A stretch of DNA of 49,633 nucleotides from Candidatus Latescibacterota bacterium (GTDB taxonomy: Bacteria; Latescibacterota; UBA2968; UBA8231), in contig JAJEGS010000038.1 in assembly GCA_022819745.1 (NCBI GenBank), positions 1 through 49,633 of the forward strand, in the 5' to 3' direction. The notes below the pieces were generated by a model. It was not told the origin of the DNA. It searched no databases and was given only the letters and a program-made list of their open reading frames with translations. Shown here in pieces: positions 1 through 49,633 of the stretch. Within the stretch, counting starts at the first letter, position 1, and each line of letters opens with the position of its first letter. Position numbers and translations under genes: made by a program.

Positions 1-57
1 GCCTGAGATGGCTCAAACGGTGGATCGCCCACCAACGCCAACGCTTGCCCCCCTTCA

Positions 58-1290
58 ATGCACAGTTGGCACCCACAGGAATCAGAACCGTTAGGAAAAA
101 CAAAAAACCTAGCAAAAAGTAAAAATGTAAGGGAATCAGACCACGACTATATCAGACCAGACATGGGCTTGATGGAAACCACCGCTACAGCTCAAGAGAT
201 CAACCGATTTGGACTTAAAGTTGACGACGTCGCGATTACCAAAGATTCCGAAGATTGGTCCGATATTGGAGTTCCCGCCTTGGTTGTCGAGTCCAAATCA
301 GACCTTGTTTGTGGCTACCACTTGGCGATTATTCGCCCCCAAAGACTGGCACTGGTTGGTAGTTTCCTACTGCGTACTCTCCAAGCCGATGCTGTGAATA
401 GGCAGTTTCAGGTCGCCGCAACGGGAGTCACGCGCTACGGACTGCCAAAGTCGGCAATCGGGGAGGCTTGGCTTCTGCTTCCGCCTCAACAAGAACAACG
501 CGCTATCGCCGACTTCCTCGACCGCGAGACAGAGAAAATCGACACGCTGGTGGTGAAGAAGCGAACACTGATCGAGCGGCTAAAAGAGGAACGCACCGCG
601 CTGATTACACATACCGTCACCCGAGGTCTCCCACCCGAGGCCGCCCGCGCCGCTGGCATTGAGCCGCATCCCAAGTTCAAACCCTCTGGTGTCGAGTGGC
701 TTGGGGATGTGCCGGAGCATTGGCGAATTTCTCGACTTTCCCGTTTGACATCTTGTTTAGATGGGAGACGCATTCCATTGAATCGAGAAGAGCGAAGCGA
801 TCGGCAAGGACCGTATCCGTACTGGGGAGCCAACGGAATTGTCGACCACATTGACGACTGGTTATTTGATGAATCTCTTGTGTTGCTGGGTGAGGATGGA
901 GCCCCATTTTTTGCGAAAAATAAAGAGGTGGCGTTTCATGTAACTGGAAAAATCTGGGTAAATAATCATGCTCATGTTCTTCGTCCCCAAGAAAGAAATG
1001 ATTGTCGATTTTTGGCTGCTGCATTGAATCAAACAGAATTTGACATGTTTATAGATGGCTCAACCCGAGACAAGCTAACTCAGGATAAGATGCAAGCGAT
1101 TCCATTGGCGATCCCTTCTCCCATCGAGCAACACGCCATTGCCGACTTCCTTGACCGCGAGACAGAGAAAATCGACACGCTGGTGACAAAAATCGAGATC
1201 GCTATCGAACGACTGCAAGAGTACCGTTCTGCTCTCATCACTGCTACCGTGACCGGAAAAATTGATGCGAGAGAGGAAGCCGCTTTATGA
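58..1290 (+). CDS. hsdS: Type I restriction specificity subunit HsdS, 5' end damaged
   Basis: This is the DNA-recognition subunit of a type I restriction-modification complex; it would pair with HsdM (not in the window) and the HsdR at 8318. Two half-subunits are visible, each a target-recognition domain followed by a helical spacer. The spacer motif QRAIADFLDRETEKIDTLV occurs near residues 146-164 and again as QHAIADFLDRETEKIDTLV near 361-379. The first recognition domain is recognisable only from about residue 30 (YIRPDMGLME, then ITKDSEDWSDIGVPALV). Its normal N-terminal 50-70 residues are absent or unrecognisable, and the frame opens just after a TGA at 4-6. The ATG at 58 is therefore only the first available start, and the gene may be 5' truncated or frameshifted. 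Its TGA overlaps the ATG of the next gene. Confidence 0.85.
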   Translation: MHSWHPQESEPLGKTKNLAKSKNVRESDHDYIRPDMGLMETTATAQEINRFGLKVDDVAITKDSEDWSDIGVPALVVESKSDLVCGYHLAIIRPQRLALVGSFLLRTLQADAVNRQFQVAATGVTRYGLPKSAIGEAWLLLPPQQEQRAIADFLDRETEKIDTLVVKKRTLIERLKEERTALITHTVTRGLPPEAARAAGIEPHPKFKPSGVEWLGDVPEHWRISRLSRLTSCLDGRRIPLNREERSDRQGPYPYWGANGIVDHIDDWLFDESLVLLGEDGAPFFAKNKEVAFHVTGKIWVNNHAHVLRPQERNDCRFLAAALNQTEFDMFIDGSTRDKLTQDKMQAIPLAIPSPIEQHAIADFLDRETEKIDTLVTKIEIAIERLQEYRSALITATVTGKIDAREEAAL

Positions 1291-3113
1291 ACATTGAATC
1301 CATATATTTCAAGGGACATAGCTGTTTCAAAAAGGAGTGGGCTGGCTTCGATACAATCAAGCCGGTCAACGTCATAATTGGACGCAATAACTCTGGAAAA
1401 TCTCATCTGTTAGACTTGGTTGAATCACTGTGTGGCGGCGAGCCGTTTGATCGTGAGTGGCAGTACCAGTGTAGTAGTGTGTTCGATGAGGAATCGCTGA
1501 AGAAAATTTTTTCGGAAGAGGTGAGTAGTGAGGGCTATAGCAATGACTGGAGAAATCACGGACAGTATTTTGTCGGCAAAGAGGTAACGTGGGAATTTAC
1601 TACAGAAGGCAAGCCAGGAGGAGAAAGGCTGACAGGAGGCAGTCAGCCACCTCGAATGAATATATCGAACGTCAAGTATCCAGATGATTTCGACATAACG
1701 TATGGTTTAACTGACAATTACTCACCTCAGGAACGATCAGTCCGTATGAGGCATTCAGGAGTTCATAGGGTTCTAAGCGACGCAATGCACCAGCTTAATG
1801 GGACGTCTTTCAGTAGGCTCTTTGCAGATAGAGACATCAAAATCGAACCAAAAGACATAAAGATAGAACTTGGCCGTGACGGGCAAGGGGCTACCAATAT
1901 AATATGTAGGTTCATCACATTTAATAAACTCCCACGAGAAGTTATCGAAAAGGACCTTCTAGACAAACTGAAATTGATATTTGATAGTGACAGCCAGTTT
2001 TTAGATATCGGAGTGCAAGAGCTTGATGATAGGACAGATGAAACTGATGATAGGGCAGATGAAACAGGGAGCTATTGGGAAGTCTATCTCTATGAGGAAA
2101 AAAAGGGTTGGATTCCTCTCAGTAGGTCGGGAAGTGGTCTGAAGACCGTTATTCTGGTTCTGCTCAATCTACTAGTTGTTCCCAAAATTCCGGATGAGCG
2201 TTATTCTCAATACAAATATAAATCTCCGTTCACATTCGCTTTTGAGGAACTTGAAAACAACCTTCACCCGGCACTCTTACGGCGGTTATTCCAGTATCTT
2301 GAGGAATACGCAGTCAGCGAAAAAGCGACGATATTTCTGACGACCCATTCGAGTATTGCCCTCGATTTTTTCGGCACATCTGACCATGCTCAGATTATCC
2401 ACGTGTCCCACGATGGCGAGTCCGCCCGCACGACAACCATTCCCACGCATTCTGGTTATCTCAAGATAATTTCCGAATTGGGGGTACAGCCATCAGATTT
2501 GCTCCAAGTGAACGGACTCATTTGGGTGGAAGGACCTTCGGACCGCATTTATCTCAATCGCTGGATTGAGCTTTATACCGATGGCCGTCTTCGAGAAGGC
2601 CGCGATTATCAGTGCGTATTCTACGGAGGTTCGATCCTATCACAAGTACAGTTCAAGCCACCTGAAGACGAGGCCACCAAACTCGCTAATCTATTCCAGA
2701 TCAATCACAACTTCATCGTCGTGTGCGACGGAGATCGAACTGCCGGCGACTCTGGTCTAAAATCGAACGTGGAGAGAATTCGCGCGGAAGTCGAAAAGAT
2801 AGACGGCGCACACATTTGGATCACCGAAGCTAAGGAGATTGAGAACTACCTTCTTGGCTCTGTCCTTGAAAAAGTAACAGGCTTGTCTTGTCTGCCAGAT
2901 CCTGGAAAATATGAAAGTTGGTCATCATATACCAAAAAGCATATGCAGAGGAAGGGTACAGAAAAGGTGGGATTAGCTATTTCGAGTACCCAGTATATGA
3001 CAAGCGAAGTAAGAGAAGTAATGGAGAAGCGATTCGATTGGAAGGAACAGATGGAAGAAATCGTCAAGCGCATTGACTCGTGGAACGAAAATAGCCCCTC
3101 GGAAGAGCCGTAA
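1287..3113 (+). CDS. OLD-like ATPase with TOPRIM nuclease domain
   Basis: This is an overcoming-lysogenization-defect (OLD) type protein, a family combining an SMC-like ATPase with a TOPRIM nuclease that often acts in phage defence. The Walker A motif GRNNSGKS is at residues 31-38. An ABC-type Walker B region (FAFEELENNLHP) is near residue 319, followed by a switch histidine (LTTHSS). The C-terminal TOPRIM domain shows VEGPSDR near 413 and VVCDGDR near 477. No UvrD-like partner follows, so it looks like a class 1 single-gene OLD rather than a Gabija pair. It starts on the ATGA overlap with hsdS, suggesting translational coupling. The gene is visibly more AT-rich than hsdR, which fits recent acquisition. 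Its last 20 or so codons are duplicated near 6379-6420. Confidence 0.85.
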   Translation: MNIESIYFKGHSCFKKEWAGFDTIKPVNVIIGRNNSGKSHLLDLVESLCGGEPFDREWQYQCSSVFDEESLKKIFSEEVSSEGYSNDWRNHGQYFVGKEVTWEFTTEGKPGGERLTGGSQPPRMNISNVKYPDDFDITYGLTDNYSPQERSVRMRHSGVHRVLSDAMHQLNGTSFSRLFADRDIKIEPKDIKIELGRDGQGATNIICRFITFNKLPREVIEKDLLDKLKLIFDSDSQFLDIGVQELDDRTDETDDRADETGSYWEVYLYEEKKGWIPLSRSGSGLKTVILVLLNLLVVPKIPDERYSQYKYKSPFTFAFEELENNLHPALLRRLFQYLEEYAVSEKATIFLTTHSSIALDFFGTSDHAQIIHVSHDGESARTTTIPTHSGYLKIISELGVQPSDLLQVNGLIWVEGPSDRIYLNRWIELYTDGRLREGRDYQCVFYGGSILSQVQFKPPEDEATKLANLFQINHNFIVVCDGDRTAGDSGLKSNVERIRAEVEKIDGAHIWITEAKEIENYLLGSVLEKVTGLSCLPDPGKYESWSSYTKKHMQRKGTEKVGLAISSTQYMTSEVREVMEKRFDWKEQMEEIVKRIDSWNENSPSEEP

Positions 3114-3151
3114 CCGGCAGGATCGACGCCATAGAGGAAGTAGCTTTATGA
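3110..3151 (+). pseudogene. Copy of the hsdS 3' end
   Basis: In a frame offset from the OLD-like gene, these bases read VTGRIDAIEEVAL followed by a stop. The C-terminus of the HsdS at 58-1290 reads VTGKIDAREEAAL followed by a stop. The nucleotides also match (gaggaagtagctttatgaac against gaggaagccgctttatgaac), including the overlapping ATGAAC that begins the next ORF. After the ATG at 3148 only a 12-codon ORF remains. I read this as a scar left when the OLD-like cassette was placed next to hsdS by recombination at homologous gene ends. Confidence 0.75.
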
Positions 3152-3221
3152 ACAACCTGTGCTCAGTAGTTCGACTCAGATATTAGAGAGGAACTCCGAA
3201 TCCACACCGATAGGACACGTT

Positions 3222-4268
3222 ATGCTATCTCCAATTGCATTTGATCTAATCATCAAATACTTCGATGCTGTTGATCGCGCCGTCGCAGCGCGTCTTAGCC
3301 GCAAACGGCCGTGGTCCGAACCAGCACTCACGTCACTACTTTGTGACCTACTCGATGAGGAGACGCAGGAAGGCCAGAATCTGTCCTATACACTCAGACA
3401 GCTCAATGAAGAACTCAATGCCTTTGATGGCCTCGAAATGAACGCTACTCTTGAGACCCATGAGTATCCTCCTCATATCGAGCGATGGGTTACGCAATCA
3501 GATCTTGGATTCGTCGTGGGCTTCGACAACTTAATGATTCCAGAAGACTCATGGACTGCTTCATGGCTACTCCAAGCGAAGCGACTGTATCCGACTTCAA
3601 AAAATCCCGTGCAATACGACGAAACGTCGCGATTTGGTGGCATGAATAAAGAACAACATGCACGGATCGAGAAGCTAGTTGACACTACAGACGTGCCCTT
3701 TATCAAGTATCTACTGTACTGTCCTCGTGTTGAATCACTCGACCATGTTACCCGACAAAAGCTTAGGTACTTGCATAACAAATCTCTTACAACACACATC
3801 TATGACTATACTTTTGGGCTTCAACTGTATAATGAGCTCCGAAAAGTAGAGAACTCACTTGGGGCCGGACTTCTAATTGCAGATCCACGCTACTTGCCTG
3901 GTACGTTTGGTGCCGCACACTCAGAACTGTTGAAGCCTATCACTCCTCTTGACTGGCCTTCAGTCACGCCTCTTGCTTGGTTCTTGGCTCTTCAACTCGC
4001 AGATGAGTGTCCCGACATAGATCAGCAACATGGTTTACGTCGCCCTCTTCGCCTTCCCCCAACAGTAGCCCCTCCCAATCATTCTGATCTAGATTGGGTA
4101 CATGGCATTGTCACTGGAGATGAAAAGGCAGTCGAGCGAGTACTGGAACTATTCAACGATGATAATGAACGGGCACCGGAACCATTCCTTCCACCCCATA
4201 CATTGACCATTGGTGTATCTGTCGGACACGATTTGGATCCAGAGCGTAGACGAATTCGAATGGAGTGA
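3222..4268 (+). CDS. Uncharacterised protein, candidate PD-(D/E)XK-like nuclease
   Basis: I do not recognise the family with certainty. The product is 348 residues from the ATG at 3222, which has AGGA six bases upstream; a longer GTG start at 3159 adds 21 unconserved-looking residues. The N-terminal half is helical. Near residues 99-124 is the pattern D-L-G-F-V-V-G ... W-L-L-Q-A-K-R. This acidic residue followed by a QxK strand is the layout of restriction-endonuclease-like folds and recalls DUF6615-type proteins. It lies directly downstream of the OLD-like ATPase inside the split type I system and shares its AT-rich composition, so a defence role is plausible but inferred. No signal peptide or membrane segment is seen. 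Confidence 0.6.
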   Translation: MLSPIAFDLIIKYFDAVDRAVAARLSRKRPWSEPALTSLLCDLLDEETQEGQNLSYTLRQLNEELNAFDGLEMNATLETHEYPPHIERWVTQSDLGFVVGFDNLMIPEDSWTASWLLQAKRLYPTSKNPVQYDETSRFGGMNKEQHARIEKLVDTTDVPFIKYLLYCPRVESLDHVTRQKLRYLHNKSLTTHIYDYTFGLQLYNELRKVENSLGAGLLIADPRYLPGTFGAAHSELLKPITPLDWPSVTPLAWFLALQLADECPDIDQQHGLRRPLRLPPTVAPPNHSDLDWVHGIVTGDEKAVERVLELFNDDNERAPEPFLPPHTLTIGVSVGHDLDPERRRIRME

Positions 4269-4374
4269 GAAAGTTGTTCAACAATTCGCTCAACTGGAGC
4301 GGCGATTGAGCACGATCTGAGTTAGAATTCTTATTTTTTCATGCCAACGAAGGCAACGAACCCATTCTCCACTA

Positions 4375-4653
4375 ATGAAAGAACATCATCAAGTAACCGG
4401 ACTGCACTTTGATGGGGATTGCATGATTCTGACTATCGATGGTCGAGAAAAGACCTTTCAAGTGAGAGAAATAGCTCCTACCCTGCAAAATGCATCTGAA
4501 AAAGAAAAAAATCTCTTTGAAATCTCTCCTTCGGGCTGCGGTATCTATTGGCCACTGCTCGACGAGGACCTGTCCATTGACGGATTATTTGGCCTTGTTC
4601 ACAGATCAAAAAAGAAGGAAGTTCCTCCCGCTACAAAACCACGCTCTCCTTGA
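4375..4653 (+). CDS. DUF2442 family protein
   Basis: A 92-residue protein with the DUF2442 layout: a small beta-rich start (VTGLHFDGDCMILTIDGREKTFQV), a basic-acidic centre and the closing motif GCGIYWPLLDEDLSIDGL near residues 62-79. DUF2442 proteins usually sit next to DUF4160 partners in toxin-antitoxin-like pairs, and their biochemical role is not settled. No DUF4160 gene is present here, so this copy looks like an orphan. It is preceded by a gap of about 105 bases after the candidate nuclease, and a DUF433 gene follows 36 bases downstream in the same direction. Confidence 0.75.
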   Translation: MKEHHQVTGLHFDGDCMILTIDGREKTFQVREIAPTLQNASEKEKNLFEISPSGCGIYWPLLDEDLSIDGLFGLVHRSKKKEVPPATKPRSP

Positions 4654-4689
4654 CGCAGGTAGAAGCCGACAACATGAAGAAGAATCGTC

Positions 4690-4926
4690 ATGCTAGGATT
4701 TGAACGCATTACCTTTGACCCGGATGTAATGGGCGGTCGGGCCTGTATCCGAGGTATGCGCGTAACGGTCTCCCTCGTGCTCAATCTGGTCGCTAGTGGG
4801 ATGTCAACCGAGAAGATTTTAGAGGTCTACCCATACCTCGAAGCCGAAGATATTAGCGAATGTCTGCGTTACGCGGCGTGGTTGGCAGAAGATGCCGTAT
4901 ATGCGGTGGCACCGTCCCCGGCATGA
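4690..4926 (+). CDS. DUF433 antitoxin-like protein, orphan
   Basis: A 78-residue DUF433 protein. The diagnostic stretch is RITFDPDVMGGRACIRGMRV, followed by a helix and the LEAEDISECLRYAAWLAED ending. DUF433 proteins are small DNA-binding antitoxins usually encoded just upstream of a DUF5615 or other PIN-like toxin. No toxin follows: the 218 bases before the HEPN gene contain no recognisable partner. A second DUF433 that does keep a partner is at 49062-49283. This copy may have lost its toxin or act as a stand-alone regulator. Confidence 0.8.
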   Translation: MLGFERITFDPDVMGGRACIRGMRVTVSLVLNLVASGMSTEKILEVYPYLEAEDISECLRYAAWLAEDAVYAVAPSPA

Positions 4927-5020
4927 AATTCACGAGGACGGCCAGAAACCTGAATCGCCCCTTCGACGGATGATGTTCTTGGGAAACCGATTCCCTGCCG
5001 GACGGAGGCTTCTCTTAATT

Positions 5021-5042
5021 GACAAGAGGTTCGATTCTTGTC
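5021..5042 (+). other. Hairpin in the DUF433-HEPN gap
   Basis: GACAAGA (5021-5027) and TCTTGTC (5036-5042) form a perfect 7-bp stem around an 8-base loop. The flanking arms GGCCAGAAACC (about 4940) and GGTTTCTGGC (about 5065) are also complementary, so the whole 4940-5075 interval could fold. No T-run follows, so it is not a standard terminator. Otherwise nothing recognisable occupies 4927-5144. Confidence 0.4.
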
Positions 5043-5144
5043 ATCTTGTCCTAGAGCTTCTCTGGTTTCTGGCTTTCGTTGGAAGGAAGAATGACACGCC
5101 TTGATCCACGTCGTACACAGCCTAAACGATTTGATTAGAAAACC

Positions 5145-5582
5145 ATGTCGAACACCGAAGCTGAAAAATCCCTATCACGCGCAAAACAGCATTTGGAACG
5201 CGTCCTTGCAGCATGGGATGACCCTACTGATTGGGCAGACCTTACAATCTATGGGTTTTACTGTCTTGAAGCCTCTGTTGTTGCGGCGGCATCACATATA
5301 GGTATGGAACTCAAAAGAACCCATGTAGCTAAGGCTGAAATGGCAAGCGAACTTTCTCGCTCTCATAGCCTACCTGATATTGCCAATTTTCTTTCGGTTC
5401 TCAATAGCGCCCGTAAAGCTGCGGCCTATGGAGATGTAGATTTTCCAGTATTGAATGCACAGGATGTGGCCATTGAAATTGAGGATTACGTGGAAGCAGT
5501 TTCTGCGTTATTAGGAGATGAACCAAATGAGCAATCCTCTGATGAACAAGATGAACAACAAGATGAACAAGATGAACAATAG
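5145..5582 (+). CDS. HEPN-domain protein of a HEPN-MNT pair
   Basis: A 145-residue helical protein of the HEPN type, the RNase-like or acceptor half of HEPN-MNT toxin-antitoxin modules. In those modules the MNT partner neutralises HEPN by adding nucleotides. Seen directly: alpha-helical sequence with LEASVVAAASHIGM, SLPDIANFLSVLNSARKAAAYGDVDFP and an acidic C-terminus made of DEQ repeats. The usual catalytic RX4-6H is not present; the equivalent place reads R-K-A-A-A-Y, with Tyr instead of His. It may therefore be a non-nucleolytic HEPN or use another residue. The 3' end overlaps the MNT gene in a different frame. Confidence 0.7.
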   Translation: MSNTEAEKSLSRAKQHLERVLAAWDDPTDWADLTIYGFYCLEASVVAAASHIGMELKRTHVAKAEMASELSRSHSLPDIANFLSVLNSARKAAAYGDVDFPVLNAQDVAIEIEDYVEAVSALLGDEPNEQSSDEQDEQQDEQDEQ

Positions 5583-6243
5583 GCCCGAAAGCGTGGATTC
5601 ATCTCGCGTCCTCGAAACGATCGATAAATGGCCCAGTACTCGTGCAAAAGAATGGGTCGAAAACTTTGTCCAAATATCTCGTCAGCAATCCGACATCTGG
5701 GCGATTGTGATTTTCGGTTCCATTACTCGTCCGCGAGTCATATACAGTGTTGATGTTGACTTACTGGTCATTTATGAGAGCGAAAAGCCGAATTTTGTAC
5801 TCCCACCCCTTGATGTCGATATTCGGTCGTATCGTCAAGAGGATATAGAATCTCTTCTTTTAGAGGGACATGAACTTCTATGTTGGACGATTCTCTTTGG
5901 AAAAGTTCTCTATGAAAAAGATACATATTGGACAACCCTATGTGATAAATGGAAAAATTCTCTGCCTTTGCCTTCTGCAAAAACAGCAGATAAACGCGCA
6001 AAAAGAGCGAAGCAGCTCTTCGAGGATCTCAAAGTGATCGGTGACGAGGACGCGGCTCAGGAACAATACATTACGATGTTGACGCAAATTGCTCGTGCCT
6101 ATTTAATCAGGTCAGATATCTACCCTGCATCCCGCCCTGAATTACCAGATCAATTAAAATCTGTTGGAGAACACGAGCTTGCCTCTCAATTGGAAAAAGC
6201 ATTGCATACGCGTCGTGAATGGATGGAGACGCAAGCAATTTAG
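5527..6243 (+). CDS. MNT-type nucleotidyltransferase of a HEPN-MNT pair
   Basis: A minimal nucleotidyltransferase of the polymerase-beta superfamily, the presumed antitoxin of the HEPN protein just upstream. The active-site signature GSITRPRVIYSVDVDLLV carries GS, then DxD ten residues later; a third acidic residue lies in LDVDIRSY. A helical C-terminal domain follows (about residues 150-238). Several in-frame ATGs (5518, 5527, 5542, 5551, 5563, 5572) fall inside the repeat shared with the HEPN 3' end. I chose 5527 because AGGAG at 5513-5517 is nine bases upstream. The genes overlap by about 56 bases, implying coupled translation. Confidence 0.75.
   Translation: MSNPLMNKMNNKMNKMNNRPESVDSSRVLETIDKWPSTRAKEWVENFVQISRQQSDIWAIVIFGSITRPRVIYSVDVDLLVIYESEKPNFVLPPLDVDIRSYRQEDIESLLLEGHELLCWTILFGKVLYEKDTYWTTLCDKWKNSLPLPSAKTADKRAKRAKQLFEDLKVIGDEDAAQEQYITMLTQIARAYLIRSDIYPASRPELPDQLKSVGEHELASQLEKALHTRREWMETQAI
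5540..5579 (+). repeat. Dual-coding tandem repeat (GATGAACAA-type)
   Basis: Four GATGAACAA-like units occur in direct succession, with two more degenerate units upstream from 5516. In the HEPN frame they encode DEQ repeats and in the MNT frame they encode MNK/MNN repeats, each with its own ATG. Gain or loss of nine-base units keeps both frames open. Confidence 0.8.
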
Positions 6244-6251
6244 CCACTGGC

Positions 6252-6269
6252 CTCCCGCCTTCGCGGGAG
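6252..6269. repeat. REP-like GC-rich hairpin
   Basis: CTCCCGC-CTTC-GCGGGAG is a perfect 7-bp stem with a four-base loop, nine bases after the MNT stop. It resembles the widespread short interspersed hairpins with a CCCGCCTTCGCGGG core found in many bacterial genomes. No T-tract follows, so it is more likely a REP-type element than a terminator. Confidence 0.55.
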
Positions 6270-6335
6270 CGACCGTCGTCTTTTCCCGCCAACAATTTCA
6301 GAGCCAAAGCTCCTCTACCATCCTCCCATCTTTCC

Positions 6336-6440
6336 ATGAACACCCCAACCAACAAACAAGCCTTTGAAGCCCAAAAGGAACAGATGAAACAAATCGTCGA
6401 GCGCATTGACTCGTGGAACGGGAATTCTGTTAGTACGTGA
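6336..6440 (+). pseudogene. Chimeric remnant: hsdR 5' end joined to OLD-like 3' end
   Basis: The 34-codon ORF starts MNTPTNKQAFEAQ, nearly identical to the HsdR start MNAQTNEQAFEAQ at 8318. It then switches to KEQMKQIVERIDSWN, which matches KEQMEEIVKRIDSWN at the C-terminus of the OLD-like protein at 1287-3113. The match extends into nucleotides, including the untranslated CTTCCATGAAC before the start. Nothing between the two ends remains. It looks like the product of a deletion or recombination that fused the two gene ends. Confidence 0.75.
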
Positions 6441-6450
6441 GCTACCAATC

Positions 6451-8298
6451 ATGCCCGATAGAATAGACAAAGCCTTAAAAAAGCTAGCCGACCTCATCGC
6501 GGCAGGACGCTTCGAGAACGTGGAAGACGACGGCTTGGAAATCAAACCCACTCCTTCGGCTACCTCTTCTTGGCGCGAAAGCCACAAATCCGCCAACGCC
6601 TTTCTCAACACCCGCGGCGGCCTCCTCCTTTTCGGCTGCAAGGAAGAAGGCCAAGGCCCGCAGCGTCGGTGGGTCTTCACTGGCTACCGGGAGGACGCCG
6701 AAGCACAGCTAAAGGAGTTCCCGCGCTGCTTTACGGACAAAAACGGAACGCCGCTCGACCTGAGCGAATTCTTTCCGCCGCCGCAAATCCGCGACTTTCA
6801 AAATGGTCGCGTAGCCGTGCTCTACGTAGATGAACTACCCGCCGACCGCAAGTTTGTCTTTTACAATGGACAGGCGTGGAAGCGCGTCCTAACCGGCGAC
6901 CACAAGCTCACCGAAGCCGACATCGCTCGCCAAGAAGAGTACAAGGAACAAGTGCGGGACGCCCGCGAAGTACAGCCCGTGCCGGGCACGACCCTCGCCG
7001 ACCTCAACCTCGACGCGCTCAATGACTACATCCAACAGCTCAACAGCCTTGGCAAAGTGGAAACCATCAAGGCCGACCTAGCAGCGGCCCGCGGATTTCT
7101 CGCCCGCAAACTGTTTATCAAGGACGAAACCGTCACCACCCTCGGCATGTTAGTATGCGGGCAGCACGTAGGCGACCAACTCGGCTTCCGCTGCCACGTC
7201 CACGGCTACGTAGATGCGCCGCAAGAAGTCGCCCAAGACAAGCAGGACCTAATCGACAACATCCTGCCGCTGATGGAGAAAAGCCTCGCCTACATCCTGC
7301 GCAACATCCAGATCGGCATTTCCATTGCCGAGGGCGGCACGGCCGTGCCGCAATATCCCGAGGAAGTGCTGCGCGAAACAGTAAACAACGCCCTCGCCCA
7401 CCGCGATTATTCCATCAACAAGCAAGTCATCATTTCCATCAAGCCGGGGCAACACATTTCCATTCGCAATCCAGGGTCATTCCGTCCCCATTTACTCATT
7501 GAGCATCCAAGAGACCCCATTCCACTGCGCCGCATCATCCCCGAAGCCCGAGCGCGCAACCCCAAACTAGCGGATGTGCTGCGGGTGTACCGGAAGTGGG
7601 AGGGCCGGGGTATTGGCATGGCCACGTTGGTAAACCTGTGCTTGGAAAATCAGATCGACCTGCCGACTTATCGCATTCACAGCGAAGAAGTAACCCTCTT
7701 TCTCAACGCCGGTCCTTTAGTCGGCAGGCGTATGGAGACACGGCTTGTTTCGTTTGACGCCTATATTGCCGACAAACTCGGCGGACCGCTCTCAGTCCAA
7801 CAAGCGCACGTACTCTCCTACCTGATGAAAGCGGAATGGGCGAATGAAAAACATCACTACACCATTCTGCTGACGCCAGACAACAATCACTTTGAACAAC
7901 TCGTAGTGCTAGAACGCGCTGGCCTGATCTACCAACACGATAGCAGCACACCGACGCAACCCATTTTCGTCGCTGATCGCGTGCTGATGCAAACGGATTA
8001 CCGCACGGAACTAGAATCACTATTTGGCGACCTTAGCAGTTTGGATCCTCTGTCGCGGAGGTGCCTTAACGTTATGTGGCGGCGCGAAAAGTTCGCATTC
8101 CGCAAGGTCGTATCGGAACCAGAGGTCATCTTAGCACTTTGGCACGAACGCGGCACTATTCAAGACGCAGATGAATTCGCCGACCATGCCCGCCAAGTAA
8201 GCGACGCTATTGAAAACTTGGCAGAAGCGGAATTCATCGTCCATGATAGAGACCACTCCGGTTTTGTGCTCAATACACAACGAACTCGTTTAACTTGA
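6451..8298 (+). CDS. Schlafen AlbA-domain protein with C-terminal ATPase-like domain
   Basis: A 615-residue protein of the ATP-dependent DNA helicase-related/Schlafen AlbA_2 family. The N-terminal AlbA domain shows LEIKPTPSATSSWRESHKSANAFLNTRGGLLLFG (about residues 30-63, with E31 and K33). The middle contains the HATPase_c_4-like signature VLRETVNNALAHRDYS near residue 308. The C-terminus is winged-helix-like. Such proteins are frequent in defence islands and beside type I restriction genes; their role is regulatory or nucleolytic and not settled. I prefer the ATG at 6451, just after the chimeric remnant, over 6406, which would overlap it. hsdR follows after 19 bases. Confidence 0.8.
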   Translation: MPDRIDKALKKLADLIAAGRFENVEDDGLEIKPTPSATSSWRESHKSANAFLNTRGGLLLFGCKEEGQGPQRRWVFTGYREDAEAQLKEFPRCFTDKNGTPLDLSEFFPPPQIRDFQNGRVAVLYVDELPADRKFVFYNGQAWKRVLTGDHKLTEADIARQEEYKEQVRDAREVQPVPGTTLADLNLDALNDYIQQLNSLGKVETIKADLAAARGFLARKLFIKDETVTTLGMLVCGQHVGDQLGFRCHVHGYVDAPQEVAQDKQDLIDNILPLMEKSLAYILRNIQIGISIAEGGTAVPQYPEEVLRETVNNALAHRDYSINKQVIISIKPGQHISIRNPGSFRPHLLIEHPRDPIPLRRIIPEARARNPKLADVLRVYRKWEGRGIGMATLVNLCLENQIDLPTYRIHSEEVTLFLNAGPLVGRRMETRLVSFDAYIADKLGGPLSVQQAHVLSYLMKAEWANEKHHYTILLTPDNNHFEQLVVLERAGLIYQHDSSTPTQPIFVADRVLMQTDYRTELESLFGDLSSLDPLSRRCLNVMWRREKFAFRKVVSEPEVILALWHERGTIQDADEFADHARQVSDAIENLAEAEFIVHDRDHSGFVLNTQRTRLT

Positions 8299-8317
8299 AG
8301 CGTAAACCAAGCCTTCC

Positions 8318-11300
8318 ATGAACGCCCAAACCAACGAACAAGCCTTTGAAGCCCAAGTCGAGGCGATGCTCCTCGGGCTAGGCGGCTGGCATTGCGGCAC
8401 CACCGCCGAGTGGGATGTCGAGCGTGCCCTTTTCCCGGCGCAAGTCTGCGCTTTCCTCGCCGAGACGCAGCCGACGCTGTGGGAACAGATGCGTGCCCTG
8501 CACGGTGCTGGACTTGAAGACCTACTGATCGACGCGCTAGTCAAAGAACTCGACATCAAAGGCACGCTGCACATCCTGCGCCACGGCTTCAAGTTCTACG
8601 GCAAGACCTTCCGGCTAGCGTACTTCAAGCCCGCCCACGCCCTCAACGACGAAGTGCTGGCATTGTACGCGCAAAACAAGCTGACAGTCACGCGGCAAGT
8701 TCCCTGCCATCCCAATAAGCGCGACACAGTAGATCTGTTGTTCGCTCTAAACGGACTGCCCGTGGCGACTTGCGAGCTAAAAAATCCCAGCACTGGCCAA
8801 AGCTGGCGGCAAGCCGTACGGCAATACCAAGAGGACCGCGACCCACGCGCACCGCTGTTCCGCTTCAAAACGCGGGCGCTGGTGCATTTCGCCGCCGATC
8901 CAGACGAAGTACACATGATCACGCGCCTCAACGGTGAAGACACGCGCTTCCTCCCCTTCAACCGAGGCAGCCACCCAGGCCAAGTGCAATGCGGTGCTGG
9001 CAACCCGCAGCACGCCTCGGGCTACCGCACCGGCTATTTCTGGCAAGAAGTGCTGGAACGCGACAGCTTCCTCGACATCCTCGGCCATTTCATGTTCGTC
9101 GAGAAGAAAGAGGAAAAGAGCGAAGACGACCAAGGCAGTGCTCGACGCATCGTCCACGAGACCATGATTTTCCCTCGCTACCATCAACTCGATTCCGTAC
9201 GGCAGCTAGTCGCCGCAGCGCGGGCAGATGGGGCAGGCCAGAATTATTTGGTGCAGCATTCGGCGGGCAGCGGCAAGACCAACAGCATCTCTTGGCTTTC
9301 ACATCGCCTCGCCAGCTTGCACGACGATAAGGACCACAAAGTCTTTGACTGCATCGTCGTCATCACTGATCGCCGTGTGTTAGACCAACAACTCCAAGAC
9401 GCGATCTACCAGATTGAACACGCCCAAGGCGTAGTCAAGGCGATTGACCAAGACAGCCACCAACTCGCCAACGCCCTAATCGACGGCACCAAGATCGTCG
9501 TCACCACGCTCCAGAAATTCCCGTTCGTGTTGCGCGGGTTGCTGCGCACCGCTGGGGCCGAGTCGCAGGAGACCGCCACCGCCGAGGAGCGAGCGCAGGC
9601 CAAGGCTTGGGAAGCGGAAATCGGCAAGCGTCAGTATGCGGTGATTGTAGATGAGGCGCACTCCAGCCAGACCGGCGAGACCGCGCGGGAACTCAAGGAG
9701 ATTCTGGGTGCAGGCACGGATGCCGAAGGAGAACAAGACTGGGAAGACCGCCTAAATCAAGTGATGGCTTCGAGGGGACGGCAGCCGAACCTGTCATTTT
9801 TCGCCTTTACGGCTACTCCCAAGGGCAAGACGCTAGAGCTATTTGGCCGCCCTGGTGTTCGAGGCGTACCCGAGGCGTTCCACCTGTACAGCATGCGGCA
9901 AGCCATTGAGGAGGGCTTCATCCTCGATGTACTCGCGAACTACACGACCTACAATGTTTATTACCGGCTGCTCAAAAACGCAGAGGACGACCCGAATCTG
10001 CCGAAGAAGAAGGCGGCCCGCGCCCTAGCGAAATTCGCAAGCTTCCACCCTCACAACATCGAGCAGAAGACCGAAGTAATCGTCGAGCACTTCCGCAACA
10101 AGGTGCAGCACCGGCTCGGTAGCCGTGCCAAAGCCATGGTAGTCACGGCATCGCGGCTACACGCCGTGCGCTACAAACTCTCCTTCGAGCGATACATAGA
10201 GGAAAAGGGCTATGCGGACATCCGTCCGCTCGTCGCCTTCAGCGGCACCGTGCGCGACCCCGACACCGGCCTTGAATACACAGAGCCGGGCATGAACGTG
10301 GATGTCGTCACCGGCAAGCCCATCAGCGAAGCGGCGCTGCCCGACCGCTTCGACTCCCCCGACTACCAAGTACTGCTGGTTGCGAACAAGTACCAGACGG
10401 GCTTTGATCAGCCACGCCTGTGCGCGATGTACGTGGACAAGCGGCTCGATGGAGTCCAGGCCGTGCAGACACTCTCGCGGCTCAACCGCACGGCTCCGGG
10501 TAAGGACGCTCCGTTCGTGCTCGATTTCGTCAACAATACCGAAGACATCTTGAATGCCTTCAAGCCGTATTACGACAAGACCGAAATAGTAGAGGCGTCC
10601 GACCCTTCAAGGCTAGAGGCCCTAAAACACGAACTCGACCAAGCGCAGGTTTATTACTGGAGTGAGGTCGAGGAGTTCACCGGGGTGTTCTACAAAGCCC
10701 CCGAAGACCAAAGGCCTAGCGATCACGCCGACATGCAAAAGTGCCTCCAGCCAGCCGTAACTCGCTTCGCCGCAATCGAGCAAGACGAAGCCCGCGAGCA
10801 GTTCCGTGACAAACTCTCCGGGTATGTAGGGCTATACGCTTACTTGAGCCAGATCGTTCCCTACGGCGATCCTGAACAAGAAATGCTCTACAGCTACGGG
10901 CACTTTCTATTACCACACTTGCCTCTCGACCGCGACGACGAGGTCATCAAGCTAGGTAGCGAAGTCGCTCTCCAGTACTACCGGCTGGAGCGTGTTTCCT
11001 CGGGGCCGATAAATGTGTCAGAAGGCGAGCCTCAGCACGTCAGGCCCCCGACCGAGGTCGGTACTGGCCGGGCGCAGGACCCCAAGGCTCCCCTCTCGGA
11101 GATCATCGAGGTGCTGAACGAACGCTTCGGGACGCAGTTCAATGAAGTGGATCGGCTCTTTTTTCAGCAGATCAAGGAAAAAGCCTGCAACGACGAAACC
11201 GTAGTGGAGACGGCGCGCGCTAATCCGCGTGACCGGTTCGAGTTGGGAATCAAGAGCCGCCTCGACGAATTAATGATCGAGCGCATGAGCGAGAACGACC

Positions 11301-11419
11301 AGATCGCGGAGCGCTATCTGTCGGACGAAACGTTTCGGAGTTTGGCCCTGCCCATCCTCGCGCGGGCCATATTCGAGGACTTACAGACGAAAGGTGCGGA
11401 TGCGCCCACGCCGGGATAA
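8318..11419 (+). CDS. hsdR: Type I restriction endonuclease subunit HsdR
   Basis: The 1033-residue motor and nuclease subunit of a type I restriction complex, which translocates DNA using ATP and cuts unmodified DNA. The N-terminal nuclease domain has the PD-(D/E)XK pattern D-L-L-F ... C-E-L-K-N-P near residues 136-153. The SF2 helicase core shows Walker A SAGSGKT near 315, motif II IVDEAHSSQ near 443 and motif III FFAFTATPK near 492. The later motif is QTGFDQPRL near 695. Length is normal for the family. Its partner hsdS is about 7 kb upstream, and hsdM is presumably beyond the left edge. The 5' 40 bases have a near copy at 6331-6375. Confidence 0.95.
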   Translation: MNAQTNEQAFEAQVEAMLLGLGGWHCGTTAEWDVERALFPAQVCAFLAETQPTLWEQMRALHGAGLEDLLIDALVKELDIKGTLHILRHGFKFYGKTFRLAYFKPAHALNDEVLALYAQNKLTVTRQVPCHPNKRDTVDLLFALNGLPVATCELKNPSTGQSWRQAVRQYQEDRDPRAPLFRFKTRALVHFAADPDEVHMITRLNGEDTRFLPFNRGSHPGQVQCGAGNPQHASGYRTGYFWQEVLERDSFLDILGHFMFVEKKEEKSEDDQGSARRIVHETMIFPRYHQLDSVRQLVAAARADGAGQNYLVQHSAGSGKTNSISWLSHRLASLHDDKDHKVFDCIVVITDRRVLDQQLQDAIYQIEHAQGVVKAIDQDSHQLANALIDGTKIVVTTLQKFPFVLRGLLRTAGAESQETATAEERAQAKAWEAEIGKRQYAVIVDEAHSSQTGETARELKEILGAGTDAEGEQDWEDRLNQVMASRGRQPNLSFFAFTATPKGKTLELFGRPGVRGVPEAFHLYSMRQAIEEGFILDVLANYTTYNVYYRLLKNAEDDPNLPKKKAARALAKFASFHPHNIEQKTEVIVEHFRNKVQHRLGSRAKAMVVTASRLHAVRYKLSFERYIEEKGYADIRPLVAFSGTVRDPDTGLEYTEPGMNVDVVTGKPISEAALPDRFDSPDYQVLLVANKYQTGFDQPRLCAMYVDKRLDGVQAVQTLSRLNRTAPGKDAPFVLDFVNNTEDILNAFKPYYDKTEIVEASDPSRLEALKHELDQAQVYYWSEVEEFTGVFYKAPEDQRPSDHADMQKCLQPAVTRFAAIEQDEAREQFRDKLSGYVGLYAYLSQIVPYGDPEQEMLYSYGHFLLPHLPLDRDDEVIKLGSEVALQYYRLERVSSGPINVSEGEPQHVRPPTEVGTGRAQDPKAPLSEIIEVLNERFGTQFNEVDRLFFQQIKEKACNDETVVETARANPRDRFELGIKSRLDELMIERMSENDQIAERYLSDETFRSLALPILARAIFEDLQTKGADAPTPG

Positions 11420-11459
11420 TCAAAGTCTCCTGCTCAGCAAGCCGTTGAATGAGGGCGAC

Positions 11460-11996
11460 TCACTGTATCAACCGATCGACTTGAGCCAAAATTGCATCAG
11501 GCGTCGGCCGGTCGGAAATACTTTCCCCTACGTACTTCCATTCGATGTCGCCCCCAGGCAAGACGATGACGGCGGACGGCGTCGCGACGCCGTCACTCAG
11601 CAGGTTGTAAACTCCGTAGTCCTTGGCGACCTCGGCGTCCTTATCTGACAGGATGGCGAATTCAGCGCCGGTGAGCTCCACCATTTTCAGTGCATCGGCG
11701 ATGTCATCCGTGCTGATCGCCGCAAGCGACACATTGCGCTCTAGAAACTCGGGATATACATCTGCCAACTCACCTAGTTGGCTCCGACAGGAACCTCAGA
11801 AGAATCCTCTGTAGAACAGCAGTACCGCCGCCGCGCGGTTGTCGAGTAAGTCAGATAGGGAAACCGAAGTCCCATCCGCCGCCGGTAAGGTGAATGCAGG
11901 CGCTCGCCCGCCCGTGGAGACCGGATTGGACCTGCAGCCGACGAGGGCGATGAGGGTCGCAGTTACCAAGGACAGAAGTACTGCGCTACGGTGCAT
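11460..11996 (-). CDS. Lipoprotein peroxiredoxin-like selenoprotein (in-frame UGA = Sec)
   Basis: An AhpC/TSA-type thioredoxin-fold protein of 178 residues if the TGA at 11796-11798 is read as selenocysteine (residue 67). Both flanking segments are in the same frame and give FYRGFF-U-GSCRSQLGELADVYPEF. Relatives have FYRGxWCPxC there, so U67 replaces the first redox cysteine and C70 is the partner (UxxC). The start ATG at 11996 has AGGAG upstream and gives a lipoprotein signal (ALVGC), so it is exported and membrane anchored, with a likely role in peroxide or thiol redox chemistry. Downstream of the UGA, GCCAACT-AGGTG-AGTTGGC forms a SECIS-like hairpin. Third gene of an operon with the CBM9-like protein (10 bases) and the epimerase. 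The alternative is a pseudogene with a nonsense mutation. Confidence 0.8.
11764..11782 (-). promoter_or_regulatory. Candidate bacterial SECIS element
   Basis: On the minus strand the mRNA reads UGA, 13 bases, then GCCAACU-AGGUG-AGUUGGC: a perfect 7-bp stem with a five-base loop. The apical loop begins 20 bases after the UGA and has G at its second position. This fits the published bacterial SECIS pattern (loop 16-37 bases after UGA, a G among the first loop bases) recognised by SelB. Confidence 0.75.
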
Positions 11997-12006
11997 TTTC
12001 TTTCTC

Positions 12007-12828
12007 CTACTCGGCGAGCCGCCCAATCGGCATCCGGGGCCCAACCAAGATCATCCGCCCCCACGTGTTATCGTCGTCGCCATTGCCGTAAATCATGAAG
12101 TGCCCGCCGTATGCGCCGCCGTCCGGGTCGGTGTGGACGATTTCCATGCTGTATTCGTCGCCCACTTGCGGCGGCTGCCAGCGGGGATCGCTGTGAGCAA
12201 ACGTCGCGTGCATATCCACGCGGGCCTCCAAAATAAAATCAGCCGCGCTCCGGCCCCAAGGATCCATGCGCACCACATAGTCGCAAGCGGCCTCGGGGAT
12301 CGGCTCTTCAATGTAGCTCTGGCCGGATACGCCGTGCCGCCACCAAGCGTTTTGCGGCGTGCGCTGCGGGTCGGCCACAAAGCAGAAGGCGTTGTCGCCT
12401 TGGCCGAAGCGCTCGTTGGCCCGGTCGCGCGGGCCTTCCATAAACCAGCAAATCGCATCCTTGAAATACCAGCGCTTGTCCGCCGGATCGGGGTCGTCGA
12501 GATCGTTGACATTGTCCCAGACTTCGGCCCCGAAGTAAAAGTTTTGCGCGTCCCAAGCAATGTAGTAGCGGGCGCGCAAGTCGTCTTCGAGGTGTGGCTC
12601 GTCACCGTGGTCGGTGAGGCGGTTGCGCACGCCGCGATCGAGGCGGTAGAAGCCAGCCTCGCTGATGCGGCGCATGTCCCAGATGCCATCGTTGTGGGCG
12701 CGGTCCTTCCACTCGGCAAGGTCGCCGTCAATGGTCGGAGCCGTCTCCAATAAGGGAGCGTTGATGTTCATGTCCGCGTATGCGGCAGAAGCCACGAGCA
12801 AAATCGCGCACATAGCAAAAGGCAGCAT
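12007..12828 (-). CDS. Secreted CBM9-like (carbohydrate-binding family 9-type) protein
   Basis: A 273-residue exported protein. The ATG at 12828 follows AGGAGAAAATTT and gives the signal peptide MLPFAMCAILLVASAAYA, with cleavage after AYA. The mature part begins with the CBM9/DUF1083-type pattern (TAPTIDGDLAEWKD), then ARYYIAWDAQNFYFGAEVWDN and FCFVADPQ, ending with an ARVDMHATFAHSDPRW segment. Such domains bind sugars or occur alone as periplasmic or outer-surface proteins. It lies 11 bases after the epimerase gene and 10 bases before the selenoprotein, so the three are probably co-transcribed. The longer open frame up to 13197 is overlap with the epimerase and is not supported. Confidence 0.75.
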   Translation of the reverse strand: MLPFAMCAILLVASAAYADMNINAPLLETAPTIDGDLAEWKDRAHNDGIWDMRRISEAGFYRLDRGVRNRLTDHGDEPHLEDDLRARYYIAWDAQNFYFGAEVWDNVNDLDDPDPADKRWYFKDAICWFMEGPRDRANERFGQGDNAFCFVADPQRTPQNAWWRHGVSGQSYIEEPIPEAACDYVVRMDPWGRSAADFILEARVDMHATFAHSDPRWQPPQVGDEYSMEIVHTDPDGGAYGGHFMIYGNGDDDNTWGRMILVGPRMPIGRLAE

Positions 12829-12839
12829 AAATTTTCTCC

Positions 12840-13586
12840 TCAGCGATAGTCTTCGGCTCGGTCCGCGGGCACAAAGCCCACCGTCTGGCGAGCGTGTTCT
12901 AAGTCGCGGTAGCCCCATTTGTTGTCCGAGTTGACGAAGAAGGTGTCGAAAGACAAGTCGAAGGGAGCGGCAAGGCACTTTTCGATCATCTGCACGGCGT
13001 CGCGCTGGCTGCACCAGACGCAGAACTCGCGGGAATGGGTCGGGCGGTTTTCCGGGTTGACGCGGCCAAAGCGCAGGCAGAGGACGGACATGCCGTGGGC
13101 CGAGGCGTACTCGCGGCCCAACTCTTCGCCCCAGACCTTGCTGGCTGCATACAGGCCCGTTGGCCGCAGGGGCGATTGCGCCGTCAGCATCGGCCACTCG
13201 GCGGGCACTTGGTCGTACTCGCCGGCCAAAAGCTCCTTGTATGGCGAGAGCGCGGCGTAGCCACCCATGACCGACCCACTGCTAGCGAAGAGGACGCGCC
13301 GCACCCCGGCCTCTTGAGCTGCGGCAAAAACATTCCCAGTGCCCTGCAAGTTGGCGCGGAAGATTGCCGCTATATCGTTTTCAATCTGGGCGGCGAGATG
13401 GACGACCGCGTCGATCCCCGCAAAGGCCGGCCGGATGGCATCGAGATCGGCAATATCGGCCTGGTGGCAGTCGATGTTTGGGAGTGGGCGGCGGTTGAGG
13501 GCGCGCAGATTGTAGTGTCTGCGCAGGCTGGCGACAGCGGCCGTGCCGATCAAACCCGTGGCACCCGTGATGAGGATGTTTTGCAT
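12840..13586 (-). CDS. NAD-dependent epimerase/dehydratase (extended SDR)
   Basis: A 248-residue Rossmann-fold oxidoreductase acting on nucleotide sugars or free sugars. The cofactor loop is GATGLIG at residues 8-14, an aspartate that may bind the ribose (QADIADLDAI) follows, and the catalytic YAASK motif lies near residue 148 with the upstream serine in FASSGS. The ATG at 13586 is chosen because it begins directly before the first beta strand (MQNILITG); the frame continues upstream to 13619 without supporting homology. First gene of the three-gene minus-strand operon and divergent from the transporter operon at 13701. Confidence 0.85.
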   Translation of the reverse strand: MQNILITGATGLIGTAAVASLRRHYNLRALNRRPLPNIDCHQADIADLDAIRPAFAGIDAVVHLAAQIENDIAAIFRANLQGTGNVFAAAQEAGVRRVLFASSGSVMGGYAALSPYKELLAGEYDQVPAEWPMLTAQSPLRPTGLYAASKVWGEELGREYASAHGMSVLCLRFGRVNPENRPTHSREFCVWCSQRDAVQMIEKCLAAPFDLSFDTFFVNSDNKWGYRDLEHARQTVGFVPADRAEDYR

Positions 13587-13663
13587 AAGCCTATTTGGGA
13601 TGTGAGTGTTGGCTCTCATTAGTAAGGAATACGACCAGACGTGTCCAGCGGGCGCGGCCCGTG

Positions 13664-13692
13664 TTGTGGGCCATTGGCGCTTTGGCTACTAT
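13664..13692 (+). promoter_or_regulatory. Candidate sigma-70 promoter of the sugar ABC operon
   Basis: TTGTGG (13664-13669), 17 bases, then TACTAT (13687-13692), in the intergenic space between the divergent epimerase and solute-binding genes. Transcription would begin near 13699, giving little or no leader before the GTG at 13701 or the ATG at 13713. Confidence 0.4.
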
Positions 13693-13700
13693 AAACCGCC

Positions 13701-14981
13701 GTGAAACACACGATGGCGATATGGAGTTTTTGCGCGTGGGCGGCGCTGCTTGCTAGCGGCTGCGCGACCGACCGAGAAAGAGTGCCCGGCGAGCCGGTGC
13801 AGATTGCGATGTGGATGTTCGGCGGAGTGGAGGAGCAAGACCGGTGGTTGCGGCAGGCCGTAAACCGATTCAATGCTGCACAAGACAACATCCGCGTCGA
13901 TTACGAGAATCGGGATTGGGCTACGCAGCGCGAGAGCCTGATTACCTCGACGATTGCCGGCGAGGGGCCGGACATCATTCGCGTCCACCACAAGTACTCA
14001 GTGGAGTTTGGCGAGTTGGGCGGGCTATACGCGCTGGAGCGGTTTGCGGATTTTCCCCAAGTCAAAGCGCGGATTCTCGACAATCTGTGGGAGCACGTCG
14101 CGTACGGGGGCCAACACTTTGGGCTGCCCATCCAGATTTTGCCTTTTATCATGGCAGTGAACAAAGCGCTATTGGCCGAGCACGAGTTGGAAGTGCCCCA
14201 AACTTGGGAGGATATGCTGGCGCTGGGGCCGGTGCTCAAGGAGCGGGGACTTTTCGCCTTCACCATGCCAGCGGGGCTGAACCAAGACACGGCCTACCGC
14301 TTTTTGCCGCTGCTCTACAAGGCGGGAGGAAGAGTGTTCAACGAGGACTGGACGCGAGCCGCTTTTAACGGCTCGGCCGGCATCTCGGCGCTGGAGTTCC
14401 TCGTGGCGATGAAGGAGCAGGGCTTTATGCCGCCGGCGTGTGCTGCCTATGCCTTTGACGAGAACGCGGCAACGTGGTGTACGGAAAAAGCGCTGTTGTC
14501 GATTGAGGGGCCGTGGTGGCAGCACATTGTGGCCAATAACTACGACTTCCTAGTGGAGAAGTTGCAGTTGATCCGGTTGCCCGGACCAGCCCAGCCCCTC
14601 GGGCCGCATCCACCGCGCACCTTGCTGGACTTGGTCATGGTGGCGATCACCGGCTATACCCGAGCGCCGGAGGAGGCCTGGACAGTGATTAAGGCCCTGT
14701 GGCTCGACGACCCGCAGTGGCACATCCCCAACGCCGAGATGCTGGGTTTCCCCACGCAGAAGATCGCCTACGCACCGGGGATCGAGTCGAACTTCATCAA
14801 CGGCGAGGTGCTAGCTGCGGCTGGACAAAACGGTCTGGCTTGGCCGGGTCACCCAGCGGTGACGCAAATCCAGCGACTGATGGCCGACGCGGTCAATATG
14901 GCGCTGAGCGGGACCTTGTCCCCCAGGGAGGCGCTCGACCAAGCGGCGGAAGAAGTGGATGAAATTTTGGAGGATTATTGA
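13701..14981 (+). CDS. ABC sugar solute-binding lipoprotein (copy 1)
   Basis: An extracellular solute-binding protein of the family-1 (CUT1, COG1653) type that delivers sugars or oligosaccharides to an ABC permease. The signal peptide ends in the lipobox LASGC, so it is membrane anchored. The fold is indicated by VQIAMWMFGG at the mature start, GPDIIRVHHKYSVEFGELGGLY, the TWEDMLALGP helix and GPWW near residue 272. The GTG at 13701 is used; the ATG at 13713 is an equally credible start. The next gene, 18 bases downstream, is a close paralogue, and a MalF-type permease follows. Confidence 0.85.
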   Translation: MKHTMAIWSFCAWAALLASGCATDRERVPGEPVQIAMWMFGGVEEQDRWLRQAVNRFNAAQDNIRVDYENRDWATQRESLITSTIAGEGPDIIRVHHKYSVEFGELGGLYALERFADFPQVKARILDNLWEHVAYGGQHFGLPIQILPFIMAVNKALLAEHELEVPQTWEDMLALGPVLKERGLFAFTMPAGLNQDTAYRFLPLLYKAGGRVFNEDWTRAAFNGSAGISALEFLVAMKEQGFMPPACAAYAFDENAATWCTEKALLSIEGPWWQHIVANNYDFLVEKLQLIRLPGPAQPLGPHPPRTLLDLVMVAITGYTRAPEEAWTVIKALWLDDPQWHIPNAEMLGFPTQKIAYAPGIESNFINGEVLAAAGQNGLAWPGHPAVTQIQRLMADAVNMALSGTLSPREALDQAAEEVDEILEDY

Positions 14982-14999
14982 CCTGTATATGCTATTCGT

Positions 15000-16268
15000 A
15001 TGTACGTAAAAAGAATGCTCATCCCGCTCTTCGTCGGCCTGATCGCCTGCGGAAGCGACGACCGCCCGCGTCCCGGCGAGCCAACCAAGGTGGTGTTGTG
15101 GGAATTCGGGGGCGTGCCGGGCCTGCGCGCATGGGTGCAGCAGGCCGTAGCCGACTTCAACGCCGCGCGCAGCGACATCCAGATCGAGCTGGAGTTCCGC
15201 GACTGGGCAACGCAGCGCGAGAGCCTGATCAGCACCACCATCGTCGGCGATGGGCCGGATATTGTGCGGGTGCACCACAAGTACTCGGTGGAGTTCGGCG
15301 AGTTGGGGGGACTGTACGCGCTGGAGAATTTCCCCGACTTTCCCCAAGTCAAGGAGCGCATCCTCGACAACGTCTGGGAACTGGTCGAATACGACGGCAA
15401 ACACTACGGCCTGCCAGTGACCATGCTGCCCTTCGTGCTGGCGGTCAACACCGACATTATGGGTCGGATGGGACTCGAAGTGCCCAAGACCTGGGACGAG
15501 ATGCTGGCGCTGGGTCCGCAGTTCGCAGGCACGGGGATCGAGCCTTTTACCATGCCTGGGGGCGTCAATCTGGACACGGCCTACCGCTTTTTGCCGCTAC
15601 TGTACAAAGCGGGTGGGCGCGTCTTTAACGAGGATTGGTCTGCCGCCGCCTTTAACGGCCCGGCCGGGCAGGCGGCGCTGGAGTTTCTAGTGGAGATGAA
15701 AAACAAGGGCTATTTGCCAGCCGGCAGCGCGGCCTATCGCTTCGACGAGAATGCCGCGCACTGGTCAACCGGCAAGGCCGCGCTGTCGATTGAGGGGCCG
15801 TGGTGGCAGGATATCGTCCACGGCAACTACGACTTCGATCTGAACAATCTAGCGCTGGCGCAAGTGCCCGGCCCTGCCGAGCCGCTGGAACCGCATCCAT
15901 CGCGGACGTTGCTCGACGTAATTATGATTGCCATAACCGGCTATACCAAGGTCCCCAATGAAGCCTGGGAAGTGGTCAAAGCGCTGGATTTGGACCACCC
16001 GGTCTGGCGCAACCCCAACCCGACCATGGGCGGCATTCCCACGCTAAAGGCAGCCTATGCCGAAGGCGTACAGTCCGATTACATTGACCTAGATCAACTC
16101 GCCATCGCCGGGGCCAATGGGCTAGGTTGGCCGGGCCATCCGGCAGTGACGCAGATTCAGCGGCACATTGCCGACGCGGTCAATATGGCGCTGACCGGCT
16201 CGCTAAGCCCCAAGGAGGCGCTGGACTTTGCCGCCGAAGAAGTAAACGAGGTGTTGAGTGATTACTAA
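15000..16268 (+). CDS. ABC sugar solute-binding lipoprotein (copy 2)
   Basis: A 422-residue paralogue of the preceding gene with long shared blocks (RDWATQRESLI, VRVHHKYSVEFGELGGLYALE, DTAYRFLPLLYKAGGRVFNEDW, LSIEGPWWQ). It has a short lipoprotein signal (LIACG). The two copies arose by tandem duplication and presumably differ in ligand or expression. Divergence is concentrated in the segment near residues 245-330, as expected for altered binding. The end overlaps the start of the permease gene by 11 bases, so translation is coupled. Confidence 0.85.
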   Translation: MYVKRMLIPLFVGLIACGSDDRPRPGEPTKVVLWEFGGVPGLRAWVQQAVADFNAARSDIQIELEFRDWATQRESLISTTIVGDGPDIVRVHHKYSVEFGELGGLYALENFPDFPQVKERILDNVWELVEYDGKHYGLPVTMLPFVLAVNTDIMGRMGLEVPKTWDEMLALGPQFAGTGIEPFTMPGGVNLDTAYRFLPLLYKAGGRVFNEDWSAAAFNGPAGQAALEFLVEMKNKGYLPAGSAAYRFDENAAHWSTGKAALSIEGPWWQDIVHGNYDFDLNNLALAQVPGPAEPLEPHPSRTLLDVIMIAITGYTKVPNEAWEVVKALDLDHPVWRNPNPTMGGIPTLKAAYAEGVQSDYIDLDQLAIAGANGLGWPGHPAVTQIQRHIADAVNMALTGSLSPKEALDFAAEEVNEVLSDY

Positions 16269-17157
16269 AGGCGCACTGCGCAAAAATCTGACGCCGTACT
16301 ATTTCTTGCTGCCGGCCCTGCTGGTCTTGGCGGTCGTCATTCTCTATCCGGTCTTCAGCAACCTGATCATGAGCTTGTACAAGGTGAAGCTCTTCCGCGG
16401 GGCTGGCGACGAGTTCATCGGCCTGACTCACTACGCCAAGCTCTTCGGCAGCCGCACCTTTGTCAACAGCATCTGGAGTTCAGTGCGCTTTACGCTCTAC
16501 TCCCTGCCAGTAGCCTTCGTCTTGGGCTTGGGGATGGCGTTGATCTTCAACGAGATCAAGAAGTATCGGCCGGTCTTTACCGGCTTTCTACTCATCCCCT
16601 GGGCCATCGCTCCGGTCGTAACCGGCTACATGTGGCGCTGGCTCTTCCACGACAGCTTCGGCCTCGTCAATCACACGCTCCTAAGCCTCGGCTTCATCGA
16701 CGCCAATGTCCCCTGGTTGGCACAGCCAGACGCGGCTATGGGCGCAGTGGTAGTGGCCAATGTCTGGCGCTTCATGCCCTATATCACCATCATGCTGCTG
16801 GCGGGTTTGCAGGGCGTGTCCGCCGAGCTGTACGAGGCCGCGCACGTCGATGGGGCCAATGTGTTCGGGCGCTTCTTCCACGTGACACTGCCGCAACTCA
16901 AACACGTGATCGGCGTGGTCTTCCTCTTCGCCACCATCTGGATGGTCAACGACTTCGCACTGATCTTCATAATGACCGAGGGCGGCCCGGCCAAGGCCAC
17001 GCAAGTGGTGCCAATTACAGTCTATCGCATCGCCTTCGAGCACCTGCGGCTCGGCAAGGGCGCAGCCGCAGCACTGATTCTGTTGCTCTTTTTGTTGGCC
17101 ATGAGCATCGTCTTTATCCGCGTACTCTTCCGCGAGGAGCGGCGGGACAGCGATTAA
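16258..17157 (+). CDS. Sugar ABC transporter permease, MalF-type
   Basis: A 299-residue inner-membrane permease (COG1175) with six predicted membrane segments, starting with YYFLLPALLVLAVVILYPV. The cytoplasmic coupling (EAA) motif is EAAHVDGANVFGRFFHVTLPQLK near residues 195-217. A GTG start at 16258 overlaps the solute-binding gene. The matching MalG-type permease normally follows directly, but here it is 4.6 kb further on at 21764, beyond an accessory insert. No CUT1-type ATPase is present; a shared ATPase elsewhere in the genome would be needed. Confidence 0.9.
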   Translation: MITKGALRKNLTPYYFLLPALLVLAVVILYPVFSNLIMSLYKVKLFRGAGDEFIGLTHYAKLFGSRTFVNSIWSSVRFTLYSLPVAFVLGLGMALIFNEIKKYRPVFTGFLLIPWAIAPVVTGYMWRWLFHDSFGLVNHTLLSLGFIDANVPWLAQPDAAMGAVVVANVWRFMPYITIMLLAGLQGVSAELYEAAHVDGANVFGRFFHVTLPQLKHVIGVVFLFATIWMVNDFALIFIMTEGGPAKATQVVPITVYRIAFEHLRLGKGAAAALILLLFLLAMSIVFIRVLFREERRDSD

Positions 17158-17179
17158 AAATCGTCAGACGCCAAGGCAC

Positions 17180-17209
17180 TCGATGGCCTCAGTGGGCTGT
17201 GCTATGCCC
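17180..17209 (+). promoter_or_regulatory. Promoter-like module shared with the ankyrin gene
   Basis: The sequence GATGGCCTCAGTGGGCTGTG-CTATGCCCT closely matches that at 20009-20037 upstream of the ankyrin lipoprotein. It retains a TATGCC -10-like hexamer but a poorer -35 (TCGATG). It may be a decayed copy of the same promoter. Confidence 0.4.
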
Positions 17210-17260
17210 TTTGTCTTGGTGTGCCAATCGGATATATTTCTCTACATCGCGTCCACTCTT

Positions 17261-17338
17261 AGAAGCTGTCTTAAAATTCGCCGTGGTCCGTGGCCACGAA
17301 TACACCTGCCATCCGACGCGAGTTTTAAGAACGCTTCT
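17261..17338. repeat. Inverted-repeat (MITE-like) element upstream of the Rpn gene
   Basis: The left arm has AGAAGC (17261-17266) and CTTAAAAttCGC; the right arm has GCGagTTTTAAG and GCTTCT (17333-17338). The arms are imperfect inverted repeats of about 20 bases bounding 78 bp. A central self-complementary CGTGGCCACG lies between them. The arms resemble insertion-sequence ends, so this may be a solo miniature element. It ends 15 bases before the start of the nuclease gene. Confidence 0.45.
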
Positions 17339-17353
17339 CAGGAGAACGGACCG

Positions 17354-18286
17354 ATGGCCGAATTTGACAGCGTTTCCAAATCCCTGCTCAGCACTCATCC
17401 GCAGGGCTTTCTGACCTTCCTGCTGGGGCACTCACAGGTGCAGTTACTGGATATGCTCAACCCGGAGCAACCCACCTTCGAGACCCAGGTGATGGACAGC
17501 CTGCTGCGCGTGCAAATCCAAGGCGAGGAGGCGTTAGTGCATTGCGAGTTTCAAACTACCGATAGCACGGCCGTGCCCATGCCGCGCCGCATGGCCGGCT
17601 ATATGGGACGCTGCATTGCCGAGTATGGCTTGCCCCTATTTTCCTACGTGATCTACCTGCGTCCCGAGGCCGGACGACGCGATCTGGGGCATTATATTCA
17701 AGAGCATACGGGCTTTGAAGTGGTGCTGCGCTATAAGGTGATCCGTTTGATTGCGTTGGATGGGATGACGTATTTGTCGTCGGGCAATGTGGGGGTACTG
17801 CCCTTTACGCCGCTGATGGGGCGTCCTCAAGGGATGGATGTGGATGCGTGGTTGCGTCGGTGTGTGGAGACGACCGAGGAGTTAGCTGTATCTCGTGCCG
17901 TTAAGCATAGTGTGTTGGCACACATGGGGATGTTGAGTTCATTGGTATGCGAGGAATCAACCGTTTTTTCTCTTATATCGGAGGAGATCATGACTGAGTT
18001 TCCATTACTTGAGTCTTTGCGCAAGCGAGCACTGGAGCAGGGGCATGAGGAAGGGCTGAAGCAGGGACGTGAGCAAGGGCTGGAGCAAGGGCTGGAGCAA
18101 GGGCTTCGGCAAAGCATTCAAGAAGCCTTGGCGCTTCGGTTTGATGCGGATGCGGCCAAGGCGTTGTCGGGGCGCTTGGAGAGTATTGAAGCGGTCGAGC
18201 AACTCCAAGTCTTGCTGCGCGCCGCCATCCAAGTGGCGGAACTGGCCGAGTTCACGCGCTTATTGGATGAGATGACCGCCGAGTGA
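17354..18286 (+). CDS. Rpn-type recombination-promoting nuclease / putative transposase
   Basis: A 310-residue member of the Rpn (YhgA-like, PD-(D/E)XK) family, which promotes RecA-independent recombination and was formerly called a transposase. The N-terminal nuclease half has the E-x-x strand EALVHCEFQT followed by RRMAGYMGR near residues 47-75. The C-terminal part contains a run of EQG-type heptads (residues 227-253) that would form a charged helix, common in this family. The ATG at 17354 has GGAG nine bases upstream. It is the first gene of the accessory insert within the sugar ABC operon. Cytoplasmic; no membrane segment. Confidence 0.75.
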   Translation: MAEFDSVSKSLLSTHPQGFLTFLLGHSQVQLLDMLNPEQPTFETQVMDSLLRVQIQGEEALVHCEFQTTDSTAVPMPRRMAGYMGRCIAEYGLPLFSYVIYLRPEAGRRDLGHYIQEHTGFEVVLRYKVIRLIALDGMTYLSSGNVGVLPFTPLMGRPQGMDVDAWLRRCVETTEELAVSRAVKHSVLAHMGMLSSLVCEESTVFSLISEEIMTEFPLLESLRKRALEQGHEEGLKQGREQGLEQGLEQGLRQSIQEALALRFDADAAKALSGRLESIEAVEQLQVLLRAAIQVAELAEFTRLLDEMTAE

Positions 18287-18338
18287 AGCCCTGCTGATCC
18301 AGAATTCGGAAGTCGGCTAACACTCACCTTATCTAGAG

Positions 18339-19436
18339 TCAGACTAAGGCCACTCGGTGCTTCTTGTGCGACTCTTCGTACAAGGTCATCAAGTCCAAAT
18401 CTGGTACTTCTTCGGGCGCGAAGTACCATTCTGCGATGAGATTCTCGTCCTCCATTGCCTGCACTTTAAGGTCGAAAATTACTTCTTGTTCAGGGAACTT
18501 GGACTTAAGCGTATCCCGCACCTGTTTTAGATCGGCAGGGAAGCCTGCCCCGCACTTGGGAACCTTGAATTCGACCTGGACGAAACACGGCTCTTGTTGG
18601 TTGAAAGTCGGTTGCCCATGCACCGGGGCGAGGATGTCGAGATAATGTTGAAGCATCTTGTTCTTGTAATCACTGACGACCATTTCGCCCGATAGAGCAC
18701 GGATGAGCCCACACACAAAACGCACGAGACAGACCACTTGTTTGCTGTTCAAGGTTAGACTGGTACCGTCTTCGGAGTTCGATAGGGTTAATATGCTACC
18801 ACAGACTGAAAAACTATTTTCATGTACGACCTTGTTGCGATACGGCCGCAGTTGGCTAAAAAGAGCCTTCGAGTAGTTGTAAAGGTATGGTTGACTCTCA
18901 AAGAGAGGTGGAAGTTGGAGGTCGGACTCTTTCTCCAGCCTCTTTAATTTTCCCAACAAACTCTTAGGAACCTCTTTGTTATTCTCTTCGAGTATCCACT
19001 CGAAAATCATATCTAGTGCTTTGAAGGAAACGAGGAAAGTGAGAGGCATTATGTCGTTCAGGAAAGTTGGGCCGGGAGAAACGTAGACTGCACTGTCCAA
19101 ACACATAGTAGGAGATGGCTTACTGCTCGTAATCTCGATTACCTTCTTGTCAGGACTGTCATAGCGTTTCTCCAGAAAATCGAGAAGCCAGTATTCATAG
19201 TTCAACTTGTCCAGAAGCTTTTCCCGTGATTCAGTCTGGGAATTAGCCATTTTTTTTAATTTTGCTCTGACCTTTTCGCAATGTTTTATGACCTCTGGCT
19301 CGTAAAAGCGTTCGCCACAACGGAGGCAAACCTCTGCTTGAATTTTCACCGTCTCCGTGAGATTGCCGCCACGCAAAACCTTATTGACTTGCTTTTTGAC
19401 AATCCCGTCTCCACATACTGGACATTTGTCAAGCAT
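18339..19436 (-). CDS. YgiT-type zinc finger fused to a HEPN-like domain
   Basis: A 365-residue protein with two parts. Residues 1-60 are a YgiT/MqsA-type zinc finger with CPVC (C5, C8) and CLRC (C37, C40), the usual antitoxin N-terminus of a two-gene module. The remainder, about 290 residues, is a helical domain I do not find in ordinary YgiT antitoxins. It contains LTFLVSFKALDMIFEWILEE and then RNKVVH (R200, H205), the RX4H signature of HEPN ribonucleases. It starts at ATG 19436, one base overlapping the stop of the DUF4258 gene, with AGGAGG eight bases upstream; a GTG three bases earlier is possible. The C-terminal 75 residues are unassigned. The fusion is unusual and the function inferred. 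Confidence 0.7.
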   Translation of the reverse strand: MLDKCPVCGDGIVKKQVNKVLRGGNLTETVKIQAEVCLRCGERFYEPEVIKHCEKVRAKLKKMANSQTESREKLLDKLNYEYWLLDFLEKRYDSPDKKVIEITSSKPSPTMCLDSAVYVSPGPTFLNDIMPLTFLVSFKALDMIFEWILEENNKEVPKSLLGKLKRLEKESDLQLPPLFESQPYLYNYSKALFSQLRPYRNKVVHENSFSVCGSILTLSNSEDGTSLTLNSKQVVCLVRFVCGLIRALSGEMVVSDYKNKMLQHYLDILAPVHGQPTFNQQEPCFVQVEFKVPKCGAGFPADLKQVRDTLKSKFPEQEVIFDLKVQAMEDENLIAEWYFAPEEVPDLDLMTLYEESHKKHRVALV

Positions 19437-19753
19437 CACTTCTTCCTCCTTTCACGCCAGTTGATCCAACGGGTTGGATCCGGGCGATAGACGGTAACGA
19501 GGGATGCCCGTTGATTCTCCTCATCGTAAGCCCAAACACTGTGGATTGGCTCTCCAGATACATTTGTCCCGTATATCAAGCAGCTTGGAAATGGCTGCTG
19601 CCCTGATGGGTAACTTTCGATAATTTCGCCATTGCGTACGGAATAGAATATCTCTTCAAAATCCAGTTGATCATTCTCTGCTTCTTCATCTCCATGATCG
19701 GTGATACGGTAGTTTTGAGAATCTATAGCTCGAATGATGTCCCGGATATCCAT
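19436..19753 (-). CDS. DUF4258 (RelE-like) toxin candidate
   Basis: A 105-residue DUF4258 protein, a family with a RelE/BrnT-like fold that acts as the toxin in pairs with YgiT-type zinc-finger antitoxins. The signature is YRITDHGDEEAENDQLDFEEIFYSVRNGEIIE, followed by SCLIYG and the strand VTVYRPDPTRW near the C-terminus. The order toxin first, zinc finger second, with a TGATG overlap, is the normal arrangement of such modules. The difference here is the very large second gene. Confidence 0.8.
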   Translation of the reverse strand: MDIRDIIRAIDSQNYRITDHGDEEAENDQLDFEEIFYSVRNGEIIESYPSGQQPFPSCLIYGTNVSGEPIHSVWAYDEENQRASLVTVYRPDPTRWINWRERRKK

Positions 19754-20006
19754 TCATACGTCCCCATTTATTTAAATAGCCTTTGCCGCCTCGTCCAAGA
19801 AGCCTATTATGCTCAACGTATCGTATCACCTACTCCCAGTCAAGCCGCCGATATAGCCATAGTGCGACTAGCTCTATACCGGTCGTGTAATCCCTGCCAT
19901 GGCCAGCGACTGAGCATGTCAAAAACTCGGCCAATATCGCCCAAATGGCCAAGTTTTGTGGGTGACCACGGAGTCGGTGTCCGTGCGTGCTCCCTGAGCG
20001 GCTCAA
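19754..20006. other. Intergenic region, no gene seen
   Basis: This lies between the divergent DUF4258 and ankyrin genes; the whole gap to the ankyrin start is 336 bases. Apart from the promoter at 20007-20035, I see only short open frames without family resemblance. The upstream 250 bases show no hairpin terminator or RNA gene that I can support. Confidence 0.5.
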
Positions 20007-20035
20007 TTGACGGCCTCGGTGGGCCGTGCTATGCT
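20007..20035 (+). promoter_or_regulatory. Sigma-70-type promoter of the ankyrin lipoprotein
   Basis: TTGACG (20007-20012), a 17-base spacer and TATGCT (20030-20035) make a good sigma-70 promoter. Transcription would start about 48 bases before the ATG at 20090. The spacer and -10 region are nearly repeated at 17180-17209. Confidence 0.55.
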
Positions 20036-20089
20036 CTGAGGGCATGTCGGAGGACAACCTCTCAACGCCATTCCTCAAGGAGACAAGAG

Positions 20090-21010
20090 ATGGCTATGAT
20101 GTGGAGAATACTCGTTGCGGCCTTGGCCCTTGGGAGCCTCGGCTGCGACACGGAAGCAGAAAAGCAGCGGCAGGCACTTGAAGCAGAAAAAGCAAGACTG
20201 GCAGCCGAACAGGCTGAGAAGGAACGGCAGCAAGCACTCGAAGCAGAAAAAGCAAGACTGATAGTCGAGCAAACCGAGAAGGAACGACAAGAGTTTTTCG
20301 TCCAGTCGGGCCGCTGGCCATCTCCGGATGCGGTAAATGACCTGCACTTGGCAGTAAAACTTAACTTGCCCATGCTGACTGCGTCCCTGATCCAGCAGGG
20401 AGCCGACGTCAACACCAAGGACACAAATTTTCGGACGCCGCTGCACTGGGCGGCACTAAGGAATGCTGTTGAGACGGTCGAAGTCTTACTCAAGCACGGA
20501 GCCGACGTCAATGCCAAGACCAGAGATGGCCAAACGTCGCTGCACTTCGCGGCACTAGGGAATGCTGTTGAGACGGCGGAAGTATTGCTCAAGCACGGAG
20601 CCGATGTCAACGCTGTCAACAGCGGAGGCAACTGGACGCCGCTGCACTTGGCATTGCGGGAGAATGCTTTTGCGATGGTCGAGGTCTTACTCAAGCACGG
20701 AGCCGACGTCAATGCCAAGCTCAGAGAGAGCCTCACGCCGCTGCACATCGCGGCACTAAGGAATGCTGTTGAGACGGTCGAGGTCTTGCTCAAGCACGGA
20801 GCCGACGTCAATGCCAAGAGCAGAGATGGCCAAACGCCGCTACACTTCGCGGCGCGAAATAATGCTCATCCGACGGTCGAGGTCTTGCTCAAGCACGGAG
20901 CCGATGTCAACGCCAAGAGCAGAGATGGCCAAACGCCCATAGACAAAGCGCCTCACGAGATGGCAGTTTTTTTGCGCCGTTATATGCTAAGCCATTCTGG
21001 AAACGAATAG
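20090..21010 (+). CDS. Ankyrin-repeat lipoprotein with coiled coil
   Basis: A 306-residue protein. The ATG at 20090 has AAGGAG upstream and gives a lipoprotein signal (ALALGSLGC). A charged coiled coil follows in which ALEAEKARL-x-x-EQ-x-EKERQ is repeated twice (about residues 27-67). Then come six to seven ankyrin repeats of 33 residues with TPLHxAA ... VEVLLKHGADVNAK. Ankyrin repeats mediate protein-protein contact. Such exported proteins are abundant in host-associated bacteria, including sponge symbionts, where some affect phagocytosis. The DNA repeats are nearly identical with a 99-base period, indicating recent expansion. The previous ORF opening at 19667 is not used. Confidence 0.85.
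   Translation: MAMMWRILVAALALGSLGCDTEAEKQRQALEAEKARLAAEQAEKERQQALEAEKARLIVEQTEKERQEFFVQSGRWPSPDAVNDLHLAVKLNLPMLTASLIQQGADVNTKDTNFRTPLHWAALRNAVETVEVLLKHGADVNAKTRDGQTSLHFAALGNAVETAEVLLKHGADVNAVNSGGNWTPLHLALRENAFAMVEVLLKHGADVNAKLRESLTPLHIAALRNAVETVEVLLKHGADVNAKSRDGQTPLHFAARNNAHPTVEVLLKHGADVNAKSRDGQTPIDKAPHEMAVFLRRYMLSHSGNE
20461..20935 (+). repeat. 99-bp coding tandem repeat (ankyrin units)
   Basis: Near-identical units containing GTCAAGGTCTTGCTCAAGCA-like and GGAGCCGACGTCAATGCCAA cores begin at about 20461, 20560, 20662, 20761 and 20860. Spacing is 99 bases, with one interval of 102. Each encodes one ankyrin repeat. High identity at silent positions suggests recent duplication. Confidence 0.8.
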
Positions 21011-21145
21011 CGAATAGTTAATGAGCTGATTTTTTGAATTAATCAGAACCTGCTATGAGCATATTTCAAGCGGAAAAACGGTCAGAGTGGTACCCAACCA
21101 AGCCGTCAATCCAACTAGACACAACGACCCAATAGGAGAAACAAG

Positions 21146-21676
21146 ATGAGCGGAGGACAATCCATCCAAATTGGCCGGACGCCGCTACACTTCGCGGCGC
21201 AGAACAATGATGTTGAGACAGTAGAATCATTGCTCAAGCAGGGAACTGATGTCAATGTGAAGGACTACGATCATTTTACGCCACTTCACCTAGCGGCATG
21301 GGCAAATGCTGTTGCGACGACCGAGGTCTTGCTTAAGTACGATGCCGATGTCAACGCCAAGAGCATATATGGCTGGACGCCGCTGCACTTCGCGGCGCAA
21401 AAGAATGCGGTGCGAAACAGTGCTGCTGTTGGGGTGGCGAAAGTCTTGCTCAAGCAGAGACTCGATATCAAGATCGACGAGAAGAACAACCACGGCGAGA
21501 CGCCGCTGTACTTCGCGGCGCGGGACAATGAGGTTGAGATGGTAGAATTATTGCTCAAGCACGGAGCCGATGTCAACGTCAAGCAAAATAGTGGCATTAC
21601 ACCTCTGCGCGTTGCGATGCGGAACAATGCTGTTGAGGCGGCAGACTTATTGCGTAGTTATGGCGGCCATGAGTGA
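21146..21676 (+). CDS. Ankyrin-repeat protein without signal peptide
   Basis: A 176-residue protein composed almost entirely of five ankyrin repeats (RTPLHFAAQNNDVETVESLLKQG and so on), the fourth enlarged by an insertion around RNSAAVGVAKVLLKQ. The ATG has AGGAG nine bases upstream. Unlike the previous gene it has no signal sequence or coiled coil. It could be a cytoplasmic partner or a 5'-truncated duplicate that regained a start. It is 135 bases downstream of the first ankyrin gene in the same direction and closes the accessory insert. Confidence 0.8.
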   Translation: MSGGQSIQIGRTPLHFAAQNNDVETVESLLKQGTDVNVKDYDHFTPLHLAAWANAVATTEVLLKYDADVNAKSIYGWTPLHFAAQKNAVRNSAAVGVAKVLLKQRLDIKIDEKNNHGETPLYFAARDNEVEMVELLLKHGADVNVKQNSGITPLRVAMRNNAVEAADLLRSYGGHE

Positions 21677-21763
21677 ATAATCTGATTCTTGAACCGATCA
21701 GAGATGTTACGAGCGAAGACCAACACCCTCTAAATGCCCTTACTCGCAAAGGGTCGCTAAGCG

Positions 21764-22603
21764 ATGCGAATTAAAACGCAAGAAAAGATCCGCGCCTATC
21801 TCGCCTACGGCTTGGGCACGGTTTTTGTCCTCGCGCTGGTGATGCCGCTGATATGGGTAGTCACGACTTCGGTGCGTCCCCTGTCCGAGATGACGCAGAC
21901 GCCGCCGCTGGTCTTCCCCCGCTCCCTCACCTTCCACGCGTACGTCGAGATGTGGGACACCGGGCCGTTTGTGAAGTACTTTGCCAACAGCATGGCCATT
22001 TCCCTTTCTACCGCCCTCATCGCCCTCGCGTTTAGCGTCTGCGCGGCGTATGCCTTTGCCCGCTTCCGCTTTCGCGGCAACACCTTGTTGCTGATGGTGG
22101 TGGTGATGTCGCAAATGCTGCCCGGCTCTTCGATCCTCATCCCGCTCTTTCAGGTGATTCGCTCGTTCGGCTTGCTCGACACGCACGTGGGCATGGTGCT
22201 GATCTACACGGGCTTTGCCATCCCGTTTTGCACCTGGCTGCTCAACGGCTATTTCCGCGCCATCCCCACCGATCTAGAGCAGGCCGCGCTCATCGATGGC
22301 TGCAACCGCCTCCAGCTACTCTCCCGAATCGTCTTGCCGCTGGCCGCACCGGCGATCGTGGCAGTGGGAACCTTTGCCTTTTTGCTTTCGTGGAATGAAT
22401 TCTTGTTCGCTTTTGTGTTTACCAAATCGCAGGCCCTGACCATTCCGGTGGGGCTGCGCGCCGCGTTTTTAGGGCAATACGTCAACAAATACGACCAGCT
22501 ATTCGCCGCATCGCTGATTTTTAGCCTGCCGCCAATCGCGCTCTTCGTGGGATTGCAGCGGTATTTTGTCCAGGGATTGACGGCTGGTGCCGTAAAGGGA
22601 TAG
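21764..22603 (+). CDS. Sugar ABC transporter permease, MalG-type
   Basis: A 279-residue inner-membrane permease (COG0395) with six membrane segments. The EAA motif is EQAALIDGCNRLQLLSRIVLPLAAPAI near residues 172-198. It is the natural partner of the MalF-type permease at 16258, from which it is separated by the accessory insert. The strain may now need a new promoter or read-through to express it. A ribose-type transport operon follows 8 bases downstream. Confidence 0.9.
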   Translation: MRIKTQEKIRAYLAYGLGTVFVLALVMPLIWVVTTSVRPLSEMTQTPPLVFPRSLTFHAYVEMWDTGPFVKYFANSMAISLSTALIALAFSVCAAYAFARFRFRGNTLLLMVVVMSQMLPGSSILIPLFQVIRSFGLLDTHVGMVLIYTGFAIPFCTWLLNGYFRAIPTDLEQAALIDGCNRLQLLSRIVLPLAAPAIVAVGTFAFLLSWNEFLFAFVFTKSQALTIPVGLRAAFLGQYVNKYDQLFAASLIFSLPPIALFVGLQRYFVQGLTAGAVKG

Positions 22604-22611
22604 GAGAACGA

Positions 22612-23598
22612 ATGAGTAAGACTAAAACATGGCTGCTGTGCGCCCTATTGGTCGCCTGCGGACAGCCGGACGACGCACCCGATAAACTCAAGATCGGCTA
22701 CGTCATCAACTTCATGTCGCACGAGTGGTATCAAAACATCAGCAAATCGGCGACAGCGCGAGCGGCCGAGTTGGATGTCGAGCTGATCGTCGCCGATGCC
22801 AACCTCGACGTGGCAGCGCAAATCTCCAAAGCCGAAAACCTGCTCGCCCAAGGGGTCGAAGTGCTGATTCTATCGCCGGTGGACGCCAAGGCAATGGGGC
22901 CGATAGTGCGTCAGGCCAAAGCCGCGGGAGTACACGTGATTACCGAATCCAACCCCGTGTCCGAGGCCGTCAGCTACGTGGGAATCGACAATTACGCCGG
23001 TGGGGTTAAGGCCGGCGAGTGGTTTGCCAGCTACGCGGCGGAAAAGGGCCTCGACCCCAAGATCCTCATCGTCGGCTTCCCCAACTTTGAGGACTGCCGG
23101 CAGCGGGTCGATGGCTTCAAAGACGCGCTCGCCGCTTCGGGTCTGACCCATGAGATCATCCAAGAAGTCGATGGACAGGGCCTCAAGGAAAAGGCGTTCA
23201 AGGTGGCGCAGGACGCGCTGACGGCCAACCCGCAGATCAACGCGATCTACGGCATCAACGACGATTCGACGACCGGCGGCATGGCGGCCTACAAAGCGGC
23301 CGGATTAGACGAAACAGCGCTGACCGCGATCGGCTTCGGCTTCGAAGGCACCGTGGGACAGACGGCCCTCACCGGCGACACGCCCTACGCAGCGGCGCTG
23401 GCGATGTTCCCGAATTTCGTCGGGAGCGCGCTCATAGATGCAGCGGTGCAATTAGCGAGTGGTGAGCAACTACCCCCCCACTACGAGACGCCGACCATCG
23501 TCGTCACCCGCGACAATCTCAGCCGCTTCTACGACACGAGCACCGAGCCGCCCTTCGCGCTCAAGGTGGATGCGGTGCGGGCCTTGATGCCGCAATGA
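22612..23598 (+). CDS. Ribose-type ABC solute-binding lipoprotein
   Basis: A 328-residue periplasmic-binding protein of the Peripla_BP_4 (RbsB) family, binding a pentose, hexose or polyol. The lipoprotein signal ends ALLVACG. The family pattern is visible as KIGYVINFMSHEWYQNI at the mature start, LLAQGVEVLILSPVDAKAM, GIDNYAGGVKAGEW and NAIYGINDDSTTGGMAAYKAAG. An ATGA overlap couples it to the permease that follows. Ligand unknown; the neighbouring dehydrogenases suggest a sugar or sugar-like polyol. Confidence 0.9.
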   Translation: MSKTKTWLLCALLVACGQPDDAPDKLKIGYVINFMSHEWYQNISKSATARAAELDVELIVADANLDVAAQISKAENLLAQGVEVLILSPVDAKAMGPIVRQAKAAGVHVITESNPVSEAVSYVGIDNYAGGVKAGEWFASYAAEKGLDPKILIVGFPNFEDCRQRVDGFKDALAASGLTHEIIQEVDGQGLKEKAFKVAQDALTANPQINAIYGINDDSTTGGMAAYKAAGLDETALTAIGFGFEGTVGQTALTGDTPYAAALAMFPNFVGSALIDAAVQLASGEQLPPHYETPTIVVTRDNLSRFYDTSTEPPFALKVDAVRALMPQ

Positions 23599-24566
23599 GC
23601 CGTATTCTTGCGCGGATACTCCACAGCGAGCAGGCCGGACTGTTGCTCGCGCTGGTCTTGCTCTGCGTGGGTATTTCCCTGCTGACGCCAGTATTCTTTA
23701 CGGCCGTCAATATCAAAAACGTGCTGCGCGACGCCTCGCTGGTGGCCATCGCCGGAATCGGCATGGTGATGATCATCCTGCTCGGCGAGATCGACCTGAG
23801 CGTCGGCTCGACCCAAGCAGTGGCCGGGATCATCGCCGTGGCCGTGCTCAACCAGTTTGAGAGCGTAACGCTGGCACTCGTCGCCGCACTCGCCGCCGGG
23901 GCGCTCGTCGGGCTGTGCAATGGACTGTTAGTCACCAAGGCCGGCATCAACTCCCTAATCGCGACCTTGGGCATGATGGCGATTTTGCGCGGCGCAGCTA
24001 TGGTCAGCACCCAAGCGGTATCGATCCAAGGCAAAGTAGAAAGCTTCGTCGAAGTGGGAACCGGACACTTGGGGCCGATCCCGATCCCGGTGCTGGTAAC
24101 TTTTGTCCTCTTGGGGCTGTTTTACTACGTCCTCCACCACACCATCCTCGGCCGCTATATCTACGCCATCGGCGGCAATATCCAAGCGGCGCGGCTCGCG
24201 GGCTTGGCCGTTGATCGCACGCGCGTCTTGGTCTTTGTACTCGGCGGCGTGCTGGCGGCGCTGAGCGCTTTCATCTTGGCCTCGCGCCTCAACTCCGGGC
24301 AGCCGAATGCCGGCTTAGGGTTTGAGTTGCAGGTGATCGCCGCGGTGATCTTGGGCGGCATTAGCCTGACGGGCGGCGTGGGTACGCTCGGCGGTGCCTT
24401 TATCGGCATCCTGATCCTGACGGTGCTCTCCAACGGCTTGGTGCTGTTGAACGTGTCATCCTTTTACCACGATATTGCGCGCGGCGCGGTAATCATCCTC
24501 GCCGTGTATCTGGACACCCGCCGCAAACAAAGCCTCTTGCGACGGCTGCTCGCTCCCCCGACATGA
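23595..24566 (+). CDS. Ribose-type ABC transporter permease (RbsC family)
   Basis: A 323-residue membrane protein of the BPD_transp_2 family with eight to ten membrane segments. The characteristic stretch is GIGMVMIILLGEIDLSVGSTQAVAGI near residues 53-78, and YAIGGNIQAARLAGLAV precedes the coupling region. It overlaps by four bases both the binding protein upstream and the ATPase downstream (ATGA), an intact, tightly coupled rbs-like operon. Confidence 0.92.
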   Translation: MSRILARILHSEQAGLLLALVLLCVGISLLTPVFFTAVNIKNVLRDASLVAIAGIGMVMIILLGEIDLSVGSTQAVAGIIAVAVLNQFESVTLALVAALAAGALVGLCNGLLVTKAGINSLIATLGMMAILRGAAMVSTQAVSIQGKVESFVEVGTGHLGPIPIPVLVTFVLLGLFYYVLHHTILGRYIYAIGGNIQAARLAGLAVDRTRVLVFVLGGVLAALSAFILASRLNSGQPNAGLGFELQVIAAVILGGISLTGGVGTLGGAFIGILILTVLSNGLVLLNVSSFYHDIARGAVIILAVYLDTRRKQSLLRRLLAPPT

Positions 24567-26053
24567 CGCCGCTACTATCCCTAGAGGATATCCACAAGCG
24601 CTTCCCCGGCGTCTATGCACTCAAGGGCGTCGACTTTGCAGTGCAGCCGGGAGAGGTCCACGCGCTGGTCGGCGAAAACGGCGCGGGCAAGAGCACCTTG
24701 ATCAAAATTGCGGCTGGCGTGTACCACCGCGACCAAGGCCGCTACCAGATCGCGGGTCGCTCCGTAGATATCCGACATCCGCGCCAAGCCATAGACCACG
24801 GACTGGCGGTTGTTTACCAAGAGTTAGAACTAGTCCCTTCGCTGTCGGTCGCCGAGAATTTGTTCTTCGGCCGCCTGCCGCACGGACGCGGTGGCCGTGT
24901 CCAGTGGAACGCGCTCTACGACTCTTCTGCAACGCTATTGGCTGAGGTCGGGCTAGCAGTTGATCCGCAGACCAAGGTCGGCCATCTCGGCGTGGCCGCG
25001 CAGCAATTGGTCGAGATCGCACGGGCACTGGCGTGCGACGCCCAGATAATCATCATGGACGAGCCAACTTCGGCCCTGAGTACGCGCGAGATCGACAAGC
25101 TCTTTGCTCTCATCGCCCGACTCAAGGCAAGGGGCGTCGGCGTGGTCTATGTATCGCACAAGCTCGCCGAGGTCATGGCGCTGGCCGACCGGGTGACGGT
25201 CTTGCGCGACGGAGAGCGCGTCGCTTGTGAACAGGCCGCCGACCTCGACGAAGAGCAACTTATCGCGCTGATGGTCGGGCGGGAGTTGGGGCAAGGTTTT
25301 CCCGCGGCCGATCGTACACCGGGGCCGTGTGCGCTGGAGGCGGAGGGGTTGACCACTGATCGGGTGCAGGACATTTCCTTCAGGGTGTGCGCCGGGGAAA
25401 TCGTCGGCTTCTCCGGTCTAATGGGCGCGGGACGGACGGAACTAGCGCGAGCCGTGATGGGCGCGGACCGCCGCCGCGCTGGAACCATTACTATCGACGG
25501 AATCCCCGTTCCAGCGAACGCACCACCGCAGGCACGCACCCTCGGGTTGGGCCTAGTACCAGAAGATCGTCGGGCCGACGGCCTCTTCGCGCAGCAGAGC
25601 GTGCGCGCAAACGCGAGCGTCGCAGCTTTAGAGCAATTCTGCCGCGCCGGCCACGTGCAGGTAGGCATGGAGCGGCAGCAAGTCGGCGCACTCGTCACTC
25701 GCCTGCGCCTGCGTCCCCCCGACCAAGAGCAGACCATCGCGCGGCTCAGCGGCGGCAATCAGCAAAAGGCACTGCTGGCCCGCTGGCTGCTCAAGGAAAA
25801 CTTGCGGGTGCTGCTCGTCGATGAGCCGACCCGGGGAATCGACGTCGGTGCCAAAGCCGAGATTTATCAACTGCTGGACGGGCTGGCGCGCCAAGGACTG
25901 GCAATCGTGGTTCTCTCTTCGGAAATGCCCGAAATTCTGGGGCTGTGCGACCGAGTGTACGTAATGCGCGAGGGACGGATCGCCGCCGAGTACGCACGAG
26001 CCGAGGCCACGCCAGAAAAACTCTTGGCCAGTGCCCTACCCGGTGGAAGCTAA
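24563..26053 (+). CDS. Ribose-type ABC transporter ATPase (RbsA family, two ABC domains)
   Basis: A 496-residue ATPase with two nucleotide-binding domains. Domain 1 has Walker A GENGAGKST near residues 37-45, a degenerate signature (LGVAAQQLVEIARAL) and Walker B IIMDEPTSAL. Domain 2 has a degenerate Walker A (GLMGAGRTE), signature LSGGNQQKALLARWL near 393 and Walker B VLLVDEPTRGIDVGAK. One proper and one degenerate site is normal for the RbsA/MglA group. It powers the permease at 23595. Confidence 0.92.
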   Translation: MTPLLSLEDIHKRFPGVYALKGVDFAVQPGEVHALVGENGAGKSTLIKIAAGVYHRDQGRYQIAGRSVDIRHPRQAIDHGLAVVYQELELVPSLSVAENLFFGRLPHGRGGRVQWNALYDSSATLLAEVGLAVDPQTKVGHLGVAAQQLVEIARALACDAQIIIMDEPTSALSTREIDKLFALIARLKARGVGVVYVSHKLAEVMALADRVTVLRDGERVACEQAADLDEEQLIALMVGRELGQGFPAADRTPGPCALEAEGLTTDRVQDISFRVCAGEIVGFSGLMGAGRTELARAVMGADRRRAGTITIDGIPVPANAPPQARTLGLGLVPEDRRADGLFAQQSVRANASVAALEQFCRAGHVQVGMERQQVGALVTRLRLRPPDQEQTIARLSGGNQQKALLARWLLKENLRVLLVDEPTRGIDVGAKAEIYQLLDGLARQGLAIVVLSSEMPEILGLCDRVYVMREGRIAAEYARAEATPEKLLASALPGGS

Positions 26054-26058
26054 AGAGT

Positions 26059-26139
26059 AGCCAGTAGCCAGTGATCAGCCCCCACACCACCGAGCTGAGG
26101 GACGGTGGAACTAGCCACTGGCCACTAACCACTAACCCC
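26059..26139. repeat. Short direct and inverted repeats (tagccactggc type)
   Basis: The sequence contains TAGCCAGTAGCCAGTG and, about 45 bases later, the inverse-type TAGCCACTGGCCACTAACC followed by ACTAACC. A shorter TAGCCACTGG also occurs at 6242-6250. It looks like a small interspersed repeat between the ATPase and epimerase genes. Confidence 0.4.
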
Positions 26140-26152
26140 TGAGAGGTGCAAC

Positions 26153-27181
26153 GTGAAAATCCTAATCACCGGCGGCACCGGCCGCGTCGGAGCCAACTTA
26201 GCCAGAGCTTTGCTCGACAAAGGGCACGCTATCCGCTCGTTTGTCTATCCCGGCGACCAAAGCCGCGCCCACAAGCTCGACGACTTTGACCGCGTCGAGA
26301 CCATCGAAGGCGATTTGCGCAATCTCGCCGATGTGCGCCGCGCCGTCGAAGGAGTCGATGCGGTGTACCACATTGCCGCGGCCTTTGGCGGCCCCTTCGA
26401 CAACCGCGAATACCTCGAAATCAACGGCATGGGCACCATCAACGTGCTGGAGTCCATCCGCGAGCTGACGCCCAATCTGCACCGCTTGGTCTATGCTTCC
26501 ACCGAGGCTATTTACTGGGAGAATCCCTACAACGGCCGCTGCTTTGAAGAGCCAATCCGCGAAGACCAAGTCGCCCGCTACCAGACAATGCCCTACTTCC
26601 TGACCAAGTGGATCGGCGAGGAACTGGTGATGAGCTATCACTTGCAGTTCGGGCTGCCATCGGTGACCACGCGCTTTGCCACGATTATTGAGCCGGGTGA
26701 ATTCCTCGACGAAAACGGTCTGCCGCATCTGTTTTTGTTCGGGCCGGTTTACGAGCAGTTCAAGGACCGAGAGGGAGCCGAGGAGCTCAAGGCGCAGTGG
26801 ACGGGCGAGGAGCAGTTCTTGCTATCGCGCAATCCAGACGGGCGGCCCTTCCGGCAGGTATATGCCGACGTGCGCGACATCGTCCAAGGGCTGGTGTTGG
26901 CGCTAGAGCGGGACGAAGCCGTGGGCGAGGTGTTCAATCTGGGCGGAGCCGCGCTGTTCGATTGGAGCGAGACCGTACCTTATCTCGCCGAGCGCTTCGG
27001 TCTGGGCTACGCCGATGCGCGGCGGCCGGATTGGAATTACTTCGAGCTGGATTTGACCAACATCAAGCAAAAGTTGGGGTTTGAACCCAAGCACGACTTG
27101 GCGAGCATCCTCGACGCGGCTGAGGCCATGCGGCGCGGCGAGGACGTGGGAATTATTCCGACGGGCGTGCGCTTTGGCTAG
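26153..27181 (+). CDS. NAD-dependent epimerase/dehydratase (extended SDR)
   Basis: A 342-residue Rossmann-fold sugar epimerase or dehydrogenase. The cofactor motif GGTGRVG is at residues 7-13, NAD-binding aspartate region EGDLRNL near 55, the AAAFGG region near 75, and a family-type active site around YASTEA with Tyr (YFLTKWIGEE) near residue 148. The GTG start at 26153 has GAGAGGTG five bases upstream and begins right before the first strand (MKILITGG). It probably acts on the sugar imported by the rbs-like system just upstream; the substrate cannot be assigned. It precedes the transpeptidase by 24 bases. Confidence 0.85.
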   Translation: MKILITGGTGRVGANLARALLDKGHAIRSFVYPGDQSRAHKLDDFDRVETIEGDLRNLADVRRAVEGVDAVYHIAAAFGGPFDNREYLEINGMGTINVLESIRELTPNLHRLVYASTEAIYWENPYNGRCFEEPIREDQVARYQTMPYFLTKWIGEELVMSYHLQFGLPSVTTRFATIIEPGEFLDENGLPHLFLFGPVYEQFKDREGAEELKAQWTGEEQFLLSRNPDGRPFRQVYADVRDIVQGLVLALERDEAVGEVFNLGGAALFDWSETVPYLAERFGLGYADARRPDWNYFELDLTNIKQKLGFEPKHDLASILDAAEAMRRGEDVGIIPTGVRFG

Positions 27182-27205
27182 CGTAGTGGTGCGGAGGAAA
27201 TCCAC

Positions 27206-28822
27206 ATGATCGAAGGACACCAAGTACTAGCCGACCGCGGCGCTGTGTCCGCCCAGCAGCCAGCCGCGGCGCGCATTGGCGCGCAAATATTGGCCCAAGG
27301 CGGCAACGCCATGGATGCAGCAGCAGCCACCAGTTTCGCCTGCTGCATGTTGGCCCCCCAATCCAATGGCATCGGCGGCTATATGTCAGCGGCAGTCGTC
27401 TTAGAAGGCTCCACCGGCCGCGTCTGGTCACTCGACGCCAATGCCGTGGCTCCAGCCGCTGCTCACGAGTACATGTACGACATTCTGCCGGCCCGCCGCG
27501 ACAACATGTGCACCAACGAAAAGGAATACGCCTGTAGCGTGCGCGACGATGCCAACGTGTACGGCCCCCAGTCCGTAGCCGTCCCCGGCCAAATGGCCGG
27601 CATGGGCTTTTTGCACGAGCGCTGGGGAAAGTTACCTTGGGACGCAATCGTTGCCCCGGCCCAAGAGCTCCTCGCCGACGGCTTCCCCTACGGCCCAGCC
27701 CTAGCCAATACCATCCGCAACCAAGAAGCCATCCTGCGCCGCTTCCCCGCAACATTTAGCCACCTCGCTCCGCAAGGCGAGTTGCCCAGCCCCGACGACA
27801 TTTGGCATCGCCCCGACATGGAGCACACCCTGGCGCGTTTGGCCCAAGCTGGTTGGCGCGACTTTTACAGCGGCGAATTGGGCCGCACCATCGGCGATTA
27901 CGTCCAAGCCAGCGGCGGTGCTCTCACCCGCGAGGATATGGCCGCTTTTGCGCCGCGCCTGACCGAGCCATACCAAATCACCTACCGCGATGTGCCAGTG
28001 TACGGACCAATTTTGCCCAACGGCTGCCTCTCCGCCCTCCAGATACTGCACATGCTGGAGTGCCTGCCCGTGGTGCCCGACGACCGAGCCCTGTACTGGC
28101 ACCAGCTAGCCGAAGTCGTCAAACAGGCTTGGCGCGACCGCCTGCGCTACGTCGGCGACCCCGATTTCGTCGATGTGCCAGTTGAGCGCTTGCTGAGCAA
28201 AGACTACGCCGCCGGCCGCGTCGAAGCCCTGCAACAATTCCCCGAACAAGTCGATCAGCAAGTGTACGAAGCCTCGGGTCCAGCCGTCGCCGAAACCCTG
28301 CACGTTTCAGCCGCAGACGCCGAGGGCAATCTCGTCGGCATCACCATCACCCAAGGCGGAGCTTTTGGCTCCTGTCTCACCGTACCGGGCACAGGCATTA
28401 TTTTGGGTCACGGCATGTGCCGTTTGGATCCCCGCCCCGATCGGGCCAATTCTATAGCTGCGCACAAGCGTCCGCTCAACAACGTAGTCCCCATGATCTT
28501 GCGCCTGCCCCAGCGCGACGTGGCCATCGGCCTACCCGGCGGTCGCCGCATCATCAGCGTTGGTGCCCAACTCGGCCAGCGTATTATCGACTTCAACGCC
28601 ACCGCCTTGGGAGCCGCCACAGCCCTCCGACTCAACGCCGAAGCCCAAGAACCCCTCGAACTAAAGCGCGGCATCGACCCGGCGATTGTGCAAACTCTAA
28701 GAGAAATGGGCCACCGAGTGCAGGTAGTTCAAGCAGTGGCCGGCGGTGCTCACGGCGCGGAAGTGCTCAAAAGCGAAGGCAAAGTACGCGCCGGGGGCAA
28801 TGGTTGGGCCGCGGGCGTATAG
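27206..28822 (+). CDS. ggt: Gamma-glutamyltranspeptidase family protein
   Basis: A 538-residue Ntn-hydrolase of the gamma-glutamyltransferase family, which cleaves gamma-glutamyl amides and is matured by self-cleavage. The nucleophile region reads AETLHVSAADAEGNLV, with the catalytic threonine at residue 364. The substrate-binding region follows (GGAFGS, then RPLNNVVPMILR and GLPGGRRIISV). The N-terminal ISAQQPAAARIGAQILAQGGNAMDAAAA region is typical. Unlike most GGTs there is no signal peptide, so it may be cytoplasmic and act in amide or glutathione-like turnover. It follows the epimerase by 24 bases. Confidence 0.88.
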   Translation: MIEGHQVLADRGAVSAQQPAAARIGAQILAQGGNAMDAAAATSFACCMLAPQSNGIGGYMSAAVVLEGSTGRVWSLDANAVAPAAAHEYMYDILPARRDNMCTNEKEYACSVRDDANVYGPQSVAVPGQMAGMGFLHERWGKLPWDAIVAPAQELLADGFPYGPALANTIRNQEAILRRFPATFSHLAPQGELPSPDDIWHRPDMEHTLARLAQAGWRDFYSGELGRTIGDYVQASGGALTREDMAAFAPRLTEPYQITYRDVPVYGPILPNGCLSALQILHMLECLPVVPDDRALYWHQLAEVVKQAWRDRLRYVGDPDFVDVPVERLLSKDYAAGRVEALQQFPEQVDQQVYEASGPAVAETLHVSAADAEGNLVGITITQGGAFGSCLTVPGTGIILGHGMCRLDPRPDRANSIAAHKRPLNNVVPMILRLPQRDVAIGLPGGRRIISVGAQLGQRIIDFNATALGAATALRLNAEAQEPLELKRGIDPAIVQTLREMGHRVQVVQAVAGGAHGAEVLKSEGKVRAGGNGWAAGV

Positions 28823-28832
28823 GTCGTCTTTT

Positions 28833-28876
28833 GGGTGATAATCACCCTTGACGTGGGTGATTATCACCCATATCAT
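28833..28876 (+). promoter_or_regulatory. Promoter with two palindromic operators (GGGTGATwATCACCC)
   Basis: A palindrome GGGTGATAATCACCC (28833-28847) is followed by -35 TTGACG (28848-28853). A 17-base spacer holding the second palindrome GGGTGATTATCACCC (28855-28869) comes next, then -10 TATCAT (28871-28876). A dimeric repressor bound to both would block RNA polymerase. Transcription would start at about 28883, which is the ATG of the next gene. Confidence 0.75.
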
Positions 28877-28882
28877 GGGTAT

Positions 28883-30112
28883 ATGAACACGAATCGACTG
28901 CTACCTCGATTTGCTTCCGCGAGCGTAGAGCGGGCACTTAGGGTCATGCCCGTGACCGTTCTCACTGGCGCACGACAGACCGGCAAGAGCACCCTCGCCC
29001 GCATGCCTCCCATCGGGACAGATCGATCTTACTTCACTCTAGACGATTACGGCGTCCTCGAGCAGGCCCAACGCGAACCGGATGCCCTTGTTGCTCGGGC
29101 GGTGCAGATCACGCTCGATGAGGTACAGCGGGTGCCGCATGTGCTGCTCGCCATCAAGCGGCTCGTTGACGAAGATCGGATTGCTGGCCGTTTCCTCCTG
29201 ACTGGCTCGGCGAATCTGCTGCTTATGAAGGAGGTGGGTGAAACACTGGCTGGCCGCGCTAGCTACTTGACGCTCTGGCCCATGACCCGTCGCGAGCAAC
29301 GCGGATTGGCTAGGCCCGGTCTGTGGACGGAACTCGTAGATGCGCCTCCTACTGCATGGCGGGATGTGCTGCTCGCGGAGCCAGCCGAAGCAGAGCCGTG
29401 GCAGGCCCTTGCTCGACGCGGAGGTTATCCCGTTCCAGCCTATGAGTTGAGCGATGATGACGATCGGCGGCTCTGGTTCGAAGGCTATGCAGCTACCTAC
29501 TTGGAGCGGGATATCCCGCGTCTATCCGCCATCGAGGGCATCACCGACCTGCGGAGATTGATGACGGCAGCCTGTCTGCGCGTTGGAGGGCTATTAAACC
29601 AAGCCGACCTAGCTCGGGACGTACATCTCGCCCCGTCCACAGTGCAGCGGTATCTCAACTTGCTAGAGGTGTCGTTCCAACTGGTGCGCCTGCCATCCTA
29701 TTCTGTCAACAGGACAAAACGGCTAGTCAAGTCATCCAAACTCTACTGGGGCGATACAGGGTTGGCTTTGCACTTAGCGGGCGAAGCACATCCCCGTGGC
29801 GCACACCTAGAGAACATAGTGCTCTGCGACCTGCTCGCTTGGGTTACTACTCGTATCGAAAGAACAGAGATTCTCTTTTGGCGGACTACCAAGGGTGCCG
29901 AGGTCGATTTCGTCATCGAAACGGGCCGCCGTCTGCTGCCCGTGGAGGTGAAGGCCGCCGCGAGCGTCCATCCCGGCGATGTGCGACATCTGCATACGTT
30001 CTTAGATGAGTACTCCGATATGGCGCAGCGTGGAATCATTCTCTACGATGGCGAAGAAACATTCTGGATCACCGAGCGCGTACTCGCCGCACCGTGGTGG
30101 CGCGTGGTCTGA
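28883..30112 (+). CDS. AAA_14/DUF4143 ATPase
   Basis: A 409-residue protein with an N-terminal AAA domain: Walker A GARQTGKST (residues 28-36) and Walker B ITLDEVQRV near 76, with FLLTGSANLLLMKE as the sensor region. A C-terminal DUF4143 domain contains DLRRLMTAACLRVGGLLNQADLARDV and the PD-(D/E)XK-like region FWRTTKGAEVDFVIETGRRLLPVEVKAA near 330-356. These ATPases are widespread, often horizontally carried and of unclear function; toxin-antitoxin-like behaviour has been proposed. The ATG at 28883 matches the predicted transcription start, so the mRNA could be leaderless. An upstream start at 28835 lies inside the operator and is rejected. Confidence 0.85.
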   Translation: MNTNRLLPRFASASVERALRVMPVTVLTGARQTGKSTLARMPPIGTDRSYFTLDDYGVLEQAQREPDALVARAVQITLDEVQRVPHVLLAIKRLVDEDRIAGRFLLTGSANLLLMKEVGETLAGRASYLTLWPMTRREQRGLARPGLWTELVDAPPTAWRDVLLAEPAEAEPWQALARRGGYPVPAYELSDDDDRRLWFEGYAATYLERDIPRLSAIEGITDLRRLMTAACLRVGGLLNQADLARDVHLAPSTVQRYLNLLEVSFQLVRLPSYSVNRTKRLVKSSKLYWGDTGLALHLAGEAHPRGAHLENIVLCDLLAWVTTRIERTEILFWRTTKGAEVDFVIETGRRLLPVEVKAAASVHPGDVRHLHTFLDEYSDMAQRGIILYDGEETFWITERVLAAPWWRVV

Positions 30113-30141
30113 AACTACTATCTAACATACAGGAGAAAAAA

Positions 30142-31272
30142 ATGAAAATTACTGACTTGCAGGTGATGCGGATGGGGTCGGAAGGGACCAACAATTGGCT
30201 GTTCGTGAAAATTGAGACCGACGCCGGCATTTCTGGATGGGGCGAGGCCAGCCTGCAATACAAAGACGACGCCTTGACCGGCGAGTTTGCGGCGTTCAAG
30301 CGGTTTCTGCTGGGCAAAAATCCGTTTGAAATTGAGCGAATTTGGACCTCGTTGTACCGACGCGTGACGTGGTCGGGGGGAGCGGTAACAACGAGTGCGA
30401 TTAGTGCGATTGATCTGGCGTTGTGGGACATTAAAGGCAAAGCCTTGGGCGTCCCAGTGTATGAACTGTTAGGAGGAAAATCACACGACAAAATTCGCAT
30501 GTACGCCAATGGCTGGCCGAGAAAGGACAACACACCCGAAGGGATTGCCGAGGGTGTAAAGCGGGTGGTAGATCAAGGCTATGAGGCGTTGAAGTTTTAT
30601 CCTTTTCGCGGCGCACAGGTGGCAAAGATTGATCGGATTCAACACGGCGTCGCCTTGGTGGAAGCAGCGCGCGAAACGGCAGGATCGCAAATTGAAATCG
30701 GAATTGACATTCGCGCGCGCTTGAACATATGGAGCGCACGACGAGTGGCGCAGGAATTGGAACCCTATAACATTGCGTGGATGGAAGAGCCGATTTTGTG
30801 GGACAATCCAGAAGCGCTAGCGCAATTTGCCCACGAAGTAAATGTGCCCATTGCAACGGGTGAGCAATTGTACACTCGGTGGGATTTTCGCCCGTTGTTG
30901 GAATTGAATGCGGTCGGGATTATTCAGCCGGATATTTGTCACGCGGGCGGCATCACTGAATTGAAGAAAATTGCCGCAATGGCTGAAACGTATTACGTGA
31001 CAGTAGCACCACACAATTCCAATGGGCCGATTTCAACAATCGCCAGCTTGCATTTAGATCTGTGCATTCACAACAGTTTGATGCAGGAAATTTTTGTGTC
31101 GTCCATTGATCGATACAACAAGGTGCTGACGCAACCTATTGAAGTGATCGATGGGCACTGTGTGCCACCGGAAGGGCCGGGTTGGGGCGTGGAGTTACGC
31201 GAGGATGTTATGGAACAACATCCGCCGAAGTCGTTTACGCCGATTGAGTCTGAACCGTACGTGGAATTTTAA
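30142..31272 (+). CDS. Enolase-superfamily sugar-acid dehydratase (galactonate dehydratase-like)
   Basis: A 376-residue member of the mandelate racemase/galactonate dehydratase group, which removes water from an aldonate to give a 2-keto-3-deoxy acid. The N-terminal capping domain ends at SAIDLALWDIKGKALGVPVYELLGG. In the barrel, the metal-binding positions are Asp in IGIDIRAR (near 195), Glu in MEEPI (near 222) and Glu in ATGEQLYTR (near 247). The general-base His is in VAPHNSNGP (near 297), and a KFYPF strand is also seen. The ATG at 30142 has AGGAGAAA upstream. Codon use is visibly more AT-leaning than neighbours, suggesting a different origin. Confidence 0.85.
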   Translation: MKITDLQVMRMGSEGTNNWLFVKIETDAGISGWGEASLQYKDDALTGEFAAFKRFLLGKNPFEIERIWTSLYRRVTWSGGAVTTSAISAIDLALWDIKGKALGVPVYELLGGKSHDKIRMYANGWPRKDNTPEGIAEGVKRVVDQGYEALKFYPFRGAQVAKIDRIQHGVALVEAARETAGSQIEIGIDIRARLNIWSARRVAQELEPYNIAWMEEPILWDNPEALAQFAHEVNVPIATGEQLYTRWDFRPLLELNAVGIIQPDICHAGGITELKKIAAMAETYYVTVAPHNSNGPISTIASLHLDLCIHNSLMQEIFVSSIDRYNKVLTQPIEVIDGHCVPPEGPGWGVELREDVMEQHPPKSFTPIESEPYVEF

Positions 31273-31402
31273 ACAGTAGAGTGGTCCTCACTCATCGTTC
31301 TAGCTCCGACACTTTGGCATCGCTAGTTGATTTCCTCACGCCCTGCGTGGCCAGTCCTGGCGGAGCCAAGCCTCCCATCGACGTGCCAGATCCATTCGCG
31401 CA

Positions 31403-31812
31403 TCACGGCGCACGTCCGTGCACGTAATAAGGGGGCCTTTCCGGCAGGCGATGTCTTGTTATTGCTCCCAATGCGTCTCTTCGGGCGGCGAAGTTGGTTA
31501 TTCGATTCATGTGGGCGTCCTCTTCGAGACTAGAGACGATTTCCTCGGCAAAACGCGGATGAGCCATTTTTCTGGCAAGGTGAAGGGACACATAGCGGAC
31601 ATCCAAGCTCGTATCATTGAATAGGCCGCTGAGAGATGCGCTGCATTCAGACCACAAAGCTGGACAACTTTGCAGCAAGTGTACCGCCGCCGACCGGACA
31701 ATCGGCGAAATGTCCCGGCACCCTTCCTTGATGTAGTCCGAATGCGATTCTGCTGTCTTTGGATGGTGGATTTTCGCGTTGGCAAAAAGTGCTGGTCTGC
31801 GCGCGAATTTCC
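31403..31812 (-). pseudogene. HEAT-repeat-like protein fragment
   Basis: Between a stop near 31815 and the stop at 31403 the minus frame is open and reads helical repeats: ISPIVRSAAVHLLQSCPALW, then SLDVRYVSLHLARKMAHPRFAEEIVSSL. This pattern resembles HEAT/armadillo repeats. No convincing start codon or ribosome site lies at the 5' end, and no further domain is seen, so it is probably the remaining 3' part of a larger gene. It is the only recognisable content in the 31273-31930 gap. Confidence 0.35.
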
Positions 31813-31930
31813 CCTAGGTACTCTCCATTTTCGGGATTAGAAAGTTTTTTATTAGTTCTCTCTCAAAAAAGGGTTCGTCCACTCCGCGTGACGAGGTGCC
31901 CACAGAAATGATGCAGTTAGCGGCAAAACC

Positions 31931-32845
31931 ATGAGAATACTACCGGAGATTCAATGCGAGAATCAGTACTCTGCCCTGTATAAGGACGACGCCATTTGGC
32001 AGCCCGCCGTCCGTGTAATCGCTGCGCGTCACGGAATCTCGGGCGAACTGGAGCGCCTGACGCTGGGAACGCACGTCGTCTATGGGAGAGGAGAGGTAAT
32101 CCTCAAGCTCTACTGCCCGCTGTGGGCGGAATTCTTCAAGATGGAGCGCATCGCCTTAGAGAGCGTGGACAATCTGCCCGCACCGACGCTGCTGGCTCAC
32201 GGGAAGATTGACGGGTGGTCGTACCTGCTACAGAGTCGCGTGATGGGAGTCCCAGCGCAATCGGTTTGGCGGGAGCTCCCCCTGCGCGTGCGCCGCGACC
32301 TCGTCGGAGAAATCGGCGCGCTCCTGCGTCGCCTGCACGATCTCCCTCTCCCCGAGGGTCTCGACGCCAATTGGGCGTCTTTTTTGCAGGCTCGACTCGA
32401 TGGGGCCGAGGCACACCACAGCGCCCAAGAGCCGTGGAACAGTTGGATCCGATCCCGTCTCGAAAAATTTGCCGAACCCCCTTTTCCCCACGTCTTCCTA
32501 CACGCCGACTTGACGGAGGATCACTTTCTGCTCACTAAGCGCAAAGACGGTTCCTGGTTCGTCTCCGGGATCATTGACTTTGGCGATGCCCGCATTGGTC
32601 ATCCATTCTACGACTTCATCGCCATACTCGCCTACTACACCCTAGGCGAGCCCGAACTCTCCTACCAGTTGCTTGAGGCGTATGGGTTGGAAAGCTCGCC
32701 CGAAATCGAGGAGGGAATCCTGAGTTTCTGCCTGCTGCACGAGTTTGGCTGCCTGCAGGACTTTCTCAACGCATACCCCATGGAAGGACCCGCCGACTTC
32801 CGGCGAGCCCTGTGGGGAACAGATATTACGTTCTCGCCGCCATAA
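31931..32845 (+). CDS. Aminoglycoside phosphotransferase (APH)-type kinase
   Basis: A 304-residue kinase of the APH/choline-kinase fold. The catalytic loop is FLHADLTEDHFLL near residues 189-201 and the metal-binding motif is IIDFGDARIGHPFYDF near 215. The N-lobe contains the nucleotide-binding lysine region (VILKLYCP). Such proteins phosphorylate small hydroxyl compounds, for example sugars, amino alcohols or drugs; resistance is not implied. It stands between a HEAT-like fragment and the sugar dehydrogenase operon on the opposite strand. Its last 20 bases overlap the convergent gene at 32826. Confidence 0.8.
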   Translation: MRILPEIQCENQYSALYKDDAIWQPAVRVIAARHGISGELERLTLGTHVVYGRGEVILKLYCPLWAEFFKMERIALESVDNLPAPTLLAHGKIDGWSYLLQSRVMGVPAQSVWRELPLRVRRDLVGEIGALLRRLHDLPLPEGLDANWASFLQARLDGAEAHHSAQEPWNSWIRSRLEKFAEPPFPHVFLHADLTEDHFLLTKRKDGSWFVSGIIDFGDARIGHPFYDFIAILAYYTLGEPELSYQLLEAYGLESSPEIEEGILSFCLLHEFGCLQDFLNAYPMEGPADFRRALWGTDITFSPP

Positions 32846-33791
32846 TCTCAGCCGCCTCAATCTGATCCACTAGCGCGATCGAGTAAATCACGTCGCGGAT
32901 GTCGGTGATTGGCTGCCGGTTTTCAACCACGCAATCAAGGAAGTGCTCGTGCATGGTCAAGACCCCCTCGTAGCGGGGCACATCGTCTTCGGGCACGCCG
33001 TCGATTTCCCAGCCGCCGAGAGTGCGCACTTGGTTGTCCTCGTGGATTTCGATTTCACTGGGAATTTTCATGTAGCAGCCAATGCCCACGCCGTGTAGCT
33101 CCGAGCGCAGCACCCGCCCGCCAGAGGCGCGGTTGCCGAGCATCACACCAGTTGCGCGGTTGTCAAAACGCACCAGCGCCGTGTAGTGGTTGAAGCCCTC
33201 GCCGCCGAATTTGTCTTGGTAGGCCGTAACTTCCACCGGCTCGCCGCCAGCCATGTAGCGCAGCAGATCGACGATGTGGACCAAGTCATTCCACAAGGTC
33301 GTGGTGAATTCGTCGGCGCTCTGCGGAAGCTGTTTGTTAAAGGTCGTCGTCGCCAGCGACACCGGACCTTTGGCTGCCACTAGGCGCATGGCCTCGCGGG
33401 TGACGGCAGTGTAGCGGCGTTGCAGACCGACCATCACCCAGACCCCCTGGCGCTCGGCCGCCGCCAAAATCGCCCGCGTCTCGTCGCTGTTAGCTCCAGG
33501 CGGCTTTTCAATAAACAGGTGCTTGCCCGCGGCGATGCAGTCGAGGGCCGGTTGCAAGAGCCACTTCTCGTTCATCACGCAATAGACAATATCCGGGTCG
33601 ATCTCGTCGAGCATAGCGCGGTGGTCTTGGTACGTGCGCGTAAAGCCGTATTTTGCCACCACTTGATTGAGGCGCTCCTCGTCCAATTCGCAAACCGCAG
33701 CCATCTCCACGCGGTCGGCGAGGCGATGGACCGATGGGTAGTGGGCGCTCTGGCCGCGGCCCCCCGCGCCGATAAATCCCGCTTTAAGCAT
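32826..33791 (-). CDS. Gfo/Idh/MocA-family oxidoreductase
   Basis: A 321-residue NAD(P)-dependent dehydrogenase acting on sugars or inositol-like polyols. Cofactor motif GAGGRGQSAHYP near residue 8; the catalytic lysine lies in FIEKPPG near residue 94. A second motif (NDLVHIVDLLRYMAGGEP) precedes the C-terminal sheet, which closes the active site. ATG 33791 is selected because it starts just before the first strand. It overlaps the isomerase gene upstream by eight bases, implying one operon; the two probably act on the same compound. Confidence 0.88.
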   Translation of the reverse strand: MLKAGFIGAGGRGQSAHYPSVHRLADRVEMAAVCELDEERLNQVVAKYGFTRTYQDHRAMLDEIDPDIVYCVMNEKWLLQPALDCIAAGKHLFIEKPPGANSDETRAILAAAERQGVWVMVGLQRRYTAVTREAMRLVAAKGPVSLATTTFNKQLPQSADEFTTTLWNDLVHIVDLLRYMAGGEPVEVTAYQDKFGGEGFNHYTALVRFDNRATGVMLGNRASGGRVLRSELHGVGIGCYMKIPSEIEIHEDNQVRTLGGWEIDGVPEDDVPRYEGVLTMHEHFLDCVVENRQPITDIRDVIYSIALVDQIEAAEIMAART

Positions 33792-34623
33792 GATCTTCCC
33801 CTTTCTGGCATAAAGCCGTAAAAAAGCGCACGTCAATCCGCGCCAAATCGATGACGCTTTCCACCGGCTCGCCGCTGTACTCGCTGTGGAAGCTGACCGG
33901 GCCAGCAAAATCCAACCGCTTCAAGGTAGCAATCACCGCAGGCCAATCGACAAAACCTTGCCCCATGCGCACGACGCCGGTAGCGGGATTACCCTGCTGA
34001 GTGATACTCAAGGGCCGCTGGCGGGCCAGATCCTTAAACGCGACCAGACACAAGTGCGAGCGCACGATGTCGAGGGCCATGGCGACCGGCTCGCCGCATA
34101 TTGACAAATGCCCAGGGTCGGCGAAAACACCCACGTATTGCGGATCGCAGTCGCGGACGATGTTCATCGCGGCGCAGGCATTGAGGCCCATAGACGCGCC
34201 CGAATGATTGTGAATGACGGTCTTGACGCCGTATTTTTCCGACAGCGCTTGAAACCCCTCCATAAAGCCGCGCACCTCGTCTAACCGCGTCCAGTAAGAC
34301 ACATCCGGCTGCCAGTGCCAGTAGCCGAGCTTGACGTGAGCCACACCGGCCTCGCCCAAGGCCGCGTAATACCTTTCCGCGTAGTCGATGTCCGGGCGGT
34401 TGAAGTCGCCCGGAGCTGTGACTAAGGGGATGCAAAGACCAGCGCCGGCAAAGCGGCGCGCGGCCTCCGGCAGGGCCGTGGCCACATTGTCCGGGTTGAC
34501 CGGGTAGCCGTCGCGCACGCACAGGTCGGCCCCCTGCACGCCAATGGACTGCAAGGCGTCGATGAGTTGCGGGACATCGAGCCCCTCTAAATGCTTGGTA
34601 AATACGATATACGTCAGATTCAC
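33784..34623 (-). CDS. Sugar phosphate isomerase/epimerase-like TIM barrel (AP endonuclease 2 fold)
   Basis: A 279-residue protein of the xylose-isomerase-like TIM-barrel group. Metal-site positions are suggested by VIHNHSGA (near 135), FADPGHLS (near 167), LVAFKDLA (near 192) and SFHSEYSG (near 243). Members include hydroxypyruvate, inosose and sugar epimerases. It is translationally coupled to the Gfo/Idh/MocA gene, a frequent pairing in inositol and rare-sugar catabolism. The ATG at 34623 has AAAGGAGC upstream. Confidence 0.85.
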   Translation of the reverse strand: MNLTYIVFTKHLEGLDVPQLIDALQSIGVQGADLCVRDGYPVNPDNVATALPEAARRFAGAGLCIPLVTAPGDFNRPDIDYAERYYAALGEAGVAHVKLGYWHWQPDVSYWTRLDEVRGFMEGFQALSEKYGVKTVIHNHSGASMGLNACAAMNIVRDCDPQYVGVFADPGHLSICGEPVAMALDIVRSHLCLVAFKDLARQRPLSITQQGNPATGVVRMGQGFVDWPAVIATLKRLDFAGPVSFHSEYSGEPVESVIDLARIDVRFFTALCQKGEDHA

Positions 34624-34710
34624 GATACGCGCTCCTTTCTCTATATTTGTTTGCTAGTACACGACCGTACCGTTACGCATGGCCATCGAGGTAGCAGATG
34701 CTTCGACTCC

Positions 34711-34777
34711 GCTTCGCTTCGCTCAGCATGACCCGGTGAAGCAGAGCACCCACTTGTCATGCTGAGCGAAGCGAAGC
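34711..34777. repeat. Perfect 22-bp inverted repeat, interspersed element copy A
   Basis: Bases 34711-34732 and 34756-34777 are perfect reverse complements (core GCTGAGCGAAGCGAAGC) around a 23-base centre. The right part and its flank to about 34810 (CATCTCAGACCAC, then TGTACTTAG) recur at 37108-37160. It belongs to the widespread CTGAGCGAAGCGAAG type of interspersed repeat. Confidence 0.7.
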
Positions 34778-34885
34778 ATCTCAGACCACCTCTACTGGCG
34801 TGTACTTAGATTTGTTTGACAAAGCGCAGTAAGGGTATCAAAATATCGGCCCAGTGCCAACGAACTAAATGGAGCAAGTCGAATT

Positions 34886-35818
34886 ATGGAAGCAATCAAG
34901 ATGGAACCCAGCCCGACAATTGAGGTCCCCAAGCCGCTCACCCCTACCCAAGTGCAGTCCTTTATCGACGACGGCTATCTCGTCGTGCCGGGCCTGATGG
35001 CAGAAGCCGAGCTAGAAGAGCTCAAACGAGACCTCGTGGACGTGGCGCGCGGCCGCTACGAGTGCGACAACATCGAGCCGGTCGATCCCACCATGAGCGA
35101 CCAAGCGGTGCTGGAGAGCATCCTCTGCATCCACCAGCCCCACTACGTCAGTCCGATCATCGAAAAGTACGTCCGCCACCCCAAAATCTGCGGTGCCCTG
35201 AGCCAGATCACGGCCGCGCACCTGCCCTTTTGGGACGGCAGCGTCAAGTGCATGCAGTCCATGTACTTCGTCAAGCCACCCGATTTCCAAGGGCAGGCTT
35301 GGCACCAAGACGAGATCTACATCCCCACGCGGGATCGCTCGCTGATCGGCGCGTGGATCGCCGTGGACGACGCCACCGTGGAAAACGGCTGCCTGTACGT
35401 CATTCCGGGCTCGCACCGGCTCGGGTACCTCTACCCGCAGCGGTCCCACGAAAATCCAGACGAGTTCGACTTCGCGCCCGAGAGCTACGGCTTTGACGAG
35501 AGCGTCGAGATCCCGGTTGAAGTGGAAGCTGGTGCCCTCGTGTTCTTCAACGGCTATCTCCTCCATCGCTCGTACAAAAACCGAGGCGACACCTATCGCC
35601 GCGTCTTAGTCAACCACTATTGCAACGCCTATAGCCTGCTGCCTTGGAGCATTGAAGAGGGGGAGTCGCCCGCTCGCGCCGACCGGCGCACCATCGTGCC
35701 CGTGGCCGGCACCGACCCCTACGCCTGGAAGGGCTATCAAACGCCAGCCAAATCCGTGGGGCTGCGGCACTGCAAGGCCATCGACGAGGTCCGCGCCACC
35801 CGCGACAATCCCTCATAG
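34886..35818 (+). CDS. Phytanoyl-CoA dioxygenase (PhyH) family protein
   Basis: A 310-residue iron/2-oxoglutarate dioxygenase that hydroxylates a small metabolite. Iron ligands are H140 and D142 (WHQDEIYIP) and a distal histidine H227 (LLHRSYKNRG); R237/R238 in TYRRVL probably bind 2-oxoglutarate. The N-terminus is typical of the large bacterial PhyH group (LTPTQVQSFIDDGYLVVPGL). It is followed after 15 bases by a Gfo/Idh/MocA dehydrogenase, with which it probably forms an oxidation pathway. Two copies of a dispersed repeat flank the pair. Confidence 0.88.
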   Translation: MEAIKMEPSPTIEVPKPLTPTQVQSFIDDGYLVVPGLMAEAELEELKRDLVDVARGRYECDNIEPVDPTMSDQAVLESILCIHQPHYVSPIIEKYVRHPKICGALSQITAAHLPFWDGSVKCMQSMYFVKPPDFQGQAWHQDEIYIPTRDRSLIGAWIAVDDATVENGCLYVIPGSHRLGYLYPQRSHENPDEFDFAPESYGFDESVEIPVEVEAGALVFFNGYLLHRSYKNRGDTYRRVLVNHYCNAYSLLPWSIEEGESPARADRRTIVPVAGTDPYAWKGYQTPAKSVGLRHCKAIDEVRATRDNPS

Positions 35819-35833
35819 AAAAGAGAGGCACTT

Positions 35834-37063
35834 TTGGACAAAATCAGACTGGCATTGGTCGGCTGCGGAGGCATGGGTACGCGGCACCTATACGGCTTAG
35901 CAACCCTCGCCAAAACCCCGTTTGACAATGTGGACCTAGTCGCCGTATGCGACATCCGGCGCGACAACGCCGAACTAGCGGCCACAGAAGCCGAAAAGCT
36001 CGTGGGCCAGCGGCCGGCTGTGTTCACCGACCTCGAAACCATGCACCGCGAAGTCCCCGACCTAATAGCCGTAGATGTCGTGGTGGACCCGTCAGTGCAT
36101 CACGCCGTGGTCTGCCAAGCCCTCGATCTGGGGCTACACGTGATGGTAGAAAAGCCCATGGCCATTACCGTCAAGGGCTGCCAGCAGATGATCGAAGCCG
36201 CCGCGCGCAACCAGCGCATCCTGTCGGTGGCGGAAAATTACCGCCGCGATCCCTCGTCGCGGCTGGTGCACCACCTGCTGGAGCAAGGGGCCATTGGCCG
36301 CCCTTACATGGCCATCTTCCACTCGCTGGCCCCGCATCGCGAAGTGTTCATCACGCCTTGGCGGCACATGAAAGATCGGGGCGGACTGCTGTTAGATCTG
36401 GGCGTCCATTTCACCGACATGATTCGCTACCAACTCGGGGACATCAAGGAAGCCTACGGGGCTGTCGAGTTAGCCTCGCCCGTGCGCCACAAGCCCGAGG
36501 CCGTCAACTCGCCCTATGAGTTTTACCAAACCCGCTTCGCCGAGATGGAACAGCAAGTCGAAGCCACGGCCGAAGATACCTCTATGGCGATGTTTCGGAT
36601 GGAGAGCGGCCTCGCAGTCAACTGGGTGGTGGGCCTAGGGGGATACGGCTCTTGCGGCGGCGAGGTCATCTTCGGGTCTGAGGGCGTGATGCAGGGGTTT
36701 GGCACGCGCGGTGCCAGAGCGTGCTTGCAACGGGCCGACGGCACAACGCTCGACCACGCCGCGCTCGTGGCCGACACAGAAGCGTTAGTCCTAGAACCAC
36801 TGGCCGAGCACTTTTTCCCCGCGCGAGTTGCCGACCAAGACATCGACTGGAAACTGTTGGCGTTAGAGTACTTTGAACTAGCCGAGGCCATTCTCAACGG
36901 GCGAGAAATCGAAGTGAATGGAATGGAGGGCCTAAAAGACGTGGCCGCGGTGTACGCGATTTTCGAATCGAGCCGGTTAGGTCGGACGGTACAGCTAAGC
37001 GAGGTAGAAAGCGGGGCCATTTATGAGTACCAAGCCGAAATCGACGCGGCACTGGGCATCTAG
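35834..37063 (+). CDS. Gfo/Idh/MocA-family oxidoreductase
   Basis: A 409-residue NAD(P)-dependent dehydrogenase. Cofactor motif GCGGMGTRHLYG near residue 10, catalytic-lysine motif VEKPMA near residue 103, and LLLDLGVHFTDMIRYQLGD near 186. It uses a TTG start at 35834 with GAGAGG seven bases upstream, directly before the first Rossmann strand. It is 15 bases downstream of the PhyH gene. It is longer than the copy at 32826, with additional C-terminal strands and a helical extension. Confidence 0.88.
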   Translation: MDKIRLALVGCGGMGTRHLYGLATLAKTPFDNVDLVAVCDIRRDNAELAATEAEKLVGQRPAVFTDLETMHREVPDLIAVDVVVDPSVHHAVVCQALDLGLHVMVEKPMAITVKGCQQMIEAAARNQRILSVAENYRRDPSSRLVHHLLEQGAIGRPYMAIFHSLAPHREVFITPWRHMKDRGGLLLDLGVHFTDMIRYQLGDIKEAYGAVELASPVRHKPEAVNSPYEFYQTRFAEMEQQVEATAEDTSMAMFRMESGLAVNWVVGLGGYGSCGGEVIFGSEGVMQGFGTRGARACLQRADGTTLDHAALVADTEALVLEPLAEHFFPARVADQDIDWKLLALEYFELAEAILNGREIEVNGMEGLKDVAAVYAIFESSRLGRTVQLSEVESGAIYEYQAEIDAALGI

Positions 37064-37107
37064 GTATCACACGCTTCGAATTCGCTGCGCACCATCTGCT
37101 TCCCCGT

Positions 37108-37160
37108 GTCACGCTGAGCGCAGCGAAACATCTCAGACCACTTCTTCTGTCCTGTACTTA
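37108..37160. repeat. Interspersed element copy B
   Basis: GTCACGCTGAGCGCAGCGAA, then CATCTCAGACCAC and TGTACTTAG match copy A at 34756-34810 in the same orientation, with a few differences. The two copies bracket the PhyH-oxidoreductase gene pair. The rest of the 37064-37256 gap shows nothing else. Confidence 0.65.
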
Positions 37161-37256
37161 GCAGGAGGCCAAGTAGGATTTTGGCGATCTATCTCTCGGA
37201 TTACGCGACCGACTAGTGCATTTCCGTCTGCGGCGGGGTCGCGGTCTGACGCGCCA

Positions 37257-38420
37257 CTACTCGGCCTGCAGGCGTTCTTTAACCTCGTCAAAGAACGCCT
37301 TAAAGGAACCTGTAGCGGCGTGCTCCCAACGGTCGAAGGTCGCTTGCAGCGCTTCTAGCCAACGCTCTTTGGGCAGATTTTGCACCGCTAGACAGACGTA
37401 ATAGGCATCGGTCAACGCCAAGCCCCGTCGCCCATCCACGAGAGCCTGCTCCATGCGTCCGACTAAAGGAGCTACCTCGGGCAAGGCTTCGACGCACGTT
37501 GCCTTGTGCTGGACAAAACTTGCCAAGTGATTGACCATGCTCCGGCTAAAGTCGTGCCGCTTTGCCGTGCCGGACACGTTGTCGAGGTCCAGCTCTCCCC
37601 TGTGATACAAGTCCATCAACTGCTGGGTGATTGTGCGTTGCTTCGCCCCAAGGGTTGCTTGCCGCGCGCTGCGCAAGCCGCTGGTGAGGGCTGACATGTC
37701 GTGGCAGCAATTGAGCCAGCGCGTGCCTTTGGCGACCACGCGGCGCATGGACTCGCCCGGGCCGACGGCCGTACCCATAGCCTTGCCGTTGGCCGCGCAA
37801 GCTGCCCCCACGCGGTCAAAGGCCGCCAGCACGCGCTCGTGGTCTATGTGGGGGACTCCCTCGCGCTCGACGCCGTAGCTGTGCGCCAAGTCGCTCGGCC
37901 CCACAAAGAGCAGGTCGATCCCTTCGATTGCGGCAATCGCTTCTACTTCCTCCACGCCTTCGGCGTCTTCGATCATCACGCCCAGTATAGTCTCGGCGTC
38001 GGCCCTGCCCATGTACTCGGTGGGGTCCAGCGTACCGTATTGCGAATCCCGGCCACAACCCAAGCCGCGCAAGCCCAGCGGCCGGAATTTGGCCATTTGC
38101 ACAAAATCCCGCGCTTCGTCGGCGCTCTTGCAATGGGGCCAAACCAAGCCCCCGGCCCCTAATTCCAGCGGCTTGATCACCTGATTGTACGGCCCCTTGG
38201 GGATGCGGACCACCGTATCGACTCCTGCGGCCCGCGCCGCCAAAATCAGATGCGATAGCCCGTCTAGCCCGAGATGAGAATGCTCCATGTCGATCCAGAC
38301 GCAGCCAAAACCCACTTGGGCTGCAAGCTCCACTACGACCGGGTCGAAGATCCGATTGATTTCGACTATCTCTACGGTTGCCCCCCCGAGCAGGGCGGCC
38401 TTGGTCTGATTAGTTTTCAC
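37257..38420 (-). CDS. HpcH/HpaI aldolase with C-terminal helical extension
   Basis: A 387-residue protein. Residues 1-255 are a class II HpcH/HpaI-type aldolase, which reversibly splits 2-keto-3-deoxy acids to pyruvate plus an aldehyde. Seen: VGFGCVWIDMEHSHLGLDG (near 37-55), VRIPKG (near 71), MIEDAEGVEEVEAIAAIEGIDLLFVGPSDLAHSYG near 148-182. About 130 further residues (AKQRTITQQLMDLYHRGELDLDN to the end) are helical and absent from ordinary family members. The GTG start at 38420 has AGGAAAA upstream. Divergent from the transaldolase-like gene. Confidence 0.82.
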   Translation of the reverse strand: MKTNQTKAALLGGATVEIVEINRIFDPVVVELAAQVGFGCVWIDMEHSHLGLDGLSHLILAARAAGVDTVVRIPKGPYNQVIKPLELGAGGLVWPHCKSADEARDFVQMAKFRPLGLRGLGCGRDSQYGTLDPTEYMGRADAETILGVMIEDAEGVEEVEAIAAIEGIDLLFVGPSDLAHSYGVEREGVPHIDHERVLAAFDRVGAACAANGKAMGTAVGPGESMRRVVAKGTRWLNCCHDMSALTSGLRSARQATLGAKQRTITQQLMDLYHRGELDLDNVSGTAKRHDFSRSMVNHLASFVQHKATCVEALPEVAPLVGRMEQALVDGRRGLALTDAYYVCLAVQNLPKERWLEALQATFDRWEHAATGSFKAFFDEVKERLQAE

Positions 38421-38517
38421 GGATTTTCCTCTCGTTTACTTACTCGCTTTCGCCGCGCGATTTCTCTATATTCGCCCACCTGTCAACGCCCATTGTAAAA
38501 CCACAGGAGACCTAATT

Positions 38518-39249
38518 ATGGCAACAAGTGGACCCGTTCCCACCGCCCGCGCCCAAGGCCGCGGCCCAACCATCTGGCTGGCTGGCTCACCCGACGAGCT
38601 AAAAGAGTGGATGCCCCTCGGAATCGCCGGAATCGTCACCAATACGGTGGTGCTCAACCAATACGCTAAACAATACGGCTCGGTCATCAGCCTGATGGAG
38701 GAATATCTCAAGCTCACCGACAAGCCCGTGGTGATGGAAATCGACGGCCATTCCGTTGAAGAGCTGTTAGAAGTTGGACAAGTTTTCACCAACATGTCGG
38801 AGCAGATCATCCTCAAGATCCCCTGCAACGTCAACGGACTCAAGGCATTTAGCATCCTCAAGGATCAAGGCGTCGAGACCTTCTGCACCACGGTGTTCTC
38901 GCTGACGCAAGCTGTAGCCGTCGCCCAAGCCGGGGCTAACCACATCCTGCCTTTTTGCGAGCCGGTCAAGGAAGTGGGCGGCGACCCGACCAAGCTGATC
39001 CGCGAATGCGCCCAGGTGTTCAGCGGCTGGGACCAGCGCCCCTTCATCATGGCCGCCCTCATCCGCTCGGTGGAGACCGCGCACGCCGCCTTCCGCGACG
39101 GGGCCGACGAACTCGTCACCATGTGGACGGTGTACCGCGACATGATGGACCACCCGCTGACTGCGCAGTGGAACAAGACCTTTATGGACGAGTGGGTCGA
39201 TATGCACCAGAGTGGCTTGTTGGAGGGAGTGCCGGTGCGGTCCGATTGA
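38518..39249 (+). CDS. Transaldolase/fructose-6-phosphate aldolase-like protein
   Basis: A 243-residue protein of the small transaldolase (FSA/TalC) group. The Schiff-base lysine is in IILKIPCN near residue 100, preceded by IAGIVTNTVV (replacing the usual GVTTNPS strand) and followed by VETFCTTVFSLTQAVAVAQAGANHILPF and PFIMAALIRS near 190. It would catalyse an aldol cleavage or transfer of dihydroxyacetone or a related unit. It has AGGAG ahead of the ATG and lies between two divergent HpcH/HpaI aldolase genes. Confidence 0.82.
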   Translation: MATSGPVPTARAQGRGPTIWLAGSPDELKEWMPLGIAGIVTNTVVLNQYAKQYGSVISLMEEYLKLTDKPVVMEIDGHSVEELLEVGQVFTNMSEQIILKIPCNVNGLKAFSILKDQGVETFCTTVFSLTQAVAVAQAGANHILPFCEPVKEVGGDPTKLIRECAQVFSGWDQRPFIMAALIRSVETAHAAFRDGADELVTMWTVYRDMMDHPLTAQWNKTFMDEWVDMHQSGLLEGVPVRSD

Positions 39250-39314
39250 CCGCGCCGCGTCCTCACCTGCGCTCGGTCGGGTCTGATCCCTAAGCTTGTC
39301 GAAGGGACCAGACC

Positions 39315-40100
39315 TCACCCGCGCTCGGCCGGGATCTGGCACAGCAATTCGCTCCAAGCCGTGCCCAGATTCATCACGTCCCCGCCGCAGATTACCAAGT
39401 CGCAGCCCGCATCCATCGCGGCCGTAAGCAGTGGCCCCGGCAAGGTGAAAATGCCGCTTAGCTTACCGGCGGCCTGCGCCTTGGCCAAGCACGAGAGCAC
39501 GGCCTCGCGCAGCTTTGGGTCGCCCATCTGGCCGGTGCAGCCCATATCGACCGCTAGATCCCCCGGCCCCATAAAGATCCCAGAGAGGCCCTCCACGGCG
39601 AGTATCTCATCGACATTTGCCACGGCCTCCACGGTCTCGATCTGGACAAAGAGGTGGGTGCGCGCATTGGCGCGGGCCAGGACGTCGGGCAGGTTCTCCA
39701 TGCCAAAACCCATGCCGCGCGTGCGCACATTGAAGCCGCGTCGGCCCAACGGCGGGTACTTGCCCACCTCGACGATGCGGCGCGCGTAGGCCGCATCATC
39801 TACCATGGGGACGAGAATGATCCGCGCCCCGATTTCGAGTGCCCGCAGCACGTGGTGGCGCTCGCCATCAGGCAGGCGAATGAGCGGGAAGATGCCGCCA
39901 GCTTCCGCGGCCAAGCACAAAGTCTCGGCCCGCTCAAAGCCGACCGGACCGTGTTCGCTTTCGATCCACACCGCTTCAAAACCGACCTGCGCCGCCAGCG
40001 AGACGAGCAGGGGCGAGGCGCTGTTGACGGTGACGCCACGGATTCGGCGCGGACGACCGGCCTGATCTAAGAATACGTCGTCGGTAATTTTTAAAGTCAT
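39315..40100 (-). CDS. HpcH/HpaI aldolase family protein
   Basis: A 261-residue standard-length class II aldolase. Signature VGFEAVWIESEHGPVGFERA near residues 39-58, RLPDGE near 75, LVPMVDDAAYARRIV near 98, LFVQIETVEAVANVDEILAVEGLSGIFMGPGDLAVDMG near 148-185. The ATG at 40100 is preferred; the ORF continues upstream to 40160 but without family resemblance. It converges on the transaldolase-like gene and lacks the extra domain of the other copy at 37257. Confidence 0.87.
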   Translation of the reverse strand: MTLKITDDVFLDQAGRPRRIRGVTVNSASPLLVSLAAQVGFEAVWIESEHGPVGFERAETLCLAAEAGGIFPLIRLPDGERHHVLRALEIGARIILVPMVDDAAYARRIVEVGKYPPLGRRGFNVRTRGMGFGMENLPDVLARANARTHLFVQIETVEAVANVDEILAVEGLSGIFMGPGDLAVDMGCTGQMGDPKLREAVLSCLAKAQAAGKLSGIFTLPGPLLTAAMDAGCDLVICGGDVMNLGTAWSELLCQIPAERG

Positions 40101-40269
40101 GGAAGTCGTTTCTCTTGCTTGAAGTCGCTCCAATATAGGGCTATTTTTCCCGCGTCCCAACCTTCCCGTAGAGGCCGTCCACTCATCCCGCCTCTGCGTT
40201 CATCTGCGTTCATCTGCGGATATTTTTGCCGCCGGGGATTGTCAGCCAACTTCCAGAGGAGGCACTATT

Positions 40270-40974
40270 GTGACACCACTAGACTACGGACGCTCGTTTT
40301 TAATCGGCAACGACCCGAAAAACGAAGTGCGGTTTTGGGTCGAGTCGCGGACGCGCATCATCGACGCAGCCACCGGCCAGAGCGAAGACTATGTACAGGT
40401 GGGGTCGTGCAAGAGCGAGCACACCTTTGCCAAAGACAATCTCCTGCACGAAGACAACTACGACTTCCTACCCATCTTTGGCCCGGAGTGGTCGGTCATC
40501 TATCGGCGTCACGCCAACCTACGCGACAGCTATCGAGATATCCGCCGCTCCGAGGAGTGCTGGAACGGGCAACAGTACCATTTGATTGTCGGGAGCGATG
40601 TGGAGGAACTGACCAGCGATGCGGCAGTGCGCGAAGCAACCTACGACTCAGTGCCAATCGTCGCGCAGACCCAAGTGCGGAACGAGGAAACCGGGTTACA
40701 GGCGATCATGGAGTGCCCGGTAAAAACCATGAACACCAATCGCGCCAACGATATCTACCAAGTTGACACCGGCCCGGTGGCCTTCCCCGACCTGAGCCAG
40801 CGCCACGCCCGCCACGTCGATTCTCTATCCCTGGCCTTTGTGGTCTTCAATGCCCCGCACTTTGCCGACTTCGTCCTCGAAGCGCCGACCCGCGTAGGCG
40901 ACGAGCAGGTGTATCACTATTCCAAGCTGGTGTCTCTAGCGACAGTAAACAGACTCTACGCGGTGCGCGCTTAG
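40270..40974 (+). CDS. Conserved-looking protein of unknown family
   Basis: A 234-residue soluble protein I do not recognise. It starts with GTG at 40270 after AGAGGAGG. Composition and codon use match the neighbours and the frame is fully open, so it is real. It is rich in aromatic and acidic residues (EVRFWVESRTRIID, NYDFLPIFGPEWSVIYRRH, DTGPVAFPDL) and has no signal or membrane segment; the pattern suggests a beta-rich fold. Its place between an aldolase and a Gfo/Idh/MocA gene suggests a role in the same catabolism. A longer frame at 40119-40766 is its shadow. Confidence 0.65.
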   Translation: MTPLDYGRSFLIGNDPKNEVRFWVESRTRIIDAATGQSEDYVQVGSCKSEHTFAKDNLLHEDNYDFLPIFGPEWSVIYRRHANLRDSYRDIRRSEECWNGQQYHLIVGSDVEELTSDAAVREATYDSVPIVAQTQVRNEETGLQAIMECPVKTMNTNRANDIYQVDTGPVAFPDLSQRHARHVDSLSLAFVVFNAPHFADFVLEAPTRVGDEQVYHYSKLVSLATVNRLYAVRA

Positions 40975-41042
40975 AAGTTATCTGGAAATTTTGCCAAAAT
41001 CACCTATTCACTTCACTAATGACCTAGATCAAAGGAGGCATC

Positions 41043-42029
41043 ATGTACAGAGTAGGAGTCATCGGCTGTAGAGGCATTGGCAATCGGCACGCCCAAGGGG
41101 CCGAGAGCCTAAAAAACGCCGAGGTCGTGGCCGGTTGCGACCTCGTGCCGGAGCAACGCGACGAATTTGCCGCGCAGTTCAAGGCGACCAATCCCGGGCT
41201 AGAGATGTACGACGATTACCGAGAGATGCTGGAAAAGGCACAGCTCGACATCGTCACGGTAGCCACCGGCGACAACCGACACGCCGACCTAGTGGTGGCC
41301 GCGGCCGAAGCCGGTGCCAAGGGGATTTTCTGCGAAAAACCGCTGGCCACCAGCGTGGAGGACGCCGACCGCATGGTGGCTGCCGCAGAAAGCCACAACG
41401 CCTTGCTGTCCGTTGACCACACTCGCCACTGGATGCCCGTTTGGCATCGCTGCCACGAACTAGTGACCGAGGGCGAGATTGGCGACGTGAGAGCGGTCTT
41501 GTGCGAGCACTACGGCACGCGATCGATGCTGTTCCGCAACGGCACCCACCTGCTCGACGCCATCATGTGGTACGCTGGCAGCAACCCAGCGTGGCTCGTC
41601 GCCGAGCTAGAGGACGGGTACGAAGACTACAGCGAGTATCGCGGCGACGGCGGGCACGACCCCGCCACCGAGCCGAGCGCCAACGCCTACATCCACTTTG
41701 CCAACGGCGTGCGCGGGGTCTATCTCGGAGAAAAGCAAGCCCCCAACCGACTCGACTTCACTATATCGGGAACCACGGGGAATATTTTCATCGAGCGGGA
41801 AGGCGATGCGTACATCGAGCGAGGCGGGGAGCGGGAGCTGGTTGAACCGCGCCCGTGGGAAGTCGATGGAATCGCCGCGGGTGTACACGAACTCGTGCGC
41901 GCGCTCGACGGCGAAGGCGAACTGTCGTGTACCGGCCGAGATGGTTTGACAGTTGTGGAGATGATGATCGCCTGCCTGCAATCGCAGCAGAAAAACAATG
42001 CGAAAGTCGCGCTGCCGCTGGTTCGGTAG
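41043..42029 (+). CDS. Gfo/Idh/MocA-family oxidoreductase
   Basis: A 328-residue NAD(P)-dependent dehydrogenase, third of the window. Cofactor motif GCRGIGNRHAQG near residue 8, catalytic lysine in FCEKPLA near residue 99, then HTRHWMPVWHR and FRNGTHLLDAIMWYAG near 162, including the family histidine. Compact C-terminal domain. The ATG has AAAGGAGG upstream. A Kelch protein follows 86 bases downstream in the same direction. Confidence 0.9.
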   Translation: MYRVGVIGCRGIGNRHAQGAESLKNAEVVAGCDLVPEQRDEFAAQFKATNPGLEMYDDYREMLEKAQLDIVTVATGDNRHADLVVAAAEAGAKGIFCEKPLATSVEDADRMVAAAESHNALLSVDHTRHWMPVWHRCHELVTEGEIGDVRAVLCEHYGTRSMLFRNGTHLLDAIMWYAGSNPAWLVAELEDGYEDYSEYRGDGGHDPATEPSANAYIHFANGVRGVYLGEKQAPNRLDFTISGTTGNIFIEREGDAYIERGGERELVEPRPWEVDGIAAGVHELVRALDGEGELSCTGRDGLTVVEMMIACLQSQQKNNAKVALPLVR

Positions 42030-42115
42030 GCCCGAGGACGACAGACAAGAGAGCGGTTTCCCGGCAGAATTGGCCGCGCCACCACACTGAACCGAACCGA
42101 CATTAGGAGTTGACC

Positions 42116-43042
42116 ATGGGAACTTGGATTCAACGCGCCCCTATGCCCACCCCCCGCCATGACCTACAGTCCATTGCGGTCGGCGGCACCATCTACGCCA
42201 TTTCCGGCGCTGACGATCTCACGGTCGATGCGGTCGAAATCTACGATGTCGCCAGCGACACCTGGACCCAGGGACCGCCCATTCCCACCAAGCGGGGATG
42301 GCTGGGTGCCGCCCGCATCGGTCGCAGGATCTACGTGGCCGGCGGCAAAACCATCCGCACGCCTGAAGAGAAGCAAGCCTACGGCCACGACTATCACTTC
42401 ACTTCCCGCGACAACTTGGAAATGCTCGACTTGGACGAGCAGACCTGGTCGGCGCTGGCACCCATGCCCGGCGGACCTCGCGCTGGTTTGGCCGTCACCG
42501 CCTGTCAGGACCAGATATGGGCCATCGGCGGAAACACCATGCTCCGCGAAGACCCGGGCATTCTCGACCGCGTCGAAGTGTACGATGTCGCCAGCGACAC
42601 CTGGACCCCAGGGCCAGCCCTACCCCGCCCCACGCAAGGCCCCACCGTAGCGACTCACGACGGCCGCATCTACCTGACCGGCGGCATCAGCGACGAAGAT
42701 CCCCAGCGGCCCTGCCGCAGCGAGACCTATGTACTCGATCCAGCAGTGGGCCGCTGGGAGGTGCTGGCACCGGTGCCTACCGGCCGCGAATCGTCCGGCT
42801 CCTGCGTCCTGGGCGATCTGCTCTACACCTTCGGCGGCAAGGATCCGCACTACTCAGCGGCCACCGAAATCTACGACATCCACGCCGACCGCTGGTTCGA
42901 AGACGCACCCATGCCGGTGGGCAAGGCCTGGCTGTCGGCCTGCGTAGTGGGCGAGCGGCCGTTCGTCATGGGCGGGGCCCACAACTGGGAGGACCGAGAG
43001 GGATACAACTGGATCGCGGATCTACACGAGTTCGCGCCCTGA
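42116..43042 (+). CDS. Kelch-repeat protein
   Basis: A 308-residue beta-propeller protein with about six Kelch repeats; YDVASDTWTQGPPIPTKRG and YDVASDTWTPGPALPRPTQ, together with VAGGK, IGGN, LTGG, FGGK and MGG turns, are clear. The ATG at 42116 with TAGGAG seven bases upstream is used; the frame opens six bases earlier at TTG. No signal peptide, so it is cytoplasmic. Kelch propellers can be enzymes such as sialic acid mutarotases or binding scaffolds. Position after a sugar dehydrogenase suggests sugar handling; not proven. Confidence 0.82.
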   Translation: MGTWIQRAPMPTPRHDLQSIAVGGTIYAISGADDLTVDAVEIYDVASDTWTQGPPIPTKRGWLGAARIGRRIYVAGGKTIRTPEEKQAYGHDYHFTSRDNLEMLDLDEQTWSALAPMPGGPRAGLAVTACQDQIWAIGGNTMLREDPGILDRVEVYDVASDTWTPGPALPRPTQGPTVATHDGRIYLTGGISDEDPQRPCRSETYVLDPAVGRWEVLAPVPTGRESSGSCVLGDLLYTFGGKDPHYSAATEIYDIHADRWFEDAPMPVGKAWLSACVVGERPFVMGGAHNWEDREGYNWIADLHEFAP

Positions 43043-43114
43043 CCGCAGACCAGCGGTGAGTCCCACAGGTCGGCTGTGCGGCGACGGCCACTGCTATAGC
43101 CCTGCTCACTGGAT

Positions 43115-43501
43115 TCAGACGTTCCACACCCGCTCGAAGAGACTCATCCAGTTTCCGCCCAACAGCTTGGCGATCGCCTCGGCCTTATAGCCGCGATTGG
43201 CGAGCGCCTCCGCCAAGTTGGGAAACTCCGCCGGGCTATCGATCCCCTTGGAAGGACGTAGCGCCCACGACGCCCCCTTTTCGGCGAGGAGCTTGAGTGC
43301 CTCTTCTTCCTTGTTGCGCGGGTGGTCGCAAAAACTGCGGGCATTGCCATGGGTGATCGCAACCGGCTGCTCGGACATCTCAATGGCGGTGATATTGCCG
43401 GCTCGCAAATGCTCGAACACCGCGTCGCTCTCCCAGTTGCTGACGTTCAGCCCATCTATGACAATCGCCTCGTCGTACACCTTTCTCGCTTCACTCGACA
43501 T
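43115..43501 (-). pseudogene. Internally deleted M19 (renal dipeptidase-type) remnant
   Basis: The 128-residue frame is a patchwork of family M19 dipeptidase segments: start EAIVIDGLNVSNWES, then ITHGNARSFCDHPRNKEEEALKLLAEKG from the middle, LRPSKGIDSPAEFPNLAEALANRGY and the C-terminal IAKLLGGNWMSLFERVW. A full enzyme has about 330-400 residues, so most of the catalytic barrel is missing in at least two in-frame deletions. The first metal ligands (HxD) near the N-terminus are absent. It still has a start and an AGGAG site and could be translated, but not as an active dipeptidase. Confidence 0.75.
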
Positions 43502-43574
43502 CGCTCAGCTCCTCGTTTAAACCTCGTTCCAATCCCGAACAGATCGCGCCGTCAATAGCACAGTGCGTCTTCGC

Positions 43575-44390
43575 TTAAGCATAGGGCCAGAACTGATTCC
43601 ACGCAGTCAGCCAGTCTTCTGCGCGGCTTTCAACGGAAAGCGGCCCCGTTATCTCAACCCCGGGGCGTCCCTTGAACTCGGCGAGCTGATCGACGCTGGC
43701 GAGTTCGATTCGAATAGTCGTTGGCTTTGCAGGGACATACGGCTTAGTCCGGGTCAGATCGGCGAGTGCGTTTTTAGCTGCGTCTTCGATCAACTTACGG
43801 GCGCGGACGGGCGGTAGCTGGCGAGCACTAAACCGACTCAATCCCTTTTTGACGGCCACGGTTGGCAGCGATTCGCCGAGCAGGTCTCTGGCTTCGCGGC
43901 AGACGGCCTCATCGCCGGTGACGAGGGCAATCGGTACCCCGTAGTGCCCGTTGAGCGCGGCGTTGACGCCGGTTTCGCCGACGAGATCGTCGTTGAACCA
44001 AACATTTCTATACTGGACGCTAGAGATGGTGTGGCCCAGCACCCCGTCGGGGGTGCCGTCGCGGGCGTGCATGCCGATCAGCAGGCAGGCGTCGCATCCT
44101 TGTTCCCACATCTCGTCGTAGCGGCCCCACCCGTGATGGGCGACCCATTCGCAATCGGGATGTAGTTTGTCGGGGATGAGCGAATTAAAGCTCCATCCTT
44201 TACCCGCACCGTGGCAATCGACCACGACAATTTCCGTCGCGCCAGCGGCTTTGGCCCCGCGCACGGCCGCGTTGATTTCTTCCGTATAGAGCTCTCGGCC
44301 CTCTTCAAACATCGCGGCCCCACCGCTGACTTGATCCCATACCACAATGCCACTTACTCCCTCCATGTCGGACATGATCAACACGCGCAT
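43575..44390 (-). CDS. dppA: M55 D-aminopeptidase (DppA-like)
   Basis: A 271-residue zinc-dependent D-aminopeptidase of family M55, which releases D-amino acids from short peptides. Metal ligands match the family: D8 and E10 (SDMEGVSG), H60 (VVDCHGAG) and GMHARDG near 104. The catalytic nucleophile region is around FNDDLVGETGVNAALNGHYGVP. Start ATG at 44390 with AGGAG upstream. The M19 remnant follows 73 bases downstream on the same strand, suggesting a former peptide-recycling operon. Confidence 0.88.
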   Translation of the reverse strand: MRVLIMSDMEGVSGIVVWDQVSGGAAMFEEGRELYTEEINAAVRGAKAAGATEIVVVDCHGAGKGWSFNSLIPDKLHPDCEWVAHHGWGRYDEMWEQGCDACLLIGMHARDGTPDGVLGHTISSVQYRNVWFNDDLVGETGVNAALNGHYGVPIALVTGDEAVCREARDLLGESLPTVAVKKGLSRFSARQLPPVRARKLIEDAAKNALADLTRTKPYVPAKPTTIRIELASVDQLAEFKGRPGVEITGPLSVESRAEDWLTAWNQFWPYA

Positions 44391-44593
44391 TATCTTTTTC
44401 TCCTCGAATCGTCAGAATGTGGATCTCAGTGATTCAACCGTCGGCGTATAAGATAGTACTGAAACCGAAACGTCATAGCCTTTATTTTTTCATCAACTGC
44501 TCTTGCCAAAACCACGTATTTCCCTATGGTCTATAGTTTGACCTTTTTGCGCCGTTGGAGCGCAAAATCCATTCATTTTTAACGGGAGGACCC
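44391..44593. other. Intergenic region with an 8-bp inverted repeat upstream of the receptor
   Basis: The space between the divergent DppA and receptor genes contains TTTTGCGC (44545-44552), seven bases, then GCGCAAAA (44560-44567), a perfect 8-bp stem, after TTGACC at 44538. This could be an operator or leader hairpin of the receptor gene. No good -10 is in register with TTGACC. Nothing else stands out. Confidence 0.4.
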
Positions 44594-47377
44594 ATGAATT
44601 TGCAATCCTTTTTCCGCGCGTCGTTGGCCGCAGTGCTGCTGGCGACGCTACCTGCCTGGGCCCAACAGGGCACCGTCCAAGACGCCGTGACCGACGTCCT
44701 CAAGGCACTCGACATAGCGGCGCGACAAGACCAAGGCATTATCCGTGGCACGGTGACCGATGGCGAAGACGCCACGCCGCTACCCAACGCCAATTTAAAC
44801 CTAGTAGGCACGGTGCGGGGCACGATGACCGGCGACGACGGTACCTTTTTTCTAGCGGTCCCGCCCGGCTCTTATACGCTACAAGCGACCTTCATCGGCT
44901 ACCAAGCCGCCAAGCAAAGCGTCGAAGTCACTGTCGGGGAGACGGCGACTGTTGATTTTTCCCTGAATGCTAGCCCCGTTGCCTTGGGCGAAGAATTCGT
45001 CGTCGTCGGCTCGCGGACGGTGCGCACCGCCATTGAGACGCCGGCCCCGGTCGATGTCATCTCCGAACTCGAGATTCGCCAATCCGGCCAAACCGAAATC
45101 AACCAGACGCTGCGCCAATTGGCCCCCTCCTTCAACGCCTCGCATCAGACGATTTCCGACGGCACCGATCACATCAACCCAGCCAGCCTGCGCGGCTTAG
45201 GGCCAGACCAAGTGCTAGTGCTAATCAACGGCAAGCGCCGCCACTCCAGCGCCTTAGTACACGTCAACGGCACCTTCGGCCGCGGCACCGTGGGCGTCGA
45301 TCTCAATTCTATTCCCAAAGCCGCGGTCGAACGCATTGAGATTCTGCGCGACGGTGCCGCAGCCCAGTACGGCTCGGACGCCATCGCCGGAGTGATCAAC
45401 ATCGTCCTCAAAGACAACACCGAAGGAATCCAACTCAACAACTTGGTCGGCACTACGGGTGAAGGCGATGGCGATCAAGTCAAGACCGATGTGAACTATG
45501 GCTTCGGGCTGGGCGACGGCGGGTACATCAACGTCACTGGCGAATTTTTAAAGCGCGATCGCACGCGCCGCGGCGGCCAGTACACCGCAGACGCGGACGA
45601 CGCCAACATCCAGTGGATCAAAGACAACAACTTACCGGACGATGCTTTCAACATGAACATCGGCCAGAGCAAAGCCACGGTGGGTGGGGCCTTCTACAAC
45701 GCCGCGTATCCCCTAGCTGGCGATGCCGAATTCTACAGCTTTGGTGGGCTGTCGTACCGCCGGGGCGAGGCCACGGGCTTCTATCGCCTGCCGGGAAGCC
45801 AGCCGAACCGGGTGGTCTTTGAACTGTATCCCAACGGCTTCCTGCCCCAGATCAATCCAGACATCGAAGACCGCTCGTTCAGCGCGGGCGTGCGCGGGGC
45901 TAAGGGGAAGTGGGATGTGGACTTCAGCGTGACCCAAGGCGGCAACGGCTTCAAGTGGAATATTGAAAACACCAACAACGCCTCTATGGGGGCCGACAGT
46001 CCTACCTCCGTCAATGCCGGGCGGCTCGGTTTTAACCAGACCTCGGGGAACTTGGACTTGGTGCGGCCCCTCGACACAGACATGTTTGAGCGCACTTCGC
46101 TGGTGCTCGGCGGCGAGTTCCGCGTCGAGAACTACCAGATTGAGGCTGGCCAGTTCGAGTCCTACTCCTATGGTCGCGGTCCGGTAGATGGAACCAATTT
46201 TGAAGAAGGCAAAGCCTCCGGCGCACAGGTATTTAGGGGATTTTCCCCGGCCAGCGCGCTCAACCGCTTCCGCAACAGCATCAGCACCTACGCCGGCTTG
46301 GAAACGCAAGCGTCGGCCATGCTAACGGTCGATGTGGGAGGGCGCTTTGAGCAGTACAGCGACTTCGGCAGCACGGGCACCGGCAAACTGGCCCTGCGCT
46401 TGGCCCTGAGCGACGCGCTGGCCTTGCGTGCGACTGCCAGCAACGGCTTCCGCGCCCCGTCCCTGCATCAGGTGTGGTTCAATAGCGTCAGCACCCAGTT
46501 CGTCGCCGATGAAGTCACCGGCGAGTTAGTGCCCCGCGAGGTGCTCACCGCCAACAACAGCAGTCCCGTTGCCAAAGCCTTCGGCATCGGGGCGCTAGAG
46601 CCAGAGACCTCGGTCAATTCCAGCGCGGGCATTACTGCCCAACTGATGGACAATTTTTCCCTTACGGCCGACTACTACCAGATCGCCATCGAAGACCGGA
46701 TCGTGTTGACCGGGCGCTTCTCCGACAGCAATGAGGGCTACGCTGCCATTTTGGCCCCCTTCCGGGCGACAGCAGCCCAGTTCTTTACCAATTCCGTGAA
46801 CACCTCAACCAGTGGCGTGGACCTAGTCGCCTCGTATAGCGCCGCTTTGGGGACAGGTGCCCTCAGTCTGTCGGCAGCGGCCAATTTCACCCAGACCTCG
46901 GTAGATGAGATCATGATTCCCGATGGGCTTATCGCGGCCTTTGAGAAGGCCAATAACCGGCAAGCCACCGCCGAAGAGCGCAAGGCCATCGAGGGCCTGC
47001 TGTTCGATCGGGAGGCGCGCAATCGCCTCGAAGACGCCCTGCCGCGCACCAAGGTCAGTGTGTCGGCGCGCTACTCCCAAGACGCATTTAGCGCCCTAGT
47101 CCGGGCCACCAACTACGGGCCGGTCGAGTACAAGCCCAATAATCCAGACAATGACGAGACCTTCTCGGCTAAAACCTTACTAGATGTAGATGTGTCGTAC
47201 CAAATGTTGCCGGGTCTGCGTCTGTCGGTAGGAGCCAACAATCTGTTGAATACCTTCCCCGACGAACATGAAAAAGACGCCAATATCGGCTCGCGTGGTT
47301 TTGTGTACAGCCGACGAGTGACGCAGTTTGGCACCAACGGTGGATTTTACTACGGGCGCTTGAGTTTCGACCTATAG
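44594..47377 (+). CDS. TonB-dependent receptor with carboxypeptidase-regulatory-like domain
   Basis: A 927-residue outer-membrane transporter. Signal peptide MNLQSFFRASLAAVLLATLPAWA (cleavage after AWA). Then a CarboxypepD_reg-like domain (IIRGTVTDGEDATPLPNANLNLVGTVRGT to VEVTVGETATVDFSL), the plug domain with VDVISELEIRQSG ... RGLGPDQVLVLINGKRRHSS, AAVERIEILRDGAAAQYGSDAIAGVINIVL, and a large beta-barrel ending in the aromatic F (YGRLSFDL). It uses TonB energy to import a ligand, probably an oligosaccharide or siderophore-like compound. ATG 44594 follows GGGAGGA. The frame to 44555 is upstream noise. A strong terminator follows. Confidence 0.92.
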   Translation: MNLQSFFRASLAAVLLATLPAWAQQGTVQDAVTDVLKALDIAARQDQGIIRGTVTDGEDATPLPNANLNLVGTVRGTMTGDDGTFFLAVPPGSYTLQATFIGYQAAKQSVEVTVGETATVDFSLNASPVALGEEFVVVGSRTVRTAIETPAPVDVISELEIRQSGQTEINQTLRQLAPSFNASHQTISDGTDHINPASLRGLGPDQVLVLINGKRRHSSALVHVNGTFGRGTVGVDLNSIPKAAVERIEILRDGAAAQYGSDAIAGVINIVLKDNTEGIQLNNLVGTTGEGDGDQVKTDVNYGFGLGDGGYINVTGEFLKRDRTRRGGQYTADADDANIQWIKDNNLPDDAFNMNIGQSKATVGGAFYNAAYPLAGDAEFYSFGGLSYRRGEATGFYRLPGSQPNRVVFELYPNGFLPQINPDIEDRSFSAGVRGAKGKWDVDFSVTQGGNGFKWNIENTNNASMGADSPTSVNAGRLGFNQTSGNLDLVRPLDTDMFERTSLVLGGEFRVENYQIEAGQFESYSYGRGPVDGTNFEEGKASGAQVFRGFSPASALNRFRNSISTYAGLETQASAMLTVDVGGRFEQYSDFGSTGTGKLALRLALSDALALRATASNGFRAPSLHQVWFNSVSTQFVADEVTGELVPREVLTANNSSPVAKAFGIGALEPETSVNSSAGITAQLMDNFSLTADYYQIAIEDRIVLTGRFSDSNEGYAAILAPFRATAAQFFTNSVNTSTSGVDLVASYSAALGTGALSLSAAANFTQTSVDEIMIPDGLIAAFEKANNRQATAEERKAIEGLLFDREARNRLEDALPRTKVSVSARYSQDAFSALVRATNYGPVEYKPNNPDNDETFSAKTLLDVDVSYQMLPGLRLSVGANNLLNTFPDEHEKDANIGSRGFVYSRRVTQFGTNGGFYYGRLSFDL

Positions 47378-47395
47378 CGTTAGCGGCCCTAAGAC

Positions 47396-47434
47396 AAAAA
47401 GCCCTGCACTCCGTCGAGGGGTGCAGGGCTTTTT
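47396..47434. terminator. Bidirectional rho-independent terminator
   Basis: AAAAAGCCCTGCAC (47396-47409), 11 bases, then GTGCAGGGCTTTTT (47421-47434). The GC-rich stem of ten pairs is flanked by A-run and T-run, so it can stop transcription in both directions. It serves the receptor gene and the aquaporin gene that converges on it. Confidence 0.9.
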
Positions 47435-47465
47435 ATGTTGTGTGGTTCCAGTACCGCAATCGGCT

Positions 47466-48179
47466 TCAGCAACAGCCCTTCACTTCTTGGTCGGAAGACG
47501 CTTGGCAGCGAATGAATTCATAGAACAGCGCGCCGGCTGCGGCCCCTAGTACCGGACCGACGATGTATGCGGCAAAAGCCGTCCATTCGCCGGCTGCTAG
47601 GGCCGGGCCTAAGCTGCGGGCTGGATTCATCGAGGCCCCGCACAACGGCCCAGCGAACATGGCCTCTAGCCCCACAGTGCCGCCAATGGCCAAACCAGCC
47701 GCTGGCCCCACAGCGCGAAAATCGGTCGCCATGCCCATAATAACCAGCATCAGCAAAAAGGTCAGCATGAATTCCCACACGAGGGCCGTGGTGAACAGGC
47801 CGTCCACCGGCAGAGTGACCCCCAAGTTCAGCACCTGCCCAGGTTGCGTAGCAGCCAGTACTGACGACAAACTCGCCACATGTATATAGCTAGCCACCAC
47901 GGCTCCGGCGCACTGGGCCAAGATATAGGGCACAATCTCCCTTTTGGGGAAATGTCGCGTCAAGGCGAACGCAAGGGTCACGGCCGGGTTGAAATGCGCC
48001 CCGGAAATGTGGCCGGTAGCATAGATCATCACCATGATGACCAACCCAAAAGTGGCAGCAACACCCACATGGCTAACCGCCCCGCCGGAAATCTGGTCGA
48101 TGGCCACGGCACCGCAGCCAGCAAAAACAATGGCAAACGCGCCGATGAATTCAGCGGCGCATTTTCGCAATGGGTTCAT
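47466..48179 (-). CDS. Aquaporin / MIP-family channel (NIP- or AqpN-like)
   Basis: A 237-residue inner-membrane channel with six membrane segments and two half-helices carrying NPA: HFNPAVT (residues 64-66) and SMNPARS (185-187). The second half reads GTVGLEAMFAGPLCGASMNPARSLGPALAAGEW, closer to bacterial NIP/AqpN-type channels than to AqpZ. Those conduct glycerol, urea or metalloid hydroxides. A C-terminal tail with Cys-rich ending (CQASSDQEVKGCC) is unusual. Substrate not deducible. ATG at 48179; GAGAACC precedes it. It converges with the receptor gene at the terminator. Confidence 0.88.
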   Translation of the reverse strand: MNPLRKCAAEFIGAFAIVFAGCGAVAIDQISGGAVSHVGVAATFGLVIMVMIYATGHISGAHFNPAVTLAFALTRHFPKREIVPYILAQCAGAVVASYIHVASLSSVLAATQPGQVLNLGVTLPVDGLFTTALVWEFMLTFLLMLVIMGMATDFRAVGPAAGLAIGGTVGLEAMFAGPLCGASMNPARSLGPALAAGEWTAFAAYIVGPVLGAAAGALFYEFIRCQASSDQEVKGCC

Positions 48180-48365
48180 GGTTCTCCAATTTGGCCGTTA
48201 GCAAGAGCCGGATACGCAAAAAGACCGCATAAATGTAGCGGGCCTTGCTGCCGCGCTCAAGAATTACACTCGTTGAATCCATCTATCATTATGTTATACT
48301 TTTTTGTGAAATGTACAACATCCATATCCCGCTATCGACGGATTAACCTAACAGAACGGAGAATC

Positions 48366-48623
48366 ATGGCATCGGCCCGCATATCGGCCAAAGGCCGGAT
48401 CGTCATTCCGGCACCGCTGCGCAAGAAATACCGCCTGCAGCCCGGCGACCAAGTGCGTATTGTCGATTACGGCGGCGGCTAAGCCCTCGTGCCCGCCCTC
48501 GGCGATCCCATCGAAGAAGCCCAAGGGATGGTCGCGGGGCCAACATCCCTAGTGGAAGCCCTGCTTTCCCAACGCGCCGAGGACCGTCAGTCAGATATTG
48601 ACAGACGTACTTTGTTGCCTTAA
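48366..48623 (+). pseudogene. AbrB/MazE-type antitoxin gene broken by TAA
   Basis: Codons give MASARISAKGRIVIPAPLRKKYRLQPGDQVRIVDYGGG, a SpoVT-AbrB-domain antitoxin. A TAA stop follows at 48480-48482. The same frame then continues ALVPALGDPIEEAQGMV and ends 46 codons later at 48623. Relatives continue without interruption, so the stop is a mutation. The truncated DNA-binding domain alone may still be made. No toxin gene follows. TAA cannot be recoded like the UGA at 11796. Confidence 0.75.
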
Positions 48624-48738
48624 TCGCGGCGGTGTGAGAATGATAGAAGGAGCATATCCATGTGGCAGATGATTGCGGAACCCGGCCTGCGCTGTGCGGA
48701 GTGCCGACATAATATCCAACCGGAGAACTTTGTTCGGC

Positions 48739-49065
48739 TTATCGGCTCTCCGGCACACGCCAAGTACTCTGTGCAATATCCCGCATGACCACTAGTAACC
48801 CGGGCCATTCGGCGTCGTCAAATTGCCGCAGTGCTTGCATAATGCGTTGATGTATCCTGTGTCGGTTCGGTCGTCGTAGCCGTATGATGATCACTCCATG
48901 ATGTGCCATCGTCCGATAGTGCATGAATCCCTTGTCAGTCGTAATCAACAAGTACCCTTCCCGCTGCGCCATCTCCCACAACACGTCGTCTTGCATCCCT
49001 TCATCTGGGGTGCCGCGAATATCACGGACGTCATGCCCCATCATGCGCAGGGCTTGGACACTCAT
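48739..49065 (-). CDS. DUF5615 (PIN-like) toxin, N-terminally shortened
   Basis: A 108-residue DUF5615 protein, toxin partner of DUF433. MSVQALRMMGHDVRDIRGTPDEGMQDDVLWEMAQREGYLLITTDKGFMHYR is typical. The usual start, a first strand with a DxN-type acidic pair, is missing. The in-frame codons just before the ATG read GDNIPL, matching that segment, but only a TGA four codons above lies in frame. The ATG overlaps the DUF433 stop. It may be translated from 49065 as an impaired toxin or is decaying. Confidence 0.65.
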   Translation of the reverse strand: MSVQALRMMGHDVRDIRGTPDEGMQDDVLWEMAQREGYLLITTDKGFMHYRTMAHHGVIIIRLRRPNRHRIHQRIMQALRQFDDAEWPGLLVVMRDIAQSTWRVPESR

Positions 49066-49283
49066 AAGGGGGATATTGTCACCTGTTCTTCAGCCAGTGC
49101 CGCCGCATAGTCGAAGCAAGCGAGAACATCTTCCAATTGCACAGAAGGATATTCTCGCAGGAGCGCTTCAATAGTATCCCCGTTGGCAAGCATTCGGAGG
49201 ATTTGATGCACGGGAATGCGCGTCCCCTTAATACATGCTTGGCCGTGACACACTTTAGGATCAACGGTAATTCGGTTGTCCAT
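49062..49283 (-). CDS. DUF433 antitoxin
   Basis: A 73-residue DUF433 protein: MDNRITVDPKVCHGQACIKGTRIPVHQILRMLANG, then YPSVQLEDVLACFDYAAALAEEQ. The ATG at 49283 follows AGGAG eight bases upstream and is preferred to 49301. It precedes and overlaps (ATGA) the DUF5615 gene, forming the usual toxin-antitoxin pair. It is the second DUF433 in the window, but the first (4690) has no partner. Confidence 0.82.
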   Translation of the reverse strand: MDNRITVDPKVCHGQACIKGTRIPVHQILRMLANGDTIEALLREYPSVQLEDVLACFDYAAALAEEQVTISPL

Positions 49284-49499
49284 GATCACATCTCCTGACA
49301 TTTTAGTGATTTAGTGCCGTTACAAGGAATATAACACTTGAAACGATCTCCCCGACCCGCAAACGAGCTTTGGGCTGACGTCCAAGACCTCCTTCAAGAT
49401 GGAAGTACGCATTGAACGGTTTGTCAGCGACAGGTTTGGGCACAATCTACTTCCCCCCTCTACATTCTCGCGCTACTGTGGTTTAAACCGAACGCGGAT

Positions 49500-49633
49500 T
49501 CAACTCGTAAGTGCAATTTCGCCATGTTTAGGTTGCCCTCTTGTTTCTTGGGCTAAGATTTCATGCGGCGTTTGAAATGCCAATCCCTTTCGCGGTCGAT
49601 GATTGAGCCGATCCCTGATGTGGTGTATCTGCG
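49500..49633 (-). mobile_element. IS30-family transposase, C-terminal end, cut by the window edge
   Basis: The minus frame reads RDRLNHRPRKGLAFQTPHEIL followed by about 20 residues (ETRGQPKHGEIALTS) and a stop at 49500. Short basic RLNxRPRK followed by TPxE is the conserved C-terminus of IS30-type DDE transposases. The rest of the element is beyond the right edge. The 198 bases between it and the DUF433 gene contain no recognised gene. Confidence 0.75.

Follow-up and report, generated by a model that had tools for sequence, protein, structure and literature searches.

The closest described relatives of the protein analyzed here are the “Prx-like” thiol:disulfide oxidoreductase selenoproteins (“Prx-like 1” of the GOS survey), in which a PF00578 domain carries selenocysteine (Sec) in a UxxC or UxxU motif; UxxC members are described in the available parts of four papers (PMC1088965, PMC2398784, PMC9312934, PMC13188914). 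The known Sec-containing peroxiredoxins, according to the available text of PMC1088965, are of the TxxU form, and the bacterial SECIS model given in the available text of a 2026 review (PMC13188914) specifies a G in one of the first two loop positions and, for most elements, a distance of 16-37 nt from the UGA codon to the loop. A search of the open-licence PMC literature found no study of selenoproteins in Latescibacterota (the available parts of PMC8318568 and PMC9999580 concern Sec in other organisms) and nothing on a lipoprotein signal in bacterial selenoproteins, and the titles listed there for sponge-symbiont selenoproteins included nothing relevant.

The locus described in the present work lies in a stretch of DNA of 49,633 nucleotides (“the window”), and its product belongs to the “Prx-like UxxC” kind that is already known, with which it has in common the domain, the UxxC motif and a bacterial SECIS-like element after the UGA. 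What is new is a lipoprotein-type branch of this kind in the Latescibacterota lineage, which is represented mostly by fragment-sized entries in the protein database that was searched. The window protein differs from the published Prx-like UxxC proteins, by their descriptions only, in its own lipoprotein-type signal and its epimerase/CBM9-like neighbourhood; the terms “lipoprotein” and “signal peptide” are absent from the available text of PMC13188914, PMC9312934 and PMC2398784, and published members may still possess such signals. With the Sec peroxiredoxins it shares the PF00578 domain, but it has Sec where they have Thr and Cys where they have Sec. Eukaryotic SelU/PRXL2 was also considered as possible kin.

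When the in-frame UGA is translated as Sec, the minus strand from 11996 to 11460 yields 178 residues that include VLLFYRGFF-U-GSCRSQLGEL, and 111 sense codons separate the UGA at codon 67 from a terminal UGA stop. The PF00578 domain of this read-through product scores 95.6 bits against a cut-off of 26. The interpretation favoured here, to which a probability of roughly 0.93 is assigned, is that the gene encodes a Sec-containing Prx-like UxxC lipoprotein, that decoding of its UGA is directed by a hairpin, and that the product acts in redox chemistry while tethered to the membrane. A preliminary description of this DNA had proposed a probable selenoprotein with a single UGA at the first Cys of an AhpC/TSA-like motif, a clean frame of 111 codons beyond it, a lipoprotein signal and a good ribosome site, and each of these elements is borne out by the features in the table. 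Judging from its N-terminus, the product is probably a lipoprotein-type, exported and membrane-anchored protein. The ribosome site shares bases with the stop codon (12009-12007) of the CBM9-like gene upstream, and the two genes are apparently coupled in translation.

Features of the locus and of the second UxxC family (window coordinates unless a locus is named)
Feature	Position	Strand	Remarks
Prx-like UxxC gene, putative selenoprotein	11460..11996	minus	178 aa + UGA stop; AhpC-TSA 95.6 bits, Redoxin 72 bits
Lipoprotein-type signal peptide, lipobox LVGC	11934..11996	minus	judged by eye
Cys21 of lipobox	11934-11936	minus	invariant in 10/10 orthologue rows (alignment A2)
Ribosome site AGGAG	12004..12008	minus	7 nt ahead of ATG; from sequence
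In-frame UGA, putative Sec codon 67	11796..11798	minus	TGA in 10/10 distinct orthologues including the window
Cys70, second residue of UxxC	11787..11789	minus	invariant in A2 (10 rows) and A3 (18 rows)
SECIS-like hairpin, 7-bp stem	11764..11782	minus	GCCAACU-AGGUG-AGUUGGC; loop begins 20 nt after UGA
CBM9-like gene	12007..12828	minus	upstream; Pfam CBM9_1 E 0.00041, 20.7 vs cut-off 23.4 bits
NAD-dependent epimerase/dehydratase gene	12840..13619	minus	upstream of CBM9-like gene; Epimerase 93.8 bits
L012 gene	L012:1447-2340		second UxxC family; domains tested here
L017 paralogue	ORF 961-2628	minus	second UxxC family
L074-L085			second UxxC family loci

The best NCBIfam matches of this protein, which are to Bcp (NF006960), ResA (NF002854) and a SelL-related redox protein (NF040769), score 50-53 bits, far under the respective cut-offs (120-170 bits). 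As the protein stays below the cut-off of all 11 listed NCBIfam models, building a new model could correct a large number of annotations together. Two Cys-type proteins, P0112 (FYRAFWCTSC) and P0118 (FYRGFFCGQC), resemble the window protein in having a lipobox-like start, as judged by eye, but carry Cys instead of Sec and are 39% and 31% identical to it, respectively.

A search of the genome contigs with the read-through protein produced 14 loci, comprising nine close orthologues (L028-L036) and five distant proteins; the ten distinct sequences used below are the window and the nine orthologues, and eight genome-search matches that repeat those loci, as their translations and coordinates show (L009 is L030, for example), were dropped. 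The UGA coincides with the first Cys of relatives that have the motif FYRGxWCxxC, and the alignment against Cys homologues that the preliminary description had recommended places Cys opposite the UGA in nine of the 18 rows of alignment A3. Beyond the UGA, dN/dS lies between 0.13 and 0.26 in all nine comparisons against the window, comparisons that are not independent because the window is common to all of them, and by this measure the frame after the UGA is under purifying selection. Together with the invariance of the codon among orthologues and the compensatory changes in the stem described below, this selection upholds the proposal of a selenoprotein, and on such comparative grounds the UGA at codon 67 almost certainly codes for selenocysteine.

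The hairpin downstream of the UGA has the perfect 7-bp stem, the spacing of 20 bases and the loop G that had been claimed for it, and it satisfies the bacterial SECIS model in the available text of PMC13188914, the G being position 2 of the loop AGGUG. When any loop of 5 nt is allowed, the window contains a single copy of this stem sequence and 100 shuffles contain none, and the hairpin is present in the predicted fold of a 58-nt segment; that segment shows no excess of stability over its shuffled versions, 68 of 200 of which fold at least as well (z -0.31). Among the 1352 TGAs of the window (both strands and all frames), seven, ours included, have a comparable stem under rules that require at least 7 perfect base pairs, a loop of 3-14 nt that starts 16-37 nt from the TGA, and a G in the first two loop bases, and the hairpin by itself is therefore evidence at a level of about 1 in 200 only. 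In a search of Rfam, nothing in the window reached the gathering score and no SECIS family was recovered, the matches near the hairpin being at chance level only. Since the folding of the 58-nt segment and the TGA control are weak, it is conservation that carries the case for the hairpin. Over eight distinct rows (the ten sequences with identical rows counted once), 98.2% of the stem pair cells are formed. The outer pair changes from G-C to A-U in L033, a compensatory replacement, and in L036 (about 65% protein identity) an inner pair changes from A-U to G-C through two synonymous substitutions, the outer pair of that sequence being broken (C opposite C); five of the seven pairs never vary across the orthologues, and slid controls of the stem contain no both-side changes. 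When the columns were shuffled 500 times, the covariation score was reached by 17 shuffles, the percentage paired and both of the both-side counts by 26 each, and the number of further pair types by 175, for which reason the covariation of the stem is taken as moderate support only.

Carriers of the gene were sought at E <= 1e-20 in 64 genomes of the nearest phylum, taken to be Latescibacterota, and eight were found. All eight contain tRNA-Sec with anticodon UCA as well as selA, and seven contain selB, which was not found in the 75% complete genome G045. The genome nearest to the window (G001), which has 26% of sampled 31-mers in common with it and holds the orthologue L030, contains tRNA-Sec (70.3 bits, anticodon TCA), selB (353 bits), selA (561 bits) and selD (377 bits; sought in this genome alone). 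Its selD (L053, C64:13111-14034, minus strand) has an internal TGA and may itself encode a selenoprotein. The gene, tRNA-Sec, selA and selB occur together on the single 6.3 Mb contig of G050, which is the chromosome record of L033. Since selB is common outside the carriers (44 of the 64 genomes), co-occurrence is weak evidence when taken alone; tRNA-Sec is also found in four non-carriers of the same genus. Among the 19 genomes with a rated completeness of 90% or more and a rated contamination of 5% or less, not one has the gene, and the contamination rating of the eight carriers is 2-10%. The nine orthologue records are labelled as Latescibacterota or Latescibacteria (four), as Gemmatimonadota, Gemmatimonadetes or Gemmatimonadaceae (four) and as Dehalococcoidia (one); these labels are read as loose, because the four Gemmatimonad-labelled records (G049, G045, G044 and G062, identified by matching translation) fall in the family of G001.

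An interrupted frame of this type could also arise by means other than Sec insertion. The same domain also occurs with Cys at this position, and the UGA might accordingly be a nonsense change in a pseudogene of the Cys type or a miscalled TGC/TGT, but the presence of the same UGA in all ten distinct orthologues, which come from separately named records, the purifying selection past it and the compensatory changes in the hairpin leave this account with very little probability. Equally little weight is given to the possibility that there are two proteins, a short exported peptide that ends at the UGA and a second product of an open reading frame of 102 aa that starts from TTG at 11768. The protein database appears to favour such a division, in that the first 90 of 98 matches (P0002-P0091) are 99-112 aa long and match no more than 61% of the query; five of them were inspected (P0002, P0003, P0086, P0090, P0091) and all start past the UGA, P0092-P0094 stop exactly at FYRGFF, and the remaining five matches are distant full-length proteins. 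However, split entries around the UGA are the pattern that automatic gene calls yield for a Sec codon, since short entries result whenever UGA is taken as a stop; the break would fall between strand 56-61 and helix 68-86 of one confidently modelled domain, residues are conserved on either side of the UGA, and the Cys homologues run unbroken across its position. The roughly 90 fragment-sized entries (five of them inspected) are indicated to be parts of one longer protein.

The UGA might, alternatively, be decoded as another amino acid, such as Trp in the manner of code 4, and two full-length proteins do have Trp exactly at the Sec position (P0105, FYRGFW-W-TYC; P0106, FYRGYF-W-GIC). This reading is scarcely more credible than the preceding two, because UGA also serves as the terminal stop of the same gene, related genomes contain tRNA-Sec, selA and selB, and Cys occupies the position in nine rows of A3; the longest contigs of P0105 and P0106, moreover, measure 948 and 1043 bases, and a code-4 gene call would be expected to print W for TGA. 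The Trp residues of these two proteins are perhaps code-4 translations of TGA, in which case the Sec branch would reach to about 37-43% identity, and relatives with Trp at the Sec position could be a marker of hidden selenoproteins in metagenome protein sets.

The manner in which the protein acts is a separate matter. The preliminary description had called it an exported peroxiredoxin, which agrees with the predicted fold, a peroxiredoxin fold, but not with the motif. The active-site motif of peroxiredoxins is PxxxTxxC, which is missing from the window protein, where Arg63, Sec67 and Cys70 occupy its places; the Pro and the Thr/Ser are seen in three Bcp-like rows of A3. The motif that is present is a UxxC of the thioredoxin-like type (UGSC), and because the protein has the peroxiredoxin fold but not PxxxTxxC, it is termed “Prx-like” and not a true peroxiredoxin. 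According to the favoured interpretation, the hairpin immediately after the UGA would recruit SelB and Sec-tRNA(UCA), causing the codon to be read as Sec67, and the terminal UGA of the same gene would still stop translation; the product would then be exported and held at the membrane through a lipid on Cys21. Thioredoxins carry their nucleophilic Cys at the helix that corresponds to residues 68-86. Sec67, just ahead of this helix, would attack a disulfide or a peroxide, Cys70 would close a selenenylsulfide with it, and an external thiol reductant would reopen the bond. The mature protein has no Cys beyond the lipidation-site Cys21 and Cys70; Cys70 is thus the only free partner, and the oxidised form must contain either a selenenylsulfide between Sec67 and Cys70 or a linkage to an external thiol. 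The role that these considerations would favour is that of a membrane-tethered thiol/peroxide reductase.

It is also conceivable, if unlikely, that the protein acts as a peroxiredoxin whose peroxidatic residue is Cys70, with Sec67 serving only to resolve it, an alternative that concerns the mechanism and leaves Sec insertion unaffected. The predicted fold is compatible with it, an alignment with an archaeal Bcp matches Cys70 to the Cys and U67 to the Ser of SPVC, and Cys70 is invariant in all 18 rows of A3, the Bcp types included. It is opposed by the replacement of the Pro and Thr/Ser of PxxxTxxC with Arg63 and Sec67, and by the location of Sec at the other place in the known TxxU peroxiredoxins (available text of PMC1088965); in our judgement, Sec67 is about three times as likely as Cys70 to be the residue that attacks first.

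The nearest genome G001 also contains two weak paralogues, L012 and L017, each with one TGA at the UxxC position. In L012, an AhpC/TSA domain is accompanied by matches to FlgD_ig (32 bits) and Por_Secre_tail (27.9 bits), both scores being not far above the cut-off of 27. Its read-through product has 25 matches in 17 of the 64 genomes, of which 23 cover the redox motif and have one TGA each, the two without a TGA covering the tail only. In all 13 loci of this family that were checked base by base, out of the 23, the TGA lies at the motif (two of the 13 are not new, L074 being the query gene and L017 the known paralogue, which leaves 11 further genes), and a short hairpin soon after the TGA was noted by eye in the minimum-energy folds of 11 of the 13, the exceptions being L081 and L017. 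This second UxxC family is probably exported, and it supports the existence of a broader set of exported Sec redox proteins in the lineage. A tentative proposal, with a little less than an even chance of being correct, is that the Latescibacterota lineage possesses an extracytoplasmic thiol redox system based on Sec, made up of the lipid-anchored UxxC protein and at least one secreted family of UxxC proteins with a C-terminal secretion/FlgD-Ig tail. The sites at which Sec proteins act would in that case include the membrane and the cell exterior, and the system would have escaped notice because gene calls terminate at UGA. With the window protein, the bacterial selenoproteome gains a branch that is well supported and probably exported, and the protein suggests that in some bacteria selenocysteine enzymes may be located at the membrane and outside it.

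The two neighbours that had been reported for the gene, CBM9-like and epimerase, are real and conserved, being found upstream in seven of the nine orthologue loci (L036 is without them, and the upstream sequence of L032 is too short to tell), but the CBM9 assignment falls below the Pfam cut-off; the CBM9-like gene has an N-terminal signal, as judged by eye. In L030, L031 and L033 an extra open frame, at about 5400-5990, lies between the CBM9-like and selenoprotein genes, and the latter seems to start there at a GTG that overlaps the stop of the inserted frame. The insert, which we take to encode a Uma2-type nuclease, was considered as a second selenoprotein and ruled out, being a separate open frame. 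The window was also scanned for further frames joined by TGA, and in the long list that resulted no second candidate stood out by eye. On its other side the gene is adjoined by type I restriction genes (58-11419), with an hsdS-like gene at 58-1290, an hsdR-like gene at 8318-11419, and, between these two, one gene for an AAA ATPase and one of Schlafen type. Beside the nine orthologues, some of whose flanks are short, hsdR was detected in one case (L034) and an AAA ATPase relative in three (L028, L031, L033); in the window, 40 bases separate the end of the restriction block from the selenoprotein gene.
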